DNA from: Serratia nematodiphila DZ0503SBS1
GTDB lineage: Bacteria > Pseudomonadota > Gammaproteobacteria > Enterobacterales > Enterobacteriaceae
DNA length: 64,000 bases
Assembly (NCBI RefSeq): GCF_000738675.1
Contig: NZ_JPUX01000001.1
Span: 3,472,001 to 3,536,000 of the forward strand
Direction: 5' to 3'
In this document: positions 1-64,000 of the stretch, one piece after another
How positions within the stretch are numbered: position 1 is the first letter of the stretch
Layout: each line of letters begins with the position of its first letter
Translations under genes and position numbers: made by a program
The notes under the pieces: generated by a model
Seen by the model: only the letters and a program-made list of their open reading frames with translations
Databases searched by the model: none
Told to the model about the DNA's origin: nothing

Positions 1-1
1 G

Positions 2-643
2 GCGCAGCACCTGGCGGCGCCGGGCGCGCTGGTGCTGATGAACCCTGACGAGCTGCATACCGGCGAAGCCGAAACGCCGGGCGGCTGGTGTTATCGCATG
101 CTCTATCTGGCGCCCGAGGCGCTGGAGCAGCTGTCCGGCGATCGGAGCCAGTGGTTTACCGAGGCGGTGCGCCACGATCCGCGGGCGGCGCAGCGCCTGT
201 CCGCCATTCTCGCCATGCTGTGGCAAACCGAGGATCCGCTCACGTTCGACGGCCTGCTGCTGGAGGCCGTCGAGTTGCTGCACCCGCATATCCGCACCGG
301 GCAGCGAGAGAAAGCCGAGGCGGCGCACCGTTTCGAGGTGGTGAAAAGCTACCTGCACGATAATTATGCCGAGGCCGTAACCCTCCACCAACTGGCCGAT
401 CTGGTCTCGCTCAGCCCGTACCATTTCCAGCGCAAGTTCAAGGCCGAATATCACGTCTCGCCGCAGCAGATGCTGATGGCGATCCGGCTGTCGCAGGCTA
501 AACGCATGCTGGAGCGCGGCATGCCCGCCGCACAGGTGGCGGCGGCGGCGGGGTTGACCGATCAGGCGCACCTGACGCGCGCGTTCGCTAACCGTTACGG
601 CGTCACGCCGGTGCGTTTCCAGAAACAGGTGAAATTGGGCTAA
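2..643 (+). CDS. AraC-family transcriptional regulator (5' end missing)
   Basis: The reading frame is open from the first bases of the window, so the start codon lies upstream. What remains is the end of a cupin-type ligand-binding domain (the AAPGALVLMNPDELHTGE stretch is typical of this fold) followed by a C-terminal double helix-turn-helix of about 100 residues. That region shows the hallmark YHFQRKFK and the closing GVTPVRFQ. Such proteins are cytoplasmic activators or repressors, usually responding to a small molecule and often controlling an adjacent transporter. The next gene, a drug/metabolite exporter 98 bases downstream on the same strand, is a plausible target. The ligand cannot be deduced. 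Confidence 0.85.
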   Translation, partial: AQHLAAPGALVLMNPDELHTGEAETPGGWCYRMLYLAPEALEQLSGDRSQWFTEAVRHDPRAAQRLSAILAMLWQTEDPLTFDGLLLEAVELLHPHIRTGQREKAEAAHRFEVVKSYLHDNYAEAVTLHQLADLVSLSPYHFQRKFKAEYHVSPQQMLMAIRLSQAKRMLERGMPAAQVAAAAGLTDQAHLTRAFANRYGVTPVRFQKQVKLG

Positions 644-741
644 AACAGCAACCTGCTACAATCATTCCTCCCCGCGTTTTCGTTACTCTGCCGCTGTCTT
701 GTCGGGCGGGTTGGCCGCGCCGGCCGTTTGTCGGAGTCGTT

Positions 742-1710
742 ATGTTCATTGGCGTTGTGTTTGCCCTGGCCGCCGGGCTGATGTGGGGACTGATTTTCGT
801 CGGCCCGCTGCTGGTGCCGGACTATCCCGCCGCGCTGCAGTCCACCGGGCGCTATCTGGCCTTTGGGCTGATTACCTTGCCGCTGGCCTGGTTTGATCGC
901 CGCCGCCTGCGCAAGCTGCGGCGCCAGGATTGGCTGGAAGCGCTCAAGCTGACGGCCATCGGCAATCTGCTGTACTACCTGTGCCTGGCCAGCGCCATTC
1001 AGCGCACCGGCGCACCGGTCTCGACCATGATCATCGGCACCTTGCCGGTAGTGATCGCCATTTGCGCCAATCTGTTTTACGGCCGGCACGACGGGCGCCT
1101 GGCCTGGGGCAAACTGGCGCCGGCGCTGCTGTTGATCGTCTGTGGATTGGCGTGCGTGAACGTCGCCGAGCTGCGCGGCAATGCGGTATCGATCGACGGC
1201 TGGCGCTATCTCAGCGGTCTTGGGCTGGCCGTGTTGGCGGTGGCGTGCTGGACCTGGTTCCCGCTGCGCAATTCACGCTGGCTGCGGGAGAATCCGACGC
1301 AGCGGCCGGCCACCTGGGCCACGGCGCAGGGGCTGGTGACGCTGCCGCTGGCGCTGCTGGGCTATCTGGCTGTCTGCGGCCAATTGGCATTGAGCGAGCC
1401 GGCGTTCGCCTTGCCGTTCGGCCCGCGCCCCGAGGTGTTTATTCCACTGATGCTGATCATCGGCGTGTTCTGCTCCTGGCTGGGGGCGCTGTGCTGGAAC
1501 GAAGCCAGCCAGCGGCTGCCGACGGTGTTGGTGGGGCCGCTCATCGTGTTCGAAATTCTGGCGGGGTTGGCGTATACCTTTCTGTTGCGCCAGGCCTGGC
1601 CGCCGTTGCTGACGCTGGCGGGCATCGTCTGTTTGATCGCCGGCGTGGTGTACGCCATGCGCATCAAACCGCAGCCAGTGGTGGTGGCGCTGGAGGAAAA
1701 GCAGGGGTGA
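742..1710 (+). CDS. EamA-domain drug/metabolite transporter
   Basis: This 322-residue inner-membrane protein has about ten hydrophobic segments arranged as two EamA-like repeats, the normal size for the DMT superfamily. The ATG is preceded by GGAGTCGTT, a good ribosome binding site. Members export amino acids or other metabolites, and the substrate cannot be inferred here. It follows an AraC-type regulator gene on the same strand, which may control it. The gene converges with the EF-G paralogue, and a strong GC hairpin separates the two stop codons. Confidence 0.85.
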   Translation: MFIGVVFALAAGLMWGLIFVGPLLVPDYPAALQSTGRYLAFGLITLPLAWFDRRRLRKLRRQDWLEALKLTAIGNLLYYLCLASAIQRTGAPVSTMIIGTLPVVIAICANLFYGRHDGRLAWGKLAPALLLIVCGLACVNVAELRGNAVSIDGWRYLSGLGLAVLAVACWTWFPLRNSRWLRENPTQRPATWATAQGLVTLPLALLGYLAVCGQLALSEPAFALPFGPRPEVFIPLMLIIGVFCSWLGALCWNEASQRLPTVLVGPLIVFEILAGLAYTFLLRQAWPPLLTLAGIVCLIAGVVYAMRIKPQPVVVALEEKQG

Positions 1711-1731
1711 CGCCCGCCGCAGCGGCGGGCG
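1711..1731. terminator. GC hairpin between convergent genes
   Basis: A 9-bp perfect stem (CGCCCGCCG pairing with CGGCGGGCG, loop CAG) starts directly after the stop codon of the EamA transporter and ends 7 bases before the fusA-like stop. There is no clear U-tract, so it may act as a weak bidirectional terminator or mRNA 3' end stabiliser. Confidence 0.5.
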
Positions 1732-1737
1732 CGAGGG

Positions 1738-3843
1738 TTAACGCTTGCTGTGGTGAATGATCTCTTCGGCCACGTTGCGCGGCGCTTCGGCGTAGTGGCT
1801 GAATTCCATGGTGTAGGTGGCGCGGCCCTGCGACATCGAACGCAGGGTGGTCGAGTAGCCGAACATCTCGGACAGCGGCACCTTGGCGCGTATTTCCTTG
1901 CCGCCGCCGCCCGGGATCTCTTCCATGCCCTGCACCAGACCGCGGCGTGAGGAGAGATCGCCCATCACGTTGCCGGCGTAATCCTCCGGCGTTTCCACCT
2001 CCACCGACATGATGGGCTCCAGGATCACCGGATCCGCCAGACGGCAGGCGTCCTTGAAGCCGAAGATCGCCGCCATGCGAAACGCCTGTTCCGACGAGTC
2101 GACGTCATGGTAAGAACCGAAGGTCAGGTGCACCTTGACGTCCACTACCTGATAACCGGCCAGCACGCCGTTGTTCAGTGCCTCGAGCACGCCTTTTTTC
2201 ACCGCCGGGATAAACTCGCCCGGAATGACGCCGCCCTTGATCTCATCGAAGAACTCGAAGCCTTTGCCGGGTTCGTTCGGCTCGACGGTCAGCACCACAT
2301 GGCCGTATTGCCCCTTGCCGCCGGACTGACGCACGAACTTGCCTTCCACATCGGCCACCCGTTTGCGGATGGTTTCGCGGTACGACACCTGCGGCTTGCC
2401 GGTGGTGGTCTCCACCCCGAACTCGCGGCGCATGCGATCGACGATAATCTCCAGGTGCAGCTCGCCCATGCCGTAGATAATGGTTTGGCCGGATTCCTCA
2501 TCGGTGCGCACGCGGAACGACGGATCTTCCGAAGAGAGGCGCTGCAGCGCGATGCCCATTTTCTCCTGGTCGCCCTTGGTTTTCGGCTCGATCGCCTGGG
2601 CGATCACCGGCTCGGGGAAGGTCATGCGCTCCAGCGTGATGATGGCGCCGGGATCGCACAGCGTATCGCCGGTGGTGACGTCCTTCAGGCCAACGCAGGC
2701 GGCGATGTCGCCGGCGTGCAGCTCGTCGATGTCCTTACGATCGTTGGCGTGCATTTGCACGATCCGGCCGATGCGCTCCTTTTTGCCTTTGATCGGGTTG
2801 TAAACGCTGCTGCCTTTGGCCAGTACCCCGGAATAGACGCGCACGAAGGTGAGTTGGCCGACGAACGGGTCGGTCATCAGCTTAAACGCCAGCGCCGAGA
2901 ATTTTTCGTTGTCGTCGGCTTTGCGAGTGATGATTTCATCGTGTTCGCCGTGGCCCTCCATCGGCGGCACATCGAGCGGCGAGGGCATCAGCTCGATCAC
3001 CGCGTCCAGCATGCGCTGCACCCCTTTGTTGCGGAACGCCGATCCGCACAGCATCGGTTGGATTTCACCGGCGACGGTGCGCACCCGCAGCCCGTGGACG
3101 ATCTCCTCTTCGCTCAGCGGCATCTGGTTGAGGTATTTCTCCATCAGTTCTTCCGAGGCTTCGGCGGCGGCCTCAATCATGTTTTCACGCCACTCCTGCG
3201 CCGAATCGCGCAGCTCTGCCGGGATTTCTTCGAAGCTGAAGTTCATGCCCTGCGAGGCTTCGTCCCACAGAATGGCCTTCATCCGCACCAGATCCACCAC
3301 GCCGCTGAAGTGATCTTCGGCGCCGATAGGGATAACGATCGGCACCGGGTTGGCTTTCAGGCGCTCGATCATCATTTTGCGCACGCGGAAAAAATCCGCG
3401 CCGATGCGGTCCATCTTGTTGACGAACGCCAGCCGCGGCACCTTGTACTTGTTGGCCTGACGCCAGACGGTTTCCGACTGCGGCTGCACGCCGCCCACCG
3501 AGTCATAGACCATCACGGCGCCGTCCAGCACGCGCATCGAACGTTCCACTTCAATGGTGAAATCGACGTGCCCGGGGGTATCGATGATATTGATGCGGTG
3601 CTGCGGATAGTTATGCTGCATGCCGTTCCAGAAGCAGGTGGTGGCCGCCGAGGTGATGGTGATGCCGCGCTCCTGTTCCTGCGCCATCCAGTCCATGGTC
3701 GCCGCGCCGTCATGCACTTCACCCAGCTTGTGGCTGACCCCGGTGTAAAACAGAATCCGCTCGGTGGTGGTGGTCTTGCCGGCATCGATATGCGCGGAGA
3801 TGCCGATATTGCGGTAACGTTCGATAGGGGTGGTGCGAGCCAT
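1738..3843 (-). CDS. fusA: Elongation factor G paralogue, outside the str operon
   Basis: This is a full-length translational GTPase of 701 residues catalysing ribosome translocation. Seen motifs: P-loop AHIDAGKTT (about residues 17-25), RGITIT switch I, DTPGHVD (G3) and NKMD (G4), then domains II-V to the usual C-terminus. The ATG at 3843 is preferred over the upstream TTG because AAGAAAGG lies 6-7 bases before it. No rpsL, rpsG or tuf genes are nearby, so this is not the str-operon copy and is probably a second EF-G. From memory, features such as [14 protein letters not shown] and GADFFRV look more like betaproteobacterial EF-G than the enterobacterial housekeeping protein. A Fur-like sequence lies upstream. 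Whether it is the main or an accessory EF-G cannot be told from this window. Confidence 0.93.
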
Positions 3844-3890
3844 AATCAACCTTTCTTAGCCGCGTGAAGGAGAGCGGCTTAAACAGCATG

Positions 3891-3909
3891 GATAATGGTG
3901 ATAATCCTC
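3891..3909 (+). promoter_or_regulatory. Fur-box-like sequence upstream of the EF-G paralogue
   Basis: The 19 bases beginning GATAATGGTGATAAT match the classic 19-bp Fur consensus at about 14 positions by hand count. They sit 48-66 bases upstream of the fusA-like ATG, in the promoter region. This is a candidate only; AT-rich promoter DNA gives such matches by chance. Confidence 0.35.
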
Positions 3910-4033
3910 ATAGGGTTATCCGTCGGATCGCAGAGCCTCGCTCTGGTCACAAACTAATCGTAGTTGAAGGCGTTGGTTTTTTTAAGCGATGGCTGTGATA
4001 GATGAAAGTTTGCACGCAGGCGAAGAAAAGGCG

Positions 4034-4056
4034 AAAAAAAGGCCCGTAACGGGCCT
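4034..4056 (-). terminator. Rho-independent terminator of the CsbD/DUF883 gene
   Basis: On the minus strand an AGGCCCG/CGGGCCT stem with a 3-base loop is followed by seven Ts. It lies 23 bases past the stop codon of the gene at 4079-4327, so it ends that transcript before the EF-G promoter. Confidence 0.85.
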
Positions 4057-4078
4057 GTTGTCGAGCGGCGTTCGCCGC

Positions 4079-4327
4079 TTATTTGCGTCCCAGCAGGAAG
4101 CCGAAAACGATGCCGACCGCTGCCGCAACGGCCACGCCGGCCAGCGGGTTGGCTTCCACCTGCGTTCTTACGCTGTCCGCGGCGTCTCGGGCGGCATAGC
4201 TGGCCTGGGAGGCGTATTTGCGCGCCGCGCCGCGCACCTGATGCTCTGGCGAATCAACGGCTTTGCCGAACGCTTCTTCTACCGCGCCTGCGGCTTCATT
4301 GGCTTTGTCTTCCGCTTTTCCAAACAT
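4079..4327 (-). CDS. CsbD/DUF883-like stress-associated membrane-anchored protein
   Basis: This 82-residue protein has two parts. The N-terminal 40 residues (GKAEDKANEAAGAVEEAFGKA) are charged, helical and CsbD-like. The C-terminal 23 residues (NPLAGVAVAAAVGIVFGFLLGRK) form a single membrane anchor of the ElaB/YqjD (DUF883) type. In E. coli the DUF883 proteins are stationary-phase inner-membrane proteins that bind ribosomes; that is family knowledge, not shown here. The gene is monocistronic, with its own terminator. The stretch upstream (4328-4436) holds its promoter region. Confidence 0.8.
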   Translation of the reverse strand: MFGKAEDKANEAAGAVEEAFGKAVDSPEHQVRGAARKYASQASYAARDAADSVRTQVEANPLAGVAVAAAVGIVFGFLLGRK

Positions 4328-4436
4328 GCTGCTCTCCTGTTCCTTGTGGGATAATGAACCCTAAGCCTAGCAGGCAAACGACGTTTTTTGCAGCATTCTG
4401 TGCGTTATAAGAGCAATCCGAGCAGAGAAAAGTCTT

Positions 4437-4475
4437 GCCGGGCGCGCGGTGACGGCTTCACCCGCGCGGCTTTTT
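4437..4475 (+). terminator. Orphan plus-strand terminator-like hairpin
   Basis: A GC-rich imperfect stem (CGCGCGG-TGA pairing with TCACCCGCGCG) is followed by TTTTT on the plus strand. No plus-strand gene ends upstream of it, since the gene at 4079-4327 runs the other way. It could end a small RNA, or trim read-through in front of the hydrolase gene that starts at 4549. Confidence 0.5.
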
Positions 4476-4548
4476 GTGTTCTATTGGCTAGCGGTTTAAC
4501 CGGATACCGTTACCCTTTGACCGATTCGTTGAGTTGAAAGGACTCCCC

Positions 4549-6045
4549 ATGTCAGTACTGCGTATTCTGGCGCTGCTCGCCGCGACTGCCGCCGCGTTGC
4601 CCGCTCAGGCTAAGCCTGCGCTCCACGGGGCGGCGGCCGGGAACGGCATTCGTTGGCAATCTTGTCTCAACAGCGGCTTTCAGCGTTGGTTCGATGAAGC
4701 GCCGCCGGCGGGGCTGCGCTGCGGCTATCTCGAGGTGCCGCTGGCGTACGCCACGCCTCCCGCCCATTCGGCGCAGGCGGGCGAACAGACCGTGCGCCTG
4801 GCGCTGACCCTGCTGCCCGCCACCGGGCCGAAAAAGGGCAGCGTGGTGACGATCAGCGGCGGGCCGGGCCTGCCGGGCATCAACCCCTATTTAGGCAACG
4901 ACGCCCACGTCGCCAGGCTGCGTAAATCCTACGATATCATCGGTTACGATCCGCGCGGCGTCGGCCAATCGACGCCGAAAATCTCCTGCCAGCTGGCCGA
5001 AGGTGACGAACTCCCTGAACCGGACGACAACGACGTGGCCGGCGCGGAGAACCAGACGCGCGCCCTGATTGCCGCCTGCATCAAACAGACCGGCGCGGAC
5101 GTGCTGCAACACATCGGCACCGACGAGGCGGTCAACGATCTGAACGCGATCCGCCACGCGCTGGGCGAACCGGGGCTGACGGCGGTGGCATATTCTTACG
5201 GCACCAAGGTGGCGGCGCTGTATGCCGAGCGTTTTCCGAAGAAAACGCGCGCGCTGGTGCTGGACGGGGTGGTGGATCTGGCTGAGGACGATTTCACCCA
5301 GCGGCTAAACCAGGAACGGGGTTTCCAGCAAAGCTTCCTGCGCTTCGCCGCCTACTGCGGTAAAACCGACAGCTGTCAGCTGGGCGGCGGCGCCAATCAG
5401 GCGCTGCAGCGCTATCACGCCTTGCTGCGCAAGCTGCACGATCAACCGTTCGTCACCGCAGCGGGCTATGAAATCTCCGCCGACGACGTGTTGACGGTCA
5501 CGCGTTCGCTGTTATTGTGGCCGGAGCGCTGGCATGAGCTGGCCACCGTGCTGCGCCAGCTCGATGCCGGCATCGCCGGGCAGCAGGTTTCCGATCTGAT
5601 CGACGAAAGCTATTCGCCGGATGCCGATGACGCCCTGAACGTCATCACCTGCGCCGACGTCGCCAACCCGACGGCCGATCCGCAGCAGTTGCGCCGGCAG
5701 CGGCAGGAGATCAATACCGCCGCTTTGTATGCCCACTATCTGCCGCTGCACGAATACCCGCTGGAAATGTGCGATCTGTGGCCGTACCGCGGCAAAGATC
5801 GGCCGCACACCCCGGCGGCGTCCGCCGCGCTGCCGCCGCTGCTGTTCGTCGCCCAGCGCTACGATCCGACCACCCCGTACCGCAACGCGCAAGTGATGGC
5901 CGCCGCCTTTAAAAGCCCGCTGATCACCCGCGAACGCGACGGGCATACGCTGGCGCTGAACGGCATCGACAGCTGCGTTGACGAAAGCGTGGTGGATTAT
6001 CTGCTGGCGCCGAAAAAGCCGCGCCGTGACAAGATTTGCCGCTGA
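4549..6045 (+). CDS. Secreted alpha/beta hydrolase of the TAP-like (S33) peptidase family
   Basis: This 498-residue protein starts at ATG 4549, where GAAAGGA is well placed; the in-frame TTG 15 bases earlier is less likely. A Sec signal peptide (MSVLRILALLAATAAALPAQA) implies periplasmic or extracellular location. The fold signature is clear: oxyanion-type SGGPGLPG, YDPRGVG, nucleophile elbow AYSYGTKVA, and a C-terminal TAP-like domain with QRYDPTTPY and RDGHTLAL supplying the likely acid and histidine. Relatives are tripeptidyl or prolyl aminopeptidases and related esterases. The substrate is unknown. It appears monocistronic, with a hairpin just after the stop. Confidence 0.85.
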   Translation: MSVLRILALLAATAAALPAQAKPALHGAAAGNGIRWQSCLNSGFQRWFDEAPPAGLRCGYLEVPLAYATPPAHSAQAGEQTVRLALTLLPATGPKKGSVVTISGGPGLPGINPYLGNDAHVARLRKSYDIIGYDPRGVGQSTPKISCQLAEGDELPEPDDNDVAGAENQTRALIAACIKQTGADVLQHIGTDEAVNDLNAIRHALGEPGLTAVAYSYGTKVAALYAERFPKKTRALVLDGVVDLAEDDFTQRLNQERGFQQSFLRFAAYCGKTDSCQLGGGANQALQRYHALLRKLHDQPFVTAAGYEISADDVLTVTRSLLLWPERWHELATVLRQLDAGIAGQQVSDLIDESYSPDADDALNVITCADVANPTADPQQLRRQRQEINTAALYAHYLPLHEYPLEMCDLWPYRGKDRPHTPAASAALPPLLFVAQRYDPTTPYRNAQVMAAAFKSPLITRERDGHTLALNGIDSCVDESVVDYLLAPKKPRRDKICR

Positions 6046-6046
6046 G

Positions 6047-6070
6047 AAGGCCGGGGAGCAGCCCGGCCTT
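6047..6070. terminator. Bidirectional hairpin between the hydrolase gene and sfuC
   Basis: A 9-bp perfect stem, AAGGCCGGG pairing with CCCGGCCTT with a 6-base loop, lies between the convergent stop codons of the hydrolase gene and sfuC. There is no long U-tract. Confidence 0.6.
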
Positions 6071-6077
6071 AAGTGAG

Positions 6078-7115
6078 TCAGCCGGCGAAAATATGCGCCT
6101 GGCCCATCACGTTGAGAGTGACCTGAGAACCGGGCTGCAGGCCTTCGCGGCTGACGGTTTTGATCTCGATTTGCGCGCCGCCGGCGACCATCCGCAGGTT
6201 GAGCGTAGAGACGAAGCCGGCGAAATCAATGCCGGTGATCACCGCCTGGCCGCGCTGCATCGGATCTGACAAGCCGATTTGAATCTGCTCCGGGCGCAGC
6301 ATGATGCGCGCCGGGCCGCTGCGTTGGCGATCGTCGACGGCGATGCGCCCCAGTGCGCAGTCGGCCCAGCCGTGCGCCAGTTCAGCGGTCAACACCAGCG
6401 TTTCGCCAAGGAAGCTGGCGGTCGGTTCATCGACCGGGCGCAGATAAAGATCCTGCGGCGCGCCCACCTGCGCCAGCCGGCCATTGCGCATCACCGCCAC
6501 CTGATCGGCGAACGACAGCGCCTCGCTCTGATCGTGGGTGACCAGGATCGACGCTACTTTGGCCTCCGTCAGCAGTTCGGCCACCGCTTTTCGGGTGGCG
6601 GCGCGCAGGCCGGTATCCAGCGCCGAGAACGGCTCGTCCAGCAGCATCAGCCGGGGTTGCTGCGACAGAGCGCGCGCCAGCGCGACCCGCTGCTGCTGCC
6701 CGCCGGACAGTTCATGCGGCCACAGGGCCGCCAGACGGCGATCCAGCGCCACCATCTCCATTAACGCCTCGATGCGATGCTGTTTCTCGCGTTTGCTGCC
6801 CTTGAGGCCAAAACCGATGTTGCCGGCGACGGTAAAGTGCGGGAACAGCGCGCCATCCTGCGGAACGAAGCCGATGCCGCGCAGATGCGCAGGCACCCAG
6901 CCGCCGCCGTTGCCCATGGCTTGCCCCTGCAGCAGGATCTGGCCGCCGTCGGGGATTTCAAAGCCGGCGATGATGCGCAGCAGAGTGGTTTTGCCGGAGC
7001 CGGAAGGGCCGACGATCGCCGTGCGGCTGCCGGCGGTAACCTGCAGGTCAATGTGTTCCAGCACTCTGATGGCGTTGTAAGATTTTCCGATACCGTGCAG
7101 TTCAAGCGTGCTCAT
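6078..7115 (-). CDS. sfuC: Ferric iron ABC transporter ATP-binding protein SfuC
   Basis: This 345-residue ABC ATPase has Walker [10 protein letters not shown], the LSGGQQQR signature, Walker [13 protein letters not shown] and the H-loop ILVTHD. A C-terminal TOBE-like domain of about 110 residues is typical of FbpC/SfuC. It energises Fe3+ import across the inner membrane with SfuB, using iron delivered by SfuA. Its ATG overlaps the sfuB stop by 4 bases, indicating translational coupling. Third gene of the Fur-controlled sfuABC operon. Confidence 0.95.
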
Positions 7116-8695
7116 AGTCCCGCCGTGCGTTTAGATTGAGAATAAAGAAGCCAGGTGAGCGGCAGCGACAGCGCCACCATAATCAGCGCATAAGGCGCGG
7201 CGGCGACGTAGTCGATCTCGCTGGTCAGCGCCCAGAAGCCGGTGGCCAGCGTGCGGGTGCCGTTCGGCGCCAGCAGCAGCGTGGCGGTCAGTTCATTGGC
7301 GATCGCCAGGAATACCAGCGCCGCGCCCGCAGCTGCGCCCGGCGCCGCCAGCCGCAGCGTGGTGCTCCACAACGCCTGCGCCGGCGATTTGCCCAGGCTG
7401 CGCGCCACGTTTTCCAACTCCACCGGCGCCTGTGCGATACCGGCGCGCAGATTGATCAGCGCCCGCGGCATAAACATCAGCAGATACGCCAGCAGCAGGG
7501 TGATTTCGGTCTGGTAAATCGGACGGAAGCTGTGAATGGTGATGGTCACCAGCGCCAGCGCCACCACGATGCCGGGCAGCGAACTGGTCACGTAGTTGCA
7601 GCCTTCCAGCACCCGATACAGCCGGGCCGGATAGCGCACCGACAGCCAGGCCATCGGAATGGCGCACAGCGTAATCAGCAGCGCGCCAGAGGCGGACAGC
7701 GACAGCGTTTGCCACAGCGCGGGCCACAGATCGGCGTTGCGCCACACCTCGAATCCACCCAGCCACAGCCAGCGGGCCAGGGTGATGAAAGGCACGCCCA
7801 ACGCCAGCGCAGTCAGCGCGATCGGCAGCAGCAGCGCCAGCGCGGCGAGCGGCGGCGAAAGGCGGCGCGGCGTTTGGCTGCGGGCGCTGCCGGAACCGAC
7901 GCGGGCATAGCGCGCGCGGCCACGGCTTATCGCCTCAAGCAACAGCAGCCCCAGGCAGCACAGCACCAACACGCCGGCCAGCATGTTGGCCGCCGGGCCG
8001 TTGAAGGTCGACTGGAACTGATCGAAGATCGCGGTGGTGAAGGTATCGAAACGGATCATGGCGTACAGGCCATACTCCGCCAGCAGGTGCAACGCGATCA
8101 GCAGCGAGCCGCCCCAGACCGCCAGTTTCAGCTGCGGCAATACCACGCGGAAAAACACCGCCGGCGGCCGGGAGCCGAGTGAGGTGGCGACGTCCTCGAT
8201 ACCGGGATCCAGGCGACGCAGCACGGCGGCGGCAGGCAGGTAGATAAACGGGAAGTAAGCGAGCACCGAGATGAAAACGCCTGCGCCCAGGCCGTGCATC
8301 GACGGCACCAGGCTGATCCAGGCATAGCTTTGCACGAAGGCCGGCACCGCCAGCGGCGCGGTCGCCAATACCGCCCAGAGACGGCGGCCCGGCAGCGTGG
8401 TGCGTTCGGTCAACCAGGCCAGGGCCACGCCCAGCACGGCGCAAATCGGCAGCGTCAGCACCACCAGCAACAAAGTATTCAACAGCAGTTCCGCCACGCG
8501 TGGGCGGAAAACCAGTGCTTTGACCGTTTGCCAGCCGGTTTCAACCGCCACGCCGATAACGAATCCCAGCGGCAACAGCGCCAGCAGCGACAGCAACACG
8601 GCGCTGACCACCACGATCGCCCCTGGCCGCGGGTGATGGGGGACAACAGAATAACGCCGCGCGGTCTGCGCGGCGTGGGTACTCAGGTTTGACAT
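7112..8695 (-). CDS. sfuB: Ferric iron ABC transporter permease SfuB
   Basis: This permease of 527 residues is a fused duplication of two BPD-transp-1 modules, each with about six membrane segments, as in FbpB. EAA-type cytoplasmic loops are visible in both halves ([11 protein letters not shown] and [11 protein letters not shown]). The start at 8695 (MSNLSTHA) is preferred over the ORF-extending codons 9 bases upstream. It forms the Fe3+ channel through the inner membrane. It lies 33 bases after sfuA and overlaps sfuC by 4 bases. Confidence 0.95.
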
Positions 8696-8728
8696 AACGA
8701 TCAAAAACTCTCGGTTTGCCGGCGGGCC

Positions 8729-9745
8729 TTACAGCAGGCCGGCCTCGGTCATCAGTTCGACAACTTTCTTACTGTTCAACTGCGCGGCGTCTACCTTCGG
8801 CGCGTCCAGATCTTTCAGCGGCACCAGTTTCGGGTTGGAGGCCGCGCCGACGCCGACGGCGTATTCGAAGGCGTTGTTGGTGCGCAGGATTTCCTGGCCC
8901 TGTTTGCCGGTGATCCACTTGATGAACGCCTGCGCCTGCTGCTGATGCTTGCTGGAAGCCAGCACGCCGCCGCCGGAGATGCTGACGAAGGCGCCCGGAT
9001 CCTGATGTTTGAAGTAATACAGCTTGATGTTGTTGCTGTTCTCGCCGGTTTTCGCGCCATCCACGAACGGGTAGTAGTGATAGATCACGCCGCTGTCGAT
9101 CTGGCCGGCATTGACCGCTTTCATCACCGTGCTGTTGCCTTTATAGGCGGTAAAGTTGGTTTTCATCGCTTTCAGCCAGTCCAGCGTGGCTTTCTCGCCT
9201 TTCAGCTCCAGCAGCGCGCTGACGATCGCCTGGAAATCGGCGCCCGACGGCGAAGCGGCCCAGCGGCCTTTCCATTCCGGCTTGGCCAGATCCAGCAGTG
9301 ATTTCGGCAGCTGCGCGTCGCTCAGTTTGGCCGGGTTATAAACAAATACGGTAGAGCGGGCGGCGATGCCGATCCAGCGGCCGTGGCTTGGGCGATATTG
9401 TGGTTCCACCTGCGCCAGCGTGGCGGCGTCCAGCGGGGCGAACAGCTTGGCGTTATCCACCAACACCATCGCCGGGGAGTTTTCCGTCAGAAACACGTCG
9501 GCAGGTGAAGCGCTGCCTTCCTGTACCAGTTGGTTGCCCAGTTCGCTGTCGCCGCCGTTGCGCAGCGTCACCTTGATGCCGGTGTCTTTGGTAAATCCGT
9601 CGACCCAGGATTTCACCAGATTTTCATGCTGGGCGTTATAAATAACGATGCCCTGGTCGGCGGAGGCCGCCTGAGCGCCAAAGGCCAGCATCATCGAGGA
9701 GGCGAGCAGGGCGACGGGGCCGAGAGATGAAATACGCAGCTTCAT
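8729..9745 (-). CDS. sfuA: Periplasmic ferric-iron-binding protein SfuA
   Basis: This 338-residue extracellular-solute-binding protein of the FbpA/SfuA family begins with a Sec signal peptide ending near FGAQAASA, then IVIYNAQHENLV. The paired tyrosines in IYHYYPF match the iron-coordinating tyrosines of the family. Start ATG 9745 has AAGGATAA about 7 bases upstream; the longer ORF start at 9802 lacks support. It captures Fe3+ in the periplasm and hands it to SfuB/SfuC. The length agrees with the S. marcescens protein as I remember it. Confidence 0.95.
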   Translation of the reverse strand: MKLRISSLGPVALLASSMMLAFGAQAASADQGIVIYNAQHENLVKSWVDGFTKDTGIKVTLRNGGDSELGNQLVQEGSASPADVFLTENSPAMVLVDNAKLFAPLDAATLAQVEPQYRPSHGRWIGIAARSTVFVYNPAKLSDAQLPKSLLDLAKPEWKGRWAASPSGADFQAIVSALLELKGEKATLDWLKAMKTNFTAYKGNSTVMKAVNAGQIDSGVIYHYYPFVDGAKTGENSNNIKLYYFKHQDPGAFVSISGGGVLASSKHQQQAQAFIKWITGKQGQEILRTNNAFEYAVGVGAASNPKLVPLKDLDAPKVDAAQLNSKKVVELMTEAGLL

Positions 9746-10156
9746 GCAGTTATCCTTTTTAGCGTTCGAATGAAGAAAACGAATATCGCCTGGCGAGCGC
9801 AAGCAGGCCGATTTTAGCCAAGAACATCAATAATGATAGTGAAAACGATTCGTATTAAATTATTTTTGACGATCGCTCACAAAATGAATTGTCCTAAGGA
9901 TAAGTTAAGCTTCGGCTGGAATAATCTATATTGATTGCCTGAATTTATGTCACCGCCGGTTCACGGCGTTCCTGACGGCAATGCCGGTCTCCGCGTTTAT
10001 CCTCGTGTTTTTCATCGTTCTGTCGCCAGTACTTCTTTGATAATGAAAGAAATTCAACACCGCTTTTGGTTATGACTCATAGCGATTAATGATTTAATTT
10101 ATTCCACTGCCTCATTGCATATTAAACGCGATAAAACACTAATCAGGGATATCGAC
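9746..10156. other. 411-bp divergent intergenic region, sfuA / oppA-like gene
   Basis: This stretch holds the sfuA promoter with its Fur box (9829-9847) on the left and the AT-rich promoter region of the OppA-like gene on the right. A GC-rich middle (about 9950-10030) shows no credible ORF on either strand, and no other recognisable element was found. Confidence 0.5.
9829..9847 (-). promoter_or_regulatory. Fur box of the sfuABC promoter
   Basis: A run of nine consensus bases (ATAATGATA) followed by GTGAAAACG gives about 12 of 19 matches to the Fur consensus. It lies 84 bases upstream of the sfuA start. Fur repression of sfuABC is established for S. marcescens, so the assignment rests on both sequence and literature. 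Confidence 0.75.
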
Positions 10157-11776
10157 GTGAAATATTCATTTAATGGCAAGAAACTGGCTGGTTTAATCCT
10201 CCTGGCTTTTAACGCTACGGCTGCCCATGCCGCCGAGGTGCCGGCAGGCGTTAAACTGGCGGCGGTGCAAGAACTGGTGCGCGCCAACGGGTATGAACCG
10301 GCGACGCTGGATCCAAACCTGGCCGAAAGCAATGTGGAGTTCTACATCTTCAACGATCTGTTCGAAGGCTTGCTGCGCGTCGGAAAAGACGGTGAAGTGA
10401 TCCCGGCACTGGCGCAGACGTGGGAGCATCAGGGCAACGTCTGGACTTTCCATCTGCGGCCGCAGGCCAAATGGTCGAACGGCGATCCGGTGACCGCCGA
10501 CGATTTTGTATACAGTTGGCGGCGCCTCACCGATCCGAAAACCGCCTCGCCGTACGGCAGCTATCTGGCTTCGGCCTACGTGCTGAATGCGGCGGCGATC
10601 AACGCCGGCAGCAAACCGCCGAGCGAGCTGGGCGTCAAGGCGCTGGATGCGCACACTCTGCAGGTGACGCTGTCGGAGCCTAATTCCTATCTGCTCAAGC
10701 AACTGGTGCATTTCCCGGTTTTGCCGGTTAACCGCAAGGTGGTGGAGCAGTACGGCAAAAACTGGACGCAGCCGGCGCACTTTGTCGGCAACGGGGCGTT
10801 CCGCCTCAGCCAGTGGGTGGTGAACGAAAAGGTGGTGGTGGAACGTAACCCGCAGTATTGGGATAACGCCAATACCGTGCTCAACAAGGTCACCTTCTTG
10901 CCGATCCAGGGCTTCCCTGAAGTGGCGCGTTTTCGCGCCGGTGAGGTTGAATTGGGGTATACCACGCCGCCGGAGCTGTATCAGCAGCTGAAAAAAACGC
11001 TCGGCGAGCAACAGCTGGTGACCTATCCGCTGCTCTCCACCAGCTATTTCGCCTTCAACAACCGCCAGGCGCCGTTTAACGACGTGCGGGTGCGCCAGGC
11101 GCTGAACCTGGCGCTGGACAAAGAGATTATCGCCGGCAAAGTGTTGGGATACGGCCAGCAGCCGGCCTGGACCTTTACCCCAACCGGGGCGGGCGGCTAT
11201 AGCCTGCAGCCCGGCGCCGCGGCCGGTTTGACGCCGGAACAACGCCACGCCCAGGCGAAGCAACTGCTGGCGCAGGCCGGTTTCAACGCCGAGCATCCGC
11301 TGCGCTTTACCGTGCTGTACAGCAACGACGCCACCATCAAGAAGATCGTCATCGCCGCCGCCGCCATGTGGAAAAAGAACCTTGGCGCAGAGGCCACCTT
11401 GCAAAGCCAGGAGCGCAAAGTCACGCTGGACAATATCAACCGCGGGCAGTACGGCGTGGCCTTTACCCGCTGGCTGGCGGATTACAACGATCCGTCTACT
11501 TTCCTGAACGTGTTCCGTTCCGACAGCAGCGAGAACAGCCCCAAATACCGCAATCCGGAGTACGATCGCATTCTGCATCAGGCGACGGCGGCGCCGACAC
11601 CGCAGCTGGTGCAGCAATATTTCCAGCAGGCCGAGGCGGTGCTGGCCGTCGATACGCCGGTCGCGCCGGTGTACTACGAAGCCAACGCCACGCTCATCAA
11701 ACCTTACGTGAAGGGGATCGACTTTACTCGTCAGGGCGCCTTATACGATAAAAACGTCTACATTCTCGAACACTGA
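10157..11776 (+). CDS. OppA/MppA-type peptide-binding periplasmic protein
   Basis: This 539-residue extracellular solute-binding protein (SBP_bac_5 family) is read from GTG 10157, which has AGGG upstream and gives a clean signal peptide (VKYSFNGKKLAGLILLAFNATAAHA). The in-frame TTG at 10115 would bury that peptide. Family marks include GYEPATLDPNL, the FNDLFEGL region, DVRVRQALNLALDKE and the C-terminal APVYYEANA. Relatives bind oligopeptides or murein peptides for ABC import. No permease or ATPase genes follow, so like MppA it probably borrows another transporter. A terminator lies directly downstream. Confidence 0.9.
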   Translation: MKYSFNGKKLAGLILLAFNATAAHAAEVPAGVKLAAVQELVRANGYEPATLDPNLAESNVEFYIFNDLFEGLLRVGKDGEVIPALAQTWEHQGNVWTFHLRPQAKWSNGDPVTADDFVYSWRRLTDPKTASPYGSYLASAYVLNAAAINAGSKPPSELGVKALDAHTLQVTLSEPNSYLLKQLVHFPVLPVNRKVVEQYGKNWTQPAHFVGNGAFRLSQWVVNEKVVVERNPQYWDNANTVLNKVTFLPIQGFPEVARFRAGEVELGYTTPPELYQQLKKTLGEQQLVTYPLLSTSYFAFNNRQAPFNDVRVRQALNLALDKEIIAGKVLGYGQQPAWTFTPTGAGGYSLQPGAAAGLTPEQRHAQAKQLLAQAGFNAEHPLRFTVLYSNDATIKKIVIAAAAMWKKNLGAEATLQSQERKVTLDNINRGQYGVAFTRWLADYNDPSTFLNVFRSDSSENSPKYRNPEYDRILHQATAAPTPQLVQQYFQQAEAVLAVDTPVAPVYYEANATLIKPYVKGIDFTRQGALYDKNVYILEH

Positions 11777-11784
11777 AAAATAAA

Positions 11785-11812
11785 AAACGGCTGATTTATA
11801 TCAGCCGTTTTT
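11785..11812. terminator. Bidirectional rho-independent terminator
   Basis: AAACGGCTGA, loop TTTATA, TCAGCCGTTT then more T residues, 8 bases after the stop of the OppA-like gene. A-rich on the left and T-rich on the right, so it can work in both directions. Confidence 0.9.
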
Positions 11813-11919
11813 ATAAATGGCCGTTTAATTAACATTATCCTAAATACTCCATAAACGACGGGCAATCTTTTCTTCCCGCCGGATAGAACAACGCCTATAC
11901 TGCGCCGGTAGTTTATATG

Positions 11920-12080
11920 CAGTATCTCGTTTGGCGAGGCTCCTATACAAACACAGGTTACTGATCTGACGACATCGAGAGATGCCCAAGGTTAAGACAG
12001 GCTTTATCGGATTAAGGTTCAGCCCAAAGTAACTTCCGAGCAACAACTCGGATACGTTGTATAGTGCTAAAACCTGGACG
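11920..12080 (+). ncRNA. M-box (ykoK) magnesium riboswitch
   Basis: The untranslated leader of mgtE carries the conserved core of the M-box: GGCGAGGCTCCTATACAA, CACAGGTTACTG, CGAGAGATGCC, AAGGTTAAGACAGG, GGATTAAGG, and the closing TTGTATAGTGCTAAAACCTGG. TATACAA (11944-11950) pairs with TTGTATA near 12056-12062 to close the multi-stem core. The class senses Mg2+ and shuts off magnesium transporters when Mg2+ is plentiful. The expression platform follows at 12081-12167. Confidence 0.9.
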
Positions 12081-12117
12081 CGGAGATAGGCAGTCTGCAC
12101 TCCCTCTGTGGTTACGC

Positions 12118-12158
12118 CCCTATGCGATTCGCTGTTGAAGTTCACAACAGAAATAGGG
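12118..12158 (+). promoter_or_regulatory. Expression-platform hairpin sequestering the mgtE ribosome binding site
   Basis: CCCTAT (12118-12123) can pair with ATAGGG (12153-12158), which contains most of the AGGGA Shine-Dalgarno of mgtE. An inner stem TGTTG/CAACA (12133-12137 / 12145-12149) extends the hairpin. ATAGG at 12086-12090, next to the aptamer, is a competing partner for CCTAT. There is no U-tract, so control at translation initiation is the simplest reading. Confidence 0.6.
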
Positions 12159-12167
12159 ACTGACAAA

Positions 12168-13190
12168 ATGATCAAGTCACATCAACACTATTCTTCTCCG
12201 GCGCTGAACGCGACTGAAACTCTCGACGAGACTTCGGTCGCCGGTTATATGAACGCCGATTTTATTACCGTTCCCGCAACGATGACGGTCAATCATGCCC
12301 GGGAATATTTACTTTCGCAGCTCAAAACGGACGAAATTCCCAGCCGGGTATTTATTACCGCGGACGATTATCATCTGCGCGGCACACTGTCGGTGAAAAA
12401 ACTGTTGCAGTGCGAAGAACAGGATAAAGCCGTCGGCGTAATGATGGATTACAGCTATTTCCAGGTTTCACCCGACGATGACCGTAACGACGTGGCGCAT
12501 CTGCTGGGCAAAGGGGGGCTGGACGTGGTGCCGGTGGTGGCCAATAACACGCTGGTCGGCGTACTGGGCGAGCGTGAGATCGCCCGGCTGGTCGAGGATG
12601 AAAACACCGAGGATGCACAACGCCAAGGCGCGAGCCTGCCGCTGGACAAGCCTTATCTGGAGACCAGCCCGTGGGCGCTGTGGCGCAAACGCTCGGTGTG
12701 GCTGCTGATGTTGTTCGTGGCCGAAGCCTACACCGGCAACGTACTGAAAGCGTTTGAAGATCAGCTTGAAGCGGCGATTGCGCTGGCGTTCTTTATCCCG
12801 CTGCTGATCGGCACCGGCGGCAACAGCGGCACCCAGATCACCTCGACGCTGGTGCGCGCCATGGCGCTGGGAGAGGTCAGCCTGCGCAACCTGGGCGCGG
12901 TGATCCGCAAGGAGGTCACGACCTCGCTGCTGATCGCCGTCACCATCGGCCTGGCGGCCTGAGTGCGCGCCTGGATCATGGGCGTCGGCATGGAGGTGAC
13001 GCTGGTGGTCAGCCTGTCGCTGGTGGCGATCACCGTGTGGAGCGCCATTGTTTCGTCGATCATCCCGATGCTGCTGAAACGTCTCGGCATCGATCCTGCC
13101 GTGGTGTCGGCGCCGTTTATCGCCACCTTTATCGATGGCACCGGCCTGATTATTTATTTCAAAATCGCCCAGCACGTTTTGGGTATTTAA
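12168..13190 (+). pseudogene. mgtE: mgtE-type magnesium transporter interrupted by an in-frame TGA
   Basis: Read from ATG 12168 (AGGGA upstream) the frame encodes a pair of CBS domains (about residues 20-150) and then the MgtE membrane domain, with WALWRKRSVWLLMLFVAEAYTG and GTGGNSGTQ visible. A TGA at 12960-12962 stops translation after 264 residues, and the same frame continues as 75 more codons (WIMGVGMEVTLVVSL...FIDGTGLIIYFKIA) to 13190. The context AA-stop-VRAW suggests TGG (Trp) changed to TGA. The truncated product would lack about the last two or three membrane helices. The N-terminal MgtE_N domain is also absent, as in some short MgtE forms. A sequencing error would restore a normal gene. 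Confidence 0.85.
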
Positions 13191-13195
13191 ACCGC

Positions 13196-13214
13196 TCCGC
13201 CCGTAAAGGGCGGA
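13196..13214. terminator. Hairpin after mgtE
   Basis: A 7-bp stem, TCCGCCC pairing with GGGCGGA around GTAAA, starts 6 bases after the mgtE stop codon. It has no U-tract and may serve as mRNA 3' end structure rather than a full terminator. Confidence 0.4.
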
Positions 13215-13247
13215 AATGTGACAAACCTGAGGAGGACGTTAAAAACC

Positions 13248-13304
13248 ATGGACGCCGACCAACCCCGATATTTAACGCAAGGGGATTTTATCGATAACAT
13301 TTAA
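13248..13304 (+). CDS. Possible 18-residue leader or small peptide ORF
   Basis: An ATG at 13248 opens an 18-codon frame (MDADQPRYLTQGDFIDNI). GAGGAGG lies upstream, but about 12 bases away, which is long. The frame ends 15 bases before the mgtS-like start, so it could be a leader peptide or simply untranslated spacer. I recognise no homologue. Confidence 0.3.
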   Translation: MDADQPRYLTQGDFIDNI

Positions 13305-13319
13305 CCTGAGGACAAAATA

Positions 13320-13412
13320 ATGGGAAACATGACTATTTTTATGGGATTCCTGGCAATGATCAGCTCACTAGGCCTGTTGGCGGCCTATATGAGCACCAAA
13401 TGGGATGATTGA
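13320..13412 (+). CDS. mgtS: MgtS-like small membrane protein
   Basis: This 30-residue ORF has GAGGA 8 bases before its ATG. It aligns with E. coli MgtS (YneM, 31 residues) as I remember it: both have GNM near the N-terminus, then FM, a hydrophobic helix, LAAY and the identical C-terminus KWDD. MgtS is an inner-membrane protein that stabilises the MgtA magnesium importer and modulates PitA under Mg2+ limitation. It sits just downstream of the M-box and mgtE, consistent with a shared magnesium role. Too short to be called by most gene finders. Confidence 0.85.
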   Translation: MGNMTIFMGFLAMISSLGLLAAYMSTKWDD

Positions 13413-13438
13413 TGAACGCTAAAGATCCGCCTAGATGC

Positions 13439-13474
13439 ATCCTCCCCGTAACCGCTATTTATTATGGGGAGGAT
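13439..13474. terminator. Perfect 9-bp hairpin downstream of mgtS
   Basis: ATCCTCCCC pairs with GGGGAGGAT around an 18-base AT-rich loop. It follows the MgtS-like stop by 26 bases. It has no U-tract, so it could be a terminator remnant or a regulatory structure for the small gene downstream. Confidence 0.45.
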
Positions 13475-13519
13475 TTAGCGGCGCGCTGAACGCGCGGCCT
13501 GATACGGGAGTTGATAATA

Positions 13520-13699
13520 ATGACGATTCTTATTCTGGGATTGCTCTACGCCATTTTAATGATTTCGGTGGGGGTGAATGAGATTTATTTTTATTCCACC
13601 GGAAAATCCAATTTTCTTACTAGCCTCATGCTGACTTTCTCTGGCAGTATGCTGCTGATCGCCTTTGTCTGGCAATTATCCTCTAAAGTAAAAAAATAA
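13520..13699 (+). CDS. Small two-helix membrane protein of unknown function
   Basis: A 59-residue protein read from ATG 13520, with GGGAG 9 bases upstream. It contains two hydrophobic helices (about residues 2-20 and 33-52) separated by a short polar loop (NEIYFYSTGKSNF) and ends with KVKK. I do not recognise the family. It lies between the mgtS-like gene and a cation efflux gene in a run of metal-related genes. Confidence 0.7.
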   Translation: MTILILGLLYAILMISVGVNEIYFYSTGKSNFLTSLMLTFSGSMLLIAFVWQLSSKVKK

Positions 13700-13713
13700 A
13701 TCACCGTCCGAAT

Positions 13714-15102
13714 GTGAGCAGCATCATGCAAAATGAAAAACAGGCCGTGGCCAGAAACTCGATGATCGCCAGCGGGTTGCTGGCCACGGGCAAATTCGTC
13801 GCCGGCATTTTTACCGGCAGTATTGGCCTGATATCCGAAGGGATCCACTCTTTCACCGATTTTATCGCCACCAGCATCACCTGGCTGGCGGTGCGCATCA
13901 GCGATAAACCCGCCGATGACGATCACCACTTCGGCCACGGCAAGGTGGAAAACCTGGCGGCGCTGTTCGAGGTGTTGCTGTTGCTCGGCGCCGCCGGTTG
14001 GATCGTCTACGAGGCGGGCAGCAGCCTGTTTGGGCAGCCGCATGAGATCGTCGCGGCGCCGGTGGTGATCGCGGTGCTGCTGATTTCCATCTGCGTCGAT
14101 TTCTTCCGCGTGCGGGCGCTCAACCGCGTCGCTAAAGCGACTGACAGCGCGGCGCTGGAAGCGGATGCGCTGCATTTCTTCTCCGACATGCTTTCGTCCG
14201 GCGTGGTGCTGCTGGGCATGGTGTTTGTGCTGCTGGGCTTTGGCCGTGCGGACGCCATCGCCGCGCTGATCGTCGCCGGTTTTATCTTTGTCGCGGCAAT
14301 CAAACTTGGTAAACGCTCCTTCGACTCGCTGATGGATGCCGCGCCCGCCGGAGCCACCGAGGCGATTCGCGCCACGCTGGACAGCTTCCCGGCGGTGCTG
14401 GCCTGCGACAGCGTGCGCATTCGCAACGCCGGCGCCGTACTGTTTGTCGAGATCACGCTGGCGGTGTGCCGCACCTTGCCGCTGGAGCGCATCGATGCAC
14501 TCAAGCGAGAAATCGTCGAACGACTGCGGGAGCAGTATGCCAAGGCGGAGTTTACCGTCATCGCGGTGCCACAGACCCGCAGCGACGAAGACATGGCGAC
14601 GCGCATTCGGGCGATCGCCGCCAATCACGGCGCGCAGGTGCAAAACGTCACCTTGCAGCAGTTGCCGACGCGCATGGCGATCGGCATGGATCTGGCGGTG
14701 CCGGCCAACGCCAGCGTGGCGCAGGCGCATGATATCGCCACGGAGATAGAAGGGATCCTGCGTCAGGCGATCGGCGAGGACACCGAGATAGAGACCCATC
14801 TGGAACCGCAGACGCCGCACTGGCTGGCCAGCGAGGATGTTTCCGCCGCCGAGCTGGCCGATATCCGGCTGATTTTGCAGTCGGCGCTGGAGCAGGGAGA
14901 TAAGGTACAAGACGTGCACAACATCCGGGCGCGCAGAACCGACGGCGGCATCATCGTCAACTTCCACTGCCGGGTGTCGCCGGCGGTAACCATCGCCGCC
15001 GCGCACGATGCGGTCGATCGGGTCGAGCGGCGGCTGCGCGCGTTTTATCCGGCCATCTCACGCGCGATAGGGCACGTCGAGCCGATCAAGCCCGGCGTTT
15101 GA
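13714..15102 (+). CDS. Cation diffusion facilitator (CDF) metal transporter
   Basis: This inner-membrane protein of about 462 residues is a CDF exporter. Metal-site motifs are seen in helices 2 and 5 (SEGIHSFTDF and ALHFFSDM), together with the loop DDHHFGHGKVENLAAL. The C-terminal cytoplasmic part is about twice the usual length, suggesting tandem metal-sensing ferredoxin-like domains. The start is GTG 13714 or ATG 13726; neither has a strong ribosome binding site. CDF proteins export Zn2+, Mn2+, Fe2+ or related ions by proton antiport; the ion here is unknown. Its 3' end overlaps the convergent phosphatase gene by 58 bases. Confidence 0.88.
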   Translation: MSSIMQNEKQAVARNSMIASGLLATGKFVAGIFTGSIGLISEGIHSFTDFIATSITWLAVRISDKPADDDHHFGHGKVENLAALFEVLLLLGAAGWIVYEAGSSLFGQPHEIVAAPVVIAVLLISICVDFFRVRALNRVAKATDSAALEADALHFFSDMLSSGVVLLGMVFVLLGFGRADAIAALIVAGFIFVAAIKLGKRSFDSLMDAAPAGATEAIRATLDSFPAVLACDSVRIRNAGAVLFVEITLAVCRTLPLERIDALKREIVERLREQYAKAEFTVIAVPQTRSDEDMATRIRAIAANHGAQVQNVTLQQLPTRMAIGMDLAVPANASVAQAHDIATEIEGILRQAIGEDTEIETHLEPQTPHWLASEDVSAAELADIRLILQSALEQGDKVQDVHNIRARRTDGGIIVNFHCRVSPAVTIAAAHDAVDRVERRLRAFYPAISRAIGHVEPIKPGV

Positions 15103-15890
15103 ATCAGCTCGGCCAATTGCGGATAGAGCGCCGCGTTGGCCAGCAGCAGCGGGTTGCCGCATCGCAGCCCGTTGTGGTGCATAAAGTCATTCGCCACGCC
15201 GCCGGCTTCGCGCGTCAGCACCAGCCCTGGCAGGCTGTCCCAGGCGTTCATATGCGGTTCGTAATAGCCTAGCAGGCGCCCGGCGGCCACCTGGGCGGTC
15301 ATCAGCGCGCCGGAACCATTGCGCACGAACATGCCGCCCGCCTGCAGCAGGCGACAGAGAAAGCCGCTGAATTCCGCCGCCGAAGCGCGTGGTGAGATCC
15401 CAACGCCCATCACGCCATCCGCGACGCTGCGCCCGGCATGCACGCCGATCGGTTCCCCGTTGAGGAAGGCGCCTTGGCCGCGGCAGGCGCGGAACATCTC
15501 GCGGTGGTTGGGATCGTAGACCACGCCGATCGTTGGCTCGCCGTCGATCACCACGCCTATCGCGATACACCAGGTATGCAACCCGTTCAGGAAGCAGGCG
15601 GTGCCGTCAATCGGATCGACCACCCAAAGGCAGGCGGCGTTATCGCCGCTGCCGCCGCTCTCTTCGCCGAGAAACCCGTCCTGGGGAAACCGACGGTTGA
15701 TCATACTGCGGATCAGCGACTCGACGCAGCGATCGGCTTCGCTGACCACGTCCTGCAGGCCCTGTTTAAACTCGACGGCCAGACTTTGCCGGCGTTGATA
15801 AAAGCTGAAGGCGAGATCGGCGGCGGCGCGGGCGATCTCACGCGCGAAGCGGTAGCGCGCCTCGATGTCCCGTGGAGAGAGTGACGTCAT
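15045..15890 (-). CDS. Inositol monophosphatase family phosphatase
   Basis: This 281-residue protein is an Mg2+-dependent phosphatase of the IMPase family. It has the metal-binding GEES, the core DPIDGTACFLNG and the C-terminal NAWDSLPG with the metal-ligand aspartate. Family members act on inositol phosphates, histidinol phosphate (HisN) or fructose bisphosphate, and sequence alone does not decide. The end overlaps the convergent CDF gene by 58 bases, which is unusual for two conserved genes and makes the last 20 codons doubly coding. Confidence 0.88.
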   Translation of the reverse strand: MTSLSPRDIEARYRFAREIARAAADLAFSFYQRRQSLAVEFKQGLQDVVSEADRCVESLIRSMINRRFPQDGFLGEESGGSGDNAACLWVVDPIDGTACFLNGLHTWCIAIGVVIDGEPTIGVVYDPNHREMFRACRGQGAFLNGEPIGVHAGRSVADGVMGVGISPRASAAEFSGFLCRLLQAGGMFVRNGSGALMTAQVAAGRLLGYYEPHMNAWDSLPGLVLTREAGGVANDFMHHNGLRCGNPLLLANAALYPQLAELIQTPGLIGSTCPIAREMAG

Positions 15891-16036
15891 GGAGTGCCTG
15901 ATAACGAAAAAAAGAATGGCAGTAGCCTGCCAGAGAATGATGAAAGTAATGTGTCGCTCAGCGCTGCGGATAAGAAAAGCGCAGCGTGTCGAGTCTCAAA
16001 CCGCCGGCGGCACGCGGTTTTTACTAAGAGGAAAAA

Positions 16037-16063
16037 ACAGGCCGCCGGGCGGCCTGTGAGATT
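16037..16063. repeat. Direct repeat, copy 1 (contains hairpin)
   Basis: The sequence starting ACAGGCCGCCGGG and ending CTGTGAGATT recurs at 16201-16230. It is itself palindromic (ACAGGCCG/CGGCCTGT) and on the minus strand runs into six Ts, so this copy is a competent minus-strand rho-independent terminator. Confidence 0.75.
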
Positions 16064-16119
16064 GATGACAAACCTTATACCCTTGCCGGGTTGGCAGAGA
16101 GCACCGAATAAAAAACAAG

Positions 16120-16141
16120 GAAAATCAATTTATTGATTTTC
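16120..16141. repeat. Perfect 10-bp inverted repeat
   Basis: GAAAATCAAT and ATTGATTTTC flank a 2-base centre, inside the segment bounded by the two direct repeats. Function unknown; an AT-rich hairpin or protein-binding dyad is possible. Confidence 0.7.
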
Positions 16142-16152
16142 GGCCGATCGCC

Positions 16153-16190
16153 ACAAAGAGGGGAAAAACCACGCTTTTTCCCCTCTTTGT
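16153..16190. repeat. Perfect 16-bp inverted repeat
   Basis: ACAAAGAGGGGAAAAA and its exact reverse complement flank a 6-base loop. The A/T tracts lie at the loop side rather than after the stem, so it does not look like an ordinary terminator. Confidence 0.8.
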
Positions 16191-16200
16191 CAATAGCCTG

Positions 16201-16230
16201 ACAGGCCGCCGGGCGGCGGCCTGTGAGATT
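16201..16230. repeat. Direct repeat, copy 2 (abuts ABC-F stop codon)
   Basis: Same sequence as 16037-16063 apart from three extra bases (an additional GGC unit) in the centre. It overlaps the stop codon of the ABC-F gene, so copy 1 may be a displaced duplicate of the gene's own terminator stem. Confidence 0.75.
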
Positions 16231-17959
16231 AGCCCAGATGCAACCGGGCGGTGATGTCGGCAATCTCGCGGCGCCAACGCGCCTGAAGCGCCGGTTTTTG
16301 ATGCTTCGGTTTACGAGCCAGGTCGGCCTCCAGTTTGCTTTCGAGGGCAAACAGGGCGGTCAGCAACGCCTCTTCGCCTTCCAACTGCGGGTCTGGCGTC
16401 GGGGCGTCTGCGTTGGCCTCGTGCGCCGTCGGCAGCGCCGGCGTTTCACCCGCCAGACGCTGGTACACCGGCGCCAGATCGTGCCACTCCTCCAGTTTTT
16501 GTTGGTCTATCAGCCAAAAGCGGTTGCAGCTCTGTTCGATCAGCATCCGATCGTGGGTGACCAGCATGACGGCGCCGGGGAACTGACGCAGCGTTTCCGC
16601 CAGCTCCTCTTTGCCCGCCATATCCAGGTGGTTGGTGGGCTCGTCCAGCAGCAGCAACGAATGGTTGGCCAGCGTCAGGCCGACAAACAGCAACCGTGAA
16701 CGCTCGCCGCCGCTCAGCGAACGGATCTGCTGATGGTGGCGCAGGTAAGGGAACCCGGCGCCGATCAGCGCCATTTTCCGCTGTTCCTCGGTCAGAGGCG
16801 CAAACTGCACCAGCGCTTCGCTCAACGTGTCTTCATCGCGCAACTGTTGCAGGCTCTGATCGTAATAGCCGATGCGCACGCGCGGATGGAACAGCGCCGG
16901 GCGCTGCGTTTGTTGCTGATACTCGCGCCACAGCAGGCGCAACAGCGACGATTTTCCGCAGCCGTTGCGCCCGACGATGGCGATGCGATCGCCGCTTTTC
17001 ACGCGCAGATGTTCCAGGCTGAACAGCACCGGCGCATCCGGCGCCGGGCGCACCGCCCAGTGCGGCAGCGCCAGCAGGCGATCGGCGTCCAGCGCTTCTC
17101 CCTGCAGCCGCAGCCGCCACGGGCTGCCGGCGGTCAGGGTGGTCTGTTCTTCCTTCAACCGATCGACGCGCTTCTCCATTTGCTTGGCCTTGCGCGCCAG
17201 ATCTTCGTTGTCGTAGACCTTGCCCCAGATCGCCAGGCGCTTGGCGCTTTTTTCCACCCGGTCGATTTCCTTTTGCTCGGCGTGGCGCCGCTGTTCGTCC
17301 GCGGCGTCCTGCTCCACCAGCGCGGTGCGCGCCGCAGAGCAGGGCAAACGGAAGAACTGCAGCGTTTTGTCGCGCAGGATCCAGGTGCAGTTGGTTACCT
17401 GGTCGAGCAGGTAGCGATCGTGCGACACCAGCACGAAGCTGCCGGTCCAGTTACGCAAGAACTGTTCCAGCCACAGCAGCGTGGGCAGGTCCAGGTGGTT
17501 GCTGGGTTCGTCGAGCAGCAGCAGATCGGGTTGGCGGATCAGCGCGCGCGCCAACAGCAGCCGCGTATGCTGGCCGCCGCTGAGGGTGCCGGCGGTCAAC
17601 GTCCAGCTCTCTGGTTCAAACCCCAGCTCGGCCAGTAGCGCTTCGCAGCGCCAGCGCTCGCTGAGGTGTTGGCCCGTAGGCAGCCGCGCCAGAACCGCAT
17701 CCAGCAGGGTACTGGCGTGCAGCTCCGGCGGCAGATGCTGCTCAATGCGCGCCATCAGACATTGATGTGACAATGTCACCGATCCGGTGTGCGCAGGCAG
17801 GTCGCCGCTGAGAATTTGCAGCAGGGTGCTTTTGCCGCAGCCGTTATCGCCGATCAAACCGATGCGGTCGCCTTTTTTCAGGCTGAAGGAAATCTCGCTC
17901 AGCAGGACGCCGAACGCGTTGTCGTAACCGACAGATTGTGCAGACAGTAATGTGCTCAT
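16229..17959 (-). CDS. ABC-F family ATPase
   Basis: This 576-residue soluble protein has two ABC domains and no membrane segments. The first has GDNGCGKST, LSGGQHTR and LLLLDEPSNHLD; the second has GRNGCGKSS, LSGGERSR and LLLLDEPTNHLD. A charged helical linker of about 80 residues (KEIDRVEKSAKRLAIWGKVYDNEDLARKAKQMEKRVDRLKEE, interrupted here) separates them. ABC-F proteins bind the ribosomal E site; some (EttA, Uup, YbiT) tune translation and others protect ribosomes from antibiotics. I cannot place it in a named subgroup. The upstream leader peptide and hairpins suggest inducible translation. Confidence 0.9.
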   Translation of the reverse strand: MSTLLSAQSVGYDNAFGVLLSEISFSLKKGDRIGLIGDNGCGKSTLLQILSGDLPAHTGSVTLSHQCLMARIEQHLPPELHASTLLDAVLARLPTGQHLSERWRCEALLAELGFEPESWTLTAGTLSGGQHTRLLLARALIRQPDLLLLDEPSNHLDLPTLLWLEQFLRNWTGSFVLVSHDRYLLDQVTNCTWILRDKTLQFFRLPCSAARTALVEQDAADEQRRHAEQKEIDRVEKSAKRLAIWGKVYDNEDLARKAKQMEKRVDRLKEEQTTLTAGSPWRLRLQGEALDADRLLALPHWAVRPAPDAPVLFSLEHLRVKSGDRIAIVGRNGCGKSSLLRLLWREYQQQTQRPALFHPRVRIGYYDQSLQQLRDEDTLSEALVQFAPLTEEQRKMALIGAGFPYLRHHQQIRSLSGGERSRLLFVGLTLANHSLLLLDEPTNHLDMAGKEELAETLRQFPGAVMLVTHDRMLIEQSCNRFWLIDQQKLEEWHDLAPVYQRLAGETPALPTAHEANADAPTPDPQLEGEEALLTALFALESKLEADLARKPKHQKPALQARWRREIADITARLHLG

Positions 17960-18103
17960 TGCTTACTCAAGAGTTACAGGCATGACAATGCCTATCGTCA
18001 AACATTGCTGACGACAACCCGGTAAGCCGGAGGGAAGATCCTGGATTTAGTAAGCTTCGCTCAAGCTGGGTTATCGCAGCGCGATACCGGTAATGCTTGA
18101 GCG
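17957..18103 (-). promoter_or_regulatory. Candidate translational attenuator of the ABC-F gene
   Basis: On the minus strand CGCTCAAGC (18103-18095), inside the end of the leader ORF, pairs with GCTTGAGCG (18066-18058). GCTTACT (18055-18049) can pair with AGTAAGC (17967-17961), which lies immediately before the ABC-F start codon. A second copy of CTTGAG (17971-17966) at the start region can compete for CTCAAG. These mutually exclusive helices, partly within the translated leader, are the layout expected of ribosome-stalling attenuation. Confidence 0.6.
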
Positions 18104-18154
18104 GCGACGATTACCAAAGAAGTGTGAGTGAAAAACCAATTCACACGTCAGCAT
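18071..18154 (-). CDS. Leader peptide upstream of the ABC-F gene
   Basis: A 27-codon ORF beginning ATG 18154 and ending TAA, preceded by AAAAGGAG at ideal spacing. The peptide runs MLTCELVFHSHFF then GNRRRSS and ends ITGIALR. It lies 111 bases upstream of the ABC-F start with a transcript-like arrangement (promoter, leader ORF, hairpins, gene). The RRR triplet resembles the basic-x-basic motif at which macrolides stall ribosomes in erm leaders; this is an analogy, not proof. I know no named homologue. Confidence 0.65.
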   Translation of the reverse strand: MLTCELVFHSHFFGNRRRSSITGIALR

Positions 18155-18196
18155 AGTAAGTCTCCTTTTATTGGTTGCAGGTTAATCGGTGGCTGG

Positions 18197-18225
18197 ATTA
18201 TAGAGCGCTTCATGCCGTATCGCCA
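18197..18225 (-). promoter_or_regulatory. Sigma-70 promoter of the leader/ABC-F transcript
   Basis: On the minus strand a perfect -10 box TATAAT (18202-18197) follows TGGCGA (18225-18220) with a 17-base spacer. The -35 element is poor. Transcription would begin about 40 bases before the leader ORF. No other feature was seen in the remaining 18226-18387 stretch except the shared upstream region of the MscS gene. Confidence 0.55.
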
Positions 18226-18387
18226 GTGTAAAAGCGCCTGAATAATCAGCAAGCTAAGGTGAGCGCGGGCGCGTGGCACACAATGGGAATAATTACTGTA
18301 TTTCGGCCGACATTAAGCAGCTATTATAATTAGCGTTTATGGTTAAGCGACGGTTCATCCGCCGCCTGTTCGTCTGTCTATCAGATA

Positions 18388-20838
18388 ATGATGCTGAGCA
18401 CTGAATTTATGTTAAAGCCTCGCCCGTTCCTGCTGTTGTTATTATTGCTGTTGGGTATGCAACTGACGCCGTTCGCCGCCGTCGCCGCCCCCCAGGATGA
18501 TCCCGCCGCCGAAAGCGCGCCCGATCCCGCTACGCAGCTGAAAGCCGCGCAAAAGCAGTTGGACAGCATGAAGCAGCTGGTTTCCAAAGCGACGACCGAC
18601 ACCCAGCTCAGCAAACTGCGGTTGGCGACGGACGATCTGGTCGCCAGCATGGATAAATTGTCCGCCGATCTGCAGCCGGTGCAGGAAAAACTGCAGGCGC
18701 AGCTGGACGTGCTGGGGCCGGCCCCGGCGGCCGGCGCGCTGCCGGAAACCCCGGCCGTCGCCCAGCAACGCAATGCGCTGAACAACAGCAAGAAGCAGCT
18801 GGACGATGCGGTAAAACGCGCGCAGGCCATCAAGACCAGCGCCTTCGACCTGGGCCAGCAGATCAGCGATCTGCGTCGGGTGGCGTTCAAAACCCAGCTG
18901 GCGCTGAACACCGGCAGCATTTTGGGCGTCAAATTCTGGACGCCGGTGGTGCAGCCGTCAGCGGATGACGTGCAGCGGCTGGACCAGTTCAATGCCGAGA
19001 TGAAAGCGGCCTGGGACGCCAGTTGGCAGGACGAATGGCGTTACGGTTCGCTGGCGCTGCTGGCGCTGGCGGTGATCGTCTGGTCCTGGGGGCGTTATTT
19101 CTCCGAGCGTTTCCTCGCCTGGGTCAGCATTCGCTTCCTGCCGGACGGGCGCCTGCGCCGCAGCTTCATGGCGATCGTCACCGTGGCGGTGACGGTGATC
19201 ACCACCTCGATCGCGCTGAATCTTCTGTATTACGTCTTTGTCCGCGTGCAGCCGCTGCCGGTGATGCTGGAAGACTTCGCCGAAGGCTTTAACCGTCTGG
19301 GGATTTTCTGTGCGCTGATCGCCGGGTTGGGGCGTGCGGCGCTGTCGCTGAATCGTCCGTCGTGGCGTCTGGCTGCGCTGGACAATGAAGTGGCCGCCGG
19401 GCTGCGTTACTTCTCGCCGCTGCTGGCCGGTCTGGCGCTGGCGTTCGGCACCGTGGAGCTGATCAACAACGTCGTCAGCGCCTCATTGGCCACCACCATC
19501 TTCGGCAATGGCCTGGTGGCGGGGCTGATCGGCATGGTGCTGCTGGCGGCGCCGCTGCGCGGCCAGCGCATTCGTCGCCGTCTGGAGCAGCAGGGTGCGC
19601 ACCTGGAAAAACGCACGCTGGTCGGCGGGCTGGTGCACATCGTCACCCTGGTGTGTTCGGTGGTGATCCTGCTTTCCCTGCTTATCGGCTACATCGCCTT
19701 CGCCCGTTTCCTGACCTACCAGCTGATCTGGGTGGTGCTGGTGCTGATGGCGTTCTACTTCATGGTGCTGTTCGCCACCGACCTGTGCGCCGCGCTGTTT
19801 TCGCCGCAAACCGTCAGCGGCAAAATGCTGAAGAAAACGCTCAGCTTCAAGGATCGCCATCTGGAGCAGGTGGCGATCATCACCACCGCGCTGGCCAAAT
19901 GTTCACTGTTGCTGTTGATGATCGTCGCGTTGTTCAACGGCTCGTTTGGCAGCACCACGCCGGGCTCGCTGATGGAGAAAATCGTCTCCATCCTGACCGG
20001 CGAAGGGCTGCAGCGTTTCAACATCGTGCCCGGCAACCTGCTCAACGCCGTGATCTGCCTGGCGATCGGCATCTACATTCTGCGTGCGGTACGGCGCTGG
20101 CTCGGTTCTGAGCTGTTGCCGAAAACCATTTCGGACGTCGGCATCCGCGCCTCGCTGGTGACGCTGTTCAGCAATATCGGCTATGTGCTGGTGATTCTGA
20201 TCACCCTGGCAGCGCTGGGCATCCAGTGGAGCAACCTGGCGTGGATCGTCAGCGCCCTGTCGGTCGGTATCGGTTTCGGTTTGCAGGAGATTGTGAAGAA
20301 CTTTATTTCCGGCCTGATCCTGCTGACCGAACGCCCGGTGAAGGTCGGGGATATGATCGGCATCGGCGGCGTGGAAGGCGACGTGCGGCGCATCAACGTG
20401 CGCGCTACCGAAATTCAGCTCAGCGACCGCTCCACCATGATCGTACCGAACTCGCAGCTGATCTCGCAGAACGTGCGTAACGCCACCATGGGCAACGCGC
20501 AAGGCGTGGTGACCATCGCGTTGACGTTCCCGACCTCGATCGATCCGGAGCAGGTGCGCAATATCTTGCTCAGCGCCTATAACGAGTACGAAACCATTCT
20601 GGACACGCCGGCGCCTTACGTGCGCTTCAGCCAACTGGGGCCAGACGGCATTATCCTGAGCGTGACCGGCTATGTGCCGAGCCCGCGCATGGTCGGCGCC
20701 ACCAAGAGTGAACTGCTGTTCAATATCCTCAAGCTGCTGCGCGCGCAGGAAGTGAGCCTGTCCAGCCCGCAGGAAGTGGTGTTTATGAAGCAGCAGGCGA
20801 CGCGATATCAGGCCAATGAAGAGGAGCACTCCTCCTAG
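18388..20838 (+). CDS. DUF3772-domain MscS-type mechanosensitive channel
   Basis: This large inner-membrane protein of about 816 residues starts at ATG 18388, or at 18409 if MLKPRPFLLLL is the true signal-peptide start. A signal peptide is followed by a periplasmic, coiled-coil-rich DUF3772 region (about residues 50-210), then some ten or eleven membrane helices, then the MscS core. The pore-helix region (SVGIGFGLQEIVKNFISGLILLTERPVKVGD, split here by the domain boundary) and the cytoplasmic beta domain (GVEGDVRRINVRATEI) are clear. Such channels open on hypo-osmotic shock. The gene is monocistronic and converges on a lipoprotein gene. Confidence 0.88.
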   Translation: MMLSTEFMLKPRPFLLLLLLLLGMQLTPFAAVAAPQDDPAAESAPDPATQLKAAQKQLDSMKQLVSKATTDTQLSKLRLATDDLVASMDKLSADLQPVQEKLQAQLDVLGPAPAAGALPETPAVAQQRNALNNSKKQLDDAVKRAQAIKTSAFDLGQQISDLRRVAFKTQLALNTGSILGVKFWTPVVQPSADDVQRLDQFNAEMKAAWDASWQDEWRYGSLALLALAVIVWSWGRYFSERFLAWVSIRFLPDGRLRRSFMAIVTVAVTVITTSIALNLLYYVFVRVQPLPVMLEDFAEGFNRLGIFCALIAGLGRAALSLNRPSWRLAALDNEVAAGLRYFSPLLAGLALAFGTVELINNVVSASLATTIFGNGLVAGLIGMVLLAAPLRGQRIRRRLEQQGAHLEKRTLVGGLVHIVTLVCSVVILLSLLIGYIAFARFLTYQLIWVVLVLMAFYFMVLFATDLCAALFSPQTVSGKMLKKTLSFKDRHLEQVAIITTALAKCSLLLLMIVALFNGSFGSTTPGSLMEKIVSILTGEGLQRFNIVPGNLLNAVICLAIGIYILRAVRRWLGSELLPKTISDVGIRASLVTLFSNIGYVLVILITLAALGIQWSNLAWIVSALSVGIGFGLQEIVKNFISGLILLTERPVKVGDMIGIGGVEGDVRRINVRATEIQLSDRSTMIVPNSQLISQNVRNATMGNAQGVVTIALTFPTSIDPEQVRNILLSAYNEYETILDTPAPYVRFSQLGPDGIILSVTGYVPSPRMVGATKSELLFNILKLLRAQEVSLSSPQEVVFMKQQATRYQANEEEHSS

Positions 20839-20852
20839 TGCCGGTTTGAGGC

Positions 20853-20878
20853 GGCGGGCCGTTAAGCGACGGCCCGCC
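20853..20878. terminator. Strong GC hairpin between convergent genes
   Basis: GGCGGGCCGT pairs with ACGGCCCGCC around TAAGCG, 15 bases after the MscS-type stop and just before the lipoprotein stop on the other strand. No U-tract on either side. Confidence 0.55.
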
Positions 20879-20886
20879 GAGCGCGG

Positions 20887-21054
20887 CTAGTACATCGATG
20901 GTTCCACCGATTGCGAGCAGTCGCTGTTGGCGCTGGATTTGGTGCAGGTGTAAGGTTCATTTGGCGATGCCGAAGGCGCATTCGATGGGCCGCCGCCTCC
21001 GCCGATACAACCGCTCAGCATCAACGTCAAAAACACGAGAATTATCTTCTTCAT
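20887..21054 (-). CDS. Small outer- or inner-membrane lipoprotein
   Basis: A 55-residue protein from ATG 21054, preceded by GGAGG at 8 bases. It has a lipoprotein signal (MKKIILVFLTLMLSGC) with lipobox LSGC, then a glycine run and a short Ser/Asn/Pro-rich tail with two further cysteines (CTKSSANSDC) that could form a disulfide. The residue after the lipidated Cys is Ile, which does not signal inner-membrane retention. Function unknown. Confidence 0.75.
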   Translation of the reverse strand: MKKIILVFLTLMLSGCIGGGGGPSNAPSASPNEPYTCTKSSANSDCSQSVEPSMY

Positions 21055-21183
21055 CTCACCGTCCTCCATTGCGATTCCTCCTTTAAGTATATGCCGGGAA
21101 AGCGAACGGCACCGCTTGCCGCTGCGAACTATACTCCCTGGATGCCGTATTGATGCTCAACCTCGGCGAATGAGGGGAGAAAG

Positions 21184-21451
21184 GTGCAAACCGACGACGA
21201 TTTGACCCGCTTTGCCGCGCAGGGCGCGCCGCCGTTGCCGCCCGGTTCCAGGCAGGGCTTTGTCAAACACGACGGCGCGCACATCTGGTATGCGGCCTAT
21301 GGCGCTGATCGCGGCGGTTTACGAGCGCGCGCAGCAGTTGGGATTGTCGCGCGTCTATTGGAATACCCACGAAACCAACCAGATCGCCATGCGGCTGTAC
21401 GACAAGGTGGCGGAGCGCCCCGGTTTTGTGATGTATCGCAAGGCGTTTTGA
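21184..21451 (+). pseudogene. Deletion scar: alpha/beta-hydrolase 5' end joined to GNAT acetyltransferase 3' end
   Basis: From ATG 21184 about 40 codons (QGFVKHDGAHIWYAAYG) match the beginning of a small alpha/beta hydrolase. From about 21300 a different frame (starting ALIAAVYERAQQLGL, then VYWNTHETNQIAMRLYDKVA, ending FVMYRKAF) matches the last 50 residues of a GNAT acetyltransferase. The frames do not connect, so neither half makes a functional protein. The simplest history is two adjacent genes fused by an internal deletion near 21298-21306. Confidence 0.7.
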
Positions 21452-21639
21452 CGCGGGATGAAAAAACAACCCCACATAGCAAAATCTTATTTTGCTTATG
21501 AGGAAAAAGACGGCGGTTTTTACCGGTAACAGGCCGAATGAGGCGTGAAATGTTCAAAGTGAAGCGTCCGATTTAGCCGTTTCTGCGCCAGGCATGCGGG
21601 TGTCGTCAATATATTGATACACAAATATATTTTTCCTAG

Positions 21640-23214
21640 ATGAATAAACAGATGTCCGGGCCGGCAAAACTGGCAATAATAGGCGAGTCGGCCGCTTATC
21701 TTCTCCTCATCGTCGACGGTTGTGACACGAACAGATTGTCACCTTACGCAGCAGAAGTCTCTGGATCCAAGATGCAAACCACCTCGTTGTCCGATGCCCG
21801 GAAAATTTGGCCCGCACTCACCGTCTTTCTGTTGGTGTTCGCGGTTTGCCTGTTGGGCATCGTGAGCCGCCCCGTCGGATTTTTGGCGATATTCTGGCCG
21901 GTAAACGCCGTACTGCTGGCGTTTCTGGTGCGCCGCCCGCAGTGGGCCACGCGCGCCGGCTGGGGCATGGCGGTGCTGGGTTATCTGGCGGCGGACCTGC
22001 TGACCGGCAGTTCGCTGCAAAAGGCGCTGCTGCTGAACGCCGCCAATCTGACCGGCGTGGTGGTGGGGTATCTGCTGTACATGCGGCTGTCGCCGCCGGC
22101 GCGTATGCTGCAGCGTGGCGCCTCCAGCATGTACCTGTTCGGCATCTGCCTGGCCGCCGCCGCCGCGACCGGTTTGGTGGGCGCGGCGGCCTCGCAGTGG
22201 CTGTTCGGCAGGCCCTATTTGACCTCGCTGGCACTGTGGTTCTCATCCGAGTTCACCAACTACGTCACGCTGATGCCGTTTATTCTGGCGTTTCCCGCCG
22301 ATTGGCGGCATCGCTTGCGCGCGGCCCGCAGCATAGTGACGCAGCGCAGCCAATGGCCGCGCGCGGGACGAAAACTGGCGGTATTGGCGCTGCTGGCGTT
22401 GGCGGCGATCTGCAGCGTGCTGATCGGCGGCCCCGGGGCGGTGATCTTTCCCATGCCGGTGCTGCTGTGGCTGGCGATGTCCTTTTCGCTGTTCTGCACC
22501 ATGATTGCGGTGCTGATTTATGTGCTGTGGTGCCATCTGGCGATCGATTTCGGGTTGCTTAGCACGACGCTCGACATGCAGGTGTTGCAAAACGCGGTAT
22601 CGATGCGTTTGGGCATCGCGCTGCTGGCGCTGGGGCCCATCGCCGTGGCCAGCATGAACTATGCGCGCAGCGCGCTGCTGCGCACGCTGGAGCATGTGGC
22701 GAACCACGATGCGCTGACCCACGTGCTGACGCGCAATGCGTTTATGCAGCGCGGCGAGCGGATGATTGACCAAAAGGGCGAGTTGGTATGCGTCATGATG
22801 CTTGATATTGATTACTTCAAATCGATCAATGATCGTTTCGGCCACGCCGGCGGCGATCAGGCGCTGATGGCCTTTACCCGTGCGATCGCCGCCGATTTGC
22901 GCGTCGATGATCTGTTCGGCCGCATGGGCGGCGAAGAGTTCGCTATCGTCTCGACGCTCGGCCAGCCACAGCAAGGGTTGCAGTTGGCCGAACGGCTGCG
23001 GCAACGCATTGAGGCGGAATCGATCACCATGCCGGCCGGCCATCCGCTGCAGATCACCGTCAGCATCGGCATGGTGACCTGCCCGGGCGGTTCCGGCCAC
23101 AGCCTGGCCGACTTGCTCAAACTGGCGGATCTGGCGGTATACAAAGCGAAAAACGCCGGCCGTAACCGGGTCGCCACACCGGACTCTGACCCACCGAACG
23201 ATCCTGAGCGCTGA
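21640..23214 (+). CDS. Membrane-anchored diguanylate cyclase (MASE1-like + GGDEF)
   Basis: A protein of up to 524 residues with an N-terminal multi-spanning sensor of about eight helices (MASE1-like) and a C-terminal GGDEF domain. The active-site motif is GGEEF, a catalytic variant, and an inhibitory I-site RVDD lies exactly five residues before it. It should make c-di-GMP from GTP at the inner membrane under product inhibition. The start is unsure: 21640 has a weak ribosome binding site, and ATG 21772 (MQTTSLSDARK) begins just before the first helix and may be the real start. Monocistronic. Confidence 0.88.
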   Translation: MNKQMSGPAKLAIIGESAAYLLLIVDGCDTNRLSPYAAEVSGSKMQTTSLSDARKIWPALTVFLLVFAVCLLGIVSRPVGFLAIFWPVNAVLLAFLVRRPQWATRAGWGMAVLGYLAADLLTGSSLQKALLLNAANLTGVVVGYLLYMRLSPPARMLQRGASSMYLFGICLAAAAATGLVGAAASQWLFGRPYLTSLALWFSSEFTNYVTLMPFILAFPADWRHRLRAARSIVTQRSQWPRAGRKLAVLALLALAAICSVLIGGPGAVIFPMPVLLWLAMSFSLFCTMIAVLIYVLWCHLAIDFGLLSTTLDMQVLQNAVSMRLGIALLALGPIAVASMNYARSALLRTLEHVANHDALTHVLTRNAFMQRGERMIDQKGELVCVMMLDIDYFKSINDRFGHAGGDQALMAFTRAIAADLRVDDLFGRMGGEEFAIVSTLGQPQQGLQLAERLRQRIEAESITMPAGHPLQITVSIGMVTCPGGSGHSLADLLKLADLAVYKAKNAGRNRVATPDSDPPNDPER

Positions 23215-23318
23215 ACTTCCGATCCGGGTTGCGCGCCCGCCGTCTAAACTGGTAGGGGGCGCAGGCAACGTCGCCCGCGCTGAACCGACTATCCTTAATC
23301 AGACAAGAGGATACCAGG

Positions 23319-23669
23319 ATGAAATACGTAGACGGTTTTGTGGTGGCGGTACCGGCCGCCAACAAGGAGGCTTATCACCGGTTGGCGGCCGCAGCGGCGC
23401 CGCTGTTCAAAGAGTTTGGCGCCACGCGCATCGTGGAGTGTTGGGGCGATGACGTGCCCGACGGCAAGCTCACCGACTTTCGCGGCGCGGTGAAGGCGCA
23501 AGAAGGTGAAGTGGTGGTGTTCAGCTGGATAGAGTACCCCTCCAAAGCGGTGCGCGACGCCGCCAACGAGAAAATGATGAACGATCCGCGCATGAAGGCG
23601 CTCGGTGAGATGCCGTTTGACGGCAAACGCATGATCTTTGGCGGGTTCGCGCCGATCCTCGATGCGTAA
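23319..23669 (+). CDS. DUF1428 (YbaA-like) family protein
   Basis: This 116-residue cytoplasmic protein has the DUF1428 features MKYVDGFVVAVP, VECWGDDVPDGK, VVFSWIEYPSKAVRDAAN and GEMPFDGKRMIFGGF. The family has a dimeric ferredoxin-like fold of unknown function. The ATG has AAGAGG at 8 bases. It begins a run of closely spaced genes (11 and 26 bases apart) with the VOC and VIT1 genes, probably one operon. Confidence 0.9.
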   Translation: MKYVDGFVVAVPAANKEAYHRLAAAAAPLFKEFGATRIVECWGDDVPDGKLTDFRGAVKAQEGEVVVFSWIEYPSKAVRDAANEKMMNDPRMKALGEMPFDGKRMIFGGFAPILDA

Positions 23670-23680
23670 AGGAGGCGCAA

Positions 23681-24154
23681 ATGGCCAGAATTACGCAACA
23701 TCTGTGGTTTGAAAAGGACATGGAAGCGGCGCTGAATTGCTATGTCGCGCTGATCCCCGGTTCGTCCGTGAACTGGTTTTCCGACCTGCCGGCGGATACG
23801 CCGAGCGGCCCGGCCGGCAGCGTGAAACTGGCTTCTTTCACGCTGGGGGACCAGCGCTACGCGGCGATCGAAGCCGGGTCGCTGGATCCGTTCAACCACA
23901 GTTTCTCCGTGATGGTGGAATGTGACGATCAGGCGGAAGTCGACCGGCTGTGGGATGCCTTGAGCGAGGGCGGCGAGGCGGAGCAGTGCGGCTGGCTGCG
24001 CGATCGCTGGGGGCTGTGCTGGCAAATTGTGCCGCGGCGCCTGACGGAGTTGATGAACGATCCCGACGCCGCTCGTGTGCGGCGGGTCACGGAAGCGATG
24101 CTGCTGATGGGCAAAATCGACATCGCCGGGCTGGAAGCGGCGGCGCGGGGCTAG
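23681..24154 (+). CDS. VOC-superfamily protein, PhnB/3-dmu-9 type
   Basis: This 157-residue protein starts ARITQHLWFEKDMEAALNCY and contains NHSFSVMVECDDQAEVDRLW and GWLRDRWGLCWQIVP, typical of the PhnB-like glyoxalase fold often annotated 3-demethylubiquinone-9 3-methyltransferase. That enzymatic name is probably misleading; the family is of uncertain function. AAAGGAGGCGCAA precedes the ATG. It sits between the DUF1428 and VIT1 genes. Confidence 0.85.
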   Translation: MARITQHLWFEKDMEAALNCYVALIPGSSVNWFSDLPADTPSGPAGSVKLASFTLGDQRYAAIEAGSLDPFNHSFSVMVECDDQAEVDRLWDALSEGGEAEQCGWLRDRWGLCWQIVPRRLTELMNDPDAARVRRVTEAMLLMGKIDIAGLEAAARG

Positions 24155-24180
24155 CGGAAAGAGAACGAAGGAGAGAAAGG

Positions 24181-24870
24181 ATGCATCGAGAGCGGCACAG
24201 TATTGAACGCATCGGCTGGCTGCGGGCGGCGGTGCTCGGCGCCAACGACGGCATCGTTTCGACGGCCAGCCTGTTGCTGGGCGTGGCGGCGGCCAGCGCC
24301 GCGCATTCCGCGCTGATGATCGCCGGCGTTGCCGGGTGGGTGGCCGGTGCGATGTCGATGGCCACCGGCGAGTATGTGTCGGTCTCGTCGCAGGCGGATA
24401 CCGAAAAGGCCGCGCTGGCGGAAGAGCAGGCGGAGCTGCTCGAAGACTATCCGGGGGAGTTTCGCGAACTGACGTCAATCTACGTGCATCGCGGGCTGGA
24501 TCCGGCGCTGGCCCGGCAGGTGGCGGAAAAACTGATGGCGCATGATGCGCTGGAGGCGCACGCGCGCGACGAGCTGGGCATTTCCTCCGTCACCCGCGCC
24601 CGGCCGCTGCAGGCCGCGCTGGCGTCGGCCCTCAGTTTCTCCCTCGGCGCGCTGCTGCCGCTGCTGGTGGCGCTGTGGGCACCGGTCACCTGGACGCGGC
24701 CGGCGCTGGTGGCGTCGGCGCTGATTTCCCTCGGCGTTCTCGGCGGCATCGCCGCGAAAACCGGCGGGGCGCCGATCTTGCCGGGCGTGGCGCGCATTCT
24801 CATCTGGAGCGCACTGGCGATGGCGGTTTCTTCCGGCGTCGGCCTGCTGTTTGGCGTGACGGCCGGCTAA
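24181..24870 (+). CDS. VIT1/CCC1-family transporter
   Basis: This 229-residue membrane protein carries the VIT1 motifs GANDGIVSTASLLLGV and GAMSMATGEYVSVSSQADTEKA, then a cytoplasmic metal-binding helical stretch rich in Glu (EEQAELLEDYPGE) and three further helices. The family moves Fe2+ or Mn2+ out of the cytosol. ATG 24181 has GGAGAGAAAGG in front; the frame is open further upstream but the VOC gene lies there. Probably the last gene of a three-gene operon. Confidence 0.9.
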   Translation: MHRERHSIERIGWLRAAVLGANDGIVSTASLLLGVAAASAAHSALMIAGVAGWVAGAMSMATGEYVSVSSQADTEKAALAEEQAELLEDYPGEFRELTSIYVHRGLDPALARQVAEKLMAHDALEAHARDELGISSVTRARPLQAALASALSFSLGALLPLLVALWAPVTWTRPALVASALISLGVLGGIAAKTGGAPILPGVARILIWSALAMAVSSGVGLLFGVTAG

Positions 24871-24978
24871 CGTCGCGCTTGCATCAATCTAGTGCACCTC
24901 AAACTCAGAATTTATCATTTGTCAGCCGCCGGCGTTCACGGCATGGTGACGGCAACGCCAAATCAGTCAGGGACTTTT

Positions 24979-26316
24979 ATGCAAAAATCACAGATTCAAG
25001 CGTGGGTTGCGCAGCATCCGCTGCTGCAGCGAATGGTCGCTCTCGAGCCGATCGCCTGGTTCAATCCGCGTGCGACCACGCTGGCCGCCGGCTTGCCCCA
25101 TGTCGGGCTGACCGCCGCCGACGTGGCCGAAGCCGAGCAGCGCCTGGCGCGTTTCGCGCCTTATCTCGCGGCGGCCTTCCCGGAAACCCAACCGACAAAG
25201 GGGATCATCGAATCCGAGCTGGTGGCGATCCCCGCCATGCAGCAGGCGTTGGATCGGCGCTATGGGCAGGCGTTGGGCGGGCGTCTGCTATTGAAAAAGG
25301 ACAGCCATCTGCCGATTTCCGGTTCAATCAAAGCGCGCGGCGGCATCTATGAGGTGCTGACGCACGCGGAGAAACTGGCGCTGGAGGCGGGGCTGCTCCA
25401 GATCGGTGACGACTACGCCCGGCTGTGTTCCGATGCGTTTCGTCAGTTCTTCCGTCAGTACCGCATCGCCGTCGGATCAACCGGCAATCTGGGATTATCC
25501 ATCGGCATCATCAGCGCCCGCCTGGGATTTGATGTCAGCGTGCACATGTCGGCGGATGCGCGAGAGTGGAAAAAACAGAAGCTGCGTGACAATGGCGTGA
25601 CGGTGGTGGAATACGCTGACGATTACGGCGTGGCGGTCGAACAAGGGCGCAAACAGGCGGCGAACGATCCGAGTTGCTTCTTTATCGATGATGAAAACTC
25701 GCAAACCCTGTTCCTCGGCTACGCGGTGGCCGGCGGCCGTCTGAAGCGGCAGTTTGCCGAACAGGGCATCGTGGTGGACGCGCAGCATCCGCTGTTCGTG
25801 TATCTGCCGTGCGGCGTCGGCGGCGGGCCGGGCGGTGTGGCCTTTGGCCTCAAGCTGGCGTTCGGCGATCACGTTCACTGCATTTTCGCCGAACCGACCC
25901 ATTCCCCCTGCATGCTGCTCGGCGTCTACAGCGGGTTGCATGACGGCATTGCGGTGCAAGATCTCGGCATCGACAACCGCACGGCGGCGGACGGGCTGGC
26001 GGTGGGGCGCGCCTCCGGTTTTGTCGGCCGGGCGATGGAGCGCCTGCTGAGCGCATTTTACACGCTGAGCGACGAAGAGATGTTCGCGTTGCTCGGGTTG
26101 TTGGACAGGCACGAGCATATCCAGCTGGAACCCTCCGCCCTGGCGGGCATGGCCGGGCCGTGGCGCATGGTGGCCAATGCGCAACAGCTTAGCGGGCAAG
26201 GGGTGAGCGCGGAAAGCCTGGCGCAGGCGACGCATCTGGTGTGGGCGACCGGCGGCGGCATGGTGCCGCCGGCGGAAATGGCGAAGTACCTCGCCGCCGG
26301 GCAGACGGCGGAGTAA
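24979..26316 (+). CDS. dsdA: D-serine dehydratase
   Basis: This 445-residue cytoplasmic PLP enzyme deaminates D-serine to pyruvate and ammonia. The PLP lysine lies in [12 protein letters not shown], the phosphate-binding loop in [11 protein letters not shown], and the C-terminal WATGGGMVP is typical of DsdA. Length equals the E. coli enzyme. Start ATG 24979 has AGGGA upstream. Neither the activator dsdC nor the transporter dsdX is beside it. Downstream it faces bglA across a terminator. Confidence 0.95.
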
Positions 26317-26328
26317 GACGCAATAAAG

Positions 26329-26352
26329 TAAAAAGGGGCGAACATCGCCCCT
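26329..26352 (-). terminator. Rho-independent terminator of bglA
   Basis: Minus strand: AGGGGCG, loop, CGCCCCT followed by TTTT. It lies 19 bases past the bglA stop, between the convergent dsdA and bglA genes; A-rich DNA on the other side may let it work both ways. Confidence 0.8.
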
Positions 26353-26370
26353 GATTGGTTTGCCGTGCGG

Positions 26371-27816
<1,446 letters not shown>

Positions 27817-27935
27817 TTATTTAATGAAGGATAATAACGTTCGCATTGCCAATAGAGTAACAAGACCGAAAGAAATGTCACGATATAACAAATCGCCGTA
27901 CAAAGTGATTTGTCACAATAAAAAAACAGCCTGTT

Positions 27936-28700
27936 TTATTTTGCCGAATTAATATGCCCAAGCCGTTTGCCGATGGTTTCAATAATGTAAAGCACGGGGA
28001 TCTGCGTGGTGATATTGTGATGGCCGCCGATCAAATGCTGCGGCACATGGTAGGAGAGATTAAAGTCCGCCAGCCGCGCCAGCGAAGAGGTTTCGTTGTT
28101 GGTGATGCTGATGATCTTGCAGTGGTGCAGACTGAACTGGCTCGCCAGCCGCAGGATCTCTTCGGTCTCGCCGGAGACTGATAACATGATCGCCACCGCG
28201 TTTTTATACATATCGCTGTTGACGGGATAATAAGGATCGTCGATATGGGTGCTGAATTTACCGACGTTGGAAAAGAAACGCGCGCCATATTTCCCCAAGG
28301 CGCCAGAGGTGCTGATGCCGACGAAAATAATCCGCTCGGCGGCGGCGATATGGTGCGCCGCTTCATCGAGTAACTGATTAAATTCGTCGTTGCTGACGCT
28401 TTTAAAAAAACTGAGAATTTCGCCGATGCCGGAATCGACCGGCGGCGCATCGCTTTGCTCCAGATACAGTTTGAAACGGATGCGAAATTCTGAATAACCG
28501 TCGCAACCCATTTTTTTGCAAAATCGCAGCACGGTAGTGGTGGATACGCCGGCGGCCTCGGCCAGCTCGCGGATGGTCATGTACATCACTTGATTTTTGT
28601 GTTTGCTGACGTAGTTATAAACCATCAGCTCCAGGGCGTTGAGCTCGGCGATTGCTTTATGGGTAAACATGGGTCGATCCGGCGGCTGAAAATGGGACAT
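27936..28700 (-). CDS. RpiR/MurR-family transcriptional regulator (HTH + SIS)
   Basis: This 254-residue protein has an N-terminal HTH_6 domain (TIRELAEAAGVSTTTVLRFCKKMG) and a C-terminal SIS sugar-phosphate isomerase-like domain (IIFVGISTSGALGKYGARF). Such regulators respond to phosphosugars. Its position directly upstream of bglA suggests control of that gene by a phospho-beta-glucoside or glucose-6-phosphate. Start 28700 or ATG 28670; neither has a strong ribosome binding site. The 228-bp stretch upstream (28701-28928) shows no further feature. Confidence 0.88.
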   Translation of the reverse strand: MSHFQPPDRPMFTHKAIAELNALELMVYNYVSKHKNQVMYMTIRELAEAAGVSTTTVLRFCKKMGCDGYSEFRIRFKLYLEQSDAPPVDSGIGEILSFFKSVSNDEFNQLLDEAAHHIAAAERIIFVGISTSGALGKYGARFFSNVGKFSTHIDDPYYPVNSDMYKNAVAIMLSVSGETEEILRLASQFSLHHCKIISITNNETSSLARLADFNLSYHVPQHLIGGHHNITTQIPVLYIIETIGKRLGHINSAK

Positions 28701-28928
28701 TTATCTGCGGGTTACCATAGCAAAATTCGCCGCCGCCGACACTGCCGAACAAAAAGAAAAGCCGCACCAGTCAGGGGCGGCCCAGGGTTCACGACGAACA
28801 AATTAAAGCAAAACGTTCCGGAAGACATGCCATGAAAACGCGTTTCATCACACAGGGTTAGCATAGGCCAGCGGATGCCGGCGGCAAAATGCCGGTTTCT
28901 GCTTTCTAAAGCCAAAGCGCGGCAAAGG

Positions 28929-29885
28929 CTATGGCGCCTCGGGCTTATCTTCGGACCAGCGGGCGGCGTTGACATCCACCTTAACCGGCAGCAGCCCGAT
29001 GGCGGTGAATTTATCCGCCAACTGCTGTTGCTGTCTGAACACCTCCGGCGACATGCGCTGGCTGCCGAACGGCATGCGGGCGATGGCTCTGGCCCAAATG
29101 GCCTGATCCAGACCGGTGCTCTGAGCGAGGATCGCCGCCGCTTCCTGTGGATGCTCGTTGGCCCAGTCGCTCAGCGCGCCGAACTGTTGAATCACCTGTT
29201 TGGCGCTGTCCGGGTAGGTTTCGGCAAAGCGGCGGCTGGCGAGATAGAAGGTGTAGTGCGGCACCAGGCCCTCCGCGTCTTTCAGCAGGCGGGCGTTGGC
29301 GCGGGTTTCCACCTCGGCGTAGTAGGGATCCCAAATCACCCAGGCGTCGACGCTGCCGCGCTGGAAGGCGGCGCGGGCATCGCTCGGCGGCAGATAGACC
29401 GGCGTGATGTCCTTGTAGCTCAAGCTGGCCTGTTCCAGCGCGCTCACCAGCAGGTAATTGACGTCAGACCCTTTGTTCAACGCCACGCGTTTGCCTTTCA
29501 GATCGGCCACGGAGCGGATCGGCGAATCCTGCGGCACCACGATGGCTTCGGTTTTCGGGCTGGGCGGCGAATGCGCCAAATAAACCAGGTCGGCCTTGGC
29601 GGCTTGCGCGAAGGCCGGCGGCGCGTCGCCGGTCGCCGCCAGATCGATGCTGCCGACGTTCAACCCCTCCAACATCTGCGGGCCGGCGGGGAATTCTATC
29701 CAGCGAACCTTGACGCCCTGCGGCTCAAGGGCTTTTTCCAGCGTGCCGCGGTATTTCAGCAGCGCAAAAATATTGGCTTTCTGGTAACCGATGGTGATTT
29801 GCTGCGGTTTCTCCTGCGCGCCGGCCGGCAGGCTAAACAGGCCCAGCAGCAGGGCGGCGATCAGCGGCGTTGTGAGTTTTCTCAT
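28929..29885 (-). CDS. SsuA/TauA-type sulfonate ABC substrate-binding protein
   Basis: This periplasmic protein of about 318 residues has a signal peptide (MRKLTTPLIAALLLGLFSLPAGA) and the NMT1/SsuA fold: TIGYQKANIFALLKYRG, GSIDLAATGDAPPAFAQA, RVALNKGSDVNYLL and VDAWVIWDPYYA. Relatives bind alkanesulfonates or taurine for sulfur supply. ATG 29885 begins the signal peptide; the longer ORF start at 29942 is not convincing. No permease, ATPase or monooxygenase gene is adjacent, so it is an orphan binding protein. Confidence 0.85.
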   Translation of the reverse strand: MRKLTTPLIAALLLGLFSLPAGAQEKPQQITIGYQKANIFALLKYRGTLEKALEPQGVKVRWIEFPAGPQMLEGLNVGSIDLAATGDAPPAFAQAAKADLVYLAHSPPSPKTEAIVVPQDSPIRSVADLKGKRVALNKGSDVNYLLVSALEQASLSYKDITPVYLPPSDARAAFQRGSVDAWVIWDPYYAEVETRANARLLKDAEGLVPHYTFYLASRRFAETYPDSAKQVIQQFGALSDWANEHPQEAAAILAQSTGLDQAIWARAIARMPFGSQRMSPEVFRQQQQLADKFTAIGLLPVKVDVNAARWSEDKPEAP

Positions 29886-30082
29886 CCTGATTTTCCGATA
29901 GGCGAAGTGAACAATAGCGATACGCGCTGGGCGTAACGTCATGAAACGGCATTCAAATTTTCCTGCGGCGGGATAAGGGCGATGATAATGAGCGGCGCAG
30001 TGGCGTGTAAAGCGCCCGCTTATGCTGAATAATGCCTTGCTTAGCCATAAATGAGCTTAAGCGGGAGAAGGGGATCTCTACG

Positions 30083-31261
30083 CTATGCCGCGTCACGCTC
30101 GCGCGAACGCGCCAGCAACGGCGGCACCAGCAGATAGAGGGCGGCGGCCAACGCCCAGACCAGGCCGGGCCAGACATCGCGCGTGGCGGCATACAGCGCC
30201 GTCGCCACCAGCGGCCCCGCAACGCCGATCAGGCTGCCCATGCTGGCCAGCGTCCCTTGCAGCTCGCCCTGATGGTCGTCGTCCACCTTTTGCGCCATTA
30301 ACGCCTGCAGCGCGGGCAGCGCCATACCGCCCGCGGCGAAGAACGGCAGCAGCGCAAAGGGCGCCCAGCCGCGCGTGGCGATCGATAACAGCACCAGGCC
30401 CAGCGCGTCGGCGGTCAGGCCGATCAGCAGCGCCTTGCGTTCGCCGAGCCGCGCGACCAGCGGGCCGATGGCGAAGGCCTGCGACAGCGCGTGGCAGGCG
30501 CCGTAACCGGCCAGCGACAGGCCCGCCACCATCATGCTCCAGCCGAAACGATCCTGGCCGTATAAAATCCACAGCGTGGCCGGCGCCTGTGAAACCAGCG
30601 CCATGATCAGGTAAATGCCAGCCAGCGGCAGCAGGCCCGGTTTGCCGTGCAGCCGTCGCAATGACGAAAAGGGATTGAGGCGGATTTTCTCGGCGGCGCG
30701 GGCGCGGGGTTTACGCGATTCCGGCAGCAGGAAAAACGCCATCGCCAGGTTGAGGGCATTCATCGCCGCCGCCGCCAGGAAGGGCGCATGCAGATGCCAC
30801 TCACCCAGCGAACCGCCGAGCAGCGGGCCGACGATAAAGCCGACGCCGAACACCGCGCCCACCAGGCCGAAACGCCGCGCGCGCTGGCCGGCAGGAGTAA
30901 TATCGGTAACGTAAGCGGTGGCGACCGCCATGTTGGCGCCGGTGATGCCCGCCAGCAACCGGCCCAGATAGAGCCAGGCCAGCGTCGGCGCGAACGCCAT
31001 CAGCAGGTAGTCGATCGCGGCGCCGGCGAGTGAAATTAACAGCACCGGCCGCCGGCCGAAACGATCGCTCAACGCGCCGAGGATCGGTGAAAACAGGAAT
31101 TGCATCAACGCATAGGCCGCCAGCAGGGCGCCGTAATGCACGCTGCCGGCGTCAAGACCACCCAGCGAGCGCAACAGCGCCGGCAGGATCGGCATGATCA
31201 GACCGATGCCCACCGCATCCAGCAACACCGTCAACAAAATAACCAGCATAGGTTTTTTCAA
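30083..31261 (-). CDS. tetA: Tetracycline efflux MFS transporter, TetA(41)-like
   Basis: This 392-residue, 12-helix H+ antiporter is of the class B-like TetA group. The motif A loop GALSDRFGRRPV and helix-1 LLDAVGIGLIMPILPALLR are characteristic. It expels tetracycline-Mg2+ from the cytoplasm. The divergent TetR gene and two tet operators confirm the identification. I assign it to tet(41) because that class was described on the S. marcescens chromosome; an alignment would settle the class. The 197 bp downstream (29886-30082) show no feature. Confidence 0.92.
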   Translation of the reverse strand: MKKPMLVILLTVLLDAVGIGLIMPILPALLRSLGGLDAGSVHYGALLAAYALMQFLFSPILGALSDRFGRRPVLLISLAGAAIDYLLMAFAPTLAWLYLGRLLAGITGANMAVATAYVTDITPAGQRARRFGLVGAVFGVGFIVGPLLGGSLGEWHLHAPFLAAAAMNALNLAMAFFLLPESRKPRARAAEKIRLNPFSSLRRLHGKPGLLPLAGIYLIMALVSQAPATLWILYGQDRFGWSMMVAGLSLAGYGACHALSQAFAIGPLVARLGERKALLIGLTADALGLVLLSIATRGWAPFALLPFFAAGGMALPALQALMAQKVDDDHQGELQGTLASMGSLIGVAGPLVATALYAATRDVWPGLVWALAAALYLLVPPLLARSRERDAA

Positions 31262-31268
31262 GATTGTG

Positions 31269-31287
31269 ACTCTAACAGTGATAGAGT
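31269..31287. promoter_or_regulatory. tet operator O1 (tetA side)
   Basis: ACTCTAACAGTGATAGAGT, one mismatch from symmetric tetO, 8 bases upstream of the tetA ATG. Binding site for the TetR dimer, released by tetracycline. Confidence 0.93.
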
Positions 31288-31305
31288 ATTGAGTATTCCA
31301 TAGTT

Positions 31306-31324
31306 ACCCTATCAGTGATAGAGA
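31306..31324. promoter_or_regulatory. tet operator O2 (tetR side)
   Basis: CCTATCAGTGATAGAG core, ending just before the tetR ATG. With O1 it forms the standard tandem operator pair controlling both divergent promoters. Confidence 0.93.
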
Positions 31325-31325
31325 G

Positions 31326-31967
31326 ATGAGCGAAAAAAATACTGCGATACGTTTAACGCGTGAAACCGTCCTGCGCGGAGCGCTGGCGCTGCTGAATGAA
31401 ATCGGCATCGATGCTCTGAGCACCCGTCGCCTGGCGCAACATCTCGGCGTGCAATCTCCCACGCTCTATTGGCATTTCAAGAACAAAGCCGAGCTGTTGA
31501 AAGCGATGGCGGAAACCATCATGTTGGATCACCGTGAAGAGCTGCCCGCCGATATGGCCTGGCAGGATTGGGTCGTCACCAATGCGAGCAATTTCCGTCG
31601 GGCTCTGCTGGCTTACCGCGACGGCGCGCGTCTGCATGCCGGCACCCGGCCGCAGGAGCCGCAATTCGCCATTATCGAGGCCAAGGTGGCGCTGCTGTGC
31701 CGGGCGGGCTTGACGCCTGAACGCGCGGTGAATTTGCTGTTCGCCGTCGGGCGCTTCGTCGTAGGCTGGGTGCTGGAAGAGCAGCAAATGCAGCCGGACG
31801 ATACGCTGAATGACGCCGATCGCCAGCGTTACCCGCTGCTGTGCGAAGGCTGGGAAACTTTGCAGGATAAGGGCGCAGACGCGCTGTTCGAAGCCAGCGT
31901 GCGGCTGTTGGTCGACGGTGCCGAGGCCGCGTTGACGAACGCCAATAATCACGGGATGCAATCATAA
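31326..31967 (+). CDS. tetR: Tetracycline repressor, TetR(41)-like
   Basis: This 213-residue repressor has the DNA-binding domain of the classic TetR family (STRRLAQHLGVQSPTLYWHFKNKAELL, read as two parts around the recognition helix LGVQSPTLYWHF) and a C-terminal TetR_C drug-binding domain. It binds the two operators in the 64-bp gap to tetA. Tetracycline-Mg2+ releases it. The ATG lies directly after operator O2. Confidence 0.93.
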   Translation: MSEKNTAIRLTRETVLRGALALLNEIGIDALSTRRLAQHLGVQSPTLYWHFKNKAELLKAMAETIMLDHREELPADMAWQDWVVTNASNFRRALLAYRDGARLHAGTRPQEPQFAIIEAKVALLCRAGLTPERAVNLLFAVGRFVVGWVLEEQQMQPDDTLNDADRQRYPLLCEGWETLQDKGADALFEASVRLLVDGAEAALTNANNHGMQS

Positions 31968-32060
31968 AACCGGGTTTATCTATCGGAAATTTATAGAAAA
32001 TACCCACTTTTCGTTAAAGCCATGGCGGCTACATTCCCTTAACATTATCAAGTCTTTTGA

Positions 32061-32075
32061 TGATAATTATTAGCA
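32061..32075 (+). promoter_or_regulatory. Fur-like box upstream of the molybdenum hydroxylase operon
   Basis: TGATAATTATTAGCA matches the 7-1-7 Fur model (TGATAAT-N-ATTATCA) at 13 of 14 defined positions. It lies 68-82 bases upstream of the first ATG of the operon, in the expected promoter zone of the 175-bp gap after tetR. Confidence 0.6.
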
Positions 32076-32142
32076 TGCTGCTCAATTATTCGACGCAGTG
32101 ATGTTACGGATTAAATCCGTTTGTTTAAGGGATAGTTTCACC

Positions 32143-32616
32143 ATGGAAATCAATGTTAATGGCCGGGTGGTTCCACTCGGCGATATCTCGCCCGAGACCC
32201 CGCTGTTGTACGTGTTACGCAACGATCTGCACTTGAATGGCCCCAAATACGGCTGCGGCCTGGGGGAGTGCGGCGCCTGCACCGTTCTTATCGACGGCGT
32301 CGCCGCTCGCTCCTGCTCAATGCCGCTGGCCGCGGTAGGAAGCAAGTCCGTCACCACGCTGGAAGGCCTGGGCACGCCGGAAACGCCGCACCCGGTGCAG
32401 CAAGGGTTTATCGATGAGCAGGCGGCGCAGTGCGGTTACTGCGCCAACGGCATGATCATGACGCTGGTCGCGCTGTTCGAACGTGAACCCGAGGCGGACG
32501 AACAGGCGATCAAGAAAGAGCTGGCCTACAACCTGTGCCGCTGTGGCACCCATCTTGAGATCTTGCGCGCCGCCGAACGCGCCCGCGCGCTGCTGGCTGC
32601 GCGGAGGCAAGCATGA
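32143..32616 (+). CDS. [2Fe-2S] small subunit of a molybdenum hydroxylase (IorA-like)
   Basis: This 157-residue protein has the plant-type ferredoxin cluster CGLGECGACTVLIDG...C and the second four-cysteine [2Fe-2S] site QCGYC...LCRCGTH, as in isoquinoline 1-oxidoreductase alpha and nicotinate dehydrogenase NicA. It passes electrons from the molybdenum centre to the cytochrome. ATG 32143 is chosen, with AGGGA upstream. Its end overlaps the large-subunit start by 4 bases. Confidence 0.88.
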   Translation: MEINVNGRVVPLGDISPETPLLYVLRNDLHLNGPKYGCGLGECGACTVLIDGVAARSCSMPLAAVGSKSVTTLEGLGTPETPHPVQQGFIDEQAAQCGYCANGMIMTLVALFEREPEADEQAIKKELAYNLCRCGTHLEILRAAERARALLAARRQA

Positions 32617-34871
32617 GCCGCCTCGAACTGACCCGCCGCCAGTTGTTGCAGGCCGGCGGTGTGGTGATGGTCAGCAGCCTGCTGCCCGCGCCGTTTAACG
32701 CCTTCGCCGCCGAGGCGGTTGTAGCGCCTGCCGATCTGCCGCTGGACAGGGTAGACAGTTTTATCAGCCTCACCGCCGACGGCCGGGTGACGGCATTCAA
32801 CGGCCACGTCGATCTCGGCACCGGCATTCGCACCGCGCTGGCGCAGATCGTCGCCGACGAAATTTGCGTGCCGTTCGAGCACGTCACGATGATCCTCGGC
32901 GATACGCAACGCACGCCGGATCAGGGGCCAACTATCGCCAGCGCCACCCTTCAGGTGACGTCGGTGCCGCTGCGCCAGGCGGCGGCGCAGGTGCGGCATA
33001 TGCTGACGGCGCTGGCGGCCAAAGCCTTCGAACTGCCGGCCGACCAGCTGACGGCGGCGGCGGGGCAGGTGTTTGTGACCAAGAATCCGGGACGCACCTT
33101 GAGCTATGCGCAGCTGGCGAGCGGGCAGAATCTGCACGTGGCGCTGGATAAAAACGTGCCGCTGAACGGTGAACAGCAGAATCGCTACGTCGGCCGCGCC
33201 GTTGCCCGAGTCGACATTCCGGCCAAAGTGAGCGGTGGGCTGACCTACGTGCACGATCTGCGTTTGCCCGGCATGCTGCATGGCCGGGTGGTGCGCCCGC
33301 CTTACGCAGGCGCCGACAGCAGCGCGCCGCTGGGCGGCGGCCTGTTGTCGGTGGATGAAAGTTCGATCGCGCATCTGCCGGGCATCGTGAAACTGGTGGT
33401 GATCAACGATTTCATCGGCATTGTGGCCGAGCGCGAAGAGCAGGCGATCGCCGCCATGCGCCGGCTGAAAACCGAATGGAAACCCTGGGCCGGCCTGCCG
33501 GACCTGTCGCCGGAGGCGCTGCCCGCCGCACTGGAAGCCAACCCGAAAACCGACCGCGTGCTGCGCGACGATGCGGGCACGGACGACGCGCTGGCATTGC
33601 TGCATACCGAAGTGCGGGCGGACTATGTCTGGCCTTACCATCAGCACGCCTCGATCGGCCCGTCCTGCGCAGTGGCGGAGGTTAAAGACGGGCGGGCGCA
33701 GGTGTGGTCCGGCACGCAAAACCCGCACGATCTGCGCAAAGATATCGCCACGCTGCTGGAATTGCCGCCTGAGCAGGTGCATATCACCCGCATGGAGGCC
33801 TCCGGCTGCTATGGCCGCAACTGCGCCGACGACGTCTCGGCGGACGCGGCGCTGTTGGCGCGGGCGACCGGCCGCCCGGTGCGGGTGCAGCTGATGCGCG
33901 AACAGGAATCCGGCTGGGAGCCGAAGGGCACCGGTCAGTTGATCCGGGTGCGCGGCGGCCTCGACGCGCAAAACCGAGTGGCGGCCTACGAGTTGAAAAC
34001 CAGCTATCCCTCCAACAATGCGGTGACCTTGCCGCTGGTGTTGACCGGCAAGGTGGCCAACCGGGCTGACGTGCAACAGATGGGCGATCGCACCGCCATT
34101 CCGCAATACGAGTATCCGCACATGCGGGTGATTTGCCAGGACGCCGCGCCGATCGTGCGGGCCTCGTGGATGCGCGGCGTTTCGGCGCTGCCCAACGTGT
34201 TTGCCCATGAATCCTGGATCGACGAGCTGGCCTGGCGCGCCGGCGAGGATCCGATCGCGTTTCGCCTGCGTTACCTGAACGATCCGCGCGCAGTGGCCTT
34301 GATTGAGGCCCTGAAGCGCCAGGCGAACTGGCAAGACGGCCCGGCGCACCGGTCACGCGCCGCCGGCGCCGAAGTGGTGAGCGGCCGCGGCTTCGCCTAT
34401 GCGCGCTATTTCCACAGCAAATTTCCCGGCTTCGGCGCCGCCTGGGCGGCCTGGGTGTGCGATCTCAGCGTCAATCGCCTTTCCGGGCAGATCACGCTCG
34501 ATAAAATCTTCGTGGCGCATGATTGCGGCCGGATGATCAATCCGGCCGGGGTGCGCCATCAGGTGCACGGCAACATTATCCAGTCCGCCAGCCGGGTGCT
34601 GAAAGAGTTTGTGACCTTCAACGCGTCGGGCGTGACGTCATTGGACTGGGGCGGCTATCCGATCCTGCGCTTTGACGAATTGCCGCAGGTCGATATCCAG
34701 CTGATCGACCGCCCGGACGAAGCGCCGATGGGTGCAGGAGAGTCCGCCTCGGTGCCGAGTGCGGCGGCGATCGGCAACGCGCTGTTTGACGCCCTCGGCG
34801 TGCGCCTGCGCGAGGTGCCGTTCACACCGGCGCGGGTGCTCGCCGCGCTGCGCGCTCAGGCCGGCCATTAA
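32613..34871 (+). CDS. Molybdopterin-binding large subunit (IorB/NicB-like), Tat-exported
   Basis: This 752-residue enzyme of the xanthine-oxidase superfamily (CoxL/IorB branch) begins with a twin-arginine signal (LTRRQLLQAGGVVMVSSLLPAPFNAFA), placing it in the periplasm. Substrate-pocket and cofactor features include GHVDLGTGIRTAL, QNPHDLRKDI, GCYGRNCADDVSADA and the C-terminal GAGESASVPSAAAIGNA with the likely catalytic glutamate. It would hydroxylate an N-heterocycle or oxidise an aldehyde using molybdenum cytosine dinucleotide. The substrate is unknown. There is no FAD subunit; a cytochrome gene follows instead. Confidence 0.88.
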   Translation: MSRLELTRRQLLQAGGVVMVSSLLPAPFNAFAAEAVVAPADLPLDRVDSFISLTADGRVTAFNGHVDLGTGIRTALAQIVADEICVPFEHVTMILGDTQRTPDQGPTIASATLQVTSVPLRQAAAQVRHMLTALAAKAFELPADQLTAAAGQVFVTKNPGRTLSYAQLASGQNLHVALDKNVPLNGEQQNRYVGRAVARVDIPAKVSGGLTYVHDLRLPGMLHGRVVRPPYAGADSSAPLGGGLLSVDESSIAHLPGIVKLVVINDFIGIVAEREEQAIAAMRRLKTEWKPWAGLPDLSPEALPAALEANPKTDRVLRDDAGTDDALALLHTEVRADYVWPYHQHASIGPSCAVAEVKDGRAQVWSGTQNPHDLRKDIATLLELPPEQVHITRMEASGCYGRNCADDVSADAALLARATGRPVRVQLMREQESGWEPKGTGQLIRVRGGLDAQNRVAAYELKTSYPSNNAVTLPLVLTGKVANRADVQQMGDRTAIPQYEYPHMRVICQDAAPIVRASWMRGVSALPNVFAHESWIDELAWRAGEDPIAFRLRYLNDPRAVALIEALKRQANWQDGPAHRSRAAGAEVVSGRGFAYARYFHSKFPGFGAAWAAWVCDLSVNRLSGQITLDKIFVAHDCGRMINPAGVRHQVHGNIIQSASRVLKEFVTFNASGVTSLDWGGYPILRFDELPQVDIQLIDRPDEAPMGAGESASVPSAAAIGNALFDALGVRLREVPFTPARVLAALRAQAGH

Positions 34872-34899
34872 CCCCCCGTAACGAACAAGGACAGCAAAG

Positions 34900-36198
34900 A
34901 TGAGTAAGATGAAAAAAATCGTCGGGTGGGGTGGCGTCACGGTGATCGCCGTGGTGGCCGCCGGCGTGGTCGCCAGTTGGCAGCCGGAGATTGCGCCGCT
35001 CGCCGCCGATGCGACCCACAGTTTCAGCGAGGCGCAGCTCGCGCGCGGCAAAACGTTGGCCGATCTCGGCGACTGCTCCGTGTGCCACACCCGTGCGGGC
35101 GGCGAGCGCAACACCGGCGGGCTGGCGATGGAGGTCCCCTTCGGCACCATTTACACCACCAACATCACGCCGGATGTGGAAACCGGCATCGGCAGCTGGA
35201 GCTACGCGGCGTTCGAACGCGCCATGCGCCACGGCGTCGATCGCCAGGGCCGCTATCTCTATCCGGCGTTTCCCTATACCGCCTTTACCCGCACCCGCGA
35301 CGACGATCTGCAGGCGCTGTATGCCTATCTGATGTCGCAACCGCCGGTCAAGTACCGGCCGCCGGCCACCGATCTGCACTTTCCGTTCAACATTCGCCAG
35401 GGCATCTTCGCCTGGAACCTGCTGTTCCTGACGCCGGGCGCGTTGCCGGAACAGTCAGCCCAAAGCGCCGACTGGAACCGCGGCGCGTACCTGGTTGAAG
35501 GGTTGGGGCACTGCAGCGCCTGCCACTCGCCGCGCAACGTGCTGTTCGGCGAGAAAACCGGCGGCGAGCACCTGGCCGGCGGCGTGGCGGAAGGCTGGAC
35601 GGCGCCGGCGTTGACCGGCCGCTCGCCCGCGCCGCTCGCCTGGTCACAGCAGGATCTGGTCGATTTCATGCGCACCGGCTACTCGGCCAACCACGGCGTC
35701 GCCGCCGGCCCGATGGCGCCGGTGATCGAAGAAGGGCTGTCGCGCTTGCCGCAGGCCGACCTGCAGGCGATCGCCGTCTATCTGCGCAGCTATCATCCGG
35801 AAGCGGCGGCGCAGGCCGCGGCGGCAACTTTGAACGCTCAGGCGGAGCGCCAGGTCGAGCCCCTGAGTTCGCAAGGGGCGCGGCTGTTTTCCGGCGCCTG
35901 CATGGCGTGCCATGCGCAGGAAAAAGGCGCGCAGATGGCGGGGGTGCGCCCGTCTCTGGCGCTGAATACCAACCTGTTCGCCGAGGCGCCGGATAACGCC
36001 ATTCGCGTGGTGCTGGACGGCATACAGCGGCCGGCGAACGCCGAGCTGGGCTATATGCCGGGCTTTCGCCATAACCTGAATGACGCGCAGATCGCCATCC
36101 TGCTCAACTACCTGCGGCAGCATTACGCCGGTCAGGCGCCGTGGCCGGACCTGGCGGCGCAGGTCGGCCGCTTGCGCGCCGAAACCGCGCAGAAATAG
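34900..36198 (+). CDS. Membrane-anchored tri-heme cytochrome c
   Basis: This 432-residue protein has an N-terminal membrane anchor (GWGGVTVIAVVAAGVVASW) and three CXXCH heme sites: CSVCH, CSACH and CMACH. It resembles the cytochrome subunit of aldehyde, alcohol and nicotinate dehydrogenases. In this operon it should take electrons from the IorA-like iron-sulfur subunit and pass them to the respiratory chain. It lies 28 bases after the large-subunit gene. Confidence 0.9.
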   Translation: MSKMKKIVGWGGVTVIAVVAAGVVASWQPEIAPLAADATHSFSEAQLARGKTLADLGDCSVCHTRAGGERNTGGLAMEVPFGTIYTTNITPDVETGIGSWSYAAFERAMRHGVDRQGRYLYPAFPYTAFTRTRDDDLQALYAYLMSQPPVKYRPPATDLHFPFNIRQGIFAWNLLFLTPGALPEQSAQSADWNRGAYLVEGLGHCSACHSPRNVLFGEKTGGEHLAGGVAEGWTAPALTGRSPAPLAWSQQDLVDFMRTGYSANHGVAAGPMAPVIEEGLSRLPQADLQAIAVYLRSYHPEAAAQAAAATLNAQAERQVEPLSSQGARLFSGACMACHAQEKGAQMAGVRPSLALNTNLFAEAPDNAIRVVLDGIQRPANAELGYMPGFRHNLNDAQIAILLNYLRQHYAGQAPWPDLAAQVGRLRAETAQK

Positions 36199-36267
36199 CC
36201 GCCGGGGGCTGGACAGCCACGCCGCGTTGGCGACAATAGAGCTTTTCACATGGACAGAGGCAGTAAA

Positions 36268-36873
36268 ATGAATACGTTAGACGCAATCCGCCAGCGCCGC
36301 GCCACCAAGCAGTTCGATGCGCAGCACGTGATGACGCTCGAAGAGAAAAAAGCGTTGCTGACTATCGCGCTGCAGGGCGCGCCCAGCGCGTTTAACCTGC
36401 AACACTGGCGCCCGCTGCTGATCGAAGATCGCGCGCAGCGCGAGAAAATTCGCGAGGCGGCGTGGGGGCAGGCGCAGGTGACCGACGCGTCGATGCTGGT
36501 CGTGCTGTGCGGCGATCTGTCGAGCTGGGAGTCACAGGTAAAAAACGTCTGGGCCGAGGCCGCGGAGCCGGTACAGCAGTTCATGATCCCGGCCGTCGAT
36601 CAGTACTATCGCGGCAAGCCGCAGGTGCAGCGCGACGAAGTGATGCGCAGCAGCGGCATCTTCGCCCAGACGCTGATGCTGGCGGCCAAGGCGCAGGGCT
36701 ACGACTCTTGCCCGATGGACGGTTTTGATTTCGACGCGGTGGGCGAGATTATCAATAAGCCGGCGCATTATCAGATCGCGCTGATGGTCGCTATCGGCAA
36801 GGCGGCGGGGCAACCTTACCCGCGCATCGGCAAGCTGCCGTTCGACGAGGTGGTGAAAACCGATCGCTTCTGA
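36268..36873 (+). CDS. Nitroreductase-family flavoprotein
   Basis: This 201-residue FMN-dependent reductase begins MNTLDAIRQRRATKQFD, with GAPSAFNLQHWRPLL and GYDSCPMDGFDFDAVGEI typical of the NfnB/YdjA-like family. It reduces nitro compounds, quinones or related substrates with NAD(P)H. ATG 36268 has AGAGG at 7 bases. Whether it belongs to the preceding operon is unclear; the gap is 69 bases. A terminator follows. Confidence 0.9.
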   Translation: MNTLDAIRQRRATKQFDAQHVMTLEEKKALLTIALQGAPSAFNLQHWRPLLIEDRAQREKIREAAWGQAQVTDASMLVVLCGDLSSWESQVKNVWAEAAEPVQQFMIPAVDQYYRGKPQVQRDEVMRSSGIFAQTLMLAAKAQGYDSCPMDGFDFDAVGEIINKPAHYQIALMVAIGKAAGQPYPRIGKLPFDEVVKTDRF

Positions 36874-36892
36874 GCTGAACGGTGAATGACAA

Positions 36893-36924
36893 AAGGGAAG
36901 GCTTGCGCCTTCCCTTATTTTTTT
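36893..36924. terminator. Bidirectional rho-independent terminator
   Basis: AAGGGAAGGC, loop TTGC, GCCTTCCCTT then a run of Ts on the plus strand. It terminates the nitroreductase gene and, read the other way (stem followed by TTTT), the minus-strand small ORF at 36915-36986. Confidence 0.92.
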
Positions 36925-36986
36925 ATGACGCACAGTTCGTTCCAGTAGCTGAAACGGATGCGCCGTTGCAGGCGGTGATGCCACAT
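36915..36986 (-). CDS. Candidate 23-residue small protein
   Basis: ATG 36986 is preceded by AGAAGGAGTG at ideal spacing. The frame encodes a basic, aromatic-rich peptide (MWHHRLQRRIRFSYWNELC then VIKK) with codon usage like neighbouring genes, and ends inside a bidirectional terminator. This promoter-gap, ribosome binding site, ORF, terminator order is that of a real short gene. No homologue recognised; a leader role for nothing downstream is possible since it ends in a terminator. Confidence 0.6.
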   Translation of the reverse strand: MWHHRLQRRIRFSYWNELCVIKK

Positions 36987-37082
36987 AGAACACTCCTTCT
37001 ACCCTACACGGTTTAAATAAATAGCACCGCGCCGGACACAAGGCGAATGCTTTATTGTGCATAGCTTGCCCGTCGGGCGGGA

Positions 37083-37979
37083 TTAACCGATTTTACCGGC
37101 CCGGTGCGCGGCGGGCGGCCATCGCCAGCCGAAGTTCATGCCCGCCGCCGCGCCGAGAATGGCCAGCGTGCCCAGCAGCTGCAACAGGCTGAGACGGTGC
37201 CCGAACGCCGCCCAGTCCACCACGATCGCCACTGCCGGGTAGATAAACGACAGCGCGCCGACCAGAGCGGTGGGGATTTTCTGGATCGCGCCATAGAGCA
37301 ACGTGGACATCAACCCGGTATGCACCAGGCCGAGGGTCGCCAACAGCAGCCAGTCGAACGAATCGGCAGGAAGGTGGGTCAGACCGGCGAACGGCGCCAG
37401 CGCCAGCGCGCCGACGGTCAACTGAATCAACACGATCAGCTGCGGCGGCAGCGCGGCCAGCTGTTTGACGATCGCCGCCGCCAGGGCGTACATCAGGGCC
37501 GCCCCCAGCGCCAGCGCCACGCCCAGCAGATAGTCGCCATCGCCGCCACCGCTCTGCCGGCCGGTGACGATCAACACCATCCCCGCGAACGCCAGCAGAA
37601 GCCAGCCCAGCCGATTAGCCGTCAGTTTTTCACCGAACAGCAGCGTTCCCAGTGCCACCAACATAAACGGTTGAACATGGTAGGTCACGGTGGCGACAGC
37701 GATCGAGGCATGCGCATAGGCGGCAAACAATAGCGTCCAGTTGAGCACCAGCGCGAGGCCCCCCAGGACGGCGAACGCCAGCTGCCGCCGGTTGATGGCG
37801 CCTGATTTCAGTTGCCCAAGCGCGGCGCAGGTGGCCAGCATCGCCAGCGCGCCGAACGCGCAGCGCCAAAACACCACCGTGGCGGGCGGCTGCCCTAACA
37901 CGATCACCGGCCAACCGACGGTGCCGGAGATCGTCATGGCGAGGATCATTTGCACTGCGCCGCGCGTTTTCGTTTTCAT
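37083..37979 (-). CDS. EamA-family DMT exporter
   Basis: This 298-residue inner-membrane protein has ten helices in two EamA repeats (VLALLFGEKL-type motif seen as LGTLLFGEKLTANRLGWLLL, and ALSFIYPAVAIVVDWAAFGHRL in the second half). Substrate unknown; relatives export amino acids or metabolites. It is divergently transcribed from an XRE-cupin regulator gene that probably represses it. Confidence 0.87.
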   Translation of the reverse strand: MKTKTRGAVQMILAMTISGTVGWPVIVLGQPPATVVFWRCAFGALAMLATCAALGQLKSGAINRRQLAFAVLGGLALVLNWTLLFAAYAHASIAVATVTYHVQPFMLVALGTLLFGEKLTANRLGWLLLAFAGMVLIVTGRQSGGGDGDYLLGVALALGAALMYALAAAIVKQLAALPPQLIVLIQLTVGALALAPFAGLTHLPADSFDWLLLATLGLVHTGLMSTLLYGAIQKIPTALVGALSFIYPAVAIVVDWAAFGHRLSLLQLLGTLAILGAAAGMNFGWRWPPAAHRAGKIG

Positions 37980-38035
37980 GTCGTTTCCCTCGCGGCCTGA
38001 CCGTGCTTGTGGTGAAGTCGCTTAATCATTAAAAT

Positions 38036-38107
38036 GAACAATCGAACATTATGATGAACACGGTTGGCGCTGTTCGTCAAGACGAACAATTGAATGGTAT
38101 AACGAAC
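38036..38107. promoter_or_regulatory. Operator cluster between the EamA exporter and its regulator
   Basis: The divergent promoter region repeats GAACA-type half-sites: GAACAAT, CGAACAT, TGAACAC, a perfect 8-bp inverted repeat TGTTCGTC-AA-GACGAACA (38071-38088), and CGAACAAT next to the regulator start. This is the likely binding array for the XRE-cupin protein. Confidence 0.6.
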
Positions 38108-38108
38108 A

Positions 38109-38678
38109 ATGAGCGAGAGCCTAATGCAGAACATCACGCCGATTGGCCTCTTGTCGGCGGCAATCCGCCGTGAGCGGGAGCGATTGAACCTGTCCGTTAC
38201 CGAACTGGCGAAGCGCGCGGGTATCGCCAAGTCCACGCTGTCGCAGCTCGAAGCCGGCAGCGGCAACCCCAGCCTGGAAACGCTGTGGGCGCTGGCGATG
38301 GCGCTGGACGTGCCGGTCAGCCGGCTGATTTCGCAGCCGAGCAGGCCGGTGCAAGTGATCCGCGCCCATGAGGGAACGCCGGCGCTGTCGGAGCAGGGCA
38401 ACTACGCCGCCACGCTGTTGGCGACCTGCCCACCGGGGGCGCAACGCGACATTTACCGGCTGCGGGTGCAACCCGGTGAAACGAAATGCTCGCGGCCGCA
38501 TCCCCCCGGCACCGTCGAGCATGTGATCATCAGCAGTGGACGGGCGCGCCTTGGCCCGGCGGATCAACCGCTGGAGCTGAGCGCCGGCGATTACATCAGC
38601 TACTCGGCCGATCGAGAGCATATTTTCGAAGCGCTGGAGCCGGAGACCACCGCCGTCATGTTGATCGAGCAGGGCTAG
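38109..38678 (+). CDS. XRE-type regulator with C-terminal cupin
   Basis: This 189-residue protein has an N-terminal HTH_3 domain (LNLSVTELAKRAGIAKSTLSQLEAG) and a C-terminal cupin (about residues 105-180: HVIISSGRARLG, LSAGDYISYSADREHIF). Members bind a small ligand in the cupin and control an adjacent transporter or catabolic gene. Here the divergent EamA exporter is the clear candidate. Start 38109 or ATG 38124. Confidence 0.88.
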   Translation: MSESLMQNITPIGLLSAAIRRERERLNLSVTELAKRAGIAKSTLSQLEAGSGNPSLETLWALAMALDVPVSRLISQPSRPVQVIRAHEGTPALSEQGNYAATLLATCPPGAQRDIYRLRVQPGETKCSRPHPPGTVEHVIISSGRARLGPADQPLELSAGDYISYSADREHIFEALEPETTAVMLIEQG

Positions 38679-38701
38679 CACGGCGTTGACGGTTCGTTTA
38701 T

Positions 38702-38716
38702 TGAAAATGATTCTCA
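38702..38716 (+). promoter_or_regulatory. Fur-like box upstream of the transglutaminase-like gene
   Basis: TGAAAATGATTCTCA matches the 7-1-7 Fur model at 12 of 14 defined positions (TGAnAAT-N-ATTnTCA). It lies 85-99 bases upstream of the ATG at 38801, within the likely promoter. Confidence 0.6.
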
Positions 38717-38800
38717 ATTATATTAGTGTGCCCGCCTGTTTTGACGCCGGGACGGACGTATGGCCCGGTGTCGCTGCTTAACGCCCTTCAAGGACCGAAG

Positions 38801-40726
38801 ATGAAAATCGCTATTCCTTCCATACTGTTACTCGCCGGTTTGACGGCGACGCACCCGGCCACCGTGTTGGCCGCTGCACCGCCCGCCGCGGCGGATCAGG
38901 GCCAGAACGACACGGCCAACAACGATTTCAGCTTCGTGCGCTATCGCGCGGATTATCGCGTTAACGCCAACGCCACCAACGTGAAGACGGAAAGCTACGA
39001 AGTGCTGCTGAAGACCAAGGCGGCGATCGAGAAATTCAGCCAGATCCGCCTGAGCTACAGCGAAAAAATGGAAACGCTGGAGGTGGTTGCCGCCTATACG
39101 CTGACCGCCGACGGCCAGCGCCACGACGTGGCGCCCGACCGCATCTATACCCAGGAGAGCTACTCCAGCGCCACGGCGCCGCTGTATGCCGATCGCAAGG
39201 TGCGCGTCATCGTGTTCTCCAATCTGGCGCCGGGATCGCGCGTGGTGTATGAGCTGCGTCGCACGCAAAACACCCCGTATTTCCCTGACTATTTCGGCCT
39301 GTGGGAGACGTTCAGCGTTTTCGATCAGTTCGACGACGCCGAAGTGACCCTGCAGGCGCCGGCCAAGCTGCCGATGCATATCTTCACGCGCGGCGTGGAA
39401 GGCGGGGACCAGCCGCAGATCCGCGACGGGCAGGCGCACTGGCGCTGGCATTATTCGCGCAGCGCGCCGATGAAGGCGCAAAACTGGGCGGCGGACAGCT
39501 GGACCTTCAGCCCGACCATCATGGCCAGCACCTACCGCGAGTGGCCGCAGTTGGCCAAGGCCTACCAGCTGAAGGCCGGCGCGGCGGCGAAGGTGACGCC
39601 GGGCATTCAGGCGCTGGCGGACAACATTACCGCTGGCATCAGCGATCGGCGCGAGCAGGCGGAGGCCCTCTATCGCTGGGTGGCGCAAAACATTCGCTAC
39701 GTGGCGGTGTACCTGGGCAACGGCGGGCTGGAGCCGAATTCGGCGCAGAGCATTCTCGATAACCATTACGGCGACTGTAAGGATCACGTGGTGATCCTGG
39801 AGGCGCTGCTCGCCGCCAAAGGCATTGAAAGCTCGCCGGTGCTGATCGGCATGGATGAAGGCCCGATACTGCCTAACGTGCCGCTGCTCGGCCGCTTTAA
39901 TCACGCCATCACCTACGTGCCGGAGTTCAACTTGTACCTGGATTCCACCAATCCTTGGGCGCGTTTCGGGCAACTGCCGGAGGGCGATTTGGGCGCGCCT
40001 GTGCTGCTGACGCGCGACGCCAGGCTGGCGCGCACCCCGGGCAGCGATGAGCAACCGGCCAAGAGCGCGTTGAACGTCGATTTCGTGTTCGACAAGGCGG
40101 GCAACCTGCAGGGGGAAACCGAGCGCCGGCTGAGCGAAGTGGAAGAGATTGACCTGCGGGGCTACTTCTCGCAGATCAACCGCCAGAACCGGGCGCAGGC
40201 CGAAGCGACGATCATGTCCGCATCCGGCATCGACGGCAGCGGCGAGGTGGCGATGAACAGCGATCCGCTGGATCTCAAAAAGCAGTTCGGTTACCGCTTC
40301 CGCTTCAAGGCGGACGACTACGTCGATTTCGGCGTGGTGGGCGGCATGACCTTGCCCAACCCGCCCGGCGGCAAATCGTTCCGCACGCTGTATACCACCA
40401 CGGCGGCGCCGGGCAACGAAACCCCGTTCTACTGCAGCGCGCAGCGCTACGACGAAACCTACCGCCTGCAGCTGCCGGCCAACGTGCCGATCATCGCCAT
40501 TCCGCAAGACAGGCAGTTCCGCAATGCGGCGGGCGACTATCGCGTGGCGTGGCGGCGCGATGGGCAGCAGGTGACCGTCAATCACCGCCTGCAGGTGAAC
40601 GCCATTCGCGGCAAGGAAGCGCTGTGCCAGGCGCAGGATTACCCGGCGTTCCGCGAGCTGTTCCAGCAGGTGCGGCGCGGTTTCCGCGGCCAGGTGGTGT
40701 ACGGTGAATTGGCCAACGGCAAATAG
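38801..40726 (+). CDS. Secreted DUF3857/transglutaminase-like protein
   Basis: This 641-residue protein starts at ATG 38801 (AAGGA at 7 bases) with a signal peptide (MKIAIPSILLLAGLTATHPATVLA). A DUF3857 domain occupies about residues 50-210, followed by a transglutaminase-like core (about 270-360) with the catalytic cysteine in HYGDCKDHVVILEALL and a later histidine in RFNHAITYV. Members are thought to be periplasmic peptidases or transglutaminases; no substrate is known. A Fur-like site precedes it, suggesting iron-linked expression. Confidence 0.85.
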   Translation: MKIAIPSILLLAGLTATHPATVLAAAPPAAADQGQNDTANNDFSFVRYRADYRVNANATNVKTESYEVLLKTKAAIEKFSQIRLSYSEKMETLEVVAAYTLTADGQRHDVAPDRIYTQESYSSATAPLYADRKVRVIVFSNLAPGSRVVYELRRTQNTPYFPDYFGLWETFSVFDQFDDAEVTLQAPAKLPMHIFTRGVEGGDQPQIRDGQAHWRWHYSRSAPMKAQNWAADSWTFSPTIMASTYREWPQLAKAYQLKAGAAAKVTPGIQALADNITAGISDRREQAEALYRWVAQNIRYVAVYLGNGGLEPNSAQSILDNHYGDCKDHVVILEALLAAKGIESSPVLIGMDEGPILPNVPLLGRFNHAITYVPEFNLYLDSTNPWARFGQLPEGDLGAPVLLTRDARLARTPGSDEQPAKSALNVDFVFDKAGNLQGETERRLSEVEEIDLRGYFSQINRQNRAQAEATIMSASGIDGSGEVAMNSDPLDLKKQFGYRFRFKADDYVDFGVVGGMTLPNPPGGKSFRTLYTTTAAPGNETPFYCSAQRYDETYRLQLPANVPIIAIPQDRQFRNAAGDYRVAWRRDGQQVTVNHRLQVNAIRGKEALCQAQDYPAFRELFQQVRRGFRGQVVYGELANGK

Positions 40727-40747
40727 GACGCCGCTCCGTAGTCGGAT

Positions 40748-40781
40748 AAAAATGGCCCCCAATCAGATGCCTGTGGGGGCC
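40748..40781 (-). terminator. Rho-independent terminator of the truncated oxidoreductase gene
   Basis: Minus strand: GGCCCCCA, 12-base loop, TGGGGGCC then ATTTTTA. It sits 13 bases past the stop of the gene remnant at 40794-40935, so the terminator of the lost gene is still in place. Confidence 0.85.
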
Positions 40782-40793
40782 AAAGCATTCCTA

Positions 40794-40935
40794 CTAAGCG
40801 ATCTTAATCGCGCGCACCTCTTTGGATCTCAATTTCACGCGGATTGGCACCGATTTGTACGAAAGCGTACCGCTCTCCTCATCGATGTAATGCAACGGCA
40901 CCAGCACGTTGGCTTCCGGGTAGTAGGCGCGGCGC
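40794..40935 (-). pseudogene. 3' remnant of an FdhF/YdeP-type molybdopterin oxidoreductase gene
   Basis: Reading the minus strand, the last 47 codons before TAG spell RRAYYPEANVLVPLHYIDEE, then SGTLSYKSVPIRVKL and a short basic tail. The YYPEANVLVPL block is the characteristic C-terminal signature of FdhF/YdeP-family molybdopterin oxidoreductases (usually over 700 residues). Everything before it is gone: at about 40936 the GC-rich sequence switches abruptly to AT-rich DNA holding an unrelated gene. Confidence 0.75.
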
Positions 40936-41685
40936 TTACATTTTTGTTATGCCTTTAGTTGATGCCACCATTTGTCGCCATACCAAAATTCCAGCCAAAG
41001 CATCTTCCAACGTCTGAGTATTGTGTTTTTCTTCGCCTGCTGTGAGGCTAACAATGGTATTTGCGCACATTGTTCCTCCTTGCACTTGTCCTTCCACTAA
41101 CTTTGAGCAGCTCTGGATATATTCAAATGTGACTCTTTCTATTTCTTCCTCACACTGTAATTTAAGTTGAGCGATCTTTGGACGGATGATAGCCAGTACG
41201 GTCCCGCCATATTCAAGCGCCTCTTCCTTTGTGGGGATTTTTCCTTTATGAATAACGCTATTCCTAAAACCTGTATCCTTACTGGATAAGAGTTGCGGCA
41301 ACTCACCAAACTCGCTCGCCCAAAGAAACAGAAAAGCACCGAGTTGCCGTTCGGATTGGTTAGAAACCTGTTTCCATACAATTGAGAAAACATCGTTTTC
41401 AATGTTTCTCTTTTTACAGAGAACTTTTATACAAAACTCATAAAAGCGCTCCAAGCTTGACGTAAACGACGATACAGCTTCTCGGTAATAGCCATCCAAA
41501 ATTGCGTTTGCACCGATATCAAAAAGGATTTCGAATTTCTGCTGTTGCAATACGGTTACCGACTTATGTCCACGTGTACAACATGTTTCGTATCGCCCGT
41601 CATCGCGAAATTCAAACGTAGTTAATTCATTTGTAGGATGGCCAAGCTCTTGGAAACATGCCATGCATGGCATTAATAATTTCAT
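40936..41685 (-). CDS. AT-rich orphan protein with zinc-ribbon-like N-terminus and HEPN-like motif
   Basis: A 249-residue protein from ATG 41685 (AAGGA at 8 bases; upstream in-frame starts are weaker). The first 40 residues carry CMAC (C7, C10) and CCTRGH (C35, C36, H40), a likely zinc ribbon. A helical region follows with SSLERFYEFCIK and, at residues 141-146, RNSVIH followed by KGKIP. This is the RNxxxH pattern of HEPN ribonuclease-type domains, with the first-helix polar pattern about 60 residues earlier. No membrane segment or signal. Base composition is far more AT-rich than the neighbours and no operon partner exists. Transfer from another source is likely. Function unknown; HEPN proteins are often toxins or defence RNases. 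Confidence 0.7.
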   Translation of the reverse strand: MKLLMPCMACFQELGHPTNELTTFEFRDDGRYETCCTRGHKSVTVLQQQKFEILFDIGANAILDGYYREAVSSFTSSLERFYEFCIKVLCKKRNIENDVFSIVWKQVSNQSERQLGAFLFLWASEFGELPQLLSSKDTGFRNSVIHKGKIPTKEEALEYGGTVLAIIRPKIAQLKLQCEEEIERVTFEYIQSCSKLVEGQVQGGTMCANTIVSLTAGEEKHNTQTLEDALAGILVWRQMVASTKGITKM

Positions 41686-41869
41686 TAATCTGTCCTTAGT
41701 TATCATGACATAGAGCAAAGAGGTGAAGTGCCCAGAATTTTGCCATTATTATATGTTTTTTAGGCATTTCTTGAGGATAAACGTCGTTGTTTTTCCATAA
41801 ACTGTCGTCAAAATTATCGTCATAATATCTCTGATGAGATTTTTATTGTATAGCATCATAGATAGATGA

Positions 41870-41904
41870 CCTATTCCATGCTCATTAGATACACATGGAA
41901 TAGG
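41870..41904. repeat. Perfect 11-bp inverted repeat downstream of ggt
   Basis: CCTATTCCATG and CATGGAATAGG flank a 13-base spacer, 16 bases past the ggt stop codon. It could be the ggt terminator stem, although no U-tract follows. It also marks the right edge of the AT-rich segment (about 40936-41890). Confidence 0.6.
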
Positions 41905-41919
41905 CGGGCCGCCGGGGCG

Positions 41920-43593
41920 TTACTTTTTCACCACCAGGCCCACGCCGCGGCCGCGCGGATCGGACGCGGTTTCCGGCGTGCGGCCATCGATGCGGATGAC
42001 CTGAATATCCCCCATGTTCCAGCCCTGGTCTTCGAGGGTGTAGCCCATGGCCTTCAGCTCGTCCGCCGGTTTGCCGGTCAGCGGCGCAAAGCTGTCATAG
42101 TAGACGGTGTCCTTCGGCAACAGCTGATGATGTACGCGCTGGGCGGCCACCGCCTGCGCAAGCGGCAGGTGGTAATCGTAGAGGTTGTTGATCACCTGGA
42201 AGATCGAGGTGAAGATGCGCGAACCGCCTGGGGTGCCGATCACCAGGGTGACGTCGCCGTCGCGGGTGATGATGGTCGGGCTCATCGAGGAGAGCATGCG
42301 TTTGCCTGGCTCGATGGCGTTGGCGTCGCTGCCCACCACGCCGAAAGCATTGGCGACGCCGGGTTTGGCGCTGAAGTCGTCCATCTCGTCGTTAAGCAGG
42401 AAGCCGGCGTCCTTGACCACCACGCCGCTGCCGAAGTCCCAGTTCAGCGTATAGGTATTGCTGACCGCGTTGCCGGCGGCATCGACGATCGAAAAGTGGG
42501 TGGTTTGGTGGCTTTCCAGCCCCGGCCGCACCCGTTCGGTCGGCGAGATCGCCGTCGGGTTGATCTCGGCGGCGCGTTTTTGCAGGTAATCAGGGGCGAT
42601 CAGCTGCGCTTCCGGCACGTTAGTGAAATCCGGGTCGCCGAGGTAGTCGGCGCGATCGGCGAACACGCGTTTTTCGATTTCCGCCAACAGGTGGATATAG
42701 CGCGCCGAGTTGAGCGGCACGCCCTTGAAGTCGGCCGCGCGATCTTCTTTTATCCCCAGCAGCTGCGCCAACGCAATGCCGCCGGAGCTGGGCAGCGGGG
42801 CGGTATACACGGTGTTGCCGCGCCAGCTGATGCGCATCGGTTCACGCCATTTCACCCGATAGTCGGCCAAATCCGCCGCGCCGATCAGCCCGTTGTCGCG
42901 CTGCATTTGCGCCACCAGCAGGCGGGCGGTCTCGCCGTGATAAAAATCGTCGGCGCCCGATTTGGCGATGCGCTCAAGGGTGGCGGCCAGCTCCGGCTGT
43001 TTGAACACCGTGCCGGGCTTCATGGCGCCGAAATAGTCGCCGAAGTTGGTTTTACCGGCGAACAGCTTGTTGGCGTCTTCACGGTACTGATACTGCTGAT
43101 CCGCTACGGTGAAACCTTGCCGGGCGTAGCCGATCGCCGGCGTCAGCAGTTCGGCCCACGGCAGCTTGCCGAATCGCTTGTGGGCTTCCCACAACCCCAG
43201 CACGGTGCCCGGCACGCCGGCGGCGCGGCTGCCCACCAGGCTGAGATTTTCGATCACTTCGCCTTTCTCGTTCAGATACATGGTCTTGCTGGCGGCCTTG
43301 GGCGCTACTTCGCGGTAGTCGAGAAAATAGGGCTTGCCGTCGACATACAGCGTCATAAAGCCGCCGCCGCCGATATTGCCGGCTTCAGGGTAGGTCACCG
43401 CGAGGGTAAAGGCGGTGGCGACCGCCGCGTCGACCGCGTTGCCGCCGGCCTGCAGAATGTGCGCGGCGACCTTGGCGCCATACTGATCCGGGGCGGCGAC
43501 CGCGCCGGCGGTCAGATCGGCGGCAAAGGCGGCGGGAACGGTGCAGGCAAGGGCCACGCTCAGAGCTATCGTTTTCAATAAACCGGCAGACAT
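41920..43593 (-). CDS. ggt: Gamma-glutamyltranspeptidase
   Basis: This 557-residue periplasmic enzyme has a signal peptide (MSAGLLKTIALSVALACTVPAAFA) and the N-terminal nucleophile hydrolase fold. Autocatalytic cleavage would occur before the catalytic threonine in SHQTTHFSIVD, giving large and small subunits; the small subunit shows MLSSMSPTI and GTPGGSRI. It hydrolyses glutathione and transfers gamma-glutamyl groups. AAAGGA precedes the ATG. It is monocistronic; a LysR gene lies 161 bases upstream on the same strand. Confidence 0.95.
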   Translation of the reverse strand: MSAGLLKTIALSVALACTVPAAFAADLTAGAVAAPDQYGAKVAAHILQAGGNAVDAAVATAFTLAVTYPEAGNIGGGGFMTLYVDGKPYFLDYREVAPKAASKTMYLNEKGEVIENLSLVGSRAAGVPGTVLGLWEAHKRFGKLPWAELLTPAIGYARQGFTVADQQYQYREDANKLFAGKTNFGDYFGAMKPGTVFKQPELAATLERIAKSGADDFYHGETARLLVAQMQRDNGLIGAADLADYRVKWREPMRISWRGNTVYTAPLPSSGGIALAQLLGIKEDRAADFKGVPLNSARYIHLLAEIEKRVFADRADYLGDPDFTNVPEAQLIAPDYLQKRAAEINPTAISPTERVRPGLESHQTTHFSIVDAAGNAVSNTYTLNWDFGSGVVVKDAGFLLNDEMDDFSAKPGVANAFGVVGSDANAIEPGKRMLSSMSPTIITRDGDVTLVIGTPGGSRIFTSIFQVINNLYDYHLPLAQAVAAQRVHHQLLPKDTVYYDSFAPLTGKPADELKAMGYTLEDQGWNMGDIQVIRIDGRTPETASDPRGRGVGLVVKK

Positions 43594-43754
43594 AGAAGAT
43601 CCTTTTAGCGATGTTCAGTTATCAGGTGAATTCAACTAATTATTTTGAAACAGCAGGTTAGCGCGTTTTCTTCGGGTTGTTGCGACGCTTTATTGAAGGT
43701 AGCAGCGGTCAGGCGGGGCCGCCTGACCAGAGTAGCAAATCGTGACGTGACGCG

Positions 43755-44618
43755 TTATGCGCCGGCGGGCAGCGCCGACTGCAGCCATTGGCAGAAGTGA
43801 CGGGCGAGCGGATTGTGTTCGCTGTCGCGGTGCAGCAGCCACGCCCAGTTGGCGCCGCGCACGCGTTGCTCGGTTAACGGCTGCAGCAGCCCGACGTCGC
43901 GCGCGTGTTGCGCCAGCAGTTGGCTGACCAACGCGATGCCGAGGCCGTTGCAGGCGGCGTCCAGCAGCAGACCAGGATCGGAGAAGTTCAGCCCGCTGTC
44001 GCGTTGGCCGACGTGCGCGCCGCCCGCCGCCGTCCAGTGGCTCCAGTCCATCTCGCGTTCGCCGTGCAAGGTCACGCGCTGCTCCGGCGCCAACGCCAGC
44101 AGGCTGGGGTGGCAGGCGGGATAGAGCCGGTCGGTACAGAGAACGTTAAAGGTGCAGTCCGCCTGCGCGCTGAGATCGTCGCGGATCGCCAGATCGATGC
44201 TGTCCGTCGCCATATCCGGCGGTTCAAAGCTGGTGAACAGCCACAGATCGATCTGCGGATGTCGCTGGTTGAAATCGCCCAGCCGCGGCGCGAGCCAGTG
44301 GCGGGCAAAGGCCGGGGTGGTATTGACGATCAGCTGGTTGGGTTTGCGGTACTGATCCAAACGGCGAATGCCGACGGCCAACTGTTGCAGCATCACCTGT
44401 GCGGTGCTGAACAGATCGTGGCCGGCGTCGGTCAGCGTTACGCTGCGGCCGGTGCGGAAGAACAGCGGCTGTTCCAAAAACGCCTCGAGGCTGCGGATCT
44501 GTTGGCTGATGGCCGACTGGGTCAGGTGCAATTCTTCGGCGGCCTGATGAAAACTGCCCAAGCGCGCCGCCGCTTCGAAACCGCGCAGTGCGCTCAAAGG
44601 GGGCCAGTGTTTTAACAT
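43755..44618 (-). CDS. LysR-family regulator (GcvA-like)
   Basis: This 287-residue protein has the LysR HTH (LGSFHQAAEELHLTQSAISQQIRSLE) and a C-terminal substrate-binding domain. The opening PPLSALRGFEAAARLGSF is typical of the GcvA-like subgroup. It is divergent from the deiminase gene 143 bases away and is probably its regulator. Inducer unknown. Confidence 0.9.
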   Translation of the reverse strand: MLKHWPPLSALRGFEAAARLGSFHQAAEELHLTQSAISQQIRSLEAFLEQPLFFRTGRSVTLTDAGHDLFSTAQVMLQQLAVGIRRLDQYRKPNQLIVNTTPAFARHWLAPRLGDFNQRHPQIDLWLFTSFEPPDMATDSIDLAIRDDLSAQADCTFNVLCTDRLYPACHPSLLALAPEQRVTLHGEREMDWSHWTAAGGAHVGQRDSGLNFSDPGLLLDAACNGLGIALVSQLLAQHARDVGLLQPLTEQRVRGANWAWLLHRDSEHNPLARHFCQWLQSALPAGA

Positions 44619-44761
44619 TATCGATAAGCCTGTCTAATCAGATATCCACTAAATATATCGTTTGTCGCGGTGGCAGGGGAAGACTAGCATGGGATTCAAG
44701 TGCCGGAGAGTGAAAAATTCGGTTAACCATTTGAATTTAAATTAATTAAAAGAGGTCGTTT

Positions 44762-45901
44762 ATGTCATCGCGTCGCACCTTCATCAAGCAGCTTTCGGCG
44801 GTGGCCGGCGTCGGCTTGACGGCATCGTTGGGCTTTCCATTACGCGGTCACGCAGAAGCTGCGCTTAATCCGGCCTGGCGGATGCCCGACGAAGGGGAAC
44901 CTCAGCTGCGGGCGTTTCTCGCCTTCGGCGCCCAGAAGGCCATCTGGGGCGGGTTCACGGCGGACGTGCAGGCAGCGCAGGGGCGCATCGCCCGCGCCAT
45001 CGCCGAGTTTCAGCCGCTGACGGTATTTTGCCGCGCGCACGAACGGCAGCTGGCGGAGGCCACCTGCGGCAGTCAGAACGTCAGCTATGTCGTCACCGAG
45101 CTGGATGACATCTGGATGCGTGACATTGGCGCCAATTTCGTCATCAACGACGCCGGTGCGCTGGGCGCGGTGGATTTCAACTTCAACGGCTGGGGCGATA
45201 AGCAGCGGCATGCCAGGGATGCGCGTCTGGCGGCGTTCGCCGCCAAAAAATACGGCGTCGCTCAGCCGCGCCGCAGCGCGCTGGTGGGGGAAGGCGGCGG
45301 CATTGAGGTGGATGGGCGCGGCACCGGCATCATGACCGAGAGCAGTTGGGTGAATGCAAACCGTAATCCAGGCTGGAACCGCGATCGGGTGGAGCAGGAG
45401 CTGAAGGCGATGCTCGGCCTGCGCAAAATTATCTGGCTGCCGGGCATTAAAGGCCGGGACATCACCGATGCGCACGTCGATTTTTATGCCCGTTTCGTGC
45501 GGCCGGGCGTGGTGGTGGCCAACCTGGACACCGATCCGGCCTCTTATGATCATGCGGTTACCCAGGCGCATCTGGCGATCCTCAAGGCAGCGACCGACGC
45601 CGACGGCCGCAAGCTGCAGGTGCATACGCTTTCGCCGCCGCTGGCGCCGCGCGACAGTCGTTTCAGCCGCCACAATCCCGATTTTGCGGCGGGCTACATC
45701 AACTATTTCGTGATCAACGGCGCGGTGATCGCCCCTGAGTTTGGCGATCCGCAGGCGGATAAAGCGGCGTTTGAGCTGCTGACGGCGCTCTATCCGCAGC
45801 GCAAGGTGGTGCAGTTGGAGATCGACGCCATCGCGGCCGGCGGCGGCGGCATTCACTGCGTGACCAGCCAGCTGCCGGTGCATGGCAAACCAGAGCAGTG
45901 A
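44762..45901 (+). CDS. Tat-exported agmatine deiminase / peptidylarginine deiminase family enzyme
   Basis: This 379-residue protein of the PAD_porph family starts with a twin-arginine signal (SRRTFIKQLSAVAGVGLTASLGF). The guanidine-group hydrolase motifs are present: DDIWMRDIGANFV, GEGGGIEVDGRGT and HVDFYARFV, and the nucleophilic cysteine in GGGGIHCVTSQLP. It should convert agmatine (or peptidyl-arginine) to a carbamoyl or citrulline product plus ammonia, here in the periplasm. Cytoplasmic AguA has no such signal. The divergent LysR gene is the likely regulator. Confidence 0.88.
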   Translation: MSSRRTFIKQLSAVAGVGLTASLGFPLRGHAEAALNPAWRMPDEGEPQLRAFLAFGAQKAIWGGFTADVQAAQGRIARAIAEFQPLTVFCRAHERQLAEATCGSQNVSYVVTELDDIWMRDIGANFVINDAGALGAVDFNFNGWGDKQRHARDARLAAFAAKKYGVAQPRRSALVGEGGGIEVDGRGTGIMTESSWVNANRNPGWNRDRVEQELKAMLGLRKIIWLPGIKGRDITDAHVDFYARFVRPGVVVANLDTDPASYDHAVTQAHLAILKAATDADGRKLQVHTLSPPLAPRDSRFSRHNPDFAAGYINYFVINGAVIAPEFGDPQADKAAFELLTALYPQRKVVQLEIDAIAAGGGGIHCVTSQLPVHGKPEQ

Positions 45902-45977
45902 ATGTTCAAAAAATGCGCGCACGGTTGTTTGTCGCCATAGGCTGTGGTTGGCTGAGTGGAAACATAAGGAGGCCATC

Positions 45978-46658
45978 ATGAACGACTTATCCTTGAGCAT
46001 TCCCACCTGGTATCGCGATCCGCACGCAGAGCAGGCCATGGCCGAAGGCCATGCGCCTATCTGGCGGCATCTGCTAACTCTGGTGCCGGAACACGAACTG
46101 TCCGGCGTCAGGGTGCTGGACTTCGGCTGCAATCAGGGCGGTTTTCTGCGTCTGTTGCACCAAATCCGGCCATTTCGTGAAGGGCTCGGCGTCGATATCG
46201 CCCGCCAGTCCGTCGAACACGCCAATCGCCTGAAAGGAAACCTGCCGATCGGTTATCAAACCGACACGCGGCTGACAGGCTGGGATGACCATTTCGATAT
46301 CGCCTTCAGCCATGAAGTCATCTACCTGATCGAAGATATCGCGCAGCATGCCGCCGATATGCTGCGGGCGCTGAAACCAGGCGGCGTTTACTATGCGGTG
46401 ACCGGTTGCCACACCGACAACCCGCTGTGGCCGCAATGGCGCGCAAGGGTCGCTGAACAGACGCATACCGTGGTGCAGGATCGCTCGCTGGACGACTATG
46501 CGCGCATTTTCTCCGGCGCGGGGTTCCAGGTCTCTGCCCGCAGGCTGGGTTTCTCCGGCTTCGTGCCCTATGAACCGGACGGTTGGATGCCGAATATCGC
46601 GGCGGCGATCGACTACTATTGGCACACCAAAACGGTGTTCAGATTGGCGAAGCCGTAA
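45978..46658 (+). CDS. Class I SAM-dependent methyltransferase
   Basis: This 226-residue cytoplasmic protein has the SAM-binding motif I VLDFGCNQGGFL, an acidic residue in VDIARQS, and motif IV region FDIAFSHEVIYLI followed by MLRALKPGGVYYAV. The ATG has AAGGAGG at good spacing. Substrate unknown. It lies 76 bases after the deiminase gene and may be cotranscribed. The following 46659-46890 stretch holds only the IclR promoter region. Confidence 0.88.
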   Translation: MNDLSLSIPTWYRDPHAEQAMAEGHAPIWRHLLTLVPEHELSGVRVLDFGCNQGGFLRLLHQIRPFREGLGVDIARQSVEHANRLKGNLPIGYQTDTRLTGWDDHFDIAFSHEVIYLIEDIAQHAADMLRALKPGGVYYAVTGCHTDNPLWPQWRARVAEQTHTVVQDRSLDDYARIFSGAGFQVSARRLGFSGFVPYEPDGWMPNIAAAIDYYWHTKTVFRLAKP

Positions 46659-46830
46659 AAAGCCGTAGGTACGCGAGGCTGTTGGCGTAGGCGCCTGCGC
46701 GATGATGAAACATGGGCAGACTGCCATCCTGAATATCATGGGGGGAGCTATTGCTTTTATCTCACTGTGTTGCTCTAAAAAATCCTGGTATTTGTGATGA
46801 GGCAGGTAGGCGGGGGATTTTCCATGGATC

Positions 46831-46857
46831 TTGTCCACCTATCCAATATGTGGACAA
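46831..46857. promoter_or_regulatory. Dyad in the IclR-family gene promoter
   Basis: TTGTCCAC and GTGGACAA flank an 11-base AT-rich spacer that contains ATCCAATATG; the inner TCCA-N5-TGGA is an inverted form of the GGA/TCC half-sites seen at the two target promoters downstream. Likely autoregulatory site. Confidence 0.5.
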
Positions 46858-46890
46858 CCTGTGATATTCTTTCGTCCCTGACCCCATTTA

Positions 46891-47652
46891 ATGTGGAACA
46901 TCACGATGAGTAATGACGCGGATAATAGCGGCTCACAGGTGATTGCCCGGGCCGCCACCCTGCTGCGGGCGCTGGAAACTCAACCGAAGGGCATGACCAT
47001 CTCTCAATTGTCCCGGGAAACGGGGCTGCCGCGCACCACCGTACACCGTTTGGTCACCTCGCTTGAATCGCAACAGCTGCTCATCATGGGCAGCGGCGGC
47101 GTTCAATTAGGGCCGGCGCTCGCCCGCCTGGCGGCTTCCGCGCATACGGATGTGATCACCCTTGCAAAACCGGCGATGGAAACGCTGGGCCGCCGCACGC
47201 GTGAAACCGTCGATTTGTGCGTTTACCGCGGCAGCCACGCGGTATCGGTAGGCCAGTTTGTTTCCGATCAGGAACTTCGCGTCGTATCAGCCGTTGGCAC
47301 CGCCTTTCCGTGTCACTGCACGGCGCATGGCAAAGCCATTCTGGCCGAGCTGCCTGACGAAAAGATTGCGGATCTGCTTGGCGGCCAGCCGGATGTCAGA
47401 ACGGATAATACCCTCAGAACCGTCTCATCCGTACTGGAGGACATTCGGGAAACCAGGATCCGTCGTTACGCCATCGATCGCGAAGAGCACGCTCGCGGCG
47501 TCTGTGGCGTCGGCGTTTATCTCAATATCGGCGTCAACGAGCTTTACGCCATATCCATTGCGGTTCCGGCCATGCGCTTCGAGGAAAAGTTTGACCATCT
47601 GCTCGGTTCGCTGATGCAGTGCAAAGCGGAAATCGAGGCGATGCTGGCATAA
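46891..47652 (+). CDS. IclR-family transcriptional regulator
   Basis: A protein of 253 residues (or 248 from ATG 46906) with an IclR winged helix (GMTISQLSRETGLPRTTVHRLVTSLE) and an effector domain (AFPCHCTAHGKAILAELPDE, IDREEHARGVCGVGV). IclR proteins regulate catabolism of aromatic or small organic acids. It converges on the DAPG-hydrolase-like gene, and operator-like dyads lie in front of that gene and of the MFS gene beyond. Confidence 0.9.
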   Translation: MWNITMSNDADNSGSQVIARAATLLRALETQPKGMTISQLSRETGLPRTTVHRLVTSLESQQLLIMGSGGVQLGPALARLAASAHTDVITLAKPAMETLGRRTRETVDLCVYRGSHAVSVGQFVSDQELRVVSAVGTAFPCHCTAHGKAILAELPDEKIADLLGGQPDVRTDNTLRTVSSVLEDIRETRIRRYAIDREEHARGVCGVGVYLNIGVNELYAISIAVPAMRFEEKFDHLLGSLMQCKAEIEAMLA

Positions 47653-47744
47653 CAAGCCGGGGCGTTTGGCCCGGCAGGCGCTAAACGCCGCATGGGCAAG
47701 CATGCCTCGCCCCCGGCGCTGCGTTGGCGAGGGGAAGGCGGCAG

Positions 47745-48794
47745 TCAGCTGTTGCCGAACCGGGCATAAATTTCAGGCAGGAAACGGCCGAGCGAAGAAA
47801 ACTCCGTCATATCGTGGACGGCCATTTCATAAGCAAAGCCTTCCAGCGACGCTTTCGTCATCCCCGCTTTTGTGATGTATTCGCGGGAGCGTTTTCCGCC
47901 GTCCGGGAACTTATCGAATCTATCCCAGGATTCATGCGTGCCGATCCAGTAACGGTTGACCATTTCCATCCCTTGCGGCGTGTCGCGACCCAGATGAATC
48001 ATCAACACCAGCGGCGTTGATTGCGCATCATAAGGCGTGATGATGCCGCTGGCGTTAAAGGTAAAGCGATGCTTTTTGAGCAACTCGCTCTCGACGCCGA
48101 AGCTTTCCGGCGCATTAAAATGGATAACGCCGTCAAGATAGTTATCGCCAATGTACTCGGTAATGTGGTTCGGGTTGCCGTACAGCCGCTCAGCGTAGGA
48201 CAGACGGGTATCCGCCAGACGCTTGGGATCGACAACCGAGTTGTGGATATGAGCATGCGGGAACCACAGATAATAGCGTTCGCTCTCGATCGGGTGCCAG
48301 CAGAACCACCACTTGAACATCTCCGTGGTCACGCCCGGAAAAATATGGCGGCTTTGCGCATAGGCGCAGGGGCCGCCATCCTCAACGACGGCGTAACCCG
48401 ATACCGGAAACTCGTCAAAACGTTCCAATAGGGTTTTCAGGCCCGCTTTCGTGGGTTGAAGGATGTGCTCTTTTACCAACGGCCCCTGTTCCAGCGCGCG
48501 GATCATCTCTACGGGCGCATCCAGATTGCTGTCGAAGAACTCGGCGTAGGGCTTGCCCTGAATGCCTTTCTCATTGATCTTCAAGCGTTTCTGCATCGGC
48601 ACCTGATAGTAGGAAATCAATGACTTATCGAGCGATGCGCCTGCATCAGTAAACGCGCCTTTCCGCGCCGCCGCCGGTAGGGCGGATGATGGCGCCGCCA
48701 TGGCGGAAGACAGCAGGGATTGAGAAAGCAAGGCGCCGCCAGCCAACAGCGGAATGCGCTTGATGATATTACGACGTGAAATTTCTTTACTCAT
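47745..48794 (-). CDS. DAPG hydrolase (PhlG)-family enzyme, Tat-exported
   Basis: This 349-residue protein has a twin-arginine signal (SRRNIIKRIPLLAGGALLSQSLL) and a PhlG-like domain. Candidate zinc ligands are the histidines around KWWFCWHPIESERYYLWFPHAHIHN (shown as two motifs, WWFCWHPIE and PHAHIHN) and HDMTE near the C-terminus, the H-x3-E pattern of PhlG. PhlG cleaves a C-C bond of 2,4-diacetylphloroglucinol; the substrate here could be a related phloroglucinol or phenolic ketone. PhlG itself is cytoplasmic, so export is notable. An MFS gene diverges from it and an IclR gene converges on it. Confidence 0.75.
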   Translation of the reverse strand: MSKEISRRNIIKRIPLLAGGALLSQSLLSSAMAAPSSALPAAARKGAFTDAGASLDKSLISYYQVPMQKRLKINEKGIQGKPYAEFFDSNLDAPVEMIRALEQGPLVKEHILQPTKAGLKTLLERFDEFPVSGYAVVEDGGPCAYAQSRHIFPGVTTEMFKWWFCWHPIESERYYLWFPHAHIHNSVVDPKRLADTRLSYAERLYGNPNHITEYIGDNYLDGVIHFNAPESFGVESELLKKHRFTFNASGIITPYDAQSTPLVLMIHLGRDTPQGMEMVNRYWIGTHESWDRFDKFPDGGKRSREYITKAGMTKASLEGFAYEMAVHDMTEFSSLGRFLPEIYARFGNS

Positions 48795-48874
48795 GAGATC
48801 CTCACTTAGGTTGTCGCCGACTTGACGGCAGCGAGATGTGGTGTGGTTGATATTGATTCTGAATTATCCGCATG

Positions 48875-48891
48875 ATGGATCATTCATCCGA
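48875..48891. promoter_or_regulatory. Candidate IclR operator, hydrolase side
   Basis: ATGGAT-CATTC-ATCCGA, the same 6-5-6 layout as the perfect dyad at 49094 with two changes at the outer edge. It lies 81 bases upstream of the hydrolase ATG. Confidence 0.5.
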
Positions 48892-49093
48892 ATAATGGTT
48901 ATTATTCTGTTGCCGGATGTGGGCGATGTCAACGCTCATTGAGTGACAAAGCGCATGGATTGCCAAAAAGCGCCTGCCAGCCATTGCAGGTAATACTGGA
49001 GGGGTGCCGACGTTGGCAGGGTAGGATTGACATTCGGTTTACAGTTTGCGCGTTGACATGTTGGGCAGAAGCCTCAAGAATATCGTCCAAATA

Positions 49094-49110
49094 ATGGATA
49101 TTGAATCCAT
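49094..49110. promoter_or_regulatory. Candidate IclR operator, MFS side
   Basis: ATGGAT-ATTGA-ATCCAT is a perfect 6-5-6 dyad 28 bases upstream of the MFS start. TGGA/TCCA half-sites are usual for IclR-family regulators. Confidence 0.6.
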
Positions 49111-49137
49111 ATAACGGACACCTTAGTGAGGCTCTCT

Positions 49138-50274
49138 ATGCGTGAATTAAGAAAAATGGCGGCGTTTACGCTCTTGGCCGTGGCCTGTCTGACGATCATG
49201 GTCGGTTGCGTGATCGTTCCCGGTTTGACGGAGATCGCGAGCCAGTTGGGCACGCCTTCCGCGGCCAGTTGGCTGGTCACCGTGCCGTCGTTGGGCGTGG
49301 TGATATTTGGCCCCTTTGCCGGACGTTTTATTGACAAGGCGGGCGCTTACGCGGCGCTCAGCTGGGGGCTGTTGTTGTATGGCCTGCTTGGGGCGGGGGG
49401 GCTGTTGCTTCGCGGCTTTTGGCCGGTGATGCTCGACCGCCTGCTGCTTGGCGGCGCCACGGCGATCGTGATGTCAGCCGGCACCGGTCTGATTTCTGCT
49501 TTTTACAGTGGGCAGGCGCGCTTGAAAATGATCGCTTCGCAAGGCATGTCGATCGAGCTGGGCGGCGTCATCTTTCTGTTTATCGGCGGACTGTTGGCGA
49601 CGCTCGGCTGGCGCTGGCCCTTCCTGTTGTATCTTGTCGCCTGGGTGTTGCTGGCGATGCAGTTGCTGTTTGTGCCCAAACCCCAGTCCGATGTGGGCGA
49701 ATCAGACAACGTTCAGCGCGGTGATGCCATTTCCACCGGCGCCGGCAGATTAACCGCGGTCTATTTTTCCGCTGTGCTTTCCATGATCTGCTTCTTCACC
49801 GGGATCATTGTCATCCCGCAGCATTTCCACCACATGAATATCGGGGCGGCGCAAACGGGATACTTCCTGTCGTTTATCTCGCTTATCGCCGTTTTTGCCG
49901 CCGCGCTGATGCCCAGGTTGGTGGCTTTACTCAGAGACAACGGCGCGCTTGGCGCGGCGTTTGTCTGTTATGCCGCAGCGCATCTGCTCTTCGCCTCTGC
50001 GCACGGCACTGCGGCATTTGTTGCCGGCGGCATTCTGATGGGATGCGGGTTCGGCTTCTCGGTGCCGTTGGTTAATCATATGACCGTAGAACAAAGCTCC
50101 CCCCGCACCCGGGGGCGAAATCTGGCCTATTTATCGATGGCGATTTTCTCCGGCCAGTTCTTGTCATCCTTTATGGCGTTCATTCCCGGCAGTTCATCCG
50201 CCGTTTTCCTGGGAGCGGCGGGTATCAGCATCGCCACGGTTTTGGCGCTGACGCTTGCGCGCAGATTAGGGTAA
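49138..50274 (+). CDS. MFS transporter
   Basis: This 378-residue protein has about twelve membrane helices and the MFS drug-exporter loop GPFAGRFIDKAGAYAAL between helices 2 and 3. ATG 49138 has GAGG at 8 bases and is preferred over GTG 49126. It is divergent from the DAPG-hydrolase-like gene and probably carries that enzyme's substrate or product, as PhlE does beside PhlG in Pseudomonas; that parallel is an inference. Confidence 0.87.
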   Translation: MRELRKMAAFTLLAVACLTIMVGCVIVPGLTEIASQLGTPSAASWLVTVPSLGVVIFGPFAGRFIDKAGAYAALSWGLLLYGLLGAGGLLLRGFWPVMLDRLLLGGATAIVMSAGTGLISAFYSGQARLKMIASQGMSIELGGVIFLFIGGLLATLGWRWPFLLYLVAWVLLAMQLLFVPKPQSDVGESDNVQRGDAISTGAGRLTAVYFSAVLSMICFFTGIIVIPQHFHHMNIGAAQTGYFLSFISLIAVFAAALMPRLVALLRDNGALGAAFVCYAAAHLLFASAHGTAAFVAGGILMGCGFGFSVPLVNHMTVEQSSPRTRGRNLAYLSMAIFSGQFLSSFMAFIPGSSSAVFLGAAGISIATVLALTLARRLG

Positions 50275-50363
50275 ACCCACCGCGCTGCGCGTTTTCCAGC
50301 CCGAAAAGATTTTACGCAATCCTTACGCAACCCTTTCAGAAGCGCATTGCGGCATTCGATATA

Positions 50364-50383
50364 TTGAGAATAGTCATTCTCAA
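50364..50383. promoter_or_regulatory. Perfect dyad (Fur-like) in the RND operon promoter
   Basis: TTGAGAAT-AGTC-ATTCTCAA is an 8-4-8 perfect inverted repeat 16 bases before the membrane-fusion gene ATG, overlapping the likely promoter. GAGAAT/ATTCTC half-sites resemble Fur sites, but the spacing is not the canonical one, so another repressor is possible. Confidence 0.5.
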
Positions 50384-50398
50384 TAGGATCGTATTGCA

Positions 50399-51541
50399 AT
50401 GCAGAGGAAAACGCTTTTAGCGCTGGGGCTGTCGCTGTTGCTGGCCGGCTGCGATGGGCAAAACGCCGGCGCGCCGACGCGCGCAGGCGGTGAACGGGAG
50501 GTCGGCGTGGTCACGCTGCGCGGCCAGTCGGTGACCCTGAGCAGCGAGCTGACCGGCCGGGTCAACGCCACCATGACCTCCGACGTGAGGCCGCAGGTCG
50601 ACGGCATCATCAAGCAGCGGCTGTTTACCGAAGGGGCCGAGGTGAAAGCCGGGCAGGTATTGTATCAAATTGATCCCGCCAGCTATCAGGCCAGCTACGA
50701 TCAGGCCGCCGCCCAGCTGAAAAACGCCCAGGCCACGGTGCAATCCACCCGGCTCAAATCGCAGCGCTATGCGGCGCTGGTGAAAGAAAACGGCGTTTCC
50801 AAACAGGACGCAGACGACGCCAAAGCCGCGTATCTGCAGGCCGTGGCGTCGGTGGCGCAGTATCAGGCGGCGCTGGAGACGGCGCGCATCAATCTCGGCT
50901 ATACCCAGGTGCGTGCGCCCATCGCCGGGCGCATCGGCATCTCATCCGTGACGCCGGGCGCGCTGGTCACCGCCAGCCAGACCGATGCGTTGGCCACCAT
51001 CCGCGCGTTGGATCCGATCTATGTCGATCTGACCCAGTCCAGCGCCCAGATGCTTAAGCTGCGACGCCAGCAGGCGGCGTTACAGCGCGGCGCGGTCACG
51101 CCGGTCGCCATCAAGCTGGAGGATGGCACGTCTTATGCCCACGCCGGCAAGCTGGAGCTGACCGAGGTGGCGGTGGATGAGGCCACCGGTTCGGTCACGC
51201 TGCGCGCGGTGTTCCCCAACCCCGAACATGAACTGTTGCCCGGCATGTATGTCCACGCCACGGTGGATAACGGCGTCGATCCCAAAGCCATTCTGGCGCC
51301 GCAGCAGGGCATCACCCGCAACGCCAAGGGCGAAGCCACCGCGTTGGTGGTCGACGAGCAAAACAAAGTGGCGCAGCGCACCGTCACCGCCGAACGGGGG
51401 GTGGGCAGCAACTGGCTGATCGGCAGCGGGTTGAACGAGGGCGATCGCCTGATCGTCGAAGGCACCAGCAAGGTGACGATCGGCGCGGCGGTGAAGCCGG
51501 TCGCCGTCTCGCTCGACAAAGCCCAACGCGGGGAGCAGTGA
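50399..51541 (+). CDS. RND efflux periplasmic adaptor (membrane fusion) lipoprotein
   Basis: This 380-residue protein of the AcrA/MexA family has lipobox LLLAGC, barrel-sandwich lipoyl halves (VRPQVDGIIKQRLFTEGAEVKAGQVLYQID and TQVRAPIAGRIGISSV, each partly quoted), a coiled-coil hairpin around residues 100-160, and a beta-barrel domain. It bridges the inner-membrane pump and outer-membrane channel encoded next. It starts a three-gene operon with a 1-base gap to the pump gene. S. marcescens has several RND systems (SdeAB, SdeCDE, SdeXY); I cannot match this one to a name with certainty. Confidence 0.9.
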   Translation: MQRKTLLALGLSLLLAGCDGQNAGAPTRAGGEREVGVVTLRGQSVTLSSELTGRVNATMTSDVRPQVDGIIKQRLFTEGAEVKAGQVLYQIDPASYQASYDQAAAQLKNAQATVQSTRLKSQRYAALVKENGVSKQDADDAKAAYLQAVASVAQYQAALETARINLGYTQVRAPIAGRIGISSVTPGALVTASQTDALATIRALDPIYVDLTQSSAQMLKLRRQQAALQRGAVTPVAIKLEDGTSYAHAGKLELTEVAVDEATGSVTLRAVFPNPEHELLPGMYVHATVDNGVDPKAILAPQQGITRNAKGEATALVVDEQNKVAQRTVTAERGVGSNWLIGSGLNEGDRLIVEGTSKVTIGAAVKPVAVSLDKAQRGEQ

Positions 51542-51542
51542 T

Positions 51543-54500
51543 ATGGCGCAGTTCTTTATCCGCCGCCCGGTGTTCGCCTGGGTGATCGCCATCATCATCA
51601 TGCTGTGCGGCCTGATGTCGATCAATTCGTTGCCCATCTCGCAGTACCCGGACGTGTCACCGCCGCAGATTTCCATCTCCGCCACCTACCCGGGCGCGGA
51701 CGCGGAAACGCTGGAAAACAGCGTCACCCAGGTGATAGAGCAGCAGCTCACCGGGCTGGATGGCCTGCTGTATTTCTCTTCAACCAGCAGCTCCAGCGGC
51801 TCGGTCAGCATCGACGTCACCTTTGATCAGGGCACCGATCCGGATATCGCGCAGGTGCAGGTGCAAAACAAAGTTCAGCAGGCGGAAAGCCGCTTGCCGA
51901 GCGCGGTCACCGCCCAAGGCGTGACGGTCAAGAAATCCCAGAGCAGCTTTCTGCTGATCGTCGGGCTGTATGACGAGACCGACAAGGCGACGATGGCCGA
52001 CATTTCCGACTATCTGGTCAGCAACCTGCAGGATCCGCTGTCGCGCATCGAGGGCGTGGGGGACGTGCAGGTGTTCGGCTCGGAATACGCGATGCGCATC
52101 TGGCTGGATCCGACCAGGCTGGCGAGCTATGCGCTAATGCCTTCCGACGTGCAGACGGCGATCGAGGCGCAAAACACCCAGGTGTCCGCCGGCAAGGTAG
52201 GCGATCTGCCGGCCGTCGCCGACCAGCAGCTGACCGCCACGGTGAAGGCGCAGTCCCGGCTGCAAACGCCGGAACAGTTCCGCAATATCATCCTGAAAAG
52301 CGACAGCAGCGGTGCGCTGGTGCGGCTGGGCGACGTGGCGCGGGTTGAACTGGGCAACGAAGACTACTCCGCCAGCGCGCACCTCAACGGCCACCCGGCG
52401 GCGGGGATCGCAGTCAAGCTGGCGGCGGGTGCCAACGCCCTGAGCACCGCCAAGCTGGTAAAGGCCAAGGTGGCGGAATATCAAAGCGCGATGCCGCAGG
52501 GTTATAAGGTGGCCTACCCGAAAGACAGCACCGACTTCATCAACATCTCGATCGAGGAGGTGGTGAAAACGCTGTTCGAAGCGGTGGTCCTGGTAGTGGT
52601 GGTGATGTTCGTGTTCCTGCAAAACCTGCGCACCACGCTGATCCCGACCATCACCGTGCCGGTGGTGTTGCTGGGCACCTTCGGCGTGCTGGCGGCGTTC
52701 GGCTACTCGATCAATACCCTGACGCTGTTCGGCATGGTATTGGCGATCGGGCTGTTGGTGGACGACGCCATCGTGGTGGTGGAAAACGTCGAACGCGTGA
52801 TGCGTGAAGATAAGCTGCCGCCGCGCGAGGCGACGGAGAAATCGATGCGCGAGATCACCGGCGCGCTGGTCGGCATCGCGCTGGTGCTGTCGGCGGTGTT
52901 TCTGCCGATGGCGTTCTTCGGTGGTTCCACCGGGGTGATCTACCGCCAGTTCTCGATCACCGTCGTCTCCTCGATGATGCTGTCGGTGGTGCTGGCGTTG
53001 ACGCTGGCGCCGGCGCTGTGCGCCACATTGCTGAAATCGACGCATAAAGAACAGACCGACAAAGGGCTGCTGGGTAAATTCAACCGCGGTTATAACCGGC
53101 TGCAGGAGAAGTACGCCGACAAGGTCGGCGGGGTGATCCACCGGCCGACGCGCTATCTGCTGCTGTACGGCCTGCTGCTGATCGCCACCGCCGTGATGTA
53201 TCTGCGTTTGCCGACCGGTTTCCTGCCCAATGAGGATCAGGGTTCGGTGATGGTGCAGTACACCTTGCCGGCCGGCGCCACCAATGCCCGCACCTCGGCG
53301 GTGAGCGAGGCGGTCACCGCCTATTTCCTCGAGCAGGAAAAGCCCAACGTCAGCACTATTTTCACCATCAACGGCTTCGGTTTCAGCGGCAGCGGGCAAA
53401 ACGCCGGCATGGCGTTCGTCAGCCTCAAAGACTGGAGCCAACGCGGCGGCAGTGAAAACACCGCCGACGCCATCGCCAAGCGCGCCATGGCGCATTTCGC
53501 CTCGCTGCGCGACGCCCAGGTGTTCTCCATGAGCCCGCCAGCGATCGACGGCTTCGGCCAGTCCGACGGCTTCACCTTCGAACTGCAGGCCAAAGGGGCG
53601 ACCACCCGCGCCGAGCTGCAGGCGATGCGCGATCAGATCGTCGCCGCCGCCGCCGGCAATCCGTCGCTGTTGGCGGTGCGCGCCAACACCTTGCCGGACA
53701 CGCCGCAGCTGCAGGTGGAGATCGACAGCGGCAAACTGCAGGCGCTCGGCCTGAGCGCCGGCGACGTCAACAGCACGCTCAGCAGCGCGTTCGGCAGCAC
53801 CTACGTCAACGACTTTATCGATCGCAACCGGGTGAAAAAAGTCTATATGCAGGGCGACGTAGCGTATCGCGCCAAGCCGGAAGATCTCGACAAATGGTTT
53901 GTGCGCGGCACCAACGCGGCGGGCGACAGCAGCATGACGCCATTCTCCGCCTTTGCTTCCTCACACTGGATCTACGGCCCGGAAAACCTGTCGCGCTATA
54001 ACGGGCTGTCGTCGTTCGAGATCACCGGGCAGGGCGCCGCCGGCGTCAGTTCCGGCACGGCGATGAGCGAGATGGAGAAACTGGCGGCGAAGTTCTCCGC
54101 CGGCAGCAGCTATTCCTGGAGCGGGCTCTCCTATCAGGAGCGGCTGACCAGCGGCCAGGCATCGTCGCTGTACGCCATTTCGCTCATCGTGGTGTTCCTG
54201 TGCCTGGCGGCGCTGTATGAGAGCTGGTCGATTCCGTTTGCGGTGATGTTGGTGGTGCCGATGGGCATCGTCGGTTCGCTGCTTGCGATCACGCTGCGCG
54301 GGCTGGAGAACGATATCTACTTCCAGGTGGCGCTGCTGACCATCGTCGGTTTGTCGGCAAAAAACGCCATTCTGATCGTCGAGTTCGCCGAGGAAATGCA
54401 CCAGCGCGGTGAAACGCTGATTGGCGCGGCGGTTCACGCGGCGCGCATGCGCCTGCGGCCGATCCTGATGACCTCGCTGGCGTTTACCGCCGGGGTGCTG

Positions 54501-54680
54501 CCGCTGGCGGTATCCAGCGGCGCCGGCGCCAACAGCCGCATCGCCATCGGTACCGGCATTATCGGCGGCACTCTTACCGCCACCGCATTGGCGATCTTTT
54601 TCGTCCCGCTGTTTTATGTGCTGGTGCGCCGCATGTTTACCCGTCGGCCCGCCAACTCGCCGTCGCAGGCAGGAGAATAA
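51543..54680 (+). CDS. RND multidrug efflux pump (HAE1 family)
   Basis: This 1045-residue, 12-helix proton/drug antiporter is of the AcrB/MexB family. It opens MAQFFIRRPVFAWVIAIIIM and has the proton-relay aspartates in GLLVDDAIVVVENV (helix 4) and two large periplasmic loops. Length matches AcrB. It captures substrates from the periplasm and membrane. Linked by 1-base gaps to the adaptor and channel genes on either side, giving a self-contained tripartite pump. Confidence 0.95.
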   Translation: MAQFFIRRPVFAWVIAIIIMLCGLMSINSLPISQYPDVSPPQISISATYPGADAETLENSVTQVIEQQLTGLDGLLYFSSTSSSSGSVSIDVTFDQGTDPDIAQVQVQNKVQQAESRLPSAVTAQGVTVKKSQSSFLLIVGLYDETDKATMADISDYLVSNLQDPLSRIEGVGDVQVFGSEYAMRIWLDPTRLASYALMPSDVQTAIEAQNTQVSAGKVGDLPAVADQQLTATVKAQSRLQTPEQFRNIILKSDSSGALVRLGDVARVELGNEDYSASAHLNGHPAAGIAVKLAAGANALSTAKLVKAKVAEYQSAMPQGYKVAYPKDSTDFINISIEEVVKTLFEAVVLVVVVMFVFLQNLRTTLIPTITVPVVLLGTFGVLAAFGYSINTLTLFGMVLAIGLLVDDAIVVVENVERVMREDKLPPREATEKSMREITGALVGIALVLSAVFLPMAFFGGSTGVIYRQFSITVVSSMMLSVVLALTLAPALCATLLKSTHKEQTDKGLLGKFNRGYNRLQEKYADKVGGVIHRPTRYLLLYGLLLIATAVMYLRLPTGFLPNEDQGSVMVQYTLPAGATNARTSAVSEAVTAYFLEQEKPNVSTIFTINGFGFSGSGQNAGMAFVSLKDWSQRGGSENTADAIAKRAMAHFASLRDAQVFSMSPPAIDGFGQSDGFTFELQAKGATTRAELQAMRDQIVAAAAGNPSLLAVRANTLPDTPQLQVEIDSGKLQALGLSAGDVNSTLSSAFGSTYVNDFIDRNRVKKVYMQGDVAYRAKPEDLDKWFVRGTNAAGDSSMTPFSAFASSHWIYGPENLSRYNGLSSFEITGQGAAGVSSGTAMSEMEKLAAKFSAGSSYSWSGLSYQERLTSGQASSLYAISLIVVFLCLAALYESWSIPFAVMLVVPMGIVGSLLAITLRGLENDIYFQVALLTIVGLSAKNAILIVEFAEEMHQRGETLIGAAVHAARMRLRPILMTSLAFTAGVLPLAVSSGAGANSRIAIGTGIIGGTLTATALAIFFVPLFYVLVRRMFTRRPANSPSQAGE

Positions 54681-54681
54681 C

Positions 54682-56124
54682 GTGTTGCAACGAGTCATGA
54701 TGTTAACTTTACCGCTGCTGCTGAGCGGGTGTCTGTCGCTGGATCCGCACTACCAGCGCCCGGCGGCGCCGGTGCCCGCCAACCTGCCGCAGGGCGAGGC
54801 CGCCGGCAAGCAGGCGTTGAGCTACCCGGACGTCGCCTGGCGCGACTATGTGCAGGACGCCAGGCTGCGCCAGGTGGTGGCGATGGGGCTGAGCAGCAGC
54901 CGCGATCTGCGCGAGGCGATCGCCAATATCGCCTCGGCGCGCGCGCTGTACGGTGAGCAGCGAGCAGCGCTGTTGCCGACGATCAACGCCACCGCCGACG
55001 GCAGTCGCGGGCGTTCGCTGACCGGCAACGGCAATGCCACCGCCATCAGCCAGAGTTACGAAGCGCAGGCCGGCGTCAGCGCCTTTGAGCTGGATCTGTT
55101 CGGCAAAAACGCCAGCCTGTCGCGGGCGGCGTTCGAAACCTATCTGGCGAACTCGGAGGCGGCGAAAAGCACCCGCCTGACGTTGATCGCCGACATCGTC
55201 ACCGACTGGGTGGCGGTGGCGGCCGAGCGCAGCAATCTGGCGGTGGCGCAGCAGACGATGGAAAGCGCCAAACGGTCGCTGGAGGTGACGCGCAAAAACC
55301 AGCAGCACGGCATCTCGTCGCTGGTCGACGTGGCGTCGGCGGAGACCGTTTATCAACAGGCGCGATCGGACGCCGCCAGCTATGCGACCAGCGCCGCGCA
55401 GGCGAAAAACGCGCTGGATTTAGCGGTGGGGCAAAGCGTGCCGGAAAACCTGCTGCCCGGCGGCATCGACGCGCTGAGCGGGATCATGCGCGACCTGCCG
55501 GCCGGGGTTTCTTCGCAGGTGCTGCTGACGCGGCCGGACGTGCTGCAGGCGGAGCATAACCTGAAATCCGCCAACGCCAATATCGGCTCGGCGCGGGCGG
55601 CGTTCTTCCCGTCGATCAGCCTGACCGCCAGCGGCGGGGTGGGCAGCGGTGAACTCTCGTCGCTGTTCAGCCACGGCGCGGGCGTTTGGTCATTCGCCCC
55701 GAGCATCAGCCTGCCGATTTTCAGCGGCGGCTATAACACGTCGCAACTGAACTACAGCAAAGCGCAGAGAGATCTGTATGTCGCCACCTATGAGAAAGCG
55801 GTGCAGACGGCATTTCAGGAAACCGCCGACGCGCTGGCGCGCAAAGCCACGCTGCGGGAGCAGCTGGCGGCGCAAACCGGCTATGTGGCGGCGGCGCAGC
55901 AATATTATCGTCTGGCCGAACTGCGTTACCGCCAGGGCGTGGACAGCTATCTGACCGTGCTGGACGCACAGCGCACGCTGTATACGGCGCAGCAGTCGCT
56001 GATCGCCGCACAGCAGACTGCGTACGACAATCAGGCGACCCTGTATAAAGTGTTGGGCGGCGGGGTTGCCGCCGAGCGGCAGGGGGATGGCGTCATCGCC
56101 GACAAGACGACACTCAGCCGCTAA
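54682..56124 (+). CDS. RND efflux outer-membrane lipoprotein (OprM/NodT family)
   Basis: This 480-residue protein is read from GTG 54682, preceded by AGGAG at 7 bases. It has a lipoprotein signal with lipobox LLSGC, then DPHYQRPAAPVPA and two OEP repeats of long helices. The TolC-like trimer forms the outer-membrane duct of the pump. The third gene of the operon; terminator follows. Having its own channel sets this operon apart from SdeXY-type pumps that use a separate TolC homologue. Confidence 0.92.
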   Translation: MLQRVMMLTLPLLLSGCLSLDPHYQRPAAPVPANLPQGEAAGKQALSYPDVAWRDYVQDARLRQVVAMGLSSSRDLREAIANIASARALYGEQRAALLPTINATADGSRGRSLTGNGNATAISQSYEAQAGVSAFELDLFGKNASLSRAAFETYLANSEAAKSTRLTLIADIVTDWVAVAAERSNLAVAQQTMESAKRSLEVTRKNQQHGISSLVDVASAETVYQQARSDAASYATSAAQAKNALDLAVGQSVPENLLPGGIDALSGIMRDLPAGVSSQVLLTRPDVLQAEHNLKSANANIGSARAAFFPSISLTASGGVGSGELSSLFSHGAGVWSFAPSISLPIFSGGYNTSQLNYSKAQRDLYVATYEKAVQTAFQETADALARKATLREQLAAQTGYVAAAQQYYRLAELRYRQGVDSYLTVLDAQRTLYTAQQSLIAAQQTAYDNQATLYKVLGGGVAAERQGDGVIADKTTLSR

Positions 56125-56130
56125 CCTTCG

Positions 56131-56167
56131 ACCGCGCGCGCCGGGCGTTTGGCTGCGCGCGTTTTTT
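56131..56167 (+). terminator. Rho-independent terminator of the RND operon
   Basis: A CGCGCG stem with a long loop (CCGGGCGTTTGGCTG) is followed by TTTTTT, 7 bases after the last stop codon. Confidence 0.8.
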
Positions 56168-56279
56168 ATGGAAAGTGTAAAGAAACGGAAAACCCGCGCG
56201 GCGGCCCGAACTCGCCGCGGCGGGCAGAGTCAGACAGATAATTGCACTCACTTTTTCTTCATATCGGCTCGAGGTCGTC

Positions 56280-56633
56280 ATGGCAGAAGACATTCAGCAA
56301 CAGGTCATCGCGCTTATCGCCGCCTTCAACGCATCAGGGCGGCTGCAGAAGGGCGTGGCCATCACCCCGGAAACCGAGATTAATACCGTGCTCAATCTGT
56401 CGTTCAGCGACTCCAACACGCTGATGCGCCGCTACTTCGACACCTTCGGCGTCGACAGCGGCAACTATAACCACGAGCTGTATTTCCAGCCGCCGAGCAA
56501 TACCGGGCGCTGGTTTTCTCCCTCCGCCTGTAAAGAACACACTCGGCCGCTGTGCGTGTCTATGCTGGTGCGCTCCGCGCGCGCCAAACGCTGGCTGTAC
56601 GACATCCATTTTCTGATCGAACAATTGCGCTAA
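56280..56633 (+). CDS. DUF1493-family protein
   Basis: This 117-residue acidic protein shows the DUF1493 pattern: a central DSNTLMRRYFDTFGVDSGNYNHELYFQP (quoted in part as YFDTFGVD and HELYFQP) and a basic C-terminus. The family is small, acyl-carrier-protein-like in shape and of unknown function. The ATG has weak upstream purines (GAGG at 10). It converges with the copper chaperone gene. Confidence 0.8.
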   Translation: MAEDIQQQVIALIAAFNASGRLQKGVAITPETEINTVLNLSFSDSNTLMRRYFDTFGVDSGNYNHELYFQPPSNTGRWFSPSACKEHTRPLCVSMLVRSARAKRWLYDIHFLIEQLR

Positions 56634-56647
56634 GCCTGATGCAGCGC

Positions 56648-56848
56648 TTAATCCGCCTCGGCCGGAGGAAAACCGGCTTCGTCCAGCGCGGCGATGAAGG
56701 TATCGCTGTGCAACAGACTCTCGATGAGCACTTCCCGTTTGGCCGGCTCGGTTTGAATGTGAGCCTGCGGGTCAACGCTCAGCAGCGTCCGGGTGACGGA
56801 TTTGGCGCAGCCGCCGCAGGTCATGGTTGGAATATGAAAACGAATCAT
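56648..56848 (-). CDS. copZ: Copper chaperone / heavy-metal-associated protein (CopZ-like)
   Basis: A 66-residue HMA-domain protein from ATG 56848 with GAGGAGAG upstream. The metal-binding motif is MTCGGCAK (CxxC). It should carry Cu+ in the cytoplasm to CopA or CueR. It is the last gene after copA and cueR on the same strand, 70 bases past cueR. Confidence 0.88.
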   Translation of the reverse strand: MIRFHIPTMTCGGCAKSVTRTLLSVDPQAHIQTEPAKREVLIESLLHSDTFIAALDEAGFPPAEAD

Positions 56849-56918
56849 TTTACTCTCCTCGTCGATTACGGTGTTTGATAACGGTAAAGCTTGCCAGCAT
56901 GGCAGGGGCAAACTCTTT

Positions 56919-57389
56919 TTACGGCGATTCACGCAGCCGCCGTGGTTTCGGCTCGCGTATCAACCCGAAACGCGGCGTTTGGCGCGGTATGGCGGCGGTT
57001 TCCGGCTCCGCCAAATCGGCCAGAATAGGGCAGTCGGGGCGCGCATTGCCGCGGCAATGGCCGGCAAGGCGTTCCAGCGTTTGCGCCATCGACTGCAGTT
57101 CAGCAATCTTGGTTTTCAGCACCGCGATATGCGACAGCGCTACGGCTTTAACATCAGCGCTGGCGCGTTCGCGGTCATGCCACAGCAGCAGCAATGCAGA
57201 TATCTGTTCAACGGAAAAACCCAGGTCGCGTGAACGCCGAATAAAACGCAGGCTATGCACCTCAGGCATACCGTAGTGGCGATATCCCGCATCGGAGCGA
57301 GCCGCTCTCGGGATCAGGCCTATTTGCTCGTAATAGCGAATCATCTTCGCCGAAACGCCGGATAATTTGGCGGCTTGTCCGATATTCAT
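56919..57389 (-). CDS. cueR: Copper-responsive MerR-family regulator CueR
   Basis: This 156-residue protein has the MerR HTH (MNIGQAAKLSGVSAKMIRYYEQIGLIPR) and a dimerisation helix, and the CueR metal-loop pattern C-x7-C (CRGNARPDC) that gives selectivity for Cu+, Ag+ and Au+. The C-terminal tail (about 25 residues past the loop) is longer than in E. coli CueR. It lies 12 bases after copA and should activate the promoter at 59992-60022. Confidence 0.9.
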   Translation of the reverse strand: MNIGQAAKLSGVSAKMIRYYEQIGLIPRAARSDAGYRHYGMPEVHSLRFIRRSRDLGFSVEQISALLLLWHDRERASADVKAVALSHIAVLKTKIAELQSMAQTLERLAGHCRGNARPDCPILADLAEPETAAIPRQTPRFGLIREPKPRRLRESP

Positions 57390-57401
57390 CCTGTCCTCCT
57401 G

Positions 57402-59957
57402 TTACGATGATGCCGATATCCCGGTGGGGTGCGCTGCTTCTGCCACCGCTGCAGCGCGGCTCTCGACGGCCATCGGCGCGTGAAAACGTTTTAGCCGCAG
57501 CGCATTGCCAAGAACGAAGACGCTGGAAAGCGCCATCGCGGCGGCGGCGAAGATCGGTGAAAGCAACGTGCCGTTCAACGGATAGAGCAGGCCCGCCGCC
57601 ACCGGGATCAGTATGGCGTTGTAGGCGAAGGCCCAAAACAGGTTCTGCTGGATGTTGCGGATCGTCGCCTGGCTGAGCGCAATGGCGTTCGCTACGCCGC
57701 GCAGATCGCCCGACATCAACACCACGTCGGCCGCTTCTATCGCCACATCGGTGCCTGTGCCGATAGCCAACCCAACGTCCGCTTCCGCCAGCGCAGGCGC
57801 ATCGTTGATGCCGTCGCCGACGAAGGCGACTTTCGCGCCGCTACTGCGGAAGGATTTCAACGCCGCCACCTTGCCCTCGGGGAGCACTTCGGCCGCGATT
57901 TCATCAATCCCCAGTTGCCGGGCGATCGCCGCCGCCGTTGCGGCGTTGTCGCCGGTGATCATCGCAACCTTGAGCCCGAGCACATGCAATGCCGCGATGG
58001 CTTCCGGCGATGTTTCCTTAATCGGATCGGCAACGGCGATCACCGCAGCCAAACTGCCGTCGATGGCGGCATAAAGCGGGCTTTTCCCTTGGGCGCCGAG
58101 GCGTTCGGCGACGGACCGAAAACTTGTCACATCAAGCCCGAGTTGTGTCATGAAGCGATCCGCGCCGACGGAAACCGCCCGGCCGCCGAGGTTGGCCGAG
58201 ACGCCGAAACCCGGTACGGCATCAAAACTGTCGACGATGGCGAGCGTGAGATCACGCTGTTTTGCCGCCGCGACGATCGCTTCGGCGATGGGGTGTTCGG
58301 ATCGCGTCTCGACCGCGGCGACCAGGGCCAACACCTCGTCATAGTCGAAGCCCTCTGCGGGTTCGAGGTCGGTCAGCTCCGGGCGGCCTTTGGTCAGCGT
58401 ACCGGTTTTATCGAGAGCGATAACGCTGACATCGCGCAGCGCCTGCAGAGCCTCACCTTTGCGGAACAATACGCCCAGTTCGGCGGCGCGCCCGGTGCCG
58501 ACCATGATCGAGGTTGGCGTCGCAAGCCCCATGGCGCAAGGGCAGGCGATGATCAGCACCGCGACCGCATTGACCAGTGCGAACGTCAGCGCCGGGGTGG
58601 GGCCGAGGACCAGCCAGACCAGGAACGTCAGCGCCGCAGCGGCCATCACCGCAGGAACGAACCACATGGTGACCTTATCGACCAACGCCTGAATCGGCAG
58701 CTTGGAACCCTGCGCTTCTTCCACCAGTCGGATGATTTGCGCCAGGACGGTATTCGCGCCGACTTTTGTCGCCCGGAAACTGAACGCGCCGGTTTTGTTG
58801 ATGGTGCCGCCGACCACGTCGGCCCCCACGATTTTCTCGACCGGCACCGGTTCACCGGTGATCATGCTTTCATCGACATAAGACGCGCCTTCGATGACCT
58901 CGCCATCCACCGCGATTTTCTCCCCCGGCCGGACGAACACCACATCGCCGGTAACCACCTGCTCGAGAGGGATTTCGACCGTTCCGCCATGCCGCTGGAC
59001 GCGCGCGACCTTGGGTTGAAGGCCGACGAGCCGTTTGATGGCCTGCGAGGTGCGCCCCTTGGCGCGTGCCTCCAGCACGCGTCCGAGCAGGATCAGTGTG
59101 ACGATGACGGCGGCGGCCTCGAAATAGACGTTGGCGGTGCCCTGCGGCAACACCTCGGGGGCGAAGGTGGCGACCAGCGAATAGCCGTAAGCCGCCGCCG
59201 TGCCGACCGCAACCAGCGAGTTCATATCGGGAGCGCCGCGCAGCAGCGCCGGAACGCCTTTGCGGAAGAAGCGCAGGCCGGGGCCAAATAAAACCAAGGT
59301 GGTGAGGACAAACTGGATATACCAGCTCGTCTGCGCGCCCAACACCTGCATGACCCACTCATGTATGGCGGGAATGAGGTGCGAGCCCATTTCCAACAGG
59401 AATACCGGCAGGGTAAACAGGGCGGCGCCGAACAGGGCGCGCCGCAACGCGCGCGCCTCGTTTTCGCGCTGTTCGGCGGCCTGGTCGTCCGCGCTGGCGC
59501 TATCCGCCGTCAAGCGACGAGACGTATAGCCGGCACGGGTGACGGCGACTTCCAGATCGCCTGCGGATACGGTGCCGGCGAGATAGCGCACCCGCGCGCG
59601 TTCGGTCGCCAGGTTGACATTGGCCTCGATCACGCCGGCAACCTGGGCCAACGCTTTCTCCACCCGGCCGACACAGGAGGCGCAGGTCATGTTTTCGATC
59701 GCCAGTTCGACGGTTTCCTCTCGCACCGTATAGCCGGCGCCTTCAATAGCGCGAACGGCGGCCTGCGGATCGGCCTGTCCGTTGAACGTGATGTCGGCGC
59801 GCTCGGTCGCGAGATTGACCGTGGCCGCCTGTACGCCCTGAATCGCGCTCAAGGCACGCTCGACGCGCCCGACGCACGAGGCGCACGTCATGCCTGCAAC
59901 CGGCAGGCTCAGACGCGCGGACGAAAGCTGAGGTAAGTGGGTATTGGATGCGTTCAT
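57402..59957 (-). CDS. copA: Copper(I)-exporting P-type ATPase CopA
   Basis: This P1B-type ATPase of about 851 residues has two N-terminal HMA domains (MTCASC twice), the transport motif ACPCAMG, the phosphatase motif TGEP, the phosphorylation site DKTGT and the hinge [16 protein letters not shown]. It pumps Cu+ from the cytoplasm to the periplasm. ATG 59957 has AAGGG upstream; the open frame extends to 60035 but would run into the promoter. It heads the copA-cueR-copZ operon. Confidence 0.94.
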
Positions 59958-59991
59958 GTTACGAGCCCTTAAAAGAGTAACGGGTATCAAA

Positions 59992-60022
59992 AGGCTAGAG
60001 CTTCCCATCGCGGGAAGGTCAA
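59992..60022 (-). promoter_or_regulatory. CueR-type promoter of copA
   Basis: On the minus strand, -35 TTGACC (60022-60017) and -10 TAGCCT (59997-59992) are 19 bases apart, the long spacer typical of MerR-family promoters. The spacer contains the dyad TTCCCGCGATGGGAA. The -35 overlaps the stop codon region of the outer-membrane-factor gene. Confidence 0.8.
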
Positions 60023-61497
60023 GGTTTACCGTCAACTTTTTTCGCTATGGACGAATTACCTGCGCCGCGGCAGTCGCTCATCGCCGTTGCGCACACTTCC
60101 CAGCCACCACCGAGCGCTTTATAGATGCTCACCACGGCAAGCCGTTGCCGGGTGCGTGCGTGCGCCACAGCCCGCCGACTGCTGAAGTCGGCCCGTTCGG
60201 CTTCGAGAACCTCCAGGTAAATGCCCTGACCCGCCGCAAAGCGCAGCCGGGAGAGCCTCGCCGCTTCGCGGTTCGACGCCGCTTCGAGCAACCGCAGCGC
60301 AAGCAGGTCGGCCGCTTCGACGTAGGCTTTGAAGGCATCATCCGTTTCACGCAGCGCACGCAGCACCGTCTGGTCATAAATCAATAACGCCTGTCGCGCC
60401 TGCGCCTCGCTGGCGGCGATCCGGGCGCGCACGCGGCCGATATCAAGAAATGACCAACGAATGATTGGCGCGATGAAGCCGGACAGCACGCCGGCGCCAT
60501 TTATCGCATCGAGATTGCCGGCGACCAGTCCGATCGAGCCTCGCGCCTCAACGTGCGGGTAGAGATCCGCTGTTTCAACGCCAATCCGGGCGGTGGCCGC
60601 GGCCAGCTCCCGCTCCGCCGCCGCAATGTCGGCGCGCCGGGCAAGCAGGGCGCCGGGCGTACCCACGGCGATAGCCCGCAGCGCAGGCAGCTGACTCTCC
60701 CGTTCGGTGGCCGGAGGACGGAATGTTTGGGGCGTTTCGCCAAGCAGCGTCGCCAATACGTTGACGGCGGCGGATCGGCGGCGTTCCAGTTCCGGCGTCG
60801 TCGCTTCGACGCTGAGCAAGAGCGCCTCGGCGCGCAATCGGTCAACTTCGCTGGCGACGCCGGCACGCATTTGTCTTTCAATCTGCGCCAGGCTTTCACG
60901 CTGGCTTTGGTTGATGTCGGCGACCACCTTAAGTTCGGCCTCAACACCGCGCAGTTCGAACCAGGTGGCGGCCACTTCGGCGGCGACGCCCGCCTGAACG
61001 CCCCGCAGCAGTGCTTCACGGCTTCCCGCCTGCGCCTGAGCGAGTTCAACCGAGCGCCGAACGCGCCCAAAGAGGTCGATTTCCCATGCGGCGTCAAGCG
61101 CGCCGCGGTAGGTTTCCGCCTGGCGCGGCTGGGCGGCCATTTTTTCTGCCTCCCCCCGTCGACGCGTCTCATAACTCAACGCGACGTCGCCGCGCGGCAG
61201 GAAATCCTGCCGTTGTTCACGCAACAGGGCCTTGGCTTCGTCCAACCGGGCGACGGCGATGCCGACATCATGGTTCGCCGCCAACGCGCGCCGAATCAAT
61301 TCGGTGAGCGCCGGATCGTCGAAGATGCGCCACCATGCGATCTCGACATCGCCGGCGCCGAGTCCCGCCGGCGATGGGCCGAAGCCGGAGAGAGGCCGGG
61401 GGGCGGGCGGCGAGTAATCTGGACCGACCGCCGCACACCCGGTTAACAAGGCGATCGCACTCAGCGGCAATAAAAAGGTTCTACGAAGATTTCTCAT
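60019..61497 (-). CDS. RND efflux outer-membrane lipoprotein (second system)
   Basis: This 492-residue NodT/OprM-family channel has lipobox LLTGC, then [10 protein letters not shown] and two OEP repeats. AAGGAG lies 9 bases before the ATG. It overlaps the upstream RND pump gene by 17 bases, so the two are cotranscribed. The C-terminal 20 residues past the usual end (after YKALGGGW) are an unusual tail that runs into the copA promoter. Confidence 0.9.
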
Positions 61498-64000
61498 CAG
61501 ACTCGCTCCTTACGCTGGCTTTGCCTTTGGTACGGTATTGCTCGAATCGCGCCGTCAGGCCGCGGATCACCACATAAAACACCGGTGTCAGGAACAGGCC
61601 GAACAAGGTCACGCCCAGCATGCCGGCGAATACTGCAACCCCCATGGCATGGCGCATTTCCGCACCCGCACCGCTGGCGAAGATCAACGGAATGACGCCG
61701 GCAATAAACGCGATCGAAGTCATCACGATCGGTCTTAGCCGCAGTCGGCAAGCCTTAATCACCGCCTCGAGCGTGTTTGCACCTTCATCCTCCAGACTGC
61801 GGGCAAACTCGACGATCAGGATGGCGTTTTTGGCGGCCAAACCGACCAGCACAATGAGGCCTATTTGCACGAAAACGTTGTTGTCACCCCCCAACAGCCA
61901 GACGCCAATCATGGCGCTCAACAGACACATCGGCACGATCAGCAGTACGGCCAAAGGCAGCAGCCAGCTGTTGTATTGCGTGGCCAGAATGAGATAAGCG
62001 AGCAGTACGCACAGTGGGAAAATGAACAGCGCCGCGTTGCCCGCGAGCTTTTGCTGATAGGTGAGATCGGTCCATTCGACGGTCATGCCTTCCGGCAGCG
62101 TCTCTTTTGCCAGTTGCTCCATCAAGGCCACCGCTTGACCGGAACTGACACCTATCGCCGCGCCGCCCGAGATATCGGCCGATGGGTAGCCGTTGTAACG
62201 GATGATGCGATCCGGGCCGGAGCCGGGCGTCACGGTAACAAAGGAAGACAGCGGCAGCATGTCACCGGCCGCGTTGCGCACCTGCAGTCGGCCGATGGCT
62301 TCCGCTTGCATGCGATGGTTGGCATCGGCCTGGGCGGTCACCTTGTAAGTGCGGCCGAATCGGTTGAAGTCGTTGATGTAAAGCGAGCCGAGGTAGATTT
62401 GAAGCGACTCGAACACATCCGCCAGGCTGACACCCTGACTTTTCGCCTGCGTACGGTCGATAACCACATCAAGTTGCGGCGCATTGATGTCCAGGCTGGT
62501 CATCAGACCGGCGATCTGTCCCGATTCGGTGGCTTTCACCATCAGGAGCCGCGTGTGCTCAACCAGAGACTCAAGCCCCGCGCCGCCGCGATCTTCCACC
62601 TGCATCTTGAATCCGCCGGTGGCGCCGAGACCGGGGACGGGCGGTGGCGGAAATACGCCGAGGAAACCATCGGGAATGTCGGCGAACTTCGCCTGCAGCC
62701 GACCAGCGATGGCTGACGCGGCCAGATCGGGCGTGGCGCGTTCTTTAAACGGATCGAGCATGACGAACATCACGGCGGCGTTCGGCACATTGACGAAGCC
62801 GTTGATAGACAGTCCCGGAAAGGCCACGACGCTTTCCACCCCGGGTTCCGCCAGCGCGATCTTCGACATCTGTTTAACGACCGCATCGGTGCGATCCAGC
62901 GAGGCCGAGTTGGGCAATTGGGCGATGCCGACGAGATAATACTTATCCTGCATGGGCACGAAGCCCGGCGGTACGGCCTGGAAGCCGAAAAACGTCAGAA
63001 CGAGCAGCCCGCCGTAAATGGCCAGCGCCACGCCGCTGACGCGCACCGTTTTACGCACGGCATTGGCATACGCGTCCGGCGCGCGTTGGAAAGGCCGGGC
63101 GGCGGCTTGCACGATACGCTGAATACGGCCGGGAGCGCGATGTTCCGCCGGATGCGGCCGCAGCAGCAAGCCGGCCAGCGCCGGGCTGAGCGTCAGGGAA
63201 TTGAGCGCCGACAGCAGGGTAGAAATGGCGATAGTCAATGCGAACTGACGGTAAAATTCCCCTTGTAAACCGCTCAGGAACGCCGTTGGAATGAACACAG
63301 CGGCCAGCACCGAGGTGATGGCGATGATCGGCCCGGTGACTTCATCCATGGCGAGCCGTGCGGCTTGCTGCGGCGTTTTACCGTTTTCGATGTGCCGTTC
63401 GACATTCTCTACCACCACAATAGCGTCATCGACGACGATACCGATAGACAACACCAAACCGAACAGGGACAGCGTATTGAGCGAGAAGCCCATCAAATGC
63501 ATGATGGCGAACGTGCCGACCAGCGAGACCGGCACCGCGAGCAGCGGAATGAGCGAGGCTCGCCAGCTACGCAGGAACACTACCACCACGATCACCACCA
63601 GCAGGATCGCCTCCAGCAGGGTCGTCACCACCGATTCGAGCGATGCCTGCACGAAAACCGTCGGATCATAGGCGATTCGTGAGCTGAGCCCGGCAGGGAA
63701 GTCGCCTTCCAGGCGTTTGACGGTCGCTCTGACCGCCCGAGCGACGTCCAGCGCGTTGGCGCCCGGGCTCTGAATGATTTGCAGCGCGACGGCCGGCTCG
63801 CCGTCGAGCAGGCTGCGCAGCGCATACGCATCGGCGCCCATTTCTATACGGGCGACGTCGCGCAAGCGGGTCACCTGGCCGTCGCTGCCGGTGCGGATGA
63901 TGATATCGCCAAACTGTTTCTCATCGGCCAGCCGCCCCAGGGTATTGACCGTAACCTGAAATGCGGCATTGGAGTCGGGCGCCTGACCGACGGAACCGGC
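61481..64000 (-). CDS. RND efflux pump (second system, N-terminus beyond the window)
   Basis: The frame stays open to the window edge, where it reads in-frame residues (APDSNAAFQVTVNTLGRL) typical of the first periplasmic porter loop, so the gene continues outside. About 840 residues are visible: helix-4 aspartates in GIVVDDAIVVVENVERHIE, second-half loop and helices, ending DEKSS. By this loop it looks like the MexF/OqxB branch of HAE1 pumps. The adaptor gene is presumably upstream, outside the window. Confidence 0.9.
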   Translation of the reverse strand, partial: AGSVGQAPDSNAAFQVTVNTLGRLADEKQFGDIIIRTGSDGQVTRLRDVARIEMGADAYALRSLLDGEPAVALQIIQSPGANALDVARAVRATVKRLEGDFPAGLSSRIAYDPTVFVQASLESVVTTLLEAILLVVIVVVVFLRSWRASLIPLLAVPVSLVGTFAIMHLMGFSLNTLSLFGLVLSIGIVVDDAIVVVENVERHIENGKTPQQAARLAMDEVTGPIIAITSVLAAVFIPTAFLSGLQGEFYRQFALTIAISTLLSALNSLTLSPALAGLLLRPHPAEHRAPGRIQRIVQAAARPFQRAPDAYANAVRKTVRVSGVALAIYGGLLVLTFFGFQAVPPGFVPMQDKYYLVGIAQLPNSASLDRTDAVVKQMSKIALAEPGVESVVAFPGLSINGFVNVPNAAVMFVMLDPFKERATPDLAASAIAGRLQAKFADIPDGFLGVFPPPPVPGLGATGGFKMQVEDRGGAGLESLVEHTRLLMVKATESGQIAGLMTSLDINAPQLDVVIDRTQAKSQGVSLADVFESLQIYLGSLYINDFNRFGRTYKVTAQADANHRMQAEAIGRLQVRNAAGDMLPLSSFVTVTPGSGPDRIIRYNGYPSADISGGAAIGVSSGQAVALMEQLAKETLPEGMTVEWTDLTYQQKLAGNAALFIFPLCVLLAYLILATQYNSWLLPLAVLLIVPMCLLSAMIGVWLLGGDNNVFVQIGLIVLVGLAAKNAILIVEFARSLEDEGANTLEAVIKACRLRLRPIVMTSIAFIAGVIPLIFASGAGAEMRHAMGVAVFAGMLGVTLFGLFLTPVFYVVIRGLTARFEQYRTKGKASVRSESDEKSS

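What the first reader, a model, noticed from the sequence alone, without database searches (positions are those of the whole stretch)
17957..18154. Leader peptide plus competing hairpins upstream of an ABC-F gene
A 27-codon ORF with an excellent ribosome binding site overlaps one arm of a 9-bp hairpin. Further downstream, GCTTACT can mask AGTAAGC directly before the ABC-F start, and CTTGAG at the start duplicates the hairpin arm. The peptide contains RRR, close to the basic-x-basic motif used by macrolide-stalled leaders. This is the design of an antibiotic-inducible translational attenuator for a ribosome-protecting ABC-F protein, and I know of no description of it in Serratia.
Basis: partly seen in the sequence, partly recalled or inferred. 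Interest (0 to 1): 0.78.

Follow-up and report, generated by a model that had tools for sequence, protein, structure and literature searches.

The report
Leader-peptide switch controlling ABC-F ribosome factor
In front of a little-studied gene for a ribosome-binding protein lies a short coding sequence plus a shape-changing RNA that probably turns the gene on only when ribosomes stall, and because this switch is kept in many gut, plant and marine bacteria it offers a direct way to find out what stress or antibiotic the gene answers to.

Summary
A leader ORF (27 codons in 99 loci, 24-35 overall) with a strong Shine-Dalgarno starts 181-244 nt before this ABC-F gene in 124 of 124 loci: Serratia, Yersinia, Rahnella, Enterobacter, Proteus, Providencia, Vibrio, Photobacterium, Endozoicomonas and others. 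Four RNA arms (A in the ORF, B at its stop codon, C, and D at the ABC-F start) are conserved. A:B, B:C and A:D depend on matching partners in arm-swapping tests; C:D is weaker. The ABC-F start has no 4-nt Shine-Dalgarno match in 124 of 124. Best reading: a stalled-ribosome translational attenuator of an ABC-F that fits, by distribution, the predicted resistance subfamily PAF1. Stall and inducer are not shown; a drug is likely. No Rfam match and no description in nine paper searches.

The parts
18197..18202 (-). probable -10 element TATAAT, 48 nt before the leader ATG
   Evidence: sequence; a TANNNT hexamer with at least 4 of 6 matches lies 38-58 nt before the leader ATG in 110 of 124 loci, 85 of these at 46-48 nt
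18162..18167 (-). leader Shine-Dalgarno AAGGAG
   Evidence: AAGGAGG in 118, AAGGAG in 5, AGGAGG in 1 of 124 loci
18071..18154 (-). leader ORF, 27 codons plus stop
   Evidence: conserved in 124 of 124 loci; codon test
18107..18118 (-). codons 13-16 F-G-N-R, conserved core and proposed stall region
   Evidence: codon 14 nt before arm A is G/S/A in 122 of 123, residue before it F/L/Y in 123 of 123
18095..18102 (-). arm A outer GCTCAAGC (inside the ORF); pairs with B or with D
18082..18088 (-). arm A inner GGTATCG; pairs with CGATAACC of B
   Evidence: helix 2
18068..18077 (-). arm B part 1 GCGATAACCC, over the leader stop codon; pairs with A inner or with C
18059..18066 (-). arm B part 2 GCTTGAGC; pairs with A outer
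   Evidence: helix 1
18022..18027 (-). arm C part 1 GCTTAC; pairs with GTAAGC of D
   Evidence: helix 3; swap test weaker (17 and 26 of 2000)
18012..18020 (-). arm C part 2 GGGTTGTCG; pairs with B
   Evidence: helix 2
17996..18013 (-). small hairpin CGTCA / TGACG
   Evidence: helix 4
17978..17993 (-). small hairpin AGGCAT / ATGCCT
   Evidence: five pairs with double changes
17961..17971 (-). arm D CTTGAGTAAGC, at the ABC-F start; pairs with A or C
16229..17959 (-). ABC-F protein, 576 aa, fits subfamily PAF1 by distribution

Best explanation
A ribosome-stall-controlled translational attenuator of an ABC-F that fits subfamily PAF1. SHOWN by comparison: the leader ORF is always there and under coding selection in codons 2-17; the arm pairings A:B, B:C and A:D are kept (C:D less clearly); the ABC-F start has no strong Shine-Dalgarno. 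INFERRED: without a stalled ribosome the start (D) is masked, either by leader arm A (nested fold A:D + B:C) or by C (fold A:B + C:D). When a ribosome stalls just after the conserved [FLY]-[GSA] dipeptide (P site at residue 15 or 16 here), its leading edge covers A but leaves B free; B holds C, D is released and ABC-F is made. A ribosome that runs on to the stop codon covers A and the start of B, frees C, and D is largely masked again. The likeliest cause of the stall is a drug at the peptidyl-transferase centre or exit tunnel that this ABC-F relieves; this last step is inference only (about 0.6 if the attenuator is right).
For: Leader in 124 of 124 loci. Codons 2-17: 35 of 81 single-change codons synonymous against 21.3 expected, p 7e-4, other frames none. 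Arm-swap test over 39 loci: A:B, B:C, A:D reached by 0 of 2000 permutations, also without L147. Double-change cells 29 v 9.5 and 47 v 14.7 in shuffles. [FLY]-[GSA] exactly 14 nt before arm A in 122 of 123. Simulated opening of the ABC-F start 0.385 to 0.531 with the P site just after it, higher in 35 of 39, gone when A..C is shuffled. Leader SD strong, ABC-F SD absent, no terminator. The arm model lies directly before this ABC-F in 30 of 30 fetched matches.
Against: No stalling, expression or drug data. The pair counts for A:D itself are thin: 2 of the 29 double-change cells (B:C 6, small hairpin 21). C:D is reached by 17 and 26 of 2000 permutations. The simulated effect is moderate, and the start is also slightly more open with a ribosome at the last codon than without one (0.434 v 0.385). 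RNAalifold alone predicts only A:B and a small hairpin. 'Further pair types' is reached by 37 of 500 shuffles. Some loci are close relatives.
Confidence: 0.75

Rival explanations
1. Autogenous stall sensor without a drug: the leader stalls ribosomes by itself, the ABC-F relieves that stall and so lowers its own synthesis until it is drawn away to other stalled ribosomes.
For: Same anatomy fits. PMC10314930 (passages) reports that MsrD lowers induction of its own leader, and PMC11282234 (passages) that EttA acts on leader MgtL. The core [FLY]-[GSA] is kept although no drug-specific motif is evident.
Against: Patchy presence of the gene (30 of 149 genomes) is unlike a housekeeping factor.
Confidence: 0.2
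2. Classical amino-acid attenuation: shortage of one charged tRNA stalls the leader.
For: Rare-looking and repeated Arg codons near the arm in Serratia.
Against: No run of one amino acid is conserved; residues 17 and 18 vary freely and RRR is in 5 of 96 peptides. The target is a ribosome factor, not a biosynthetic gene.
Confidence: 0.06
3. Transcription attenuation (intrinsic or Rho) with the leader acting on RNA polymerase, as in vmlR or msrD.
For: It is the usual control of resistance ABC-Fs (passages).
Against: No terminator-like site in the leader (whose one site lies inside the ABC-F gene); T6 runs in 6 of 124 loci, read as hairpin loops; the conserved arm D lies at the ABC-F start. Rho cannot be excluded here.
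Confidence: 0.12
4. The leader is a functional small protein and the RNA pairing is secondary.
For: Residues 10-16 are under selection.
Against: The C-terminal part follows the RNA: nonsynonymous changes in arm A are matched in noncoding B, arm A is read in another frame in L180, and the frame changes after arm A in L132.
Confidence: 0.04

Closest known systems
ABC-F subfamily PAF1 (Murina et al. 2019, PMC6723617; abstract and passages seen)
   Same: [quoted passage not shown] predicted to be a resistance factor
   Different: The paper holds no occurrence of 'uORF' or 'upstream open reading'; no leader or inducer is given in what I saw; I could not test membership with the paper's own models
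vmlR, vmlR2, cplR and lsaA leaders of Gram-positive resistance ABC-Fs (PMC9226507, PMC10201436; passages seen)
   Same: uORF stalled by a drug changes leader RNA folding and unmasks the ABC-F start
   Different: Those uORFs have 3-4 codons stalled at or just after initiation, with a terminator in vmlR and cplR; here about 27 codons, the core at residues 13-16, no terminator signal
msrD leader MsrDL (PMC10314930; passages seen)
   Same: Leader peptide control of an ABC-F
   Different: Six codons, macrolide stall at the stop codon, intrinsic terminator
ermC-type translational attenuators (recalled, no call)
   Same: Leader, alternative hairpins 1:2 + 3:4 against 2:3, masked start
   Different: Target there is an rRNA methylase; here arm A is also complementary to the start itself (A:D)
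toiL of E. coli topAI (PMC12121999; passages seen)
   Same: Gram-negative uORF that senses ribosome-targeting drugs and frees a downstream ribosome-binding site
   Different: Other target genes; no sequence relation tested

Membership tests
ABC-F protein family | two ABC domains with a linker of two long helices between them, no membrane part | tested here: met
   Pfam ABC_tran with two stretches; model pLDDT 87.8, linker helices 207-248 and 252-270; ABC-F chains head the structure matches
ABC-F subfamily PAF1 | taxonomic range: Vibrio, Enterobacter, Serratia, Citrobacter present, Escherichia absent | tested here: met
   (no blastn match at E 1e-20 in the E. coli collection); Klebsiella
ABC-F subfamily PAF1 | match to the published subfamily model or tree | not testable with these tools
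   models not held
Antibiotic-resistance ABC-F (ARE) | curated ribosomal-protection model over its cut-off | tested here: not met
   NF000355 335.9 bits, cut-off 380; three housekeeping-looking paralogues of the same genome pass it, so the model does not discriminate
Antibiotic-resistance ABC-F (ARE) | structure closer to resistance than to housekeeping ABC-Fs | tested here: inconclusive
   [not shown]
Antibiotic-resistance ABC-F (ARE) | protects from a drug | not tested
   bench only
Ribosome-stall translational attenuator | translated leader ORF upstream | tested here: met
   conservation and codon test; translation itself not measured
Ribosome-stall translational attenuator | mutually exclusive RNA folds, one masking the downstream start | tested here: met
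   (by comparison, not by probing)
Ribosome-stall translational attenuator | inducer-dependent stall in the leader | not testable with these tools
   toeprinting needed
Macrolide basic-x-basic leaders | conserved [RK]x[RK] | tested here: not met
   14 of 96 distinct peptides
Any Rfam family | covariance-model match to the leader | tested here: not met
   none up to E 1 in 17900-18420

The most novel reading that the evidence does not exclude
The leaders are a new, old and widespread class of arrest peptide with core [FLY]-[GSA], read at a fixed 14-nt distance from an arm that can mask the start of the ABC-F; they sense a peptidyl-transferase-centre inhibitor or a stalled-ribosome state that no described leader senses, and PAF1 is the inducible Gram-negative factor that clears it.
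Probability: 0.4. Interest if true: 0.85.

Novelty: new variant of a known kind. Interest (0 to 1): 0.72.

Why it matters
PAF1 was predicted to be a resistance ABC-F in several genera that include pathogens, but what I saw in print gives it no trigger. A leader this strictly kept is a built-in sensor: finding what stalls it would tell what PAF1 is for and could reveal a new context rule for ribosome stalling. It would also add a long-leader translational attenuator without a terminator, in Gram-negative chromosomes, to the known ABC-F controls.

Tried and rejected
Basic-x-basic motif: not conserved. GCTTACT at 18049-18055 as the masking arm: not conserved in other genera. Leader-start CTTACT pairing with AGTAAG: not conserved (last block). 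Intrinsic termination: no signal in the leader. Rfam: nothing at the leader. RNAalifold alone: 12 pairs, A:B and one small hairpin. Class-wide model search: own genome plus one weak match, L181, E 0.003, no ABC-F beside it, taken as chance. Telling resistance from housekeeping ABC-Fs by structure: tied rows. Paper searches that showed no description of this leader: (nine).

Rows dropped or handled apart: the 26 Serratia loci L081-L106 are outside the 124. The 80 loci are the best 80 of 400; the window's own genome is among the 124 (L107), and some species may recur. In one search, 3 of 124 loci failed the automatic cutting of arms (L017, L112, L126), and 39 of the other 121 were kept as non-redundant; L024, one of the 39, is not in alignment A2 (38 rows). 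In one search the script took a wrong frame for L112 (right frame of 27 codons); that wrong peptide is one of the 96 distinct peptides. L017 runs three codons past the usual stop and L132 changes frame after arm A (one search lists them). In one search, L055 was missed by the search window; by eye it has LFG at 14 nt. Of the 44 matches, 30 were fetched; four others (G240, G299, G312, G346) lie beside the ABC-F genes by coordinates; ten were not checked. The model was built from some of these same loci. In one search, 5 of 6 sources match; L219, which holds a 5'-truncated ABC-F, does not.

Full report
What is there. On the minus strand, 195 nt before an ABC-F gene (17959-16229, 576 aa), starts a 27-codon ORF (18154-18071) with SD AAGGAG. 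The stretch folds better than shuffled sequence, z -2.72, 3 of 200 shuffles as good.

Is it more than chance. A scan of a genome collection with the ABC-F protein found 400 relatives and kept the best 80; all 80 have a leader ORF with SD. In all 124 of 124 have one, starting 181-244 nt before the ABC-F: 27 codons in 99, 26 in 14, 28 in 7, and single cases of 24, 30, 32 (a wrong frame taken by the script; L112 has 27) and 35 (L132). ABC-F identity to the window goes down to 50%. In codons 2-17, 35 of 81 single-change codons are synonymous against 21.3 expected, p 7e-4, over 31 nearest pairs; the other frames show 18 against 18.3 and 9 against 19.4.

Which part of the peptide matters. The codon exactly 14 nt before the CTC of arm A encodes G in 99, S in 19, A in 4 and W in 1 of 123 loci; the residue before it is F in 75, L in 33 and Y in 15. 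The usual forms in the Enterobacter- and Proteus-type leaders are SHTFGDR and SHFFGNR. RRR occurs in 5 of 96 distinct peptides, so the macrolide argument falls. The C-terminal part follows the RNA: in L180 the CTCAAG arm is read in another frame while FFG and IALR stay, and in L132 the frame changes after the arm.

RNA anatomy. Four arms: A (GCTCAAGC and GGTATCG, in the ORF), B (GCGATAACCC over the stop codon, and GCTTGAGC), C (GCTTAC and GGGTTGTCG) and D (CTTGAGTAAGC before the ABC-F ATG). On 38 sequences (A2) the share of cells paired is A:D 95.2%, B:C 98.5%, A:B 97.0%, inner A:B 84.2%, C:D 87.5%. Double-change cells are 29 against a shuffled mean of 9.5 for A:D + B:C + small hairpin and 47 against 14.7 for A:B + C:D + hairpins; 0 of 500 shuffles reach either, and slid partners give at most 11 and 22. 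By helix the 29 are A:D 2, B:C 6, hairpin 21, and the 47 are A:B 11, inner 5, C:D 4, hairpins 27, so A:D is thin on this measure. It is stronger in the arm-swap test over 39 non-redundant loci: 0 of 2000 permutations reach A:B, B:C or A:D, 17 (26 in a second run) reach C:D, and the control pairings A:C and B:D are reached by 132 and 1472. Without the most distant locus, L147, A:D stays at 0 of 2000, and at 2 of 2000 with an 11-nt core of A. In L147 A is GCTCTTGC and D is GCAAGAGC. Shuffles and swaps do not remove relatedness.

Weak start, no terminator. The leader has AAGGAGG, AAGGAG or AGGAGG in 124 of 124; the ABC-F has none of GGAGG, AGGAG, GAGG, GGAG, AGGA, AAGG in the 18 nt before its tblastn-derived start in 124 of 124; T6 runs occur in 6 of 124 and read as hairpin loops.

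Mechanism. I folded what lies 3' of a ribosome placed at each leader codon, taking the leading edge 15 nt past the first base of the P-site codon (recalled value). The mean unpaired probability of -16..+3 of the ABC-F start over 39 loci is 0.385 without a ribosome, 0.376-0.398 with the P site at residues 1-12, 0.464 at 14, 0.531-0.544 at 15-20, then falling to 0.418-0.434 at 26-27 (residues counted back from the end). The position just after [GSA] beats no ribosome in 35 of 39 (p 6e-10), three codons earlier in 38 of 39, and the last codon in 33 of 39; the last codon itself is slightly above no ribosome, 0.434 (26 of 39). With A..C shuffled the gain vanishes (0.005, 20 of 39). So the open window coincides with the conserved dipeptide, as expected of an attenuator that opens for a ribosome stalled there. 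Stall and cause are inferred.

The ABC-F. 26 of 30 genomes of the genus have the leader DNA; the four without it have 1.5-3.6 Mb. The gene at E 1e-150 is in 30 of 149 genomes of the family, at 1e-120 in 18 of 197 of the order, at 1e-110 in 1 of 369, the own genome, of the class sample. No blastn match at E 1e-20 in the E. coli collection. 40 plasmid records, 38 non-mobilizable, 27 of them Pantoea or Rahnella. The range is that given for PAF1 in PMC6723617, where PAF1 is predicted to be a resistance ABC-F (passages). NF000355 scores below its cut-off, and structure comparison does not decide between resistance and housekeeping types.

Linkage. The covariance model of the arms matches once in each of 44 of 394 genomes of the order; the 18 ABC-F genomes are all among them. 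30 of 30 fetched matches lie directly before the ABC-F; ten were not checked. It also matches in a Klebsiella and an Ewingella record and a viral-contig locus (leaders). The two plasmid-collection records that I opened list no gene at the leader, but that table is incomplete.

What is known. The Gram-positive resistance ABC-F leaders that I saw have uORFs of 3-6 codons, with terminators in vmlR, cplR and msrD (passages). toiL shows that a Gram-negative uORF can sense ribosome drugs (passages). This element works like those attenuators; membership in a drug-induced class stays open until an inducer is shown. No description turned up in nine paper searches or Rfam.

Noticed in passing
window 11919-12092 (+): M-box magnesium riboswitch (143.2 bits); an open frame that begins at 12108 follows it.
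   Followed up: partly
own genome G000:C1:1588840-1590309 (L184, L188): Another ABC-F frame of 545 residues beyond the four that look like YheS, YbiT, Uup and EttA; a short ATG frame MNNHAC* lies upstream of it (read by eye).
   Followed up: no
L219:1500-2010: Viral contig in which an ABC-F lacking its first 17 residues sits beside what reads like the end of a phage integrase, so the prophage may border or interrupt this ABC-F.
   Followed up: no
L039 and L046 upstream regions: In Rouxiella arms C and D differ from the rest (GCATTCC/GGAATAC and GCTTTCC/GGAAAAAGC), yet still look partly complementary.
   Followed up: partly
window 18388-20838 (+): Divergent neighbour: mechanosensitive-channel-like protein of 816 aa, best NCBIfam model MscK well below cut-off.
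   Followed up: no
L180 (G895, another family of the order): Leader MNIGEIAFAYFFGNPNAQDRFIALR keeps FFG and IALR although the CTCAAG arm is read in a different frame.
   Followed up: yes
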